From Eublepharis macularius (taxonomy: Eukaryota; Chordata; Lepidosauria; Squamata; Eublepharidae): 64,000 nucleotides of DNA. Location: positions 46,197,368-46,261,367 of the forward strand of contig NC_072791.1 in the NCBI RefSeq assembly GCF_028583425.1, read 5' to 3'. Shown here piece after piece: positions 1-64,000 of the stretch. The position numbers and the translations under genes are program-made. The notes beneath the pieces were generated by a model. That model had not been told where the DNA came from, did not search any database, and saw only the letters and a list, made by a program, of their open reading frames with translations. Numbering within the stretch: position 1 is the stretch's first letter; every line of letters starts with the position of its first letter.

Positions 1-430
1 GTTTTATATAGTGCCTTATGGCTTGCATAATGGGGCTAATCATAAGCATTCATACCTTCTGTTTGCCATGTTTAAGTTACAAAACAGTAGGATGGAAGGA
101 AGCACCTAAGAATCAGCCTTGATGATTCAGAAATGATAGTTCACAATTGGCAGTCCTGAGAGATTTGGCAGCATTTTCCCTCCAGGCCACATGGTTTTCA
201 GATCCAGCAATGTCTGTACCCTTCCCCCCCCCCCAAATCATTCTTTAAATTTTCAGAAACAAATGATGAGTGGCAGGAATCCCATAATGAGTGCAAGTTC
301 CACCACTTTTTGTCATTGACTGGGAAATAGTCTCTTAAGCAGTTAAAGGTTACAATGAGCTGATATCCTTCTAGTTTCTCTAGATGCACATTGACCAGGC
401 ACAGTACCTTCCAGGTTGAAAACATTTCAC
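1..430. other. intergenic sequence beyond the NPC2 3' end
   Basis: No coding potential, RNA gene or recognisable repeat was seen apart from a short C run near 225-235. It lies beyond the presumed NPC2 polyadenylation site. Confidence 0.5.
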
Positions 431-459
431 CATCCACTAACAAAACAGACATAAGTTCA

Positions 460-475
460 TTTATTAAGGTTTATT
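460..475 (-). terminator. NPC2: NPC2 polyadenylation signals (two AATAAA hexamers)
   Basis: Two AATAAA hexamers on the minus strand (470-475 and 460-465) lie about 615 bp past the NPC2 stop codon. They are the first clear tandem signals after it. Cleavage would be expected around 430-450, giving a 3' UTR of roughly 640 bp. Seen: the hexamers. Inferred: their use. Confidence 0.55.
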
Positions 476-1087
476 AAAAGAAAAGTTATAAATGGAGGCT
501 GGGATTGAGGCAAGCAGTTTTCCCAGCAATTCCAGGTTATGAGATAGTGCAAAGCATTGGTTAATGCAAGTTATCCCTGCAGAGAAATCAAATGCAATTT
601 TGGTTTGGCATCTGTTGTCATAAAACTCCCCCCACCCTTTGAAGCAACAGAAGGTATATCTATTCGGATTCCTTCTGGCCCCAGGTGAGGAAAGCAGATC
701 CAAGGAAAGTCCAGGTCATGATAGCCAGGAGAAGGAGCAGGTGGAAGCCTGCAGTATCTGATTATGAGAGGCACAGTAGTGTTGATAAACAGCAATAGTC
801 CTGATGGTTGCTGGCTCAGTTTTCTTACAGATAAAGTCCTTTCTGATGTGTTTCAGTCACTTTTGCCAATGGTTACATGAACCTTTGCCCTGAATTACAG
901 TAAGACATCTTCCAACCATCCAGACCTTGGTTAGATTCATTTTGGTCACTGGCCCCCTGCTTCATCTGGCCATTGAGAAGAGAACAGTTGTGGGACTCAA
1001 AATAAGAAATGCCTTTTACAGCAAAGCACTTGACTCTTCTATCTGTATCCAACTTTCTTCCATTCCCTAGTAAACTGCAGGGGTTCA

Positions 1088-1174
1088 TTAACTGGTGATT
1101 TGGACAGGAATCCTCCAACAGAACATCATCTGGTTCTGGTCATCAAGCAGTTCCCATCTGACAACTAGTTTCAA
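1088..1174 (-). CDS. NPC2: NPC2 exon 4 (C-terminus and stop)
   Basis: Follows a TTTTTCCCCAG acceptor on the minus strand and encodes [15 protein letters not shown] then [13 protein letters not shown] and TAA. This aligns with the human tail IKLVVEWQLQDDKNQ...FCWEIPVQIVSHL, two residues shorter at the end. C139 is the partner of C26 by homology. The exon is in phase 0 with exon 3. Confidence 0.96.
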
Positions 1175-4100
1175 CTGGGGAAAAATTAGTAAGAGAAATT
1201 TAATCTCAGGCATATAAACATTAGAACTGGGGGGTGGGGGTGGTTACAGTGCAATCCTAAACAGTTACCCCAGTCTAAACACATTGATTTAAATAGGCTT
1301 AGACCAGAATAACTCCTCTTAGAATTGCACTGTAAGTGAAGTTGTCCCACTGAGATTCAAAATCATTTTCATCTATGCTGAAAAGCAGGGATCTCAAGCA
1401 AGGCATATTATGGCTAAAAACACTGTTCATTTTTCCCATTCTCTTATGACTCTCTGTGCAGAATCACCCATATACAGTTCTCTACAAAGACATGATACCC
1501 CTGACCATTTAACTGCTACTAGGTTGTTAGGTTTTTCACAGACACCAGGACTGGGTTAGGGATATATTTCTCAAGAGGAATAGCAAGTTCTGGTACTGCT
1601 GTCTCACAAAGACAAGATAAATTAATAAACCTGGCTGGCTGTGGACTATAGTGCTTTCAGATGCACACAGAGGCTCACATGACTGAACAATCCTCTATGT
1701 AAAATAATTGGCTATCCCTAGGAAAACCAGATGTCAAGTTGAAGGGTCTATGTTTGCCTTTGGCCTGACACACCAACCAGTTTTGCATGTATAGGAATTC
1801 CACACACACACACCCCACCCCCCATGGGGAACCTTTCATCATATGAATCCTTATCTGCAGTCTGAAGTGCAACAGTCTAGACCTAAGTTTTGTCACTTGG
1901 TCTGCTGTTTGTGACAACTCAGCCCGGGAGAATCCTGAGTTATCACACACGCTCACCCTCCCTCCAATATAGCAAGCTTCAAAGGCCTCCCAGGCAAGAG
2001 TTAACCAGTTGCTGATTTGAGTGGCTCCATCACTTTCCATGAGCATCTCATTCTATAGATCAGGCAAAAGATTTTGATAGGAAGCTGTAAATCCTGAGAT
2101 TTGCCAATGTAGATACTTACAGATGGATACTCAGTCTTCACTGGAAGCTTGTTCAGGTAGTTGTAAGAATGGCCTGTCTGGATAGGGCACTGGATTCCAC
2201 ATTTGCATCCATCAGGCTGGTCTAGTGGGAAGGAGATGGGCACATGTAGCAGTTCTCCATACACTTTTGCTTGGCTGCCCTGGCTGTCAATCTCTGTGGA
2301 AGAGGAAAGCGATTAACAAAGTAAGAATAGTTATTTTTATATTACTGAGGCGGGGAGCAAATGACATCTCCTGTAGTTGCATGGAAGAGAAAGAAGAAAG
2401 TACTTCTAGGGCACCAAGTCAAAACTGCAGGGCATTAATTACTTTTGCAACCCTTGTGCTATCTTGTCCTGACTGCTGTAAAATGTGCATGGAAACAAAC
2501 TACTCTGCAGTACTCTTTAAGAATCTCCATATAACTCCTCCAAGTTACTTATACAAAAGCACTTCCATTTTTAATATCATTCTTCTGGTTTCAACATGGC
2601 CCCCTTTTTTTAACCTTCTGCAGCTTCCAAACATTTATCTAATATTTTTGCAGTTGGTTTCTCGCCTGCTACTCTCTGTGTGTTTGTGTTTAATAGATTT
2701 TCTGCTGTATGGTTTTAATCTGGAGAGAAGGCAGCATAGTAGAGCCTAATTTCATCAGATCTCATAAGCTAAGTAGGGTCAGTACTTAGATGTGTCACCA
2801 CCAAGGAAGGCTCTGCAGAGGAAAGCAATGACACACCACCTCTACTTCTCACTTGCCTTGAAAGTCCCTTTCTGGGGTCGCCATAAGTTGGTTGCAACTT
2901 CACAGCTCATACATTGTTTTAATCAATGTTGTAAGCTACCCTGTATATATTTACATAGAAAGTGCAGGATACAATTAAGTTAAAAAATAAGGGTAGGAAA
3001 ACCCATGAAAACTGAATGTGGATCATTAGCTAGAACAATCTCTTTTATGGTTATGTGAACCCTCTGAAAGTGTGAAAGAAAAAAGCTAACTGCAGTTTGC
3101 CAGCAGGAATGCAAACACACACACAAAAGAAATGTGTAGACACAATATGCAAAGTGCTATCCTAAGCAGACTTATACCTTACAAAGTCCCCTGGAGCCAG
3201 TAGATTTAAAAGAATGCAAACTATGCTTAGGATTGCACTGGCACAATGTGTTTCCCCTACATGGATGGTTTCCATGAAGAAACAGATCAGTCAAAGCCTT
3301 CCCGACTCAAATGCTGAACACAGACAACAAAGATACTTCAGTACTGTGCATGTTGCAGCTTTAAGAGCTGGAAGCCAACAGACTATACTTACTACTAGAA
3401 AATGTGACATTGACAGTGTAGGATTGCCCTTTGTGAAGAATACAAGGTTCTGCAGGGCAAGGACTCACATTGACCTCTGTGATACTTCCATCTTTGGAAC
3501 CTGTGAAGAGAAAACAAAGAAATAACCATGTTAAGACTTTTCCCATGCATGACGGTTCTTGGCTGCAACAAAGCATATTGCTATCCTTGGTCAAAGTTCA
3601 GGTTTACCATAAAAGCTTGTAAATCTCTATGACCATATGCAATGTAATATTTGCAGCTCCTGGCAATAGTATGGTTTGGTTTCACTACCACAATTAGGCT
3701 ACTGTGGACACAGCTTGCTTAAGTTTGTATTAAACAGGACTGACAAGCTTATAAACAGATAATAAATGTTTTTCACTTAGACAAGGAAACCAGAAGTCAA
3801 CAAGAGATACTCTGGAAAATGCAACCTTTGACTCTTAGGCTGATTCCGCACATGTTGGATAATGCACTTCCAATCCTCTTTATAGATCATTTGGAATGGA
3901 TTTTTTCGTGTGCGGATCAAAAAATCCACCTCAAACGACTGATAAAGTGCATTGAAAGTGCATTATCCAACGTGTGTGGAATCAGCCCTGGAGAAAGAGT
4001 TTTAACCACTGAGATTTATTGAAAGAATCCCGGGTAGGAACAGGTGACTTGGTCAAGGACAAGAAGCAATTTTAGCAGCAATTCACAGTATATGCAGAGA

Positions 4101-7100
4101 AAGTTACACATCCTACAACGGGGAAGCACAAATCTTCCACAAAACTTGCCAGAGTACCCTCAAGATTATAGTGTTTCAGCTTTGATTACCTCATCATAGA
4201 AACAGTGAAACTTCTGCCAAAGTTTACTCCTAGAGATCAATGGCTATTGGAAAATCCCTTCCAGTTTCCTTGGGAAAATGTGACATGTCTGCCCTAGACC
4301 TAGTGATTGGTCCATTTTTATTGAAAAAAAATCAGTGACAGAGGATCAGTCTAGAAGAGCTTAGTGTTGGACACACTACTTGGAAACATGCTTCCTTGAA
4401 ATCTTCAATGAGTCATTTTGTTGTGGTAAATGCTATATTTAGGAGTGGACATACAATGTTTCACAACCAAGTGAATTTGAGGGAAAGCCCTCCTGTTCAG
4501 CAAAACCAGCCAAAGTTGTGCATAAATATGAAAAAAAATTCAAAGGATATTACTACATTCCTTCCCCCTGCAAATTCTAAAAAAAAAAAATCGATAACAG
4601 CTGATTTGCTGTCCCTGATAAAGGTTGCAATAGAATTACTCAACACATAGCTGTCTGAAGGATTTTAACATGAATCAGCAAGTTGTAAGTACACAAAAGG
4701 TGAATCAAGCCTGAATAGAATAAACTGGTTAGGCTGAGTTTTATGGAGCTCAAGGGCATGGAGTTCATTCACAGATTCAGAACTAAATTTGGTGTGAATG
4801 GAGATTAATTTTTTCTCTCTCTCACAATAAAATTTGCTATCCTGTTTTTTGGGGTATGGGAGGCTGTTTTTCAAGGGTTTGCTTGTTTTGGTTAGCTTTC
4901 TGACTAACTGTCACCTACAGGAAGAATAGCCTTAAATTTGGCAATCCAAGTACAGATCATATTAAGACTTAAGTAAGATGTCCAATGTGTAAACAAAACC
5001 ATTTTGCATGAGTCCATTGGAACAAGAGTTGGTAAGGAACACATTATTTATGGATTTGAATGTTTCCACTAAAACTAGGTCACAAAATCAGCCCCAAACT
5101 CTTAACTACTATTAATTTAAGCAAACAGCTTAAGATTTGGATAAATGCATTTGAGATAAAGTTTGTTTTTCCTCCAGGTAGTCCTGACAAAGCCAGCATA
5201 TTCACACATACATGCTATTAGCAGCGCTAAACACCTTCACATGTGAAGGGGAGAACCAGTCAGAAAATGTTTGGGAACGAATAGCAGCAACGTGCTGCGA
5301 TGCTCCTGGCAATATCTGCTATGTGCCCTTGGCTGTTTATTAGCAAAACGCCTATCATTGTGGGGAGTGAATGGTATTTGTAATGATGTCTTGCATACAA
5401 GCAAGAATCACTGAGAGGTGCAATCTCCTGCAGGATCCTGACATTCAGGGCTGGGCCATGCTGGAATGAAGCACAGATTTTGTCCTCATCACCAAGTTGT
5501 TCCCTAGCACACAGCTTTTCTTTTAGCAGTGAATGGCTAATATTAATTCACATGATAGGAAGTAAGAACAGCACACTAGGGGCCACACCTGTTCCTCATG
5601 TTTCCAGCTATTAGGAATTGTGTGTTCTTTCACCTGCACAGCACCCTTCTGGTTTCTCAGTCACATGGAATGAGATGGAACACTAAAAGCAGGTTTTCAT
5701 ACATAGCTAGATTTATGTAGCACCATCAGTGTAAATGGCATTTTATAGAACAACCGCAAGAAGAGGGAGAGGCCTGCACCCCAAGGAAAATCTAACACTG
5801 GGCAGGAGAGAACACATTGAAGTATAACAGGAAATGTCAGCAAATTTATCTTCCCCTTATAGTGTGCAATGGTTAGCACTAAAAAGAACTACTGATTACC
5901 CTGAGCATCTAGCCAATATAGAAAGACACTTGCAAAAGTATTCTGCAAATAAAATGTACACACAGCAAAAGCAATTGCTCTGCAAAGCGTGAATCAGCCC
6001 TCTAAGCTGTATAAAGCAACTTCTACTCTCACATGACTAGTGACACATTGACCATTTGTCTTTGTCTCAAAAAGTCTTGCCAACTACATGTGCAAGCTTT
6101 AGAAGGAAACTGTGGCCTCATAAAATTGCTCAGTTTGTGTCTAAAACCATTAATGAATCAATAATCCTATTTGTTCGTGAGCAGAACAAAACAGGGCAGC
6201 TTTACTTCCACTATGTCTGTACATGCTTACTCAGAAGTAAGTCACTGAGTTCAATGGGATTCATTTCTTTGTAAGTGCACTTCAAACACACTGCAGCCTT
6301 AGTTTCAAATCAACTCTCATGCTGAAAGAATAAGGAAGTGGGTATTTAGTGCAGAAGCTGTTTGCGAAATCACACTGACACCCCCTATACATGAGCCCCT
6401 GGATGAGCTGCAAGTACAACAGTCAGTTATGATTCCATGTGCTTCAATTTATGCAGAGCATTTCTGAGACCAATGGCTTATACACATATCAGCACATTAT
6501 TAAGGAAACTGCATTCCCAGAAAGCAGTCACAGCTAACAGGACTAGTATAACGGTCACCAGTAATTAAACTTTGTATTCCAGCATGATAATTCACATCCA
6601 TGCAAGTGAATATGAACTATATGGGAAACCTCATGCTGACTCCTCCTTTAGTTATTTTGGCAATCAGAGGTGCTAAAAAGTCTACCATCACCAAAGACAA
6701 ACAGCTGTTGTGCTTATACTGCATGTGGATAAGCTGCATTCAGCTGGCTAAATTGCCATTCTGTGTCAAGCAATAACAATATGGTTTTGCCACATTCTGT
6801 AAAAAACTCTGCTTATCTGCTGCACTGATTAATTGGTACAAATTTTGCAGAGGGGGAGGGAACCTGTTCTCATTAGGCCATGTGATACCTTTCTTAGGAG
6901 CAGTGGGTGTCTCACTCCCCACTTCTATTCATCCCTCTCTACTCCCAAGACCCTTCCACTTCATTTTAAAGACACCCCCTCCTCCTTCACTGGAACAAGT
7001 TCACTGGAACAAGTTTGTGAATGAACAGTTCATTCACAAAGCCATTCCCACAAAGCCAGGTTTTAAAAAAAAAAAAACACAGAAGAGCCAGTGGAATTCA

Positions 7101-10100
7101 ATAGTGCCATTTTAAGACACTTGGGGAGGGGGACCCTGCCATGAAACTCACTGAAAGATCTTGAGGCCCCACTCCCACACATACATTTCTTCTCCCACCT
7201 TCTACAGTTATTGTGAGAACAAACAGGGTTAGGAGAACCATGAACCTAAGCTCCTTGGGGGAGAAGGATGGAATGACAATGAGAGAGAAATTATTCCACA
7301 TGTAAATTCTCTGTGAAAAGAAAACATCATGCATGAAATGGTGCTTGAAGCAAAGAGGCATATGAGAATTACATAAGTGAAAGAACAAAAATGCTTTATT
7401 CTGCCCATCATATTCTTCCCCATTTTAGTCCAGAGTGCCCATTTCTTGTGTTTACAGGTATGTTTTGCAGCCTACAACTTCCCAAGCAATCTGTTTTTCT
7501 CTCCCCCGAGCTACAATTTGAATCATAGAAGTTTGAAATCTTACATAGACTAGTTGATGAATCCAACCAATGAAAAATAAAACCTTGAATGGAGCTTTTA
7601 ATGTGGTCAAATGGACAAAGTGATAATACTGAACCTGAACTTATCCTCTGTTCTCACAAGAGATTTTCTGGGCAGGAAGGAATCACTGGATTGCACTCCA
7701 ATTGCATGCCCAACAATGGAGAACAGCTATTTTTGTGATACATTTTATATACAGTTTAATGTACTTTCTGATACATTTAAAAGTAGTGCTTCCCAGAAGA
7801 CATCAGGCCAGACAATAATGACAATACTAAACCTGTTTAAGCTAGCATTTCCACTAAAGTGATGGAATACTGGCCAATGAAAATTATAGACAGATCTGTT
7901 CAATTTCACGTTGTTCTAAATGGCATGAAATAAAATAGCAGTAGCCAATAACTCTGAATTGGAAAATTAGAGGGTATTTTAATTAGCAAGCAAGCATGGA
8001 TTTGCATTATGTATGTTAACCTGCAATTACAGCCAACATTTTGGAGCAGGCCTTGCTTGAGAAATGGATACATGTTTGTGAACCAATCAGAAGCCAGGGC
8101 ATGTCAGCAGCACCCTGACTTAGTTGGCTTTTTACTGGAATGAGGTGCACGTCTTCCATGTACCCATTCTGCAAATATTTATGCAGAGCACCTGCCAATC
8201 CCAGTCAGCAGATTAATGTAAGGAACACTAGGCATTGCATAAGCAGCTACACAAGGACTACATGTCTAATACAACAGAGTGACACAGCGGTTAGACTGTG
8301 AGCAGAACCACAAGTGACAAAAGGCACAGATTGGACACTTGTCAGCTTCCCTCAAGTTTTGATGGGAAATGTAGGCAGCTTGGCGGAATGTTGGACAAGT
8401 GACAGTTGAAAAGTCCATTGGACAGCAGTCAGAGAGCCAAGCTGCAAGACTAGGATGCCTACATTTCCCATCAAAACTTGAGGGAAGCTGACAAGTGTCC
8501 AATCTGTGCCTTTTGTCACTTGTGGTTCTGCTCTGTCAGAATAGGACCTGGAAGATCCAGGTTTGAGTCTCCACTTTTTATTTTATTATAATAAATTTAT
8601 ACCCTGCCTTTTCACATGGTTCAATGCAGTTCTACCATGGAAGCTTGCTGAGTGACCATGAGCCAGTCACATGCTCTCAACCTAACCTACCTCACAGGTG
8701 ATGATAAAAGAGAGGCAGAAAAAACAATGTTGTAAGCCACTATGAATCCCTACTGAGAAGAAAAGTGGGGTATAAATATATTAATTTATTATCCTTTGCT
8801 CTCAGGTGCCACTTCTCACATTTCTAGTTTTCTACTAAAGATTTAAACCATTAGCAACAAAGCTCCTATGTGGACTCACCGGGAATACAAAGATTCCCCT
8901 ACATCAGAACTAGCCTTTGTTCTCATTATCCAGTGACTTCCCTTGGAAAACATCTGTTAAAAACTTGTGGTGACTCACTGGGGATGAAATAACATTATAC
9001 TGTCGATTGTTTTATTTGAGGGCAAAAAAGCCATAACTAGTAGCCAGCAGCTGAAGACTGCTGGAAAACCAGATTAGAAATAAGTTACAAGCGTGGGGCA
9101 GCAAGAAGAAAACTCTAAGTGCAGTATGAGAAGGCAGGAGGGCAACGCCAAACTCCCCACCCTGCCCCCATGTACTTGCCTGAAAAATGTTTCTCCACAA
9201 TACAGAAACATGGCAGGGAGAAGTTCCTGATAGGAGAAAGATAGCAGGTGTGAAGGAATTTCAGGAAGGAAAAGGACAGCTCTTACCTGTCCACCATGGC
9301 AAAACCCTACTCAACACAGTCTAGCAGTGAGTGAATTGCCACAGTCACTGGTTTCTCTCTGTCATCCCCCGCCTCCACCATGCCCCTGAAGCTAGCACCA
9401 GCTTGGAGATGCTGCTGGCAGCAAGCCATTATCAGAATAACATCAAGAATGCCATGTTGGATCAGACCATCTAGAACAGCTTTCCGTTTCCAGCAGTGGC
9501 CAGCAAGGGGCCCTTGAGAAGTCTACAAACAAGTTTTTATGAAGGCAATTGGCTGTTCTCACCCAGCAACTGATATTCAGAGGTACAGAAGTCATTGCCT
9601 TCATGAAAGCCATTTAATCCTGGCTAACCATTGTGTCAAGCAAAATGTTCTATAACCATTTCAAGTGGTGGCTATGACTCTGATCAGACAGTGCAAAACC
9701 ATGGTTTATTTTAACTACTGCTCAAGGACGATCGTTTAAATCCAGGTCACCACTTTCACACTTCCTTCTCTCCCTTGCAAGAGATTCAACTAATACCCCA
9801 GCATGCACTGCAATGAAGGAAACAACGGGGAACAAGGCAGGATTCAGACAGAATGTCCCCCAGTTGTACATCATGCAAAACCATAGTTAAGAATAACTGC
9901 AGGTAGCAAACGAACTTCTAACTAACTAGAACTCAACTGTAGTTACTGGAGTAACCCACTTTTAGACAATCACACTCATGAGCTAGTTTTAAAACTGTGA
10001 AACCCCTCACTTAGTCTTGAAAAGACATGAAATGACCTTATACCAGCTGCCTCAGACCACTAGTCTATGAAGGTCAATGTTGTCTACTTAGACCGGCAGT

Positions 10101-11540
10101 GGCTCTCCAAGGTCCCAAGCAGAGGTCTGTCACATCACCTCCCAATCAAACCTTTTAGCTGGAGATTAATCCTAGGATCTTCTACCTGAGAAACCCTGCA
10201 CCTCACATTTCTAATAAGCATGTGTCTTATACAGAGTCAGAGCATTGGTTTACTGAAGTCAGCATAGTCTACTCTTCGGATCTCGGGGTGGTGGTGGTGG
10301 CTTTCACATCACCTATTACCTGATGATGCCAGGGATTGGCTGAAACAGGGCCTTTCTGCATGCAAACTAGATGCTCGACCACGTAGCCACAGCCCCTTTT
10401 CATAAGCCCCTTTTAAGAGAAACACATGCTAAGAATGTCTTAAGTTCAATTAAACCATGGGATTTGAGACCAGTGACACCTTAGAGACCAACAAAATTTT
10501 CAGAATATAAGCTTCGGAGAGTCAGAGCTCCCTTCTTCAGACAAAGAGCTCTGACTTTTTAAAGTTTACACTCTTAAAATCTTGTCTCCAAGGTGCCACT
10601 GGCCCAAATCCTGCCATTCCACTGCAGACCAACATGGCTACCCACCTATCAATTAAACCATGGTTTCCTGTGACCTCTCGACCACACCTATGCAAACAAA
10701 GTCATCAGGAGACTGGCCCTGATTGTCCTGCTTGACAACACTCTCACAAGTAGTACCAAGGGCATTCTTAATGGCACTTAGGAAACTGGAAGACGGAGAG
10801 GAGAAGGCTGCCTTCCATGGGAGGATGCACAGTTGCCAAGACCTTGATCATCCCAGACTGCAACAGGATGGCAATGTGGGCAAACTTCAGAGTAACAGTC
10901 TGGAAATGGTAACTTAGTTTGGGCACATTTCCCCAAAGGACTAGAGCCCAGCTTGGCTGATGGCCTCTTTTTATGAGTTCTGTATCTGCTGAAGCTGTGT
11001 TGTGTTTTGGTTTTGCTGAAAAAGCTGGCTAAGCATTTGAGTACGAGGCTTCAGAAGCCATACATCGTAAGAAATGAGCTCTGACTCAGGAAAGCTCTTG
11101 CAGAACGTTAACCTTCAAGGTGCCCCTAGACTTCTGTTTTATGTTGTCACTCAAACACCTTAGCGCTGTCTTTTGGCACTATTTCTCTTTAAATTAATTA
11201 TGTGAAAACTGCATGTTAATATAAATTAACATATGCAGATTTTGTCCCTTTTGGTCCTCTACAGATAAGTGGGCACTTGCCTAATCTAAGAAGCGCAGGG
11301 CCCTTGGAGCATGGAGCAAGCCAGAAGGTCCGATTTCCACGAACTCTCGCCCCCCAGAGAGAACGTCGTAGAAACGGCAGCGCTACACAGTCTGGGGTGC
11401 AGGGAACCCGCTGCTCCTAGGCTGAGAGAAAAAGCGACTGGAGGCGCCAAGGGCTACTCACCGCAGTCCAAGAACTTGAGTGGCTCAGCCATCACGGCAG
11501 CGCCAGCGACCAGGAGCAAAGGCAGCGTCAGAGTCCACAT
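1088..11540 (-). CDS. NPC2: NPC2, intracellular cholesterol transporter 2 (whole gene, 4 coding exons)
   Basis: Coding exons joined on the minus strand: 11462-11540, 3393-3500, 2121-2293, 1088-1174 (447 nt, 148 residues plus stop; human NPC2 has 151). The product is a small secreted/lysosomal ML-domain protein that takes cholesterol inside the late endosome/lysosome and hands it to NPC1. Residues 1-18 form a signal peptide ending VMA before EPLKFLDCG, matching the human AQA/EPVQF site. The six family cysteines are C26, C41, C46, C92, C98 and C139 (by homology pairs 26-139, 41-46, 92-98), and the N57-V-T glycosylation sequon is kept. The conserved block YLNKLPVK is at 108-115. Splice sites are all GT-AG, and the exon 3/4 boundary falls after EYPS as in human. 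Odd: one additional cysteine, C94, in D-G-C-K-C-G where human has serine. Intron 1 is about 8 kb and full of repeats. No disabling change was seen, so the gene looks functional. Confidence 0.97.
1246..1334. mobile_element. short palindromic MITE (ACAGTGCAATCCTAA ends)
   Basis: The ends are ACAGTGCAATCCTAA and its near-exact reverse complement, and the interior is itself palindromic around CATTGATT. The same short foldback recurs in this window at 3151, 16248, 16398 and 41268. It is non-autonomous; superfamily not assigned. It lies in NPC2 intron 3. Confidence 0.7.
2121..2293 (-). CDS. NPC2: NPC2 exon 3 (core of the ML domain)
   Basis: Acceptor CCACAG, donor GTAAGT immediately after the EYPS codons, length 173 nt. 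It carries the [11 protein letters not shown] loop and the [10 protein letters not shown] strand that help form the sterol pocket. The extra cysteine (residue 94) is in this exon. Reading frame joins exon 2 through a split AAG codon. Confidence 0.96.
2743..2912 (+). mobile_element. 5S rRNA-derived SINE
   Basis: The head (TCAGATCTCATAAGCTAAGTAGGGTCAGTACTTAGATG, read in two parts) matches the internal promoter region of 5S rRNA: AAGCTAAG.AGGGTC followed by GTACTTGGATG. A non-5S tail follows (GGGGTCGCCATAAGTTGG...). Diverged; in NPC2 intron 2. 5S-derived SINEs are known from squamates. Confidence 0.75.
3151..3240. mobile_element. short palindromic MITE copy
   Basis: Diverged copy of the ACAGTGCAATCCTAA family. 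The right end reads CTTAGGATTGCACTG and the left AAGTGCTATCCTAAG. Located in NPC2 intron 2. Confidence 0.55.
3393..3500 (-). CDS. NPC2: NPC2 exon 2
   Basis: Acceptor TTCACAG, donor GTAAGT, 108 nt. It encodes [20 protein letters not shown] and then [16 protein letters not shown], very close to human. It contains the C41-C46 pair and the N-V-T glycosylation site. Confidence 0.97.
3838..3990. mobile_element. MITE with GCTGATTCCGCACA termini
   Basis: Imperfect inverted repeats of about 40 bp (GGCTGATTCCGCACATGTTGG at the left, the complement of GGCTGATTCCACACACGTTGG at the right), then GATAATGCACTTNCAAT in both arms. The length of about 150 bp fits a non-autonomous DNA transposon, probably hAT-type. 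It lies in NPC2 intron 1. Confidence 0.75.
4000..8260. other. NPC2: NPC2 intron 1, stretch without recognisable gene
   Basis: AT-rich intronic sequence. Read on both strands, it showed no conserved exon, RNA gene or high-copy repeat I recognise, apart from short A runs and a weak SNP-rich palindromic-MITE-like trace near 6220-6310. Short open frames here have no protein similarity I can see. Confidence 0.5.
8274..8785 (+). mobile_element. tRNA-derived SINE (Sauria-like), interrupted by a MITE
   Basis: The head CAGCGGTTAGACTGT continues after the MITE as AGAATAGGACCTGG...CCAGGTTTGAGTC (B-box). The body is CATGGAAGCTTGCTGAGTGACC...CTAACCTACCTCACAG and the tail GTAAGCCACT...AAAGTGGGGTATAAAT. 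A further stretch (about 8578-8630) resembles the tail of another SINE. The MITE at 8301-8532 splits the head exactly. Confidence 0.75.
8301..8532. mobile_element. foldback MITE inserted in a SINE
   Basis: Long inverted repeats: the left arm contains GGACACTTGTCAGCTTCCCT and the right arm contains its exact complement, followed by AGTTTTGATGGGAAATGTAGGC and its complement. It is flanked by 5-bp direct repeats CTGTG/CTGTC. Removing the element restores the SINE head. Related copies are at 51155 and 60664. Confidence 0.85.
9440..9625. repeat. unclassified interspersed repeat
   Basis: Sequence of the type TGTTGGATCAGACCATCTAG...CAGTGGCCAGCAAG...CTACAAACAAG...GATATTCAGAGGTA is a pattern I associate with an abundant reptilian dispersed repeat. 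Class unresolved; recognition from memory only. Confidence 0.4.
10037..10205 (-). mobile_element. tRNA-derived SINE, second family, minus copy 1
   Basis: Reverse complement of the family seen intact at 42309: CTCAGACCACTAGTCTATGAAGGTCA...GTCTACTTAGACCGGCAGTGGCTCTCC...GTCACATCACCT...TTTTAGCTGGAGAT. The tRNA-like head is diverged. Confidence 0.65.
10228..10400 (-). mobile_element. tRNA-derived SINE, second family, minus copy 2
   Basis: A second copy directly follows the first in the same orientation (GAGTCAGAGCATTGGTT...TTTCACATCACCTATTACCTGATGATGCC...CTGCATGCAAACTAGATGCTCGACCACGTAGCC). The complement of the last part is the tRNA A-box region. Confidence 0.65.
10470..10645. mobile_element. Penelope-derived repeat, two inverted 3' ends
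   Basis: Two arms face each other: ACCAGTGACACCTTAGAGACC...TAAGCTTCGGAGAGTCAGAGCTC, then a mirrored AAGAGCTCTGACTTTTTAAA...GTCTCCAAGGTGCCACTGG and GACCAACATGGCTACCCACC. Such inverted terminal structures are typical of Penelope-like elements. The minus strand of the first arm shows a decayed hammerhead core (CUGAAGA, stem, GAA). Confidence 0.65.
11064..11145 (+). mobile_element. decayed Penelope-like 3' end fragment
   Basis: GAGCTCTGACTCAGGAAAGCTC followed by AACCTTCAAGGTGCCCCTAGACTTCTG resembles the 3' end consensus seen at 40100. Short and diverged. Confidence 0.4.
11462..11540 (-). CDS. NPC2: NPC2 exon 1 (start codon and signal peptide)
   Basis: ATG at 11538-11540, then a hydrophobic signal peptide and EPLKFLDC, ending G/GTGAGT. 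This start gives the usual length for the family and a cleavable signal. It sits in a CpG-rich block, as expected for a housekeeping lysosomal gene. Confidence 0.95.
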
Positions 11541-11610
11541 CGTCCCGGTCCCGAAGAGCAAGAAACTTCCCGCAACTGCCCGCCGACCGCAGGAAAAAGT
11601 CTGCGCCGGC

Positions 11611-11620
11611 GTCACATGAG
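11611..11620. promoter_or_regulatory. NPC2: CLEAR-like E-box (GTCACATGAG)
   Basis: GTCACATGAG lies about 70 bp upstream of the NPC2 start codon. It differs from the TFEB/TFE3 CLEAR consensus GTCACGTGAC at two positions. NPC2 belongs to the lysosomal gene set controlled by TFEB in mammals; functional use here is inference. Confidence 0.4.
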
Positions 11621-12523
11621 AGGCTCTCGAGGCCGGGCCCGCCCCTGCGCAGTCACCTGAGGGGGACGGGCCTGCTCTTCAAGGCCGCCCTGAGTGGCTG
11701 GAAGGAAGGCAGAGGCCGAGCTGGCCGGGGAGCTGTGGAAGCCCGGCTCCCCCTCAAGACGCTTGGGAGCCGTGCCAAAAGAGCCGACGCCGGCCTGTCC
11801 CCAGCTTGCAGCCCAGGCCCTGGGTATGGCGGGAACGGTGGCGCAGTCTAGAATGACACTTCTTTTGAGAAAAGCGCCGCTCATACCGGTAGGCATTGTC
11901 GCCAGGCAAACGATGCCCGCCTTCTTCGGAAGTGACAGATCCCACACAGGCCGTCAGACGTATGCGATCGGCGCGTTTCTTTGTGTGCGCGTGAACATTG
12001 GACGGCGTGAGGCTTTGAGATGCCAAATGATTTGTTGTTATTTTGTTTTGCAGCAAGTTAATTCCATTTAAATGCACAGACTTGGATTTGGAATGCGCAA
12101 AAATGAATGACACCAATACCCACAACGAGTATTCTTGTCATTCGTTTGTTTGTTGCAAAAAGTACACTTACTGCAGTGGTTGTTGCTTCAAAACTCGTGA
12201 GAGCTGCTGAAAAACCCGAGAACTGGACAAAGTTCTGGGAAGGCCCTGTTAGAACGGCCTGTACTGCGGTGGAGATTGTTGTAATAGGCTCGTTTCCCCT
12301 CCTGTGCAAGCACACGTGCCTGCATGTTACAGGTGCGTGCATCTGCTATTCTGTTTTGTAGAAACATTCCTGAGGTACCCTCCTCTGGCTCTCAGCATGA
12401 GTGAAAGGTGAAAACATGCTAACTGCTCTTGTTAAAGTTGCTTAAGGTACCAGCACCATTCAGGATTATAGTTTGCGAAGAGGGATGGATGATGGAACAA
12501 TTAACCTGATTTAATTAACAATA

Positions 12524-12548
12524 AACAACAACAACAACAACAACAACT
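12524..12548 (+). repeat. (AAC)n microsatellite
   Basis: A run of ACA/ACAACA units that forms the reverse-complement tail (GTTGTTGTT) of the minus-strand SINE next to it. Confidence 0.8.
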
Positions 12549-12765
12549 GTTTATATACTACTCTTATGGACAGATTAGTGCCCCACTCAGAGCTGTGAAC
12601 AAAATCAGCTTTGTCATCTCCACAGTGCAGCTGAGAGAACTGGGGCTGAGAGGAGTGCCTTACCCAAGGCCACCTCCTGAGCTCAAGGCAGTAGTGGGAT
12701 TTGGACCAGCAGAGTGCTGATTCGCAATCCAACCACTTAACCACTATGCTATTGCACTCTGCTTA
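12549..12765 (-). mobile_element. tRNA-derived SINE (minus)
   Basis: On the minus strand: GCATAGTGGTTAAGTGGTTGG, a B-box-like GGTCCAAATCC, then a body with CTCAGCCCCAGTTCTCTCAG and a GTATATAAACAGTTGTTG tail. The head is tRNA-like (A-box region TAGTGGTTAAGTGG). Confidence 0.65.
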
Positions 12766-12879
12766 GAGTTTAGTCTTGAGAAAAGATATTTAAAGTGGGA
12801 GGGATGAGCCCTCCATAGTCTGTTTCTTGTGAATCTAGCTTTCACTATTAATCTGTCTCATAAAAATACTAGTTTCAGG

Positions 12880-13004
12880 TGGGTAGCCACATTGGTCTGT
12901 AGTAGAAGAGCAAGATCTAGGTCCAATAGCACCTTAAAGACCAGTCGCTCCCAGGCTGAGAGAGTTTGGTTTTTAGGTGCTACTGGACCTGAATAAAAAT
13001 ATTA
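12880..13004. mobile_element. Penelope-derived foldback fragment
   Basis: GGTGGGTAGCCACATTGGTCTG starts the typical Penelope-end repeat. The inner part is bounded by AGGTCCAATAGCACCT (12920s) and its near complement AGGTGCTACTGGACCT (ends near 12993), giving a hairpin arrangement. Confidence 0.6.
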
Positions 13005-13034
13005 TGAATCTGTGATACAGCTACAGAACTGGAG

Positions 13035-13275
13035 ATCTGCTACAGCACTGTGGTTAAAAATGAGTCTGGAAGTCCATAGTTCAGATCTCACCTCTGTCAT
13101 GAATTCACAAACTATCTTAGAAAAAGTCAGTATATTTTCATAATGCCATCCTGTTGCAATACAAGGATAATACCAATCTTCCTTACATGGTTGTTAGCAA
13201 TGATTAGTGAGATCTTTTATGCAAAGCTATTTGGAACATACAAAAGCACTACATAAATGCTACTTGTTGTAGCTG
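13035..13275 (+). mobile_element. old tRNA-derived SINE (plus)
   Basis: CTACAGCACTGTGGTTAAAAATGAGTCTGG followed by TAGTTCAGATCTCACCTCTG (B-box trace), a diverged body and GTTGTAGCTGCTGTTCTTG at the end. Heavily mutated. Confidence 0.5.
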
Positions 13276-13657
13276 CTGTTCTTGTTATTGCATAAAGTGC
13301 TCCAGGACTTTTGAAACTAAAGAAAACATCTGGGGCAGGCAGGACGGGGGAAGCAAAATAAGTACACACTGAAAAACAAATAGTGCAAAACAAGAACTCA
13401 AAGCAGGAACAGAAACTCTTAAACTAAATCACGTTATTGCAAGTGCCCAATCTTTTTATAATTTTAACCCATTCTACACAGGCTTTTGTCTTGGTTATGC
13501 AAAGTTAGTAGTTTATAGTCTGAAACAGCCAGGAAGTGGATATTGCTCGCAAACATAAAACAGAAGTACTTTATATTGTCGAAGGCTTTCACGGCCGGAG
13601 AACGATGGTTGTTGTGGATTTTCCGGGCTGTATAGCCGTGGCCTTGGCATTGTAGTT

Positions 13658-13698
13658 CCTGACGTTTCGCCAGCAACTGTGGATGACATCTTCAGAGG
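13658..13698 (-). ncRNA. hammerhead ribozyme-like motif
   Basis: On the minus strand: CCU, CUGAAGA, a helix II segment, GAAAC, GUC, AGG. All conserved hammerhead core positions are present (CUGANGA and GAAA, with UC before the cleavage site). Helix I is 3 bp (CCU/AGG). Helix II has only 5 of 6 pairs (one of them G-U), and helix III is the minimal self-complementary ACGU, as in dimer-type Penelope hammerheads. Activity is uncertain because helix II is damaged. Confidence 0.55.
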
Positions 13699-13727
13699 TG
13701 TAGCACCAAAAGACAGAGATCTCTCAG

Positions 13728-13818
13728 TGTCACAGTGTGGAAAAGATGTTGGCAGGTCATTTATATCTACTCAGGAGGGGTGAGGTTGAGCTGCCAACAT
13801 CTTTTCCACACTGTGACA
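13728..13818. repeat. perfect 28-bp inverted repeat
   Basis: Arms 13728-13755 and 13791-13818 are exact complements (TGTCACAGTGTGGAAAAG... and its reverse) around a 35-base loop. RNA from this region would form a strong hairpin. Confidence 0.9.
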
Positions 13819-13967
13819 GATTAACCCGGGGTGTGGAAAAGTGACCTGGGCTTCAAATTTCCTCTCTTTCATGAAGTTTACTGTGTACCATTGGGTCAGC
13901 CACTCTTTCTCAACCTGAGCTACCTCACAATGTGTTTATTAATTGAAATGAAAAAAGAAATGATAGA

Positions 13968-14157
13968 GTTGCCAACCTCCAGATGGAGCCTGCAGTTTTT
14001 CTGGAATACAATTGATGTCCAAAGTACAGAGTTCAGTTCCCCTGGAGAAAATGGAAGCTTCAGGAGACAAACTCTATGGTATTCTGTAGATTCTAGGTAA
14101 AATTCCTTCCCAGATTCCTCACTGCACAGGCACCGCCCCCAAATATCCAGGAATTTC
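13968..14157 (+). mobile_element. MITE with GTTGCCAACCTCCAG termini
   Basis: Left GAGTTGCCAACCTCCAGATGG; interior CAGTTCCCCTGGAGAAAATGG; right ATATCCAGGAATTTCCC. The same family recurs at 19734, 40364, 44744 and 54993. Non-autonomous, and its ends resemble GGGTTGCCAAC inverted repeats. Confidence 0.7.
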
Positions 14158-14283
14158 CCATGCCACCATTGGCATGTATGATTCATCTGTCATCAGCATG
14201 AAACGGATGGGGACAAATAGTCTTGAGCGCCTTGGAGGAATCTCAGGGGAAACAATATTAAGTAAGTAGGTAGAATGCTTACA

Positions 14284-14515
14284 TCATTGATGGTCAAGAG
14301 TGCCATCAGGTAATAGCTGGTTTATGGCAACCCCTGCTGTGGTTTTCAAGGCAAAAGACTAAAAGGGAAGGTTTGCTGCTGCCTACCTCTGCATAGCGAC
14401 CCTTGTCATCCTTGGAGATCTCCCATCCAATCACTAACCAAGGCTGATACTGCTTAACTTCCAAGATGTGAAGAGATCAGGCTTGCCTGGGCTATCTAGG
14501 TCAGAGTACATACAT
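14284..14515 (-). mobile_element. 5S rRNA-derived SINE (minus)
   Basis: The plus strand reads GGAGATCTCCCATCCAATCACTAACC and then CTGCTTAACTTCCAAGATGTG, the complement of the 5S rRNA promoter region. The non-5S tail (ATGGCAACCCCTGCTGTGG...) is at the left. Confidence 0.8.
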
Positions 14516-15343
14516 TATTAGGAACAATGTTATTCTGGAAGTGAACCATTCTCAGAAAGGTCATGGCATACTGAATTATAAAAACTTCTTTCCTCCAAGG
14601 TTGTTGAAAAACAAGTAGTAGTATGTATGTGCGGGGGGGGGGGGCGTGAATCTGTCACTTGCCTGAAGCACTTGAGTCTTTCTTGTACCAGGCTGAAATG
14701 TCTCCGTGCCAGTTCTCAACTGCAGCAAGCACTTGAGTGTATTTTCCTAACAGATTCAAGATAAACCAATCAGATGGCCTTAAGCAAAGGTAAAGGAGGC
14801 CTCCCTTCTTAGAGCTTCTGCTCACTTATCTGCAGTGATCTAGGATGTTTCCAGGTGAGTCAGAGCTAAACTGATTTCTGAAGATCATCTGAATTGCCCA
14901 TCACCAATATGAGGTGGATATGAATAAATTGTCAACTCCATGAACAGAAATATTTCCACCCACTCATTTCAACCCTAATGGAAATATATCATCATGTTTT
15001 TACAGAACATTGACAGCAGGTTGTTTCCTGGAGCATGTGGAACTGACTGTTGCTGAGGTCAGGATAGTGGTCTAAAATTAAACCCTTAGGCTGCAGCTAT
15101 GAATGGCTGGGCAGTTTAAATTCAATAGAAGCCAGTGGGATTGAAATAGGCCAACTGGGTGCAGGAATTCCATCCAGGTCTGGCCTGATGTGGCTATTCT
15201 TATGCTCATGGAAAGATTTAAAGAGGATCAGAGGTGTAAGCAGTGATCTGCTAAATCAGGACTCAAATTTATCCTAAATTCAAGACTGCCCCACCTTTCT
15301 ATTGTGAATATAAAAACAATGACCTAATGTATATACTGCCCAA

Positions 15344-15432
15344 TGCATCTGATAAAGAGAGCTCAGATTTGTGGAACTTTATATGCTAAAATAAATTTTG
15401 TTAATCTGTAAGGTGCCACTGGACTATTTTTG
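15344..15432 (+). mobile_element. Penelope-like 3' end with decayed hammerhead
   Basis: GCATCTGATAAAGAGAGCTC...ATATGCTAAAATAAATTTTG...AAGGTGCCACTGGAC matches the 3' end of the element at 62600. Helix I (GCAT/ATGC) is intact but two core bases differ (CUGAUAA, GGAA), so the ribozyme is probably dead. Confidence 0.65.
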
Positions 15433-15821
15433 CCTGCTGCAAACTAATTTTCTACACAGCTATAATTATCATTCCGTTTTATATGGACTTTATTGTTGGA
15501 AACCATTCTGAGTATAGATTACAGAAAAGTGGCAAAGCAGCTTTGGAAATGAGACACATACAAATATATCTTCTTTGGGTTCAGGCATGGTATCACACAA
15601 TACTTCCCCCTGAACCAGCACAGCTCCACGATATCCATTCCCTCCCTGGAAGAACAGGGTTTTGGTTCACAGGCCTATTTCGTTTTCTGCTCCAGGGCTC
15701 TCTCCCCTGACAGTTCTTCCCAGTGTCTTCTAATCTCTGTATTGTTTCTCCAGTCTTCCACAATATGCTATGCCTTGATATGCCACGGCCCTTCTTTAAC
15801 TCATGGATGAGCACATGGGTA

Positions 15822-15980
15822 GTTCATAGAATCTTAGAATCATAGAGTTGGAAGGGGCCTTACAGACCATCTGCTCAATGCTATGCCCTCCTAATCCTAG
15901 ATGGCCACTCCATATTTAGGCATAGTTCTCTGCTAACAAGATGGACCATCCTGCTATATCCCAGCAACCCGTATTGTATC
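15822..15980 (-). mobile_element. CR1 3' end fragment (minus)
   Basis: AGAATCTTAGAATCATAGAG then TTGGAAGGGGCCTTACAGACCATCTGCTCAA is the complement of the CR1 3' terminus, with its ATTCTAAG-type short repeats at the end. Confidence 0.8.
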
Positions 15981-16247
15981 TTTCACATTCTAGCTGTGTT
16001 TGTTGCAACAAAAATGAAAAGAAGCCTTGTGGCACAGGATCTGCTACCCTAGTTAAAGCCTAGGCCTGGCCAGAGGTGGGGCAGTGGGTGAATGAGACAG
16101 AGAGCACGTCCAGATGCTGCTGGAGAAACAATCTGAAGGTTAAGAGCCAAATTGCTCTTGGCCCTTCATTCTTAGTCTATTGCTTGCCTGCCACCTGTAG
16201 TCTGGGTGGACTGCCATGATGAATACCAGACCAGCTTAAGATACTTT

Positions 16248-16335
16248 CAGTGCAATCTTAAGAGCACTTTTCTGGGAGTAAGCACAATTGAGTAAAATGG
16301 GACTTATTTATAAGTATACCTGCTCAGGATTGCTC
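16248..16335. mobile_element. short palindromic MITE copy
   Basis: Starts CAGTGCAATCTTAAG, ends CTCAGGATTGCTCCC; diverged member of the ACAGTGCAATCCTAA family. Confidence 0.5.
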
Positions 16336-16397
16336 CCTTTGTGTACCTTTTGATTTCCCCCACTTCTTTATGCTGCATTTTGTTTATTTAACTTAAA

Positions 16398-16452
16398 ACA
16401 GTACAATCCTAAACACGATATTTAGGATTGTACTGCTTAGGATTGCACTGTA
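16398..16452. mobile_element. rearranged short palindromic MITE
   Basis: ACAGTACAATCCTAAACACG then TTTAGGATTGTACTG, a complete mini-foldback, followed at once by a second right end CTTAGGATTGCACTGTAG. Confidence 0.65.
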
Positions 16453-16477
16453 GAAGTTTGACCCAGATGGAGAAACA

Positions 16478-16548
16478 ATCTTAGAATCATAGAGCTGGAA
16501 GGAGCCTTGCAGACCACCTAGTCCAACCCCCTGGGTCAAAAAGCCATG
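16478..16548 (-). mobile_element. CR1 3' end fragment (minus)
   Basis: TCTTAGAATCATAGAGCTGG...TGCAGACCACCTAGTCCAACCCCC is the complement of the CR1 3' terminus; about 70 bp. Confidence 0.8.
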
Positions 16549-17444
16549 AAATGTAAGAGATACATTCTGTAAAGTTCAAAGTGTAAAAGATAAAGCAGGG
16601 CAGCCATTCAGAACAGCTATTTCTAGATAAGATTCCTACATTACTGTTACTGTGAATGCTCATTCATTTTCTTCCATACATGTGAAATCTCTATAGAAAT
16701 GTTATAGTTCGTAACACCTGCATTTCATGTTTTTTTGTACCAACTTTACATTTTACATTTACAGTTTACACCTACCCCAGTTATACAGCTGTGCAACTCC
16801 AGGATTACTGGAATAATTGATCCAGTCCAGTTAGCCACTTCAGGCCTGGTTTTGGAATGGACACTGCCCTAATGGATGACCTTTGGCAGGAGAGAAACAG
16901 GGAGCAAATTAGAGATGTGATTTGCTTCATTCTGTTCTGAGCTGCTTCTGGTAAATTTTGGCTGTTCAATGCTTAAAGCTGAGTTGCCAGTGCATTAGTT
17001 AACTTCATCTAGTTCATCTCTAAAGTTATTCCTTGTATAGCTCTGCAGAAGCCTGTGAGACTATGCTATGATGAATCATTTGAAGATTGCAGCGTTTGGA
17101 AACCCTTTAGCCCAGATTACAAAACCTCCTTTGCTTGCACAAAACAAGGACCTTCTGCCTTGTCTTTATCATGAAGGTGATAACCAGCTCATTTGAGGGT
17201 CATTGTGGAGATGTTTCTAAATGTCCTTGTCAGATCAGCAAGATGGATCTGTTGGCAGCAAATTTTAAGCTCTACCCCCAGTATGTTTGTTACATGTATC
17301 CCTTTCACCTATATAGAAAGAATGCACTGAGCTCAATCGGACAGATATGAAGGAAAAAAGGAATAATAGAAAAGAGGGCGCCATTGTGTTGCAAAAATGC
17401 TTTGGTTCATTTTGACCTGGTAGGGAATGAAAAGAAAGATGCAT

Positions 17445-17780
17445 GCCCTGATAGCCTTGTAACTTGACTACTGTCATGCATTGTATGTGGAGCTGACCAT
17501 TAAGGTTGTTTCAAACCTGCAGTAAGTTCAGAATGCAGCAGCTTGATTGACTTGTGATGTTAACCATAAGAAGCATGCTGGACCAATTCTGCATGAACTC
17601 CTGTGGTTAAATTTATACATCTGAGATAAATTCAGTTTGCTGATCCTTACCTTTAAATTAAGAACATTACAATCTGAGTTTTGGATACTTCTCCCATATG
17701 TACTTCCTAAGACACAGAACTAAGTATCTTTTGATAGCCCCTGCCATCCAACATTTTTCTGTTGTAGCCCCTCAAGTTAC
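17445..17780 (+). mobile_element. L2-type LINE fragment, degraded
   Basis: Contains TGCATTGTATGTGGAGCTGACC and CTGCAGTAAGTTCAGAATGCAGCAGC, the DNA behind the L2 3' region motif ALYVGLP...LQxVQNAAA. Many disruptions. Confidence 0.55.
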
Positions 17781-18584
17781 ATAATTACATAATCAAGTTA
17801 CAAGTTACATAATCTACTGCTTATAAACTTTGCCGCATATGGGACTGTAGCTCTTTTAAATACATCTGTTTATTTACACAAGTGGTCTGTTTAATGTAAT
17901 CTTTTGTTCTTAGTTTATTATAAAGACAGCTTGTCTCTACTGAATTTATTGTATTGCTGTTTTATCAATTTTTAATTAAAAATGCCCTTGTCCTGAAAAT
18001 CACTTCATTGAAAGGCTCATGATAAATTCAAAAAATAAATGAGAATGTCCTTTCATACTGTTATGACACAATTCAGAGGTAGATTAGATCGTTGTAGTGA
18101 CAATGGTTTAGGATGACGTTATGCCGCACAGAGAGAACTGACAGCTGATGGTTCTTGGTGTTATGTACTATAAACATGACAAATGCAATCTTAAGCAGAG
18201 TTCTATACTTTAAACTTCAGTAAACTTAGAACACTGTAACTCTGTTAGACTATTTACTGGAATAGTAAATTCATTTTCTGTGTAGCCCTTTACATTCACA
18301 CCAGTAATCACTAATGTTGTAACTCTTAAAATATTGTAAACCCATTGAATCTTAAAGGAAGGTGTTTTTATTATGTCTATTTTCTACTTTTCAACTACAA
18401 AGTCTTCAAAGCAGCTTGTAATGCTTTAAAAGATTATCTAATTTTCTCCTCTTCCCTCCCATTCCCAATAAAATTGCAATTCTATGCACATTTACTTGGG
18501 ACAAAAGGCCTCATTAAATTCAGTGGAGTATGCTTACTTAGTCTGGAGGTTTTTATCTGTGATGCTGGACTTGAGGCAGTTTGT

Positions 18585-19250
18585 GCTTCCCACTTTTGAT
18601 GGGATTCAGTTGATCCTTGCAGACTTGGTTAAGAGCCTAGGGGTTATACTGGATCCAGCATTGCTGCTAGAGGTTAATGCTGCTGCAAAAAAAGAGCCTT
18701 CTTCTATCTCAGTCCAGCCCGAAGCATAGATCTTGACATGGCTGATCTGGCCACCTGGATCCACACTACGGGAACGTACTGTAATGCACTCTATGTAGGT
18801 CTTACCTTGAAGTCAACACAGAGAATGCAGTTGGTGCAGAAAGCCACACAGTTCGATTAGTAGCAGCAGCTAGGCCTGAAAATACGTATTACTCCCATTC
18901 TTCAGTCACTCTGTTGGCTACCTATCAGTTACTGAGCTCAGTTCAAAGTTTTGGCTATACAAAGCCCTTCATGGCCTTGGTCCCTCATATTTACAGGATC
19001 ACCTCTCTCCCTATGCTCTGCCACAGCAGCTTCCCACATCTGAACAAGGTCTTCTGCAGGTACCATCCAGCAAACAGGCAAAATCAACAGCAGCCTGTAC
19101 AAGCACATTCTCTATGGTGGCCCCCACCTTGTGCACTGGCCTGCATGAAGAGGTCAGGAAAACTCCCACTCTCTGGGTTTTCTGCAAACTATGCAAAATT
19201 GAATTATTCAGGAGGGCTTTTCAAAATAAGTAATAGGGCTGTGCTGTAAG
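18585..19250 (+). mobile_element. L2-type LINE 3' fragment, degraded
   Basis: Pieces in frame read SLGVILDPALLLE, then ALYVGLTLKSTQRMQLVQKA, then ITPILQSLCWLP, in the order expected for the end of an L2 reverse-transcriptase ORF (LGVxLDxxL, LYxGLP, LQLVQNAA, HWLP). It lies in the spacer between NPC2 and ISCA2. Confidence 0.75.
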
Positions 19251-19733
19251 GAAATAGCTTAGAGAGATGCTTTGGTAAAGAGACAGGGACTGTAGACTAC
19301 ACTACTAAGTACTGTCTGTTGTTGAAAGTATGCTACTACTGGGTAGTTTCAGTGTTGTTCACTATGTCATGTTTTGTTTCATTGTTTCAGCTCTGTATAG
19401 GATTTCTGCTGTTTTCCGTTTTCTGCAATCCATTACTCTTCTGTATTGTTTATTGAATGCCCCAGCTGATTGTATTAACTTACACTGTATAATCGAACCT
19501 TGAGACTCAGTAAAAAAAGGTAGACTATAAATAACACAAATAAATAAACAAAGTGCTGTAGTGTACACAGAATCCTGGATGATCAAACCAAGATAAATGT
19601 AAGCTTATTTTCTCTGAATTCAATTCAATGGATAAGACTGCACTCTGAACACTTCTAAATCAGATCTGTTCAGAAGCCCCATTTTATTCCATGCCACTTA
19701 CTTCCAGAAAAAAGGGTTCTTTTAATCGAAGGT

Positions 19734-19914
19734 AGGGCTGCTAACCTCTGGGTGGGTCTTGGAAATCTCCCGTAATTACAACTGATCTCCAGATGAAAAA
19801 GGTCAATTCCCCTTGAGAAGACGGCTGCTTGAGGCCACGTTATACCTTGCTGAGCTCCTCAGGCTCCGTCCTTAAATCTCCAGGAATTTCCCAATACAGA
19901 GTTGGCAACCCTAC
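19734..19914 (+). mobile_element. MITE of the GTTGCCAAC family
   Basis: AGGGCTGCTAACCTCTGGGTGG...ATCTCCCGTAATTACAACTG...AATCTCCAGGAATTTCCCAA and a right end GAGTTGGCAACCCT that complements the family's left end. Confidence 0.7.
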
Positions 19915-20359
19915 AAGTAGAAAGAACAGCTAGTGAACTGCTAATTCCGTTTTGGAGAAACGACAGGAGTACCAAGGGAGGAATTAAATACAGAAATGCA
20001 TGATCCAAAAGGGTAAAGGTTTTGAATAGTTTTCAAATTATTTCGAGACAATTTTTCAAAACGAAAATAGCAGTCTAGGCTATTCAATGATGATTATATC
20101 CTCTAAGTTAGTGGAAGTTCTTCCCTTGGCATCGCAGCGCCATCTAATCAAAATACTTAATAAAGGAGCAGGTAGCATATATGGTATTTTCCACCAATCC
20201 CCCCCCCCCCCCAAGATTTTCTCCGTGCGACATACGACACTCCCCTTCTCCAGCTATATGTGAAATGGCTTCATTCTGTCATATGACTTCTTCCGCCACA
20301 CTTCCCTCCTTTCCAATGGGACAAGCCTATTCAATTCTATACCCAATAGATGTTTGGTA

Positions 20360-20390
20360 GGGGCGGGACATAAGGCACGTTTCTACCAAT
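20360..20390 (+). promoter_or_regulatory. ISCA2: ISCA2 promoter elements (GC box, CCAAT box)
   Basis: GGGGCGGGA at 20360-20368 and CCAAT at 20386-20390 lie about 30-60 bp before the ISCA2 start codon, in a short CG-enriched stretch. There is no TATA box. This suits a constitutive mitochondrial gene; transcription start is inferred to be close to 20395-20410. Confidence 0.55.
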
Positions 20391-20416
20391 TACGAGGCAG
20401 TAGTGCGGAGAGCAAG

Positions 20417-26312
<5,896 letters not shown>

Positions 26313-27363
26313 TTGAGCTTTTCCTCGTGGACTCTGGTGGATGCTGAGTGATTACTGGTTGCCTTTTTTCTCTTCAGTTTGTTTGAACAACTGTGTAGTC
26401 TGTTGTATGATGGAAGCACCAGCACCTCTCAGAACTCTAGATTGGGCAGAATCTCTTAATGGGAGTTGATCTCTCCAGGACAAGGTGTGAAATAGACTTG
26501 TCTCCTTTGTCCTTCTCGAATCACCATGCAACTTCCCAGTATGACCCTGATGATTTCCATGTAGCATTTAAAATAGCCTGCTGTGTAAAGAGATATTTGT
26601 ACATACTTTTGTACTTTGCCATGTTTTATGATTGTTTAAATTATACATATGTTGCATCTAACTTTTGTGTATGTCAGCAGCTTTTTCACATTTGATTTGA
26701 GCACAAATTAGTAAATGGAGGGAGTTGATAGATGCCTTCTGGTCCTGTCCCCGATGACCATGCTTTCAAAAGCACAGTTTTCATGAAGCCTACATGTATA
26801 TGCTGAATACATGTAGATTTCAATATGGATAATACAGGACCCTGGAAAATTGTGAGCCTGTGGAGTTAGAAGTAAGGCCTGTAGACACATCTCCTGTCTC
26901 CCCACCCTGTGCATTTGTTGAAACATATGATAAGGGCCTTTGTATAAAATATGCACAAATGCTGTCGGAACTAGACATGAGATTCTCAAGTGTCTCACTT
27001 GGGATCCCACCAAACACTTCTGCTGATGGAAGTATTTCTGTCAGCAGAGCATGACTGTCTCGCCTTCCCCCTCTCAAGTCCCTTTCCTCTACCCAAATTC
27101 TGCTCTGATGGGAAGGAATGGGACTGCCAGGACCAGCAGGAGTCAGCTGATAGTGGAAGAAAAAAATTGTCCCCCCCCCTTCTGTCAATGGAAATTCTCT
27201 GTGGGACTGAATCCAGTTTGCTTGCCTACAGTTGGTTATTTGCTGACTCTGGGACTCCACGTATTTTCCTCCGAACATTTAAATCTATAGCACCAGATTA
27301 TTTCCTTTCCTGTGCTCCAGCTCCAAGCAAATCAATTTTCAACATCTAAGACAAAGGGAAGGA

Positions 27364-27369
27364 AATAAA
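27364..27369 (+). terminator. ISCA2: candidate ISCA2 polyadenylation signal
   Basis: AATAAA about 1.05 kb after the ISCA2 stop codon. No clear earlier canonical hexamer was noticed, though variants could be used. Assignment tentative. Confidence 0.35.
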
Positions 27370-27399
27370 CAAGTAGAAAAGGAGGATTGGTATTTATAT

Positions 27400-29640
27400 T
27401 GGTTGGAGTGACACTTGGCCTGTTATCTATCAAGGCTCTTTACTAAATGTTTGTATATATTCTTTAAAGTGTTTCTTTTTTCTTTTGGATTTTGACAGCG
27501 GAGATGTTTGCAATGCAATGTGGGGGGGACTTATTATTCATAACTTAAAATTTTCTTTCTCCTTTTGCCTCCAGTTATTTTCCTCTTGGTTTCTGTTCAA
27601 AGGAGCCAAGAGTTTTAAACACTAAACAAAACAAAAATACTGTTCTGAGGCATTTAAGCTATTTTTGTTGGGAAAAGAGGATGGACTTGTATAATTGCAG
27701 TGTTAGATAATAATCATGTATTTCCCCCCTTCCAAATCAGCTAGAATTTGAAAACTTAATTTCTGGCAAAGAACAGGGCTGTATTGAGGAACCTTTTCTT
27801 GGGCCACAAATCCTGGCAATAATTAGTGGACTTTTGCAAGATTCACAAAATGTTTATCTGGGAAAGTATACGTATACATTCATCAGCACCATTTAATGCC
27901 TAAAATTGTACTTTATAATGCTGTTTGGCTGGGTTCTCATCTCAACCACTTTGCACAAATGTCACATACTTGATTGGTGCCTCTTGAGTAAGGGAAGCCA
28001 GAGTTTTCTTCCTGTTGTTGGCTGTACTTTCCTATAATTAACAAAGCAAGAATGTGTGTTTCCACACGAAAATTGCAGCTTATCAGATATGTTTCCAAGA
28101 AATGAGACATGTGAAAGATAATATTGAGCTCTGATGCTTTTCTTTGGATTCATTCTGCTTTGGGGCCAATATGGTAAAAGAGAACTGCAAATGCAAACTA
28201 TTGCAATGCTTCCACCTTTTAAGGAAGATTGATCGAGTGGGATGTGTTGCTTTTTTTGCATCGCTGTTTTGTGCCGTGAACCCTAGCTGCAAACTGACTT
28301 TTGCGATTTGCTGTGAACAGGAGGGAAATCTATTTTGTCTCTTAAGTTACATCCTTAATTTTGGTGAGGGCTATATTTGGATAGGCCTCTCCCCGTATCT
28401 TTACATATTTTGAATGTGTTTGGATATGGGGGCAAAGGAGTATCACAGTACCAAGCATTTGAATGATGTTGCACTGCACAGGTATTTATCACTGATGCTG
28501 TGTCCTTTTTTACCTTGACTGATAACATGCTACTGTTAACACTGTGCTTAGTTCCTCTGTAGAATAGGCCACAGTGGCACAGGTTCTTTCCAAGAGTTTT
28601 TGAGTAAGAGCAAGACCAATCGCCCACAAAACTAGTAAGATTTACAAATCAAACTGTTTTCTTAAGCGGCACTACACTAGCGGGAAAAAACCAGTTGCAT
28701 ACAAAACACATGCTATTACTTCATCCATAGGAGTTAAGAATGCCAACTGGAGCTACAAGCTGGCCAGCCAGTCACTTTGGAGGCGAATAACATATTTGGT
28801 CTTCATGGGGATGGCAAGGAGAAAGCAGGCATCCTGGTCCTTATTTAAAGAAAAAAAATTACCCGCCTATAGCTTTATCTATCTCTTGCTTGCAAATACT
28901 TACTAGAGGGTCTTCTAAAAACTGTCTCTGCCTATTTTAGCTACTTTTTAGCAAGTCTTCTCAGCCTGTAGGCCTCCTTTTTACAGCTGGAAATCTTTCC
29001 TTTTCTCAGTTACAGCCTCTGAGCTCTTTCAGTTCCTTAGCAAGGTTCTAGTTTGCTGGTGAGGTGGGGGTTCATATATTGTTTGTGGTTGTCCTTGTTA
29101 CTTCCACTTGCTGTACATTGAAAAAGTCAGAAAATATGACTGTAAAAATCTTTTAAACCTTTCAGAGTAAAAATTAGAATGTAGGATATGCCTGGATTGC
29201 TATAATTTAATGTACTTGATGCACGGATGTAGCACAGCTGATCCTCTGGTAAACATACCATGCTGCATGCTATTCCTTTATTTTTGTGGCTTAATGACCA
29301 CAAGAGGAGGGCTGCTTTCTGTGTGCATTTTTCCCAAGGCACTTCCTTCTTGTATGCTACAGCACTAAACTGGGAGATTGAAAAGCTGCTGTATGTTTGC
29401 ATCTGAGTCTGCAAGTCTGCATGCCACTTAACACTCCTTATATTAGTAAATGGGTATGTCTGCACACACACAGATATTGCAGGTACCTAGAGAGGGTTTA
29501 ATGGAAGGTAATGTAGGAGAAGGTCTGCACTAACACATCTCCAGCCCTGCAGAAGAATACTTGATTTTGACAAGTAGCCTGAGGGTAGTGCTGACCCCAG
29601 CCCTAACTATAGGTTGCATATGTGCACTATCTTTAGCAGT
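27400..29640. other. intergenic stretch without recognisable gene
   Basis: Mostly AT-rich unique-looking sequence. No exon-like conserved reading frame, RNA gene or dispersed repeat was recognised on either strand. Confidence 0.5.
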
Positions 29641-29660
29641 GTAAGGCAGTGAAATAATGC

Positions 29661-30165
29661 TAAGACATAAAAGGCAAACCGTGTTTCCGACGACTCGCTT
29701 ATCCCCGTGCAGGTGCAGTATGTGGGGATAAGAAGCGAGTTGGGCAAAACTGTTTGCCTCCTCGGGGTCTCCAGAGGCCTGGAAAGGCCCAGAGCAGCTG
29801 CGGGAAGGTCCAGTGCAGCTCAGGGCTTTCGGAGGCTTGGGAAGCGCCGGCCCTGTGACAGGAAGACCTAGCCCTGCGGCACTGAACCTTCCCATTCCTG
29901 CTGCCTTGGGGCTTCTGTGGAACCTACCACTACCACTGAGGAACCACTGTGGGAAGGCGCAGTGTGTCGGTGAGGCCCTCCCAAGGTCCTGCAGTGGTCG
30001 GGGGGGGCTCCCTGCCACCTCCACAGGGCCTGGCCCTGCTGCTAGAGCGGTCAAGGGGCTGGAGGAGGAGGGAGTCTACTATCTCTTCCCTGATCCCCCC
30101 TCAATTGATGCCGCAGGGGGAGGCGCGGGGAGGGGAAGTGCTGCTTCGGTCCATTGTATTTTTCA
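29661..30165 (+). repeat. GC-rich block with a Helitron-like left end
   Basis: Starts ACATAAAAGGCAAACCGTG...CCGACGACTCGCTTATCC, closely similar to the start of the block at 36440. It continues as a GC- and CpG-rich sequence unlike its AT-rich flanks. Overlapping frames on both strands (for example 29530-30054 minus) show no recognisable protein. Probably a mobile or amplified unit; class unresolved. Confidence 0.4.
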
Positions 30166-30394
30166 AAAAAATAAGCCTTATTGCTAGGCCTAACATTTCT
30201 ATTCAATTATCATTCTCTCACTTTTTGGCCAAACTCTACCTATGATGCGCACTCTTCCACTGCTGTTATGGCCTATTCTGCCTTTTTCCTTTCTCACCTT
30301 TTCAGATTAAGAAAGCAAGAATCCATTGTGCAAATAGCATATTCCAATTTGCTTGCTTGCTTTTTGAAGAAATTGTGGAAATATATTGGTTTCA

Positions 30395-30600
30395 TCCCTG
30401 ACCTGGATAGCCCAGGAAAGTCTGATCTTGTTAGATCTTGGCTGCTAAGCAGGGTTGCTCTTGGTTAGTAATTAGATGGGAGACCTCCAATGAAGACCAG
30501 GTGCAGAGGCAGGCAATGGCAAACTTCTGTTAATCTTTTGCCATGAAACTCCCAGCAGATAAGTCAGCTGTGACTTGACAGCACTCTCCACCACCACCCA
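30395..30600 (+). mobile_element. 5S rRNA-derived SINE
   Basis: TCTGATCTTGTTAGATCTTGG then CTGCTAAGCAGGGTTG and GGTTAGTAATTAGATGGGAG match 5S rRNA boxes A and C. It is followed by the family tail (GCAGGCAATGGCAAAC...AGTCAGCTGTGACTTGACAGC). Confidence 0.85.
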
Positions 30601-30609
30601 AATTCTGTT

Positions 30610-33600
30610 TGCAATTCTACACAAATGTTACTTACGCTAGCATAATTGTTTGCTTCCCAGTGCTCAACTAGGACTTGAGAAAAGATATTTCTTTGTCTGA
30701 ATGACTATAATTATAGCATCAATTCGCTAGAGGGCACCCTTACCCTTTGAGATCCCAATGGATGAAGAACTTTGCCTCTAGAAAAAATGTTGGCTTGGTT
30801 GTGCTCATGTGCTGTGATTAAACATGAGCCTGAAAAGCATGTAGAAGTGTTGCTTTGTTTCTCTCATTCAGGAATAGGCTAGACAATTGATTTTGCCCTA
30901 ACAAAACTGAAAAGCCTTGTCTGCTGACTGCTTCTTGAAAGGATTATTCTTTTTAGTCCAGTATAGCGTGGTTATGACAAGGTCCTTAAGTATAGTGAAA
31001 AGTAGCCTGCAAAAAAAGATGTTAAAGACATTAACAGAAAGGCAAAAATAGAGTCAAGAAATAGTCTGATCACAATTATTTCAGTTCTTCCAAGCTGTCT
31101 AAAACTGCATTGGACATTTGCTTCTGCTCTAATACATCCAGTACCTTTTAAAAATTTGAGCTTCTCATTTACTTTTCTCAAGGTAGGTGGTGTAATATTC
31201 TAAATTATTTTCAGAGCATACTAAAGATTGTCTATGAAATTGTTGGATTTTAAAAACTGGGACGGAGATGTCACTAACCAACTTCTTCATGCATACATCT
31301 TCCCAAGATTGCTTGTATACCCATGTAAATCATTCTGTGGGAAGATTATTCCTGTGCCTGTTTTATTGCATACATAAATGGGAATCCTGCTGTCAATTTC
31401 AGTTTCCCAAGGAGTAACATAGATCCATGTATAATCTTCACAGCTATGAAAGGAAAATGTTATGTGCGAAGCAACCCTGGATAATGGATTTTCAAACTGT
31501 GGTTCATGAGTTATCTTGGGGTGGCTGTGGATCAGGAGTTATTCCGGTTGATTTAAGCTGCACTGTTGCTTACGGGATATGAGTGTACTGCTTTCTGTGT
31601 CCTCAAAGGAACTCCCCTGCAATCTGATTTGTAAAAGGAAGCCATGGATCTTCTGTTGCATTGACATGCTGTGCTGGATTAGGAACAAGAGCTGAGAGTT
31701 CCACCCAAATATTCCATCTGTTCAGAATGAGACTGGAATTCCCGGGAAGGGGGAGGGGGACATCTATGGAACTCTCAAGGTGAAAATTAACAAATCAATT
31801 TGAGATTTAAATTTAAAACCAGTTTATTGAATCTCACCATATTCTTTGGGCATTTCATATTCTCAAAATTTAGGAAAATGTGGTTAATTGTTTCACAGCA
31901 TCTTTGATGTCAAATTCGTTTACTTTTGGTTGGAGCTCAGCTGAAGAAATCTGCTTCAGTTGAGGGCATACAGTGGGATTTTAAAAGAACAATTTGCAAA
32001 ATGAAGTTTTGTCAGGGAAAATATTTGCATGTAAAATACAAAAGGCCTCAGATTTATGTTTTTCTTTGGTGACAGAGGTCATTTATATCACCTACTCAGT
32101 GGATGTCTATTAATTCAAAATATATAAACATCCCAGTAGTCCGAACATAGTATCTTAAAGACAACAAGAATTATTAGAGAAGTGTGTACAATGCAACACA
32201 TTATGTCTTGTATCCAGCATGTTCAATACAATAGGTTGTTTCCTGCCAGCATCTCCACTCATTCACCAGATTCCAATCCTCACTGCAGGCTCCATCCTAT
32301 GTGGCTTTTTGCTACATGGGTCTCTTGATTCTTGGCAGAGCACTGAAAATGCTTGATGGATCCAACCCAGTTTATTGAACAGAATGGAAATGTTTGCAGG
32401 CTTTCCTGCTGAACCTAGAGATTAAGGGCTGATTCACAGATAACAATGATTGGGTGTTCTGCATGTGGATTCTTGACAGATATGCTGCTGGGAGTGTAAT
32501 CTCCATGCGTGGTGAGAAGAGGTTTAAATCTTCTGCATTGTGTCATTTTCTCATCTTGAAATGTCCGTGATGGTGGACTCTCTAACATGAGAATCAGTTC
32601 TAAAATGAAAGCTGGGTCTCCTCCATTTTATACGTGCAAACACTTTTCTATGTTCAGTTTAGATCTCAAGGTCAGGCAAGACCAAGAGGTGTACTGGAAA
32701 AAAGATCCAGTTTGCACAGATTGTCATGTCCTGTTATCGGAGCACAATAAAGCTTCCAGCTTGAGACCTCTAGCTTCTTGGGACAGAGAGCTTTCATACC
32801 TGTAAATCTTCCTTCAAGCTGTTCTGAAGTCTCCCATGCTGACTGTGAACAGAGTAAAAGTCTGTGGGTACAATCACCTGCAAAACATGCCCAGCTTTTG
32901 TGGCCAACAGGGAACTGTCCAGGAGCATGTGACAATGGGCGCACAGCAGAAGCAGTTCCTTCTGTGCCTACTAGCCATAAGGAGAATGAGTGAGAGGCAA
33001 TGTTACAATCAGGATGCATGTAATGCCATGGTGGTTCCAGCAAGGCCTTCTTTATCCAGATCCATGAGCTGTTTTAAAACCAAGGCCTTTACACAGACCT
33101 CCCTGTGGCTTTGGTTAGTTTGTTTTTTAATGAGAAGAGTTCCTGATTTCAGTGTTTGTAGCCTATAAGCATTTTGACTCATGTCCCTGTTTGGCTAATC
33201 AGGTCTCATTTACCTTTGACATCCTTTAGAGGAACAGAATGGGCCATTACAGTTGCCTTGGAAACAGTGAGATTAAATGCACATTGCCATGGCAACCTGC
33301 CATGATCTTCAGCTTCTATCTGTGGGACTCGTTTCTTCAACAAGGGGGTGGGGTGGTGATGCAGGATCTTCCATTGTGAAGACACAGGCTGAGTATTTTG
33401 GCTGTGGACCAGATATAGAAGGGTTACAATTGCTACTTTAAGGTCCATAGCTGGAACTATGGGGTGATAAAGATAATTCCTTTCACACTTTCTTGAAGAA
33501 CTGTCATTTGGATTTGACCTGATGACTCAGATCTCATTACTGCCACTTCCTCAGTTTATTCTTCAAATTATAAGTCTGTGTAACATCAGTAGTTTCTAAG

Positions 33601-35070
33601 CATGTTCCAAAGGACTGCAGTATGAGGATCTTTTGCTTCATAGATAGGACAGGGAGGAGAAGACAATGGGCCAGGCTGCCCATTAAGAAACCTTTCTCTC
33701 AAGTGAAAGGGGCAGGAATGGTATCAACACTGTATTAAGAGTCTGTTTTTTTAAAAATGACTGGAAATGATTGATTGTGTGCTATTAAACAGGTCTTCTG
33801 ACATTTATGAGAGTGCATCCTACAGAAAAAGTAGATTATATTGTGCATAAATACACACAGTAGACAGTATACATTGGTAAATATATACTGTCTCTGTAGT
33901 AGCTGAGATAATGCTGACAACTAAGATAAACCTTGTTTTCATGGTTAACAAAAAAGACAATTTTTTTGGTATGTTTTCTAATCTACTCCATATTTTTGGC
34001 TCCACTTGAATACAGAAATTGGCAGGCCCAGCGCTTGTATTCATCCTCTCTGATGGTTCTGCAGCACTGAAAGTCCATATTATACACATCTGGTCTTTTC
34101 TCACAACATTTGGATATCACTCTCTACTTTAAAAACATTTCTTGCATGGCAGATTTTTGAATGTGTATTAGAGAGATAACTAAAAGTACTATAGATGCAG
34201 GGAAGTGGTCAGTTCCTAAACTGCAAGCGCACAATCAAAACATTAAAGTTAGAAGTTGGAACACCTAGAAGAATCCATAAAGCTTGCCTCCTTTTTTCTA
34301 AAGGGGATAATATATGTCTACAGATAATATCCAAAGTGCTGTAAAAAAGATAAGTCGCTGAACGTTTCTGAATTATTTTAGTGGATATATTCAGTAAAAT
34401 TAATAATGCATTTGAATACAATAATCTTGCCTTGTGTTTTCTGACTTTCTCTATTACAAAACCGACCCACAAAGCTATGAGGTTGGGTCATATTTTGTGA
34501 ATGGTAAAAATGCACTTGGAAATATTAAATCCAGATCTCAGATCATGCTCAGAAACAAATGGGAAGCCGTTATCAGTCACTGAACACAGAGCTATGGAGT
34601 AGTTCTTCAGGGAGACACTGCCAGATGGGAGATTTCTAAAGGGATGTAAGTTTTAGCAATTCACAGGATGAAATGGCATCTGGTGATACTTAAAATCAAA
34701 ATGAATACCCATGCTCTACACCAGCTAAATTCTCCCAGGTACCAGGCCTGATTCTTCAGTGCTTAATTGTGAAGTGACAAAAGTGAGATTGAAATTGCCA
34801 TCTCACCCCTGGTTCTTTCAGATACCCATATGGCCAATGGTGTCATGTGGTTGAGTGGATGCATGTTCTACTAAAGACTTGAAGTAACATGATGCTATTA
34901 TTAGTCCCCATCTTCCTCTGCTTTTTATATGCAGGCACATGAACAACCAATGTAATTTCTGTCTCTGCTTCTATTTTGGCCCTAAGGTAAACTGGGATTG
35001 TTGCTTGGTCCTGATAAAGGTCGGCATACTAGGCATTTGGACTGAAATAATGTTTTTAAAAAATCTTTTC
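30610..35070. other. intergenic stretch without recognisable gene
   Basis: No conserved coding frame, splice-site-bounded exon or RNA gene could be recognised on either strand. Short frames such as 32672-33043 (minus) and 32836-33168 (plus) overlap each other on opposite strands and resemble no family I know. Confidence 0.5.
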
Positions 35071-35073
35071 TAC

Positions 35074-35392
35074 ATCTCTCAAGAGCCCCGTGGCACAGAG
35101 TGGTAAGCTGCAGTACTGCAGCCCAAGCTCTGCTCACGACCTGAGTTTGATCCTGGTGGAAGCTGGGATCAGGTAGCCGGCTCAAGGTTGACTCAGCCTT
35201 CCATCCTTCTAAGGTTGGTAAAATGAGTACCCAGTTTCCTGGGTGTAAAGTGTAGATAACTGGGGGAAGGCAATGGCAAACCACCCCGTAACAAAAAGTC
35301 TGCCAAGAAAACGTAATGCAACGTCCCCCCCAAGGGGCAGTAAGGACTCGGTGCTTGCATAGGGGACTACTTTTACCTTTACCTTCATCTCT
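35074..35392 (+). mobile_element. tRNA-derived SINE with ACCTTT tail
   Basis: GTGGCACAGAGTGGTAAGCTG (A-box), CGACCTGAGTTTGATCCTGG (B-box), body GGTAGCCGGCTCAAGGTTGA...GGTAAAATGAGTACCCAG...GGCAATGGCAAACCACCCCG, tail TTTTACCTTTACCTT. About 320 bp and nearly full length. Confidence 0.85.
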
Positions 35393-36439
35393 TCCAACTC
35401 ATAAGTACAAAACAGGTGAATGAACTGTAGCTATTAAGATATAACACCTGGGAATTGTATGCCTTTGGGAAAAGCCAATAGACCTGTCCACACTTTCATA
35501 AAATTGTAATTCCCTGAATACTTTGTGGGAAGCCTTAATGTTGAAATTGATCTTGGTCTTTAAAATGTGTAATAGGAAGCAGTGTTACTGTCATGTCTGT
35601 GTACAGCCATGCCATGGTTGTCTGTTTGTTGTATTGCTTGTGCCACAATATGCTGAAGCTATACTGCTTTATTACTAACTTGATGTGTACTCTCTCTGAT
35701 CATTCATAACCATATTGCAGATGTTACTTGTTTGGGACCCAGAACGGGCCTCCCTGGTTATCTTAGAGAAATATGCGAGTCTCGGCTAACCGTGACTTTG
35801 GTGTGTCTAGATGCCAGCTTTCGCTGCTATTCCCAGAGGCTGGAAATACTTTATTGTATACCTAATATATAGTCATAACTAAATAGATTCTCACAGGACT
35901 CTTGTAGGCTTGCACGCCAAAACCTTAACTGTCATTTGGAGAGCAGGAAAATCAACTATAACAGAGACTGCTTGATTTGAATTGTCACTTCTGCCAAACT
36001 CCGTGATGGACTACAGACCTGAACTGCATAGATTCTAATAAAGCTACTTCTGCTAGGACCAACGTGTGTTCATTGTGGATGGGCTTGAGGGATCTACCTG
36101 CCAGGGACTGACAGTTACTAGATATAAATATTCTTGTATGTGTGAGAATCAAGGGCCCTGTACAAGACTTTTCCCACTCTAGGGTACTGATATATGAAAA
36201 TTCAGGTTGACTATTGTGCAGCACTAAGTTTGGTTGGAAACATTTGGAGAAAGGCATTATAGTAAGTAGTGCCTAGGAAAACTAGGCACTTCATTTATCC
36301 TTATTTATTTAAAACATGTATAACCCACCTTATCTCCTTAGTCTCAAGGCAGCTCATTGAGACTCATGGTGGATTACAAAATTATAAAAACAATGTATTA
36401 AAGACCAGTATAATATATACAATAATATTGTATATACAA

Positions 36440-36625
36440 TCCTATTATATAAAAGGCAAGCAGTATCCTGACGACTCAGTCCTTATCCTGGTGAGCCTCT
36501 AGAGGGCGCTGCTGCAGTAGGAAACTCAAGTGAGGAAGCTCGTGGCTCCAAAGAGTGCACTGTGGTGGGAAGCACAGGAGAGGTGGCCTGTCCTTTCCTC
36601 CCGCTCCCCTGCCTGTCTTCACTAT
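36440..36625 (+). mobile_element. Helitron-like 5' end adjoining the minisatellite
   Basis: TCCTATTATATAAAAGGCAA then CAGTATCCTGACGACTC begins with TC after an A, as Helitrons do, and resembles the left end at 24506. No 3' hairpin/CTAG end was found, so the right limit is unknown. Confidence 0.45.
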
Positions 36626-37300
36626 GCAGCGATTGGGGCAGGGAGGAGGTGGCAATGCCCAATTGTCCCCCCCCCCCGCCTTCAGCCAGCAGCGATCAGG
36701 GTGCAGAGCAAGTGGCAATGCCCGCCCACTTTCATCAGGCTGGGATCAGGTGATTAGCAGGTGGCAATGCCCATCCGCCTCTTCACCTGGCTGGGATCAA
36801 GAACAGAGCAGGTGACAATGCCCGCCCCCTTTACCTGGTTGGGATCAGGTGCAGAACAGGGGGAAATGCCTGCACCCCCTTCACCCAGCCGGGATCAGGC
36901 GTGAAGCAGGTAGCAATGCCCACCCACCCTTCACCCGGCCGGGATCAGGCGTGGAGCAGGTGGCAATGCTCGTCCCCCATTCACCCAGCTGAGATCAGGA
37001 GTGGAGCAGGTGTCAATATCTGCCCCCCTTTCACCCAGCTGGGATCAGGAGTGGAGCTGGCGGCAATGCCTACCTCCCTTCACCCGGCTGGGATCAGGCA
37101 TGGAGCAGGTGGCAATGCTCGTCCCCCCTCCACCTGGCTGGGATCAGGAGTGGAGCAGGTGTCAATATCTGCCCCCCCTCACCCAGCTGGGATCAGGAGT
37201 GGAGCTGCCTACCTCCCTTCACCCAGCAGGAATCAGGCACGGAGCAGGAGGCAATGCCCACCCCCCCTCACCTGGCCGGGATCAGGTGCAGAGCATGATG
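36626..37300 (+). repeat. minisatellite, about 13 units of 50 bp, with trimeric higher-order period
   Basis: Units of the form GGGATCAGGNGTGGAGCAGG, TGGCAATGCCC, pyrimidine-rich CCCCCTTCACCCGGCT. Units at 36942-37090 (three variants in the order CGTG/GCTCG, AGTG/TATCTG, AGTG/CCTACC) are repeated in the same order at 37091-37229. The proline-rich frames here (for example 36901-37326) are products of the repeat. Confidence 0.9.
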
Positions 37301-37329
37301 GGGTGACATCAGAAATCGTGCCATGAAGA

Positions 37330-40080
37330 TGCCCCTGTTCAGTGAGTTTTGCGCGATTTTGCATGAGGGTAAAGATGTATGAAAATGACCTAGATTACAC
37401 AATTAAAGAATAATGAAATAAAGACAATATAATACTTCAGGGACAAGGTGTATACAGATACCTGGGAGTTTTGCTATCCGAGGTGTTAGGGAACAGGGTA
37501 GTGTGTTCCAGTGCACTTTCCTGAGGTAACGTGGCTTATGGTAATCCTATAAGAATGTATGTGTGTACCTGTGCATTAGCTAGATCTCTTCCTGTCCACT
37601 CCATTGCTGTGTATGAACATGGTGAGAAAAAAGGAGGCCACCGAAAAAGGAGTCCAAACAGGTAATCTAGAAACACTGGCATTGAGAAACACCCTCTACC
37701 CAAGAATTCACCCTAGTGTTTTAATTTTTGTGACTGCTCTCTGTCCATAGACAGGAGCCCTGCTGCAGAATGATAGTTGGCAGATGGGAGGGGGGGGTTG
37801 GAGATAGTAGCTGTCCAGCTCCTAGGACACAGCATGTCAAGCTCTTAGTTATGCTAATAGCTTAATATCTTATCTCCTGCTAGTAAGTTAGAGCCATAAA
37901 GCTGGGAAGACTGAAGTGATAGAAGGATTATTCTTCCTTTGGGACAGAAAGGTCATCCAAAAGGGGTGAGGGAGAAACTGAGGTATTAAAAATTTTGGAC
38001 ATGAGGGAGAGTGCTCTTCTTCCATTTTAGGCAGCTCCTCCTGCGATGCGCACAAGCCACAATGGACTAAGTTTGCACCGAGGGACTTCCTGTTGTCCAC
38101 AAGGCAGGAGACAATGGAGAAAAGTACCCGACTGGAGCTCTAAGGTAATGATGAACTCAACTTATTGCACCTGTAAAATCCAACATAGTTTAGAAAGTAC
38201 CTAGTATAGGTACTTTCCCTTGCTAAGTCCAAACTGTTTGAATGGAACATGTATATTCTTTTATTCATTTATTAATCTTTCTTATATTTTAAATGGTTTA
38301 TGTCTGATCTTTGGAAAAATACCACATTTATCTGATCTTGCTATCTGAAGTGTGGTACTCTGAAGGGGCATCAGAGTAACTCACCAACCCTGAAGCACAG
38401 TAATTCTAAAGTGCAAAGTTGTGATAGAATGTCCTCTTTCTTGCTTTGAGAAGGGCAGTGGGAAGCACAGCAATGAGGCAGGGCTTCTAAATGACAACAC
38501 AGGTACAGAGTGTCCGACATATGACTTCATGTGGCAGGAGATGCTCCTAAGAGTCATTGGTGGCAATTGGTGGTTACTCTGGTTGTAAATGACCCCAGAG
38601 GAGCAAGGGGAGGGGGCACGTTGCAAAGCGGAGACTTGTGGCAGCTGTGAGGTTCTTCTGATTTCCTAGGGAAGGGCTTGCAAATCTGACAGTTTACAAC
38701 TGTGGCTGTGCTGCAGATATCTGAGATCCTTAGGTTTGCTTTATGTATCTTCCTCTGTGGTTTCGGTCTGTTCCATGGTGTTTTGGGAGATGGCTCAAAA
38801 CCTGCAATTGAGTTTGATTCTTGAGTTTTCACACAAGCTGTAAATATTCTTGGGTGTGGAACAGGCTGGATGTAGGATATGGTATCAAATAAATTCCTTT
38901 CCTCCGAGTACCTTTTCTACATTATGTGTGATGTGCAGGAGCACAGTAAAACTTTTGATGTCTAGGAAAATCACTCTCTCGCTCTTGAAAAAACCAGAAG
39001 CACTAGATTAATGCCCATTGGGTTGATTTCACACTAAAAAGCGAGATGCTAATAATGTTTAGAAGAGAAAAGAGTTTGAGAGAGAGAATGGTCTATCTGT
39101 CTTTGGTGACAAAGGGAGAAATAACAGAGGTACACTTCATTATGAGAACTTTATCTCCCTGCAGCGTTTGAGCAGTTGATGGGGAGAAGGGAGGCAACAG
39201 GGCTGCAGGGCAGATCGCTGCCTGTTAACAAAGCTCTCCTCATACCACTGGTGTCCTATATTCCCAAACAGCAGGCAGAGGCCAGAAACAGGACTGACAC
39301 AGTGAAAGAAGTGTCTTAATCCTTTCCAAGCTAAACTGAAGTGTATGAGTGAAAAAAAGCCAATTCATAGGCCAGGGAAGAATTACACAGGAGAAAATTG
39401 GGTCCACAAATCAAAGGCAGCTTCTTCACTGACAGAGGAAATGAGGAACATCAGACATGAGAATGAGGAAGAAGGCTGAATAAAGCCTCCTGGCAACAGA
39501 GAATGGGTTATAGAGGCCTTCAGAAAAGCACTTGCTTGCCCTGAAGAAGGAGCAAGTTAAAAATAGAGGGCCACTCACTACCGATTGAGTTTAGTACCAT
39601 CAGAAACCTCTTCTCTGCGGCTCTCTACAATACTCTAGTATCCCCTCTCCCATCTATGTGCCTTCAAAATAAACACTTATTTAGAACATTATAGTCCTAC
39701 TTTTTGATTTCAAAAGACTCCAAAACAGTTAATGAGATTCATAAAACCACAATACAAATTAAACAAATCACATTTTTTTAAAAAGGAACAAAGTAACAGC
39801 AGCAAAAACCAACAAGACCAACATGGCAGCAGTCAAATTCAGACCAAAACTGTCAGAACAGTTGTGTATTTGGGGTGATATTTTGCTTCTTTTCTAAAGA
39901 TTTTTTTAACTGCTATGTATTTTTTCCATTTTACAGTCTTCTACCAAGTTGAAAAAGAGGACATTTACCCTGATTAGACGTTTCTGGTATGCAGTGCAGA
40001 GGGTAGGGGGGGCACAGGGAGGGGAGCATCCTGGCATGTTTCCTTGATACTGATTGTACTAATCACACACTATGTAATCT
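37330..40080. other. intergenic stretch without recognisable gene
   Basis: No conserved exon, RNA gene or clear repeat recognised on either strand. Confidence 0.45.
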
Positions 40081-40081
40081 G

Positions 40082-40212
40082 CCTTGAGTCTCTGTGAGAA
40101 AGAGTTAGCCGTGTTAGTCTGTGGTATCTGACGAAGAGAACTTGATTCTCGAAAGCTTATGTTACAATAAAATTGGTTAGTCTTAAAGGTGCTACTGGAC
40201 TCTTTTTGATCA
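40082..40212 (+). mobile_element. Penelope-like 3' end with degenerate hammerhead
   Basis: GAGTTAGCCGTGTTAGTCTG...CTGACGAAGAGAAC..GTTACAATAAAATTGG...GGTGCTACTGGACTC is the same 3' end as at 62586. Core bases CUGACGA (40128-40134) and GAAAGCUU (40151-40158) and the GAGAA/UUCUC helix II are intact, but helix I is reduced to weak A-U and G-U pairs. Confidence 0.8.
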
Positions 40213-40363
40213 GTGAGAAAGGTGGACTATAAATGACAAATGACATACATACATACATGCATACAAAACCTTATCCTAAAAATGTTCATAGGGTAAACTA
40301 AGCTCATGCTATCATGTTAAGTAGGTTGAATATAAATAGATTTGATGAGAGGTGTGTGCCGTA

Positions 40364-40545
40364 GGGTTGCCAAATCCCAGGTGGGGCCTGAAGATCTCCC
40401 GGAATTACAACTGGTCTCCAGGCAACCAATATCAGTTCTGCTGGAGGCACTGGGTGCCGCCCAGGAGAGTTCTCTTATACCTCCCTCTCAAACACTGCTC
40501 TCCTCAGGCTCCAGCCCCAATCTCTAGGAATTTCCCAACCAGGCG
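40364..40545 (+). mobile_element. MITE of the GTTGCCAAC family
   Basis: AGGGTTGCCAAATCCCAGG...ATCTCCCGGAATTACAACTGG...CAGGCTCCAGCCCC...TCTAGGAATTTCCCAACC. Best preserved copy in the window at its left end. Confidence 0.75.
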
Positions 40546-41267
40546 ATTTATTTATATCCTTGTAGTATTAAGGAGGAAGCCAGACCCTTGGAGTAGAGCC
40601 AGGAGCCAGCACTATTATCCCTGATAAAAGTGCTACAAAGTTGTGTGTGGCAAACTATCCCTTCCTTTGGTGTTAGAGAAACCACTTTTGCATCACTTCT
40701 GCTTGGCCCCTCCTCTTTCTGCCTTTGTTTTGGTTCACAAATCTTTCACCAACTGCCCATGGTGAGAGCACTTATAGTGGAGAGTTATATAACCTTGACA
40801 GTTATCTTCCTTAATAAACAAGGAAGAGGTAATTCTTGGTCACTGCAGCATGGGTGGCAAAGCTCAGCTGAAAATGTATGAGGAAGGAAAAGTAACTTTT
40901 TATGCATTTCTCCTTAGAAATGATTATTGTGTGCTGTGTCTTGTAATCATAAAATTCACTGAAGTATTTTATTTTTTTAGAAACTTCAATTTTTTTAAAA
41001 TCCTGTTTTTCTTTTGCTTCTTTGATAGTTGCACTATAATGAAGATGGCATGTGATTCCCATTCACCCCCCCATTTTAATTCTATTTAATTTAATTCAGA
41101 TTGTTCATTCCAAAGATGATGTACACTTTTCACATGTTGACATTTTTATACTGGTTGAAAGCTGAACCCAATCCAGCAAAGGGCAGCACTTTAAGTTGTG
41201 TCCTTAGGAGAATGGTCAACACACAGCACATGCTTAACATTATGCCCTTTGTTTTTACAGAACAAAC

Positions 41268-41352
41268 TGTGCAGTCCCATGATGAGTTATTCTAGTCTAA
41301 GCCCATTGAAGTCAATGGACTTAGATTGGAGTAACTCTCCATAGAATAGCAG
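41268..41352. mobile_element. short palindromic MITE copy
   Basis: Interior TCTAGTCTAAGCCCATTGA then AGTCAATGGACTTAGATTGG is a near-perfect palindrome; the ends are diverged CTGTGCAGTCCCA and AGAATAGCAGT. Confidence 0.65.
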
Positions 41353-42308
41353 TATTGTTTAAGGCAAGGGCACCGAGCAATCTGTGGGACGATAGGACCA
41401 GCAGCGTGGAGTTGCACTTGGAGAAAAAGGATGGCACTTGCTAACCCTTGAGAACTTTGAAACTATCTTCTTGTTTCTGAGTAGGAGGGAGATGTGTTTT
41501 CATCTGGAGATAGAATGAGTAATGTAAATTTAAAAATAAATAATCTGTGATGGAAGCAGACGTACTCTTCAGGAGCTGGGGAAACGTCCCAAATCAAGCT
41601 GAAAATCTTAGTATTCATATTCTGTGCCAGTTTCCTATTCCACTCTTGCACATATCCCTGATTATAGCCATTTCGATATAAAAACATATATGCCAGCCTT
41701 GCAATAAGTCCACAGAAGTTATTGACTCATAACATTTAATTGCCTGCTTGCCTGCACCTATGCTAGTCACTGCTCATTTATGACACAAACGGCTTGGCAG
41801 TGGAGAAGCAAACCTTTGTCTTGCTGCATATAGATGACATTCCTTGAATGGTGAGCCTGCCATTGATGCACACTCACCCCTCTTTGGACAGCTGTAAAAA
41901 CTCTGAAGTGAATGGAGTTCAGGAGCAACCATTTCACATTTTCAGGAGAGATTGTCTTTGCAGAATGCTGGTCGGCTGGCATTTGCGGCAATCACAAAAC
42001 CATTCTTGCAGAGATTGAGGGGGGGGCCCCCTGAAAAGTCATATTGGCTTTTTTAAGATGCCAAAATTAGTTAAATAACATACTAAGTATCTTAAATAAT
42101 TTTAAATTAAAAAACCAATCAGAATCCATGGTGACCTGGGAAAGAATGATGGAAGAGGAGGATCGAAACAAGGATAAGGGAGTGCTTGTCCTACAGTGGA
42201 AAAATGTGCATCTACTTCTAGATGGAGGTATCTGCATGCAGCCTCCCAATTTACAAGAGTTTCTTTGCCTGGGTCACATGGGGGTGACTGGATGAGTGGC
42301 TATTCAGG

Positions 42309-42525
42309 GAGGGGGTATGGCTCAATGGTAGAGTATCGGCTTTACATGCAGGAGGGCCCGGGTTCAGTCCCAGCATCTCCAGTTAAAGGGGTTAGGTAGC
42401 AGGTGTTGTGAAATACCTTGACCCGTGCGACTGGAGAGCTGCTACCAATCAGGGTAGACAATACTGAATGTAATAGGCCAATAGTCTGACTCAGTAGAAG
42501 GCAGCTTCTTGTCTTCATATGACAA
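42309..42525 (+). mobile_element. tRNA-derived SINE, second family (plus)
   Basis: GGTATGGCTCAATGGTAGAG (A-box), TACATGCAGGAGG, GGGTTCAGTCCC (B-box), then the non-tRNA body CATCTCCAGTTAAAGGGG...GACTCAGTAGAAGGCAGCTTCTTG. It lacks a proper acceptor stem, so it is a SINE and not a tRNA gene. Confidence 0.85.
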
Positions 42526-42599
42526 TATTTATAAGTTGATATTTGCAAGTGCTACACGTACCCTATATGTTCTGAAGAAGCAGAAAATCTGTTTGGGGA

Positions 42600-42930
42600 G
42601 TAGAATCCCAAGCCTTTGAGGTCAGTGTCTGCCCCACTCTGGAACTCTCTCCCCACAGAGGCTTGCTTGTTCCCTTCAGTTGCTGTCTACTGCCAGTGGC
42701 TGAAGACTTTTTGGCATTTTTTCAGTGATCCCTCCTTCCTACCCTATGTTTCAATTGCTGTTTTTATTATTTTGCATGAGTATTTTAGCTTGGTTTTAAT
42801 GATGTGTTTTTGTTTGGTTTGAATGGATTTTAACATGTTTTTTATTACACATGTTTTTTGTTTGTTAACCTCCTTAGTGGCCATGATGAGCGCAGAAAGG
42901 TGTGGTATAGATTTTGTAAATAAATACATA
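42600..42930 (+). mobile_element. L2-type LINE 3' end
   Basis: TGCCCCACTCTGGAACTCTC (protein NSLP-type motif of L2), CTGAAGACTTTTTGGC, a T-rich tail and GTTAACCTCCTTAGTGGCC...GGTGTGGTATAGATTTTGTAAATAAAT, typical of the L2 3' UTR. Confidence 0.6.
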
Positions 42931-42949
42931 AATATTTAAGGTGATATCC

Positions 42950-44740
42950 CTTCTTCTTCCTCACCAAATGCCACCACTCTGTTGAACTGACTTCATGAAA
43001 CATTTCTCACACCTGACAGCTCTGACAGTTGCAGTATCAAACCCACCCACCCCCGCCCCCGATCAGCTCAGAATGACAAAAAGATTGTATGAGATATTGG
43101 GGCCAGGTAGCACTTTCCCCAATTGGTTCCACTACTATCTGTTAGGACAGCAGAAACTGCTCCTTGAAGATGGCCTTAGAGTTTCCAGTTGCCTGGAGGG
43201 AAAAAAATGTCCTGTCCCTTTAATAGAGGTTTAATAGGATATTATTTACCTTCCTGCCATGAAAAGCATCAACTTCCCATTTCCGCATAATAAGCCTCTG
43301 TTAAAGAGACAGGACATTTTTCTCCAGGCCTGTGCTTTCTGTACCTTTCTGTACCTTAAGCAGGTTACTCTTGATAATGATCTATAGGGCATCATGCAAT
43401 GAGTAAAGTTTTCTTTAGCCATTCAGCAAGGGCAAGATCATGGCTTCTCTTGCATCAGCATCCTGTGGAGGACATGATAACCTGCAGTTTCCAATGAAAT
43501 TATGGAGTGAGTTGTTGTAAGTCAATGGACTGTGAATATTAGCAATCAGGTTTTTTTTAAGGACAGTGCCTTTAACTGATCTCTAGTTTCTCAACCTAGA
43601 GATGTAGTGTGTGTATGTGTGTGTGTGTATTAGGGACTTCTCCTGCTGAATGCCTACCAGTTGTGCAGTTGTTAAAGGCATTGAAGCTCTGCATGGGAAG
43701 TTGGACAGTGGCTGTGAAGAGCTAAGCATTTGCTTTATTGGTCCTACGTTTCAGTCATTTTGTTATTGTGAATTTAAGTAAAAACATTTGAAGCTGTTCA
43801 GTACAATGAGGTATTAGCTCTGTGTTTTCTCCTTGAACTAATCATCCTCTTTGGTCCAAATATGTTTATATGACAGCATTCTGCTTTTCCTAGTACTCAC
43901 CTCATCCTCATTCAATCTGTCTTCTATTACTTGCTTTCTGAACTAACCAAGCTCCTGTGTATTAAAGTATCTGTAGAACTTGACATGTGAACAGCTGGAA
44001 GTTTGGAGTGTATTTTATCATTAGTTTCCTGATGCTTGCTGCAGAAAGAGCTGAGCACAATGACTGCAAATGGTGCCTGCCTGGCATAGATGTTACCCAT
44101 TTTTTGCAGAGCCTCTTGTCAAGGGGGTCTGGCAATAGAGAGGGCAGGTGACTGCTAGCCTCAGCAAAAGGAAAGCATGAAGAAATTTTAAAAAGATACA
44201 CAATTGGGCAACTTTTTTTTCTAATTTCACACATACAACTATAGGATCTAAATTGGTTGTAATCACCCAGGAATGAGATCTTGGGATCATAGCAAAAAGC
44301 TTTCTGAAAATGTCAGTTCAGAGTGAAAAAGGCAAATTCAGTGTTAGGAATGGGATTAGAAAACAGAACAGCAAATGTCATAATGCCGCTATATAAATCC
44401 ATACCATTTTGTGCAGTTCTGGTTCCCCACAAGGCTGGTAAAGGCACTGAAAATGGAAACTTAAATGATATGAAGGATGAAAAATTTAAGAGGCTTGGGC
44501 TTTCAAATGTGGGGGGGGGGTGAAAAAAGGTGTATAGAAGGGACAACACTACCAGTTTATAAAATTAAAAATGATGTCAAGAGACTAAATAGAATTTTTT
44601 TTCAAAACACCAGAACTCAGCCTTTATCAATTAAATTGATAGGCAATAAATTCATGCAAAGCATATTAACATGGTGTGTTTCCTGGGGCCCATTTGCTCT
44701 GTCCCTCAGGCAAAGAGTCAGTCTTTGCTTTCCTTCATCC
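42950..44740. other. intergenic stretch without recognisable gene
   Basis: Only a short (TG)n run near 43608-43628 stands out. No exon or RNA gene recognised. Confidence 0.45.
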
Positions 44741-44743
44741 TGG

Positions 44744-44832
44744 ATTGCCAACTGCAGTTTGGAAAATTCCTGGAGATTTGGGGGTGATGGTGCTTGGGAA
44801 GAAGAGCCACCATCTGGAGTTTGGTAACCTTA
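44744..44832. mobile_element. partial MITE of the GTTGCCAAC family
   Basis: GGATTGCCAACTGCAGTTTGG, AATTCCTGGAGATTTGGGGG, AGCCACCATCTGGAGTTTGG TAACC: end pieces of the family with most of the interior missing. Confidence 0.55.
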
Positions 44833-44839
44833 TCTCCTC

Positions 44840-46800
44840 CTCACTGGAGCAAGAGGTGCTTCAAAAGACCCCAGAACACATCAACTTTAGGTTTGCAGGG
44901 AAAGTCAGTTTGAATATTGCAGCCCCAATGAAAGGAGGATAATTGGCCTGGGACCTCCTAACTTTTTGTAATTGCTCTCCCATGGCAGCTGTTTTGTGTT
45001 TGGTCCCTGCCTTCTGTGGTAGCTGTTTCATGATGCCACCTACTACCCTTCCTCAACATTCTAAAAGTGCCCACAGGCTCTGTTGGGATTGATCCAGTCC
45101 CCACCTTTTGTTTGTCATAGCAGCTACTAGCAAAACCAGAGACTAGGAATAAAGAGACCTTTAGTGTGATAATCTTAGAAGAAGATGCTTATGTTCTTAA
45201 TGCTACTCTGCTTTCCTTGATACCTGATGCTCTTAAAGAGAATGGTAGAATCAGCAGCTGGTAAGTCCCTCCCCTCCCAGCCCTTCCTTTGAAGCCCTTG
45301 TTAAAGTCTTCAGACACACACATGCACATAATCAGCAGGATTCTCTGAAAAGACAAGGAAAGGCTTTAAATTGCTTTCTTAGTCACTAACATTGAGCATC
45401 TCACACAATTGTCTTCTGATATATGCAGTAGAGAAGGAGGTAGAAGAACCAAAAAAAAACAACACCTTGGCAGCAGGTAATTTTCTAAAAGGGCTGTATT
45501 TGCAGGGAATGTGGTTGTTTTGCTGCCCAGAGTCCTTGTAGTATGCAATTTATACAAGAGAAGGAGCCAAGAGGTTCATTTGCTAGCTGATAACTGGTGT
45601 TAGGCTTTGCGGCATGTGGGCATTCACCCATAACATCTCTATTCAGGAGAGAGTTGGAGAGGTTTTGCAGCTTCCCTTATTGGCAGACATTTATGCGACT
45701 ATCCGGAGACCCGAGCCATCATTCTTAGACTCTTGGGTCATCTGCCCCAAAAACGTGCTTGATTGTGCAGTCTTTCTATTGTGTGTTATATACAACAAAT
45801 AGAACATATTCATAAAATCACTCCTATTTTATGTATGAGGGAGTGGAAAAACAACTGCAGGCCTCTCCTTAGATTCCATAGAGAAGAGGCTCCTGATTGA
45901 AAATAGCAGGATGCGCTAGTGAGGCTTTAAATCTACCCTAATCTCTTGAACAGTGGCCAAAGAGGTGATGTATCTAGTTGGGCTCATTTTATGTAGGGTA
46001 GCATAGCTCTGCAAAGTCATTCCATGCTGGGAAGAATTAATCACAATCCAGAACACAGTGGCCCAATCCAGAAAAAGTTACTCAGAGGAGTAAAATATTC
46101 AGTTATCTCCTCTTAATTTCACAGATCATTCAGTGTAACTAAATTTTTCTGGATCTGGCCCAATGCCACAAGGAGAGATGCAACTAACTCCATTAGTAGC
46201 ATGCCTTCATTTAAGAGGAACATCTGAATTAGATCTCCATTTTTAGCAGAATACCTGAATTAAAACAGCTCAATCTTCTAGGCTTTACTAGTGAGGCGTC
46301 AGCTTTAAGCAGCTGTTTGTTTGGACAACTCAGAACACTAGAACAAGCACATGTGCTTTATTATATTCTGTCTGCTAATCTGCTCATTCTAAGAGCTAGG
46401 GACAGACACCACAACTTAAGCTCTGCTACAGAGAACAAAATGTACACTACATTCTAAAATTCAGTGCAATAAAGCCTATCAAAATTACTCCGTACCTGCT
46501 TACCACTAGAGTTAATAGCCAATAGGTTTTATAGGGATTTTTCCTCTGCTTTTATAATGCTTTGCCGACTCTGTTGTTACTCACATTCCAGGTGATGTCT
46601 GCTGCAACCCTCTGATTTTTTTCCTTACCCAATCTTTTTCAAAAGTTGGTTTATAGCAATTACAGCAAAGGCACAATCAGTGCAAACTTTTGTGGTGCCA
46701 TTTTCTCCTTCAGTGTGATAAGGAGGGTTTTGTTAAGGCTCTTCCTTCTCTTAGGAGGCTGCTTCCCTCTTGGTGTTACCTGTGTGCTTCCATCAGGCTT
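44840..46800. other. intergenic stretch without recognisable gene
   Basis: No conserved coding frame or dispersed repeat recognised. The frame at 45614-45802 has no similarity I know. Confidence 0.45.
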
Positions 46801-46807
46801 TCTGCCT

Positions 46808-46855
46808 GGGGACTCTCTGCTCAGGGGTATGGAACGTCATGTGTCCAGGCCAGAT
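46808..46855 (+). repeat. isolated 48-bp match to CR1 ORF1
   Basis: GGGGACTCTCTGCTCAGGGG and the following GTATGGAACGTCATGTGTCC are nearly identical to 48102-48149 within the CR1 element (same peptide GD-LLRGMERHVSRPD). The flanks on both sides are unrelated. Confidence 0.8.
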
Positions 46856-47121
46856 AATATTTCCTTTGTTATCTGACTAGTCTTCCTTGACATCTGTCCT
46901 AGTGTATTCATAAAACTAGAATCAACATTACAAATGCTGGATATGGTTTGTATGGAGCAAATTATACATTATAAAAGAGATGGAGCTGCTGACACTCTGT
47001 GACTGTTGTCCCTTTCTTGTCATGCCTAAAACAAACAATACATAATGCCCTTGAAGCCATGGTGTAAGATGGGGATAGAGAGATACATAGTATGGTGACA
47101 ATATTTGTTAGATATTACAAG

Positions 47122-47800
47122 TAGAGATGGGCATGAACAGCAATACGAACTAAAAAAAGCCACGAACAGCCCAATCAGCTGTTTGCGAATAAGCTGTTCG
47201 TGAGGCCCCATTCTAAACGAACAGGTGGTCATTGCAAGCCTCTTTTGTTGCTGTTCGTTGCTGTTATGCAATCAATTCCCTTGGCAACCGGAGGCAGGGA
47301 CTGCCTGAACTCTGTCTGAACTCCTGCTGTTGCCCTGGAAACCCCAGTCTAAACCCAATTTAGCTTGTTAGGCAGGTCTTCCCTTCAAGTGTGGCACTCC
47401 AAATTTCTTAACAAGGAAGCAAAGAGCAGGGGGGGGGGGCTCCCAGCTCTGGTTTTGCGGACAGTGAGAGAGAGAGACAGTTGTTGTTGGCATTTTGAGA
47501 GAGAGACAGGGAGAGTGCATTGGAACTTGAATTTTCTTTGTGTGTGGTAGGATAGGGATCTACCTCTTTAAGTTCCAGGGCTGCTGCCAGGCTCCGGGCC
47601 AAGCTATTATTTATTAATGGTACATTTCCTGCTGCCTGCTCAGGTAAGGTTTCTGGGATGGTGCGGTAGGGATCTTGATGGCTGGAGGAGAGCCTGCTGG
47701 CCCGCACGAACAACGAACAATGAACATGTTCATGAACAGGATCATGTTCATCAATGTTTGTTGTTCATTGTTTGTTGATGGCAACGAACACCATGTTCAT
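47122..47800. mobile_element. hAT-like DNA transposon fragment
   Basis: The left end TAGAGATGGGCATGAACAGC and the many GAACGAAC/GTTCGT-type motifs (47150-47270 and 47700-47795) are the terminal-repeat pattern of a common reptilian DNA transposon. The expected right terminus is not found before the CR1 sequence. The interior has no transposase. Confidence 0.55.
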
Positions 47801-48689
47801 TTTTTTTTCTGATCTGGGGACAGGGTAAGTATCCAATTTTCTCATCACCCGTGAGTTAGGAATTGTGTTCCTAACTCCTCTCTTAACTGAGAGGAATTGT
47901 GTTCCTCTCAGTTCTTCAGTACAAGCCGGAAGATGTAGACTAAGACGACACTCTGATCCACTGGAGCTCAAGAATTGTTTTGAGGTGCTTGAGATGGTGA
48001 TGGAGATGAGAGTGGAAGGAGAACCACAAAGATCTGGAGGAGGGAGAGAAGAGGGTATGGGGCCACACGGAAGTGGAAGAAAATGGAAAGTGGTGGTTGT
48101 CGGGGACCCGCTGCTCAGGGGTATGGAACGTCATGTGTCCAGGCCAGATTTCCTATTCTGAGAGATGTGTTGCTTGCTGGGGGCCAGAATTCAGGATATT
48201 ACAGACCGACTGCCAAAACTGATCAGACTGACTGATCAGTACCTGTTTGTGCTGGTTCACGTAGGAACGAATGACACGGCCATGAATACCATTGCATGAA
48301 TTAAAGAGGACTATGAAGTTCTTGGAACGCAGTTGAAGACATTAGGGGCACAGGTGGTATTTTCTTCTATCCTTCCTGTCAAAGGAAGAGGAATGCAAAG
48401 GGAGCAGACCATACTCGAGGTGAATCGTTGGCTGAAGTGGTGGTGCCAGCAGAAGCGCTTTGAGTCTGGGACCACAGGCTAAGTTTTCTCAGAGAAGGCC
48501 TTCTGGCACATGATGGGCTTCACTCCTCAAGGTCAGGGAAGAAAATGTTTGGAAAGAACCTGGAGAGCTTCATCAGGAGAGCTTTAAACTGATGCCTCAG
48601 GGGGAGGGGGACGATCAACATGGGGATTTCAATGAAGAAGTGATAACAGCAGGGGCCCACCTGAGTAGGACAGATCAAACAAAGGTACA

Positions 48690-49369
48690 AGGCCACAAGT
48701 GCCTATATACCAATGCCCAAAGTATGGGCAATAAGAAGGAAAAGCTTGAGCCTCTCTTGCAAACAGAGGGCTACAATATAGTAGGAATTACTGAGACTTG
48801 GTGGGATGATTCCCATGACTGGAATGTGGTAGTGGATGGGTATGAGTTGTTCAAGAAAAACCGGAAGGGTAGAAGAGGAGGCAGAGTGGCATTGTATGTA
48901 CAGAAAAGGGCTTGATTGTCAGCAAGTTCTGGAGAATGTGGTTGACAGCCCTGTGGAAAGTATATGGGTGGAAATAAGGGGAGGAAGGACAAAGGGTATT
49001 GTTGTTGGAGTCTGCTACAGACCACCTGACCAGGGAGAGGAAATGGATGCTGCCCTCCTTGAACAGATTGGTAGCGTATCCAGACATCAGAACCTTATAG
49101 TTATGGGTGACTTCAACTTCCCCAATGTGTGCTGGGAGACAAGCTCAGCAAAGCAACAAGAATCACACAACTTCCTGACCTGCCTGGCCGATAACTTCCT
49201 TTTTCAGATGGTGGAGGAAGCTACAAGGGGCTCAGCCATACTAGACTTAATATTAACCAACAGGAAAGAATTGGTAGATGGGGTGAAGGTGGTGGGAACC
49301 TTAGGGGGAAGTGACCATGTCCTCCTTGGATTCCAGTTGCTCTGGGGGACCAAGGAGGTTCGTAGCTAG
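48690..49369 (+). pseudogene. CR1 ORF2 endonuclease (EEP) region, broken
   Basis: Two overlapping frames (48592-48915 and 48836-49369) together cover the apurinic-like endonuclease domain. Catalytic motifs seen are N-A-Q-S, I-T-E-T-W, G-D-F-N and S-D-H. The frame change near 48900 separates them, so this copy cannot make an intact enzyme. Confidence 0.85.
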
Positions 49370-49903
49370 ACTCATAGGTTAGATTTTCGTAGGGCCAACT
49401 TCGATGAACTTAATGAGAGTCATTTCATGGGGGAGTGTGCTGGAAGAGAAAGGAGCAAGTGAAGGGTGGGCTCATCTCAAACATGAGCTTTTGTAAGCTT
49501 AAGCCCTCACTATTCCAGCAAGACGAAAACATGGTAAGGGCTCCAAAAACACATGTGGATGAACAGAGAACTCCAGAAAAAGCTAAGGGAGAAAAGGGAA
49601 ATGTTCAGGAAATTGAGAGGACAGACCTCCAAAGAGGAATATATGGGGGTTACTAGGTACTGCAGATCAGCCATCAGAGAAGCCAAAGCTCAGTATGAAC
49701 TGGGTCTGGCCAGGGGTGCTTGCTACAATAAGAAAAACTTCTACAGATATGTGAGAAGCAAATGCAAGGTAAAAGAGGCAATTGGACCATTGTTGGGAGT
49801 AGAAGGAGAAACTCTGATGGAGGACAGAGAAAAAGCAGATAGGCTTAATTACTTTTTTGCCTCTGTTTTCTCCCTGAAAAACTTGAGCCTGAACTGGAGA
49901 GCC

Positions 49904-50124
49904 AGTTTGGTGTAGTGGTTAAGAGCACGGGACTCTAATCTGGAGAACCAGGTTTGATTCCTCACTCCTCCACTTGAAGCCACCTGGGTGACCTTCTCTC
50001 AGCCCCACCCACCTCACAAGGTGTTTTGTTGTGGGGATAATAATAACATACTTTGTAAACTGCTCCGAGTGGGTGTTAAGTCATCCTGAAGGGCAATATA
50101 TAAATCGAATGTTATTATCTAGAG
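49904..50124 (+). mobile_element. Sauria SINE inserted in CR1 ORF2
   Basis: GAGAGCCAGTTTGGTGTAGT, GGTTAAGAGCACGGGACTC, CCAGGTTTGATTCC (B-box), CCACTTGAAGCCACCTGGGTG, CAGCCCCACCCACCTCACAA, then a ...AATATATAAATCGAATG tail. This head is the diagnostic Sauria SINE sequence. It splits the CR1 endonuclease-RT linker. Confidence 0.92.
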
Positions 50125-50180
50125 ATGGTAGAAGACATGACAGGACACCTGGGTGGCTAGTTGACATTCACTGAGAGGTT

Positions 50181-51150
50181 GTGAAGAGGCACTTGGCTGC
50201 ACTGGATGAATACAAATCCCCTGGGCTGGATGGTGTGCACCCAAGAGTGCTCAAAGAACTTTCTAGAGAACTTGCCATGCCTCTGTCCATCATCTGCAAG
50301 GCCTTCTGGAGGACTGGGGATGTGCTACAAGATTGGAGAAGAATGAATGTTATCCCAATCTTTAAGAAAGGGAAGAAGGATGACCTGGGAAACTACAGGC
50401 CAGTCAGTCCGACTTCTGTTGCTGGGAAGATATTAGAGCAGATTTTAAAGGGATTGATCTGTAAGCATCTGAAGGACCGCTTAGTGATCCGGGGAAGTCA
50501 ATATGGTTTTGTCCCCAACAGATCTTGTCAGACCAACCTGGTTTCCTTCTTTGATCGAGTGATGAGCTTACTGGATCATGGGAACTCTGTCAATGTAATT
50601 TACCTGGATTTTAGCAAAGCTTTTAATAAGGTTCCCCATGACAGTCTAATGGGTAAACTGCAAGACTGCGGACTAGACTATAGGACAGTTCGGTGGATAG
50701 GAAACTGGTTAGAGGACCGCACCCAAAGAGTGGTGGTCAATGGCCTTTCATCAGATTGGAGGGAGGTGTCCAGTGGGGTGCCGCAGGGCTCAGTTTTGGG
50801 CCCGGTACTTTTCAATATTTTTATCAATGATCTGGATGAAGGGGTAAACGGGCTACTCATTAAATTTGCTGATGATACCAAATTGAGAGGAGTGGCAAAC
50901 ACCCAAGAAGATAGAGTTAAAATTCAACAAGACCCGAATACTCTGGAGAAGTGGGCGGTTGTGAACAGGATGCAATTCAACATAGATAAGTGCACAGTAT
51001 TACATCTGAGCCACAAAAATGGGAAGCACAAATACTGGATGGAGGATACACTTCTGGGAAGTAGTGTATGCAAAAGAGATCTTGGGGTAAGAGTGGACTG
51101 TAAACTAAATATGAGCAGTCAGTGTGATGTGGTGGCAAAAAAAAGCAAAC
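50181..51150 (+). pseudogene. CR1 ORF2 reverse transcriptase region
   Basis: About 320 residues of open RT sequence with fingers/palm motifs: KKGKKDDLGNYRPVS, LDFSKAFNKVPHD (motif A), SGVPQGSVLGP (motif B), FADDTK (motif C with the catalytic DD). The frame ends early because the foldback MITE interrupts it at 51155; the remaining C-terminal part resumes after 51360. Confidence 0.9.
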
Positions 51151-51154
51151 TCAG

Positions 51155-51354
51155 AGCAAAGCTACAAGTGACGCCTGACACGGGTTGGACACTTGTCAGC
51201 TTCCCTCAAGTTTTGATGGGAAATGTAGGCATCCTGGTCTTGCAGCTGTAATGGAGAGCCAAGCTGTAAAACCAGGATGCCTACATTTCCCATCAAAACT
51301 TGAGGGAAGCTGACAAGTGTCCAACCTGTGTAAGGCGTCACTTGTAGCTTGGCT
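51155..51354. mobile_element. 200-bp foldback MITE inserted in the CR1 RT
   Basis: Arms of about 90 bp are nearly exact complements (AGCAAAGCTACAAGTGACG at the left, complement of AGCCAAGCTACAAGTGACG at the right, followed by GGACACTTGTCAGCTTCCCT and its complement). 5-bp direct repeats CTCAG (51150-51154, 51355-51359) flank it. Excising one copy restores the CR1 peptide ANSVLGCIKRAI, apart from one extra A. Confidence 0.93.
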
Positions 51355-51899
51355 CTCAGTCTTGGGTTGTATCAAAAGGGCCATTGCATCAATATTGCAG
51401 GAAATCATATCATAGTCCCTCTCTATACTGCCTTGGTCAGGCTGCACCTGGAGTACTGTGTGCAGTTCTGGAGGCCTCACTTCCAAAAGGATGTGGACAA
51501 AATTGAGATGGTGCAGAGGAGAACAATGAGGATGATCAGGGGTCTGGAGACTGAGCCCTATGAGGAAAGGCTGAGGGCCTTGGGAATGTTTAGGTTGGAG
51601 AAGAGATTGAGGGGGGATTGCTCTCTTTATTTGAAAGGCTGTAATTTGGAGGAGGGCAAGGAGCTGTTCCAGTTGGCAGCAGAGGATAGGACTCGAAGCA
51701 ACGGGCTTAAATTACGTGCAGAAAGGTACCAGCTGGATATTAGGTGGTGAGCTCTCCTTCACTGGCAGTTTTCAAGAAGAGGCTGGATGAATATTTTTCA
51801 GAGCTGCTTTAGGCTCATCCTGCATTGGGCCAGGGGTTGGACTAGAAGGTCTGTATGGCCCCTTCCAGCTCTGTGATTCTGTGTTAGTTTTACATTATA

Positions 51900-53260
51900 G
51901 ATTTGGTCTATATATCCTTGAAAACATGCTTGCTTAGAATTCCCCAAAATATGTTCTTCTGCTAAAAGATATCTTCTCATATTACTGCATTGCATTGTGT
52001 ACAAGCACGAGGGTAGCAATAATCCACGATAATTCTCCAAACTAGTTTCTGTAGTGTGAGTAAGTATGAGAAAAGGGAAGAAAAGTTCCCTGGACTTCTG
52101 TATGGCAAGGATCAATGTGGTGTCATGAAGTGACTCTGCCAAGAGCCCTCCTGTCTACAGCATAGACCAAACTCTGTTGAAGGGGCTTGGTTTCACTTTT
52201 CTATCCTAATAGTTTCCATAGTAACAAGCAGGTATTAGTAATGAAACATAAAGGCTGTAGCTCTTGAGAAATGTATGACTAATGTGCTTCCATATTCTGC
52301 TAGTCCTAGCTGCTAGGCAAATTATTTTTTGTGGTTTGGGGTACTGACAACTGGGTGTGTAACCTTAGGCGTAGCCTGCTGTAGCTTTTGTTGTTGTTGT
52401 TCTTTCCCAATGATTACACATGCTAGCCATTAACAGAATCCAGTTATTTAAAAAATTGAGTTTAGCTTTGCACACCTTCTTGGAACTTCATCACGATGTC
52501 AGATGTGTTTAGACACCTATTCAAAATCACTGAACCCATATTAGCAAATGCTTGGGTCACAAAATAACCAGGTTAGAAATAGAGTGATTCTGAGGATGAA
52601 ACGAACAGAATAGGAGTTCTTCTAGATTAATTAACACAGAATAAATGAGTCTGATTGTATGCACATTTACTGTAGAAACTCTTGCAGGCTCTGGATTCAC
52701 TGTGACATAGTAGAGATCGAGTCAGTAATGCTAAAAAAAAGTATGTTTCCTTACATTTGCAGAGATGATGCTCAACTTGTCAGTGAAAAAGCACCAACCA
52801 AATCAATATGCATGAAAACTGGATACATGGCAGAGCTGGGTGTATGGTTAGGCTTTTCCTGTCCTAAGCAATCACTTTAATGGATTCTGTTGTCTGCTCA
52901 AACATTATATTATAGCAGATTATCCCAGACTGGTCATGTACTGCTTAAATGTCTGCAGAATCCTGCAGTCGGTTCATATTTGTCTATGTTGTAGATAGAA
53001 TAGCCTTCTAGAACATCATCATTACAAAAGCAAAATATAATATAAAAATATAGCATATAGAATGAACAGTTCAGTTTTACAACGGTCCATAACTCATAAC
53101 AAAGAATTCTGTTGAATATGGGACCTACATAAAAAAAATTAGTCAAGATACAAGGGCACAAATATACTAGATGCTCATAGAGGCTATGAGCTTGGTGTTA
53201 CAAGCTTGGAGTATGAGTTTGTTGTGGTGTAGCTGCCAGGTGAAAACTTCTTTATTTTCC
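51900..53260. other. intergenic stretch without recognisable gene
   Basis: No conserved exon, RNA gene or clear repeat recognised on either strand. Confidence 0.45.
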
Positions 53261-53269
53261 CCTGGTCTT

Positions 53270-53465
53270 TGGTTAGATGTTTTTTTGTTAATTTCTGTGC
53301 CCTCATTTACGGCAATTCTGTTCTTGTTGAATTATTCTGTCATGCTCTGTTATTTAATTCTGTGTTGTTAATTGGTTTTATCCTTCTGCCTTTACCTGTT
53401 TTACTATTTTTGTAATTGTTTTATTTTGATTGTATTAGCAGTGTTGTATGAGGCTTCTAACATCT
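53270..53465 (+). mobile_element. possible L2-type 3' tail
   Basis: T-rich TTTTTTTGTTAATTTCTGTG...GTAATTGTTTTATTTTGATTG resembles L2 3' UTR sequence, but without its coding end. Weak. Confidence 0.3.
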
Positions 53466-54992
53466 TTTAGAGAATGCAATTTTTTTTTTAAAAAGTCATA
53501 CACATTCATCTGAAGAGAGGAAGAAGATAGGGAAAATCATTAAGGCAGCTGAATGGGATCTGGGTTGAGCTTCTTATCCTCCTCTGTTTGCAAGTATTAG
53601 GCTGGGCAAAGCCAGAGGTGTGAGCCTTTGGCAGGAGCCAAAGGACTGTTGGTTTTTATCCCTTGGTTTCAGCCTGAAACTGAAGCGAGCCAGGCCAACA
53701 GGTCCAGAATTAGCCTAGGATGTGATATACTGTATTGTTTGCATATTTAAAATTGTATTTCCGTATTTCATAAGCTGCATTGGGTCACCATTAGGCAGAA
53801 AGCTGGGATAACACGCCCCCCCCCCAATAAATGAATACATTAAAAATCCCTCTTTTTCAATATTATGCTTACAAGCATAGTTTAGAACCTTTTTATGCAC
53901 CTTGAATGGAAAAACAGTTCCCGTGCTGGCTGGGTCAGTGCCTGGCTGTGGCACTAGAGACCCAAGTAGTATCAGGCCACTGACTTACCAACTCCTATAC
54001 TGTTCTTTGCTCTTGGCCAGGTACCTGCACCTTCCCTCACCTCTGTGGTGTGGGTTAATATAAGTCGCCATCCATATTATTTTAAATCACAGTAATAATA
54101 ATAACAACAACTAACAGTTATATAGCTCTTTAGAGCGTTCAGTGCACTTCACATACATTACCTTTTAATCCTTTCCGCAGCCAATACTGACCTTTATGGC
54201 CAGGAAGGCAGGTATAAATTTTGGTAATAATAAACCTTTCCAACTCATCTTTCCATTTCCCCATGGCTGCAAAGGATTGAGAAGCTGTGTTTTCACTTTT
54301 CAAGGAATGTCCCAGAGTCATGTCCAGGAAGGTTAGAGATGTAAACACAGTCTATGTAATATGCACACACGGCAGTCTTTGTGACTGAGCTATTGTTTCC
54401 AGTGACAATGCAACCTCTTTCTAGGGCCCAGCCTAGCATCTAGGGAGTCCTATCCAGGTCTTAGACTGATGCATGTAGATCCAGATAACAAAAAGCTGCA
54501 AATTTTGTGAGTCTGTATTGATGGAGATTGCTCTGTGCATTGGAGAAGCAGTTCTCCCACTGTGGTAGTTGGAAGACAGATTAAAACCAAGGCTTTGCAT
54601 TTGCTAAATAACTGAACTGCCAGTTGGCACAGCTCTTCCTCGGAATGTAATTTTTTAAAGTAAGCATAATGAAAAGCCAAGAATGGTAAATCTTGAGGCT
54701 TCTCCAAGACCAAGCGTTTTGTGGCTCTTCTGGCCCTCTTCTGTCACACTCACATATATACAGAGACAGTTCCTTCAAAGGCTTTGCTGGTGATTATAGG
54801 GATTGAGTCTCAGCAAGGCCACAAGAGGAAAATGAAAATGTTCTTTGCCTTAGTCGCTGCCTCTGTGCTGCCCTATGTGGCCATAAGAAGCTACCGTTTT
54901 ACCAAGTCAAGTAGTCTAAAGAGGATAAGCTTTGAAGTTGCTCCCTCAGCGTCTTTTTTGGGCTCAGGCTCCTGAGGACTCAGACTTCATTA

Positions 54993-55160
54993 GGGTTGCC
55001 ATCTTCCAGGTTGTGGCTGACAGAAAATGGCTGAATGACAGAAATGGCTGTCTTAGAAGGTGGACTCTGCGGCATCGTACCTCACTGAGCTCCCCCAAAT
55101 CCCATTTTCTCCAGGCTCCACCCCCAAAATATCCAGGATTTTTTCCCAACCTGAAGCTGG
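54993..55160 (+). mobile_element. MITE of the GTTGCCAAC family
   Basis: TAGGGTTGCCATCTTCCAGG...GGTGGACTCTGCGGCATCG...CAGGCTCCACCCCC..AAATATCCAGG...TTCCCAACCTG. The overlapping frame 54964-55164 (minus) is a shadow of this repeat. Confidence 0.75.
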
Positions 55161-55164
55161 CCAT

Positions 55165-57820
55165 TTTATTAATCTCTGCAGTCCCTAGTAAAGCCTGTTT
55201 TGAAGTATTGCCTCTCTCACTAGAGTATGAGGGAAAAGTGAAACAAGGGAATGTGCCACCTCAGAGATTTTCTTCAATTAAAGACTTTGGAAATACTTAT
55301 TGCATCTTTAAAGCAGAGGAATTCCTAGTCAGGAAGTGAAAAGCCTATGGAGGGCATTAAAGGAATGAAACTACACAGGAAGGGGAAAAATAATTTCCTG
55401 AAGCCTCAAAGAGGCTTTTTTTTTTTTTTTGCCTCTCCAAAGCCTCAGCTTGTGGGGCAGAGGAAAGGGAGCTATTGGCACAGTGAGTGCTAATTTATTA
55501 ACACAGAAAACTAACTTGGAGAAGAAGGCTGCTGCATGTAGCTTTTTGCCAGATAAATTTGAGCCTCCATGTAGTATTGCGGCCTGGAATGAACTGGATT
55601 CAATTCCAATCTGCTTCAGGCTTTAAGTGCAAGTCTGTGAGCCATTGCCCTGCACCCCATCTGGCTTGATGGGCAGCAGCCAGATTCCCTACTGTTTTGA
55701 TCTCATAATACTGCAGAAGATGAACAACTATGGGCCAGAATATTGTGAGACCCTTCCACGGAACCTGCAGACTAGTAAAGATATCTCTGCACTACATGTT
55801 TACCCTTCAGGCATCTGACACGCATCTGAGCAGTTGTTCCTTTCAGTGTCTGCATCATGACTTTGTGACACTTTTTCTGTATGTATCTGCCCTATGTAGT
55901 CTGTACTGATCATGTTTGGGAATTGGAGTTGATTTATTTATCTGCTGTACATAAACTGTTTGCTCTACAAGGTGAGGCCAGGTAATAAGTTTATAAAACA
56001 GAATGGCAAATAAATATTATCAATTTAAGATATAAAGCACTTGCATTTGTCAAATAATCCCTGGTGTTCTTTTTTCCCTTTGGAAAAGTCAAGAGAAATG
56101 ATCTTTCCATTTTTTTCCGGCAAACAAAAAGATGGTGAAATTGTATTAAGGGATATAATCCCAGTTCAGGGATCTCTGGAGTGCCCTTGCTCCACCTGAA
56201 ATGATGAGATTTCATGGAAGTTCCATTCGTGATCAGTCAAGAAAAGAAGCTGAGCTGTTTACAGCCATACAGCAGAGAAGTGAATGATGGGGGGTAGACA
56301 CAGCACACTATATCCTAGCCTAGTTTTTGACAAGCGCACTTACCGTTGCACAATAAGAATGAGATCAAATGGAAAAAAGAAATTGCTGTTTCTCCTTTTG
56401 CTATTTGGTCAACCTAAAACTAGCAGCAAAGGTTTTGCTGGACTGTTTCTCTTTTTGAGGCCTCTCTGTACTTACTGCTTTCAGTTTTCTTCATGCATTG
56501 CTAGATCTATTTAAATTCATAAAGGCATGAAGCCATGACTGCAGTATGTCTATCAAAATCACCCACCCAAGCTAAAGCGACTGCCAGTCAGTTTGGGGTT
56601 GCTTAGCCTGATGGATGGAAGCCATTTGCACCTTCTGCCACGAGGCTAATAGATTCAGTAAGCACTATATCAGCCCCTACCTTATTTCATCTCTTAAATG
56701 ACTTTAGCACCACTTGGCCATTAAGCCGGTTGGTGTCCTCAGAGGCTTGGATCCTGTCTCTCTGTGTAAGGAATGGAGGCATCTTCAAGACGATGAGCCT
56801 CAGCAAATTCATTATTTTCGCATTTCTGCCGCTTCTGCTTCCTGTGGTTCAATGGAGTGGAGGAAGAGCTGGGCAAAGGGACAGCAAGCAAAATGTATTC
56901 AAAATGGGGGAAGATAAAAGGCCCCCTGAGAGGCAACTATAATGGTGCCTGCCCATCATCTTCCATTCCCCTGGAAAGAAAATGTGTGGGATAAGTCTAA
57001 GTGCCTATTTCCACATAAGGTTCTCTTGTGCTATAATGTACCCTGGCAGGAGGAGTAGGGAGTAAATTTTGTATTTGGCAGGCATAAATGTGTCAAATTA
57101 GGAGTGAGTCGAAGAAAAGGCTGAACAAAAATTTAAACCGACCAGAGTGCTTTTTACATGACCCAGCCCCTGCGATCAGCATAGATGAGTTATTTCCATC
57201 CATTCAGTTGCTTCAGTTGAGGGTGGGGGGAGAATAACCAATTGTCTTGGAAGGAAAGGGGTACACTGGCAGTTTATTCAAAACTGTGTACCTGAAGGCA
57301 AACAGAAGATTATGTAAGCAGGGCAGGGGCTACTGAATGCTACCGCAGGCCTCCAGACAATGATTCCCCCTGGGCTCCCTTCACTTTCAGAAGAGCATAT
57401 ACAAGATGCTTGATCAGAACAGGTATACTGCTACCCCAACAGCAGCTTGCCTGTGTCCCCAGCCCCCCTGGGCTTTCTGTGCCCCTGGAGTTTGGTACCC
57501 CTATATCCCCCCCCATCAGAAGTGTCTCAGTTTTGGAATATACAGGTTAGGTCTGGGATCCACACCCTAACAGTCAGACACAAATAGTTGCAAGTTCTCT
57601 TCAACTGCCATGCATGGGTGTCCAATTCAGACTGGGACCATGGCACAGATAGAGAAGGAGTTTCTGCCCCTGCCCTGCTGCCCTGTGCTGTTTTTTCTGA
57701 ACTGAAATGATCCTGAGTGCACATCTGGTGCATTGAAAGAGCTTGCATACTCCCTGTAATACGTATGGGTTTTCCCATTGGGACACCAAACAGCACTCTC
57801 TTGGATTGTTTCAGGTTGGG

Positions 57821-57870
<50 letters not shown>

Positions 57871-58080
57871 CATTCTCCCTGTGCTCTGCAGTCCTGACCC
57901 AAATCAGGCACCCTGCTTTCATGAATTGAGGGGAATACACAACACATGTCTGACTGTGTTGTGCAGGCTTTGGACTTCAGGCGTAGGACTTCAGAACCAA
58001 CCAGTGTATTCTGTAATACAGTTACTGTGTACTCCTGCCTTTTCCCAAATGAACTTAATCATAGGCCCTTCTTTGGGTGC
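55165..58080. other. intergenic stretch without recognisable gene
   Basis: Only a T run (55420-55433) and the GA microsatellite (57826) stand out. No exon-like conserved frame was recognised. Confidence 0.45.
57826..57868 (+). repeat. (GA)n microsatellite
   Basis: About 21 uninterrupted GA units. It produces Ser-Leu and Glu-Arg runs in overlapping frames on both strands, which are not genes. Confidence 0.95.
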
Positions 58081-58084
58081 TCTT

Positions 58085-58365
58085 GCCATCTGAGGTTAAA
58101 AGGGTGGCAACTCAAGAAAGCACCTTCTCAGATGTGGCACGAAAATTGTGGGATTCCCTCCCCCATGAGATTTGTCTCTCCTTCTCATCTGTCTTCTGCC
58201 AGTGGGTGAGGACTGATCTGTTTTATTTGGCATTCCCTCAGTGATCATTCCTCCTGTTTCTTTTTTTGTTTTTAAAGAGTTTATTGTAAAGCTTGTTTTA
58301 ATGGTTTTACCACCTTAGGGACCCTACATTGGGTGGAAAGCCAGCATAAAAGAGTTTTAAACCAA
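58085..58365 (+). mobile_element. L2-type LINE 3' end
   Basis: GGAACTC-type region GGGATTCCCTCCCCCATGAG, the AGTGATCATTCCTCCTG stretch, a T-rich tail and CACCTTAGGGACCCTACATTGGGTGGAAAG fit the end of L2 ORF2 and its 3' UTR. Confidence 0.55.
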
Positions 58366-59214
58366 CAAATATATCTCAACACACTGCCAGGCAATTTAGG
58401 CATAGCTTGAAGGAAACAACCAACTCAAATTCAGGAGCCAGCTAGGACCTTTGGCCCCATCATGCTTCCTCTCTGTACGTCCAGCACAGAGCAACATGTG
58501 TCTCCTCACTTCACCCCAGGTCTGGTTTATTGCATCAAGCTGAAACTAAAAAATGCAAAAAGAGAAGTGGGTTTATATATAAAGAAGTAGAGATCTGTGA
58601 GTTATTGGGAGTAGGAGCGCAATTAGCACTTCATCGCTTTTGCTTCCCCATTTATAATCTGTTATGGTTGCTATCTATCTGACCCAGCAAGGAACACCTG
58701 CTTGGGTAAGGGGAGTCCCACCCACTATTGACTAAAATGGCTTCCTACCTTGCTCTTGCCACAACACCACTTCCAGTTAGGGTGAGCTATTTCCCTCTAG
58801 AGCAGCTGCTGCTTGCAGGTCATTTAGTCTCAAGGGGGAAACCTGAAAGGGGGCTACCCCTTTGGGTTCTTCCAAAAGAACAAGGAGAAAGAAGCATCTT
58901 TTTTTAAGGTTGTTTGAAGTTCAACAATAAGAACATCTGACATTGTAAGTGCGGAAGTAAATAAATCTGACTTCTCTACTTTGTTTTGAGCTTATTCAGC
59001 ATCCTGAAAATGTGGACAAGAATCTTGGAGAAGTAAGAGAAACAATCGATATGCTTCACCCTTGCTCTTTCTGGCAATTTAAAGCTTTACAGAGTAGGAG
59101 GGAATAAATGGACAACCTGAAAGAGAAATGCTTCTTTGCAGGAAGGGAACGGTCCCTGTAACGCCTAAAGATGCTTGATGTGACCACTTTCAAGGACACT
59201 TTCCCTCACTGCCT

Positions 59215-60925
59215 TTGATTTGAACAACTTCAGGCTGATCTCCAGTGTTCCATACTTTAGCACAATGACTGAGTATATAGTGGTCTCTTATCTCTAGGGT
59301 TTTTTGGATGAAAGGAATTATTTGGATCTTTTAAGATTTGGCTTCCAGCTGGGTTTTGGCACTGAGATGACCTTGATTGTCTTAGTGAGTTATCTACTCT
59401 GGGAAATAGACAAGAGAAATGCATTCCTGTTAATTCTCTTGGACCTCCCAGCAGTTTTCAGTACCATACTAATGGCAATATGAATTAGCAGCGTGCTTGT
59501 ACAAATAAGATTAGAGACAAGTTATTAACGTGCTTCAGGACTAGCAACTTCTTTCTCAACTCTAATGGGTTCCCACAATTGCTGACACATGATTACAACA
59601 ACAGCTAGGCAAGTAAACAGGGAGATTTCATCTAAAAAGGAGTGGGAAGTAATTGGGTTCCAAAGGTCTTTAACTAGGCCTTTTGTGTTTGCATGTTAAA
59701 CTGCAGGAAAGCTTGTCCAGGTTCCAGACCCTTCTCTCAGACATCATCTTACTTTTTCCGTTCCATTTCTCACTCCTCTTCCTCCTCCCCCTCAGCCAAA
59801 AGGTAACTGTACCTGAAGTCAGAGTCAAGGGCAGTTGGGAGATCTAGTCCCTAATCTCAGAATCACTATTATATTATCAGTTTTGGTATTGTGGACCACT
59901 TAGTGCGGGCAGGTCTGTGACATACTATAATTTGATGATGGTGCTGAATGTGGGTAAACAAACTGAAGCTTAATCCAGATGAGATGAAAGTGTTTTTCAT
60001 TGCTTCTCCTGAAGATTCAGATACACAATTTGGGTGTCCTTCTGAACCTAGCTTTGCTCCTAGATGTCCAGGTGGCTGTGGTCGAGAGTGCCTTTTATCA
60101 CTTACGCTGACTGGTAAGGTTACTTATACTAGTGACCTCTCCTAGAGAAGAGTTACCTAGTAGCCATACTTACACATGCTCTGTTGATGTCCAGGTGGGA
60201 TAAAGAAACAGACCCTGGGTGGCTGCTTTTGAAAAGTTCTCGGAAGCTTCAGTTGGTTCAAAATGCAGCTAACCTAACAGACTGTTTTTAGCGCAGAATT
60301 CCTACTGTAATGCTTCTTCATTGACTGCAGTTTGTTTCTGGGTCCCCTTCAAGGTATTAGCTTTGATTTATAAAGCATTCATGATCGGAAACAGGACACT
60401 TCAAGAATCACCTTATCCAATATGAACCTATCTACTTGCTTGAGTCAACTGGAGAAACCCTACTGAGTGTTTCTACACCCTTAGAGGTTCAGCAGGTGGT
60501 CACACATCACTATCGCTAGGCTGCAAAACAAAGGTTGTGAAATCTACCCCTGACACCGGCTGAGACTTGTTTGGTGCATTTTTTCTTAGTTTCTTGTCAT
60601 TTTTACTTAAACTCCATAGGCGTTTTTAATTCTATGATTTAGTGCTTTTTTGTTTTCACTCAGGGCCAAGCTACAAGTGACAAATGACACTTGAATGGCA
60701 AGTGTATTTCTCACTGTTCACTTGCCCTCCACTCAATCCACTTGCCAGGCAAGTGTCTTTCATCATGTGTAGCTTGGCCCTCACTTTCTTCGAGGGAGGG
60801 AAGGGGGCTGATGTTAATGTTCTAATTGTTAGGCATTTTAATTTGTTGTATTTAAACTCTTTTTAGTAAGCTGCTCTTGAGGGGTGGCTTGTTGCTGAAA
60901 GCAGTATAGAGAGATCTTAAATAAA
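59215..60925 (+). mobile_element. L2-type LINE, long degraded copy
   Basis: Reading frames give FLDERNYLDLLRFGFQLGFG, TEMTLIVLV, LLILLDLPAVFSTI (matching L2 QSGFRPGHGTETALV and LLILLDLSAAFD), then WVNKLKLNPDEMKVFFIA, then LQLVQNAA-type sequence and a 3' UTR ending in ATAGAGAGATCTTAAATAAA. Numerous stops and shifts show that it is old. A MITE sits in its 3' UTR. Confidence 0.85.
60664..60779. mobile_element. 116-bp MITE inserted in the L2 3' UTR
   Basis: GGCCAAGCTACAAGTGACAA at the left; ATGTGTAGCTTGGCC at the right; internal ACTTGCCNNNCAAGTG palindromes. 5-bp flanks CTCAG/CTCAC. It shares its ends with the MITEs at 8301 and 51155 but has a different interior, so it is a subfamily. Confidence 0.85.
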
Positions 60926-61127
60926 AAGTCCCTTCTGTCCCCTTTTCCTCCTCACCCTTTATTCCTCCTCCCAAGGGAGATGCCTCCTTCTCACTGTCCA
61001 TCTCTTGTGTTCCACACATATCTCCTAATTAAAAAAAAAAAAAGCATTCTTTGTTTTTCCATTCCTTCCTTCCCACTGGTATTTGCATTAATTGGAGTTG
61101 GGGGAGGGAACAACCATTCATGCCATT

Positions 61128-61472
61128 GAAAGATGGAGGCTATTGGGCATGCAGGTCTTATGCCAACCAAATTGGCTCCAAAACTGCTGTAGAGATCTTG
61201 GCAAAACCTTTCTTCGGGTGGGACCTCAAGGGACGGGAGAGAGTCCGTTGTGCAGGACCCCCCCTCGCCCGAGATCAACGCGCCCTCAGGTTCTTGAGCG
61301 TTCTCCGCCTGTTCTCCGCCTGAGAACAGTTGGCTATGGGCAAATCCTCGCCCCTCTAGCCTCCAAAGCAGCAGCCCGGACAGCTCAGCTCTTAGAGCTG
61401 CGTTAGACCTTCATGGAGCTGCATTAGACCTTCATGGATCCCAAACCGGAAGACGGAAAGATGGAGGCTATT
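61128..61472. repeat. CpG-rich segment between 17-bp direct repeats
   Basis: GAAAGATGGAGGCTATT occurs at 61128-61144 and again at 61456-61472. Between them lie a CG-rich stretch (61230-61400) and a 21-bp tandem pair GCTGC(G/A)TTAGACCTTCATGG (61398-61439). No coding frame I can support. Confidence 0.6.
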
Positions 61473-61479
61473 AAACCAA

Positions 61480-62580
61480 AAGACGGCATTGTTGCTCCCC
61501 GCTGAATCCCACTGGTCTCCCCAATAAGCTCCTCAGGAGCACAGTTTTGTAGACAATTCCTCCCCAACCCTAGGATAAACCAAGGGATTGTCTTGGGCAG
61601 AGCTGAGAGATGTGCTTCTTTGGGGGTTTATGGAGGAGGTCTAGTGGTGGGGTGGTGTCTATGTGACCTCTCCCTATTTTTTCTTCAAAGGCAGATGTTC
61701 TTTACCACAGAGAAGAGCTTCTCAAGCCCAACTTGTTTGTTCTTGGACCGTTCACATACTAACTTGAGTTCAGAAACAGAAGGGAGGTGTGTGGCTTAGG
61801 TTTGATCTTACCTAACCTCTGGATTTAAAAAACAAGCAGTAGAAAGGACCTGGCAATGAGAATGGTATTTTAAATAATTAGCCTTTTCCACTTGTGTACT
61901 TATGCCAGAGATTTGCAAATGCAAACCCTGAAGCAGAGTAAATCATAGGCAGGCAGCTGGAAGGCAGCTGGGGGTGCTGCCTGCTCTTCTCTGTGCCTGC
62001 AGCCAGTGAAGGCTCTGTGAAGAAATGTTGTTTGTTCTGACATTTAGAATAGATTAAAAATCATTACAGGCTCTTCTGGAACATTGTAGAAGCCAGCATT
62101 ATTGATTTAGCAACTCAACATCAGTTTTGCATAAGCACAAGATGAAATGCCCTCTTTTTTCTTCCATGACCACTCAAACAGCAGTCAGTGCAGCTCACTT
62201 CACCAGTTGGCACAAGGTAGCTGCTAAATAACAAGCCCTTGGAGCATGCACTAGCTCTCTGTCCCTGCTCCACTGACGTATTTGCACTATGCCTAGGATT
62301 AAGCTCCTTGCATGTGACTTCAGAAGCTTGAAAAATGATGTTTGTAGTGGCATGCACCAAGTATTACTTGGATGAGAGTTGCACATGAGTAGCTGGGAAG
62401 GGGGTGGTATCTTCGAATTCTCAAATGGCTACCACAGCCTCAGTGGTCATTTGAATCAATACTCCGTCTTTTTTCAGTGAGGCTTCAAATTCAGGTCTCC
62501 CTAATATTATGTTTTAACCACTATACTTACTGGCTAATGGAACAGTGGCTAACTTTTTTGAAACAGGAATACATTAAGAG
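61480..62580. other. intergenic stretch without recognisable gene
   Basis: No exon, RNA gene or dispersed repeat recognised on either strand. Confidence 0.45.
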
Positions 62581-62633
62581 GGGAAATCAAAAAGAGTCCA
62601 GTAGCACCTTTAAGACTAACCAATTTTATTGTA

Positions 62634-62673
62634 GCATAAGCTTTCGAGAATCACAGTTCTCTTCGTCAGATGC
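62634..62673 (-). ncRNA. type I hammerhead ribozyme in the PLE 3' end
   Basis: On the minus strand: GCAU / CUGACGA / GAGAA-loop-UUCUC / GAAA / GCU-U / AUGC. Helix I is GCAU with AUGC (62670-62673 and 62634-62637). Helix II is a perfect 5-bp GAGAA/UUCUC stem with a short loop. The core CUGACGA (62663-62669) and GAAA (62642-62645) is complete. Helix III is the minimal self-complementary AGCU expected for dimeric action. Predicted cleavage is after U at 62638. Hammerheads are known in PLE terminal repeats; activity here is inferred. Confidence 0.85.
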
Positions 62674-62729
62674 ATGGAGAGCAAAAAGAAACTGGTCAGA
62701 TATAGAGGAGGAGAGGGGAGGGTGGAGTA

Positions 62730-62810
62730 GATGCAAACAGCTCCTTCTGATATGGAGATGCAAACAGCTCCTTCTGATATGGAGATGCAAACAGCTCCTT
62801 CTGATATGGA
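62730..62810 (+). repeat. three tandem 27-bp repeats in the PLE 3' UTR
   Basis: The unit GATGCAAACAGCTCCTTCTG plus ATATGGA is repeated exactly three times (62730, 62757, 62784). It lies between the PLE stop codon and the ribozyme. Confidence 0.95.
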
Positions 62811-62839
62811 GATCAGTTTGCTTCTGTTGAGGAAATCAG

Positions 62840-63583
62840 TTACCTCTGATAATGAGATAACCATTCATAGTCCCTATTCAGTCCCAGCTTGACAGAGTCA
62901 AATTTACATATGAATTCCAATTCAGCAGCTTCCCATTGGATTTTGTTTTTGAAAGGTTTCTGTTGAACTACAGTGACCTTTAAGTCTTTGATGGAATGTC
63001 CTGGTAGATTGAAGTGTTCTCCCACTGGTTTCTGGATGTTGCCATTTCTAATGTCAGATTTGTGTCCATTTATTCTTTTGCGTAGAGGTTGGCTGGTTTG
63101 TCCAATGTACAGAGCAGATGGACATTGTTGGCACATGAGGGCATATATCACATTGGAGGATGAGCAGCTGTAAGAGCCAGAGACAGTGCAGTTGATGCCA
63201 TTGGGTCCTGTAATTGTATTCCCTGGGTAGATATAAGGGCAGAGCTGGCATCTGGGTCTGTTGCAGGGCCTGGTATCTGTGCTGGTGACTCTGCTAGCCG
63301 ATTCATGATTGTAAGTGAGAAGTTGTTTAAGGTTGGGGGGCTGTCTGTAGGCAAGGAGAGGTCTTCCACCCAGGGCTTCTGAGAGAGAGGTATCATATTC
63401 CAGGATGGGTTGTAGCTCACTGATGATACGTTGGATGGGTTTGAGCTGGGAACTATAGGTGACAACCAGTGGTGTTCTGTTGTTAGTTCCTTTAGGTTTG
63501 TCCTGGAGCAGGCTGTTTCTGGGTACTAGTCTGGCCCTGTTGATTTGTTTCCTCACTTCATTTGGTGGGTACTGTAGCCCCAA
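62840..63583 (-). CDS. PLE endonuclease-bearing open frame (GIY-YIG), partial ORF
   Basis: A 247-residue open frame continues the PLE polyprotein. Around residues 105-115 is the zinc-finger-like linker CNRPRCQLC. The GIY-YIG nuclease follows, with YALMCQQCPSALYIGQTSQP, LRKRINGHKSDIRNGN and GEHFNLPGHSIKDLKV. The conserved Tyr, the Arg of LRKRINGH, and the H-F-N/G-H block all look intact. The last 60 residues (QWEAAELEFICKFDSVKLGL then NRDYEWLSHYQR) are the usual PLE C-terminus. In PLEs this nuclease nicks target DNA to prime reverse transcription. The RT part upstream is incomplete, so the element is not autonomous, though the nuclease frame itself is open. Confidence 0.9.
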   Translation of the reverse strand: MGLQYPPNEVRKQINRARLVPRNSLLQDKPKGTNNRTPLVVTYSSQLKPIQRIISELQPILEYDTSLSEALGGRPLLAYRQPPNLKQLLTYNHESASRVTSTDTRPCNRPRCQLCPYIYPGNTITGPNGINCTVSGSYSCSSSNVIYALMCQQCPSALYIGQTSQPLRKRINGHKSDIRNGNIQKPVGEHFNLPGHSIKDLKVTVVQQKPFKNKIQWEAAELEFICKFDSVKLGLNRDYEWLSHYQR

Positions 63584-64000
63584 AAATGCTTGTTGTAAAT
63601 CTCTTAAGTGGGAGTCCCGATCAAGAGCGTTGGAGCAGATTCAGTTGTAACGTAAGGCTTGGCTGTAGACAATTGACCGAGTGGTATGTTTAGGGTGGTA
63701 GCTGGAGGCATGTAGATATGAGTATCGGTCTGTGGGTTTCCGGTATAAGGTGGTATTTATCCGTCCATTATGTAGTTGTGCAGTGGTGTCCAGGAAGTGT
63801 ACCTGTTGTGTAGAGTGGTCCAGGCTAGTAGGGTGAAAGTGGCCACAACCGTGCCCATCCTCTACGCAGTGCTTTATTTACTCAGGGAGATCTTTAAGTG
63901 TGTGGAATAATAATCCTAATGCCTTTTTCTAATGCCCCCCTTAAGAAATAAGCCTTCTTTCATTTATCTGCATAATTCTAATTTGGATTGTTCTTCTTGG

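Follow-up and report, generated by a model that had tools for sequence, protein, structure and literature searches.

A minimal hammerhead motif in a truncated Penelope-like element of Eublepharis macularius and the paired ends of its insertions

The minus strand of the 64-kb stretch of DNA analysed here (the window) carries a short motif resembling a self-cleaving RNA. The question that this locus raises is whether the motif is the hammerhead ribozyme of a mobile element and, if so, whether its cutting has a part in making the RNA templates from which new insertions are copied.

The hammerhead motif and the element that carries it

An earlier note on this DNA had described a complete hammerhead near the 3' end of a Penelope-like element, transcribed in the sense of the minus strand. 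Every piece that it named (CUGACGA, GAGAA/UUCUC, GAAA and GCAU/AUGC, in type I order) was found on that strand, which from 62673 to 62634 reads GCAU CUGACGA A GAGAA CUGUGA UUCUC GAAA GC U U^AUGC. The caret marks the predicted cut, which falls between 62638 and 62637, exactly where the note had placed it. The order CUGANGA, GAAA, UH and an open-ended helix I are those of a type I hammerhead, save for one extra A after A9. This single A (62662), absent from the note, separates CUGACGA from helix II and is a departure from the textbook hammerhead core. The proposal that the AGCU palindrome serves as helix III was also supported; the word complete was an overstatement, as helix III consists of one A-U pair around a 2-nt loop. 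The coordinates are collected in Table 1.

Table 1. Features of the window discussed in the text
Feature	Position	Strand	Basis
Minimal hammerhead motif	62634..62673	minus	sequence; descriptor compared with random control; 4,029 exact 36-nt cores genome-wide
Helix I strands	GCAU 62673-62670 / AUGC 62637-62634	minus	sequence
Core CUGACGA	62669-62663	minus	sequence
Helix II strands	GAGAA 62661-62657 / UUCUC 62650-62646	minus	sequence
GAAA; GC; U; H17 (U)	62645-62642; 62641-62640; 62639; 62638	minus	sequence
Penelope-like element copy, 5'-truncated, short-tail (S) 3' end at 62584	62584..63840	minus	blastn to L040
Open frame of 266 aa with GIY-YIG endonuclease domain (C-terminal part of element protein)	62840..63640	minus	Pfam PF01541, E 2.7e-05
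Second frame, end of reverse transcriptase region	63641..63840	minus	DNA homology to L040; protein likeness by eye
Tail downstream of the cut site, short end class (..GGACTCTTTTTGATTT)	62584..62637	minus	tail 30-mer count; end classes
Tandem repeat of a 27-bp unit (3.1 copies, identity 100%), located between protein frame and hammerhead	62729..62813		TRF
Second, short insertion	40103..40212	plus	read by eye; 40123-40210 vs L040, 95.5%

A descriptor made of the core, a helix II with 4 or more pairs and a helix I with 4 pairs, one additional base before helix II being permitted, matched twice on the two strands of the window (at 62669, minus, and at 40128, plus), as compared to a single match in total in 100 first-order random sequences, that is 0.01 per 64 kb. 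CTGANGA followed by GAAA, taken alone, occurs in the window at the level of chance (8 observed vs. 6.51 expected). The predicted fold contains helices I and II and one inner pair, and its stability is unremarkable (z -0.96); the other folding z-scores are likewise unremarkable. No match to a hammerhead covariance model was obtained, the outcome that the earlier note had named as refuting its reading: Rfam gave no hammerhead at gathering score over the whole window, nor with E values up to 10 around the site. At gathering score, Rfam was also blank for hammerheads at three other loci that hold relatives of the motif, so this result reflects the library more than the window copy. A search of viral_contigs, which may omit records of the present genome, returned no match to one exact hammerhead pattern.

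The host element was delimited by blastn against a longer genomic copy (L040), which aligned with 62834-63840 at 95.3% and with 62584-62676 at 95.7%. Positions 62677-62833 gave no alignment to L040 and are counted in the element because they are flanked by the two aligned parts. Homology to L040 ends at 63840 and therefore the window copy is 5'-truncated; by eye, no target duplication was recognised for the copy at 62584..63840. L040 contains a 710-aa open frame in which RVT_1 (E 1.6e-11) and GIY-YIG (E 1.1e-04) lie together, and the presence of reverse transcriptase and GIY-YIG in one frame indicates a Penelope-like element. Of protein domains, the window copy has GIY-YIG only, and Pfam gave no match when 63641-63877 was searched separately. 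A PDB sequence search returned two non-significant matches only for the window protein (E 0.32 and 0.58) and no match up to E 0.1 for the L040 protein. The assignment to a Penelope-like element that bears a minimal type I hammerhead close to its 3' end is borne out, and the minus strand as the sense of transcription is likewise supported. The single window copy has no demonstrable function, and the self-cleavage that the earlier note proposed for it is at most putative: the copy is 5'-truncated, its minimal relatives reportedly require dimers (PMC7761336), and the anole relative is inactive in the absence of its protein (PMC11167929).

In L040, L048 and L081, the region that separates the protein frame from the active-looking hammerhead holds a nested hammerhead-like copy, older and diverged, which was recognised by eye; in L040 it forms a head-to-head pair (about 1750-1900 and 4270-4400). 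As to tandem copies with pseudo-LTRs, L048 has two copies on the same strand 487 bp apart, the first with a long-tail end, and these may be separate insertions.

The second descriptor match (40128, plus) forms the end of a further copy from this Penelope-like family, in which the two outer pairs of helix I would be G.U wobbles. The short insertion to which it belongs consists of an inverted remnant of a long tail (about 40103-40126), the hammerhead (40128-40162) and a short tail, and has a 9-bp target duplication, GTGAGAAAG, at 40094-40102 and 40213-40221. By eye, it obeys the pattern of one short and one long end described below.

Other repeats were also observed in the window. A tRNA-like sequence at 42311-42381 (plus; Rfam 39.2 bits, no ARAGORN call) runs on as a tRNA-derived SINE would, and presumably resembles squamate SINEs. 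LINE remains at 48514-51750 (plus), which we take to be CR1-like, encode, each in a frame of its own, an endonuclease (PF14529, E 2.9e-13) and a reverse transcriptase (PF00078, E 2.1e-32). A GC-rich minisatellite with periods of 50, 99 and 149 bp (TRF) lies at 36670-37286.

Abundance and decay of the copies

In the 2.24-Gb genome, the 36-nt hammerhead core has 4,029 exact copies and a 30-nt stretch of the tail has 38,880, whereas the reversed-pattern controls for both have 0. At least three places of the tail 30-mer (L012, L017 and L018) are without a hammerhead upstream, and these hold a repeated unit with a common flank at all three.

The guanines G8 and G12 of the motif, which by their numbering and roles we take to be the catalytic ones, have CpG partners that are free (C7) or wobble-tolerant (C11.1), and therefore offer two internal controls for decay. 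In exact genome-wide counts, a comparison that assumes equal mutation of both CpG strands, C7T exceeded G8A (1,257 vs. 888), which leans toward protection, whereas C11.1T was rarer than G12A (540 vs. 674), which leans against it; summed over both sites, tolerated changes were 1,797 and disabling ones 1,562. A protection of the catalytic guanines is not upheld by these mixed signs, since loss of G8 or G12 is not consistently rarer than the tolerated changes at the same CpGs. The earlier note had expected genomic copies to preserve pairing. One pair of helix II varies among A-U, G.U and G-C, and the whole set did not exceed shuffled data: over 11 pairs and 24 distinct variants, the covariation score was 0.112 as compared to 0.101 in shuffled data (82 of 500 shuffles were as high), and 88.3% of the cells were paired vs. 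87.9% after shuffling. The decay of the copies is thus close to neutral, an outcome compatible with either the presence or the absence of a function in the source elements.

Where insertions begin and how their ends are paired

With cleaved RNA as the regular template, the cut site would be the expected starting point of insertions. Head-to-head joints that coincide precisely with it were found in 4 places, and a control joint set 2 nt downstream also has 4, while 30 places have the joint at the nearby AAGCTT palindrome and at least 579 (579 forward, 575 reverse) at the ATGCAT palindrome, which includes the 5' strand of helix I and thus the first nucleotides of the ribozyme; the joint patterns are unequal in length and in subfamily reach, so the ratios are rough and only large differences count. 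In 505 tails the ATGC of the cut site follows a base other than T, and 20 of these loci (21 arms) were examined and classed by eye. Ten of the 21 arms are U17 point mutants, 4 are other rearrangements and 7 have their start at the cut-site ATGC or a joint through it (3 joints through a shared ATGC, the two arms of L114, which both start at the cut, and 2 arms beginning beside apparent host DNA). Therefore, starts at the cut site exist, as a minority. That insertions usually begin there is unsupported, given the 4 joints against 4 in the control and the minority of starts. From the joint counts we infer that most templates had escaped cleavage and that the end of many copied RNAs lay at, or close to, the first nucleotides of the hammerhead, bearing in mind that a polymerase halted by the ribozyme fold would leave what looks like an RNA 5' end. 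The structure of the insertions argues against cutting as the usual step of template making.

Two classes of 3' end were distinguished: a short one (..GGACTCTTTTTGAT, with some scatter) and a long one (..TTTTGCTACTACAGACTAACACGGCTAACTCCTCTGG), which lies about 35-42 nt further, is often followed by ATCTAT and was called from a match to the long-tail 21-mer in which at most 6 edits were allowed. In the long tail, a stem can form whose loop contains the short end, a fold that with z +0.47 is not significant. One short and one long end were present in 67 of the 69 scored head-to-head pairs, which come from two sets. The first, all on contig C1, was made of the first-listed places of the tail 30-mer and of chosen close pairs among the listed matches of the core, C7T and C11.1T. 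Of its 55 pairs, 34 adjacent head-to-head pairs remained after removal of segmental duplicates, and 33 of these were short/long, a count in which the rows C1:4923645 and C1:5211000 still appear to duplicate one another and the L081 row rests on the nested older copy, its outer left end being long too. The exception (C1:8846153) has a further copy on the same strand beyond its short end, and the outer end of that copy is long; in L091 the short end extends about 10 nt beyond the usual one. The second set consisted of 40 more pairs, taken in list order among the listed ATGCAT-joint matches with exclusion of those already examined. Both tails were recognisable in 35 of the 40, and 34 of these 35 were short/long, the exception being L130, which runs into another copy; the other 5 had no tail on one side. 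No recognisable partner tail was found in L086 and L096, 2 of the 20 pairs of one examined batch. A flanking duplication scoring at least 8 was present in 29 of the 35 scored loci of the second set, a count that has no random control. Head-to-head inverted copies with target duplications and a tail are thus present, as in Penelope-like elements. Single-armed insertions also occur in the sample (for instance C1:2137870), and to these the short/long rule is inapplicable.

The tail subfamily was the same in both arms in 30 of 34 pairs, as compared to 7.2 expected and a maximum of 16 in 10,000 shuffles. Among the four discordant pairs, L089 shows a clear difference, another differs at one base only, and the matches of the remaining two are doubtful. 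That the head-to-head arrangement comes from a single cDNA folding back on itself is hard to reconcile with one short and one long end and with the different tail subfamilies of the L089 arms; for the other pairs it may still apply. The rule of one end of each class is stated neither in the consulted parts of PMC3846280 nor in those of PMC11167929, and we make no claim that it is unpublished.

Role of the motif and its published relatives

In our judgement it is very probable that the window holds a decayed, 5'-truncated Penelope-like insertion, whose minimal type I hammerhead lies near the apparent 5' end of the copied RNA, and that this RNA is mostly uncleaved. To go by the insertion ends, only a few nucleotides would separate the beginning of the hammerhead from the apparent 5' end of the RNA that gave rise to many short insertions, and most of that RNA would have been copied uncleaved. 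This reading would put the start of the element RNA at helix I, at the GCAUCUGACG start. As published for relatives, activity of such minimal ribozymes is probably confined to dimers or to RNA that the element protein holds. Against this reading stand the blank in Rfam, the extra A before helix II, the lack of significant covariation, the ambiguous decay counts and the 7 of 21 arms at the cut-site ATGC.

A bolder reading, which we hold to be somewhat less likely than not, is that two reverse transcriptions per insertion, one for each cut DNA strand, must use the short and the long start, and that the hammerhead would be part of the 5' architecture of the RNA and not a cutter of templates. Both start sites would probably belong to the same RNA molecule, bound by a dimer of the protein. 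In many of the short insertions, each of the two copies would reach the RNA 5' end at the first nucleotides of the hammerhead, and the two would join via the ATGCAT palindrome of helix I.

A different account, which we regard as rather unlikely, is that the motif is fossil, or persists solely through overlap with a promoter start, protein binding or the start of reverse transcription, its ribozyme activity being irrelevant. In its favour, loss of the catalytic guanines at the two core CpGs shows no consistent depletion, close pairs carry G8A in both arms at least 2 times and G12A in both arms at least 4 times (conversion between arms could also explain these), and catalytic mutants of the anole relative inserted normally in vitro, according to the part of PMC11167929 consulted. 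Drift in the source elements would not be expected to leave the core so complete in the commonest copies; moreover, C7T exceeds G8A, and the same source describes the anole relative as catalytic when its protein is present. Still less probable is a hammerhead active in vivo in tandem transcripts, with the cut units as the real templates of insertion, as in retrozymes. The intact core in thousands of copies, the published view that tandem motifs may cut as dimers (PMC7761336, in part) and the insertions beginning at the cut site, in L114 in both arms, would agree with it, whereas the insertion ends disfavour it, since joints at the cut site equal the control and are far rarer than those at helix I (4 vs. 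at least 579). A chance resemblance to a hammerhead, for which the absence of an Rfam match and the unremarkable stability of the fold could be adduced, is refuted for practical purposes by the 0.01 matches expected per 64 kb, by thousands of identical copies against 0 for the reversed pattern, and by the location of the motif in a type of element where such motifs are described.

With tens of thousands of copies in one genome, such questions can be tested by counting. The mostly uncleaved templates and the rule of one short and one long end constrain any model of how the element moves; together with the joint at helix I, this rule deserves most further attention.

Similar insertions have been described in bdelloid Penelope families, which, in the consulted parts of PMC3846280, likewise have head-to-head inverted repeats, palindromes at the joint and target duplications. 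Their 31-bp tail, optional on one inverted repeat, resembles the short and long ends found here; few copies are described, and the word hammerhead is missing from the main text as consulted. A closer counterpart is PAc (Poseidon of Anolis carolinensis), for which the parts of PMC11167929 consulted report a hammerhead that cuts only with its protein present, catalytic mutants that insert normally in vitro, no reads starting at the cut site, and two adjacent reverse-transcription starts with extension of both DNA strands. PAc and the gecko element both encode a protein with reverse transcriptase and GIY-YIG, and in both two adjacent starts correspond to two tail lengths. In our own reading of the RNA printed there, PAc has a 4-nt palindromic helix III, ACGU vs. 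AGCU here, and like the window motif one additional nucleotide between A9 and helix II. The start codon of the PAc protein lies inside the hammerhead, at the start of stem II, whereas the window motif has no ATG there.

According to the parts of PMC7761336 consulted, which cites Cervera and de la Pena (2014) and Lunse et al. (2017) on minimal type I hammerheads, such motifs of Penelope-like elements usually lack the non-conserved nucleotides of helix III and may cut as dimers, their activity and role in vivo being still a mystery; PMC6155905, also consulted in part, gives a similar account. The predicted hammerhead of the gecko element at 62634-62673 fits these minimal, helix-III-poor hammerheads. 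They are alike in type I order, near-absent helix III, terminal location and thousands of copies, with no essential difference in the published descriptions consulted, and the ribozyme is an ordinary example of a kind already known.
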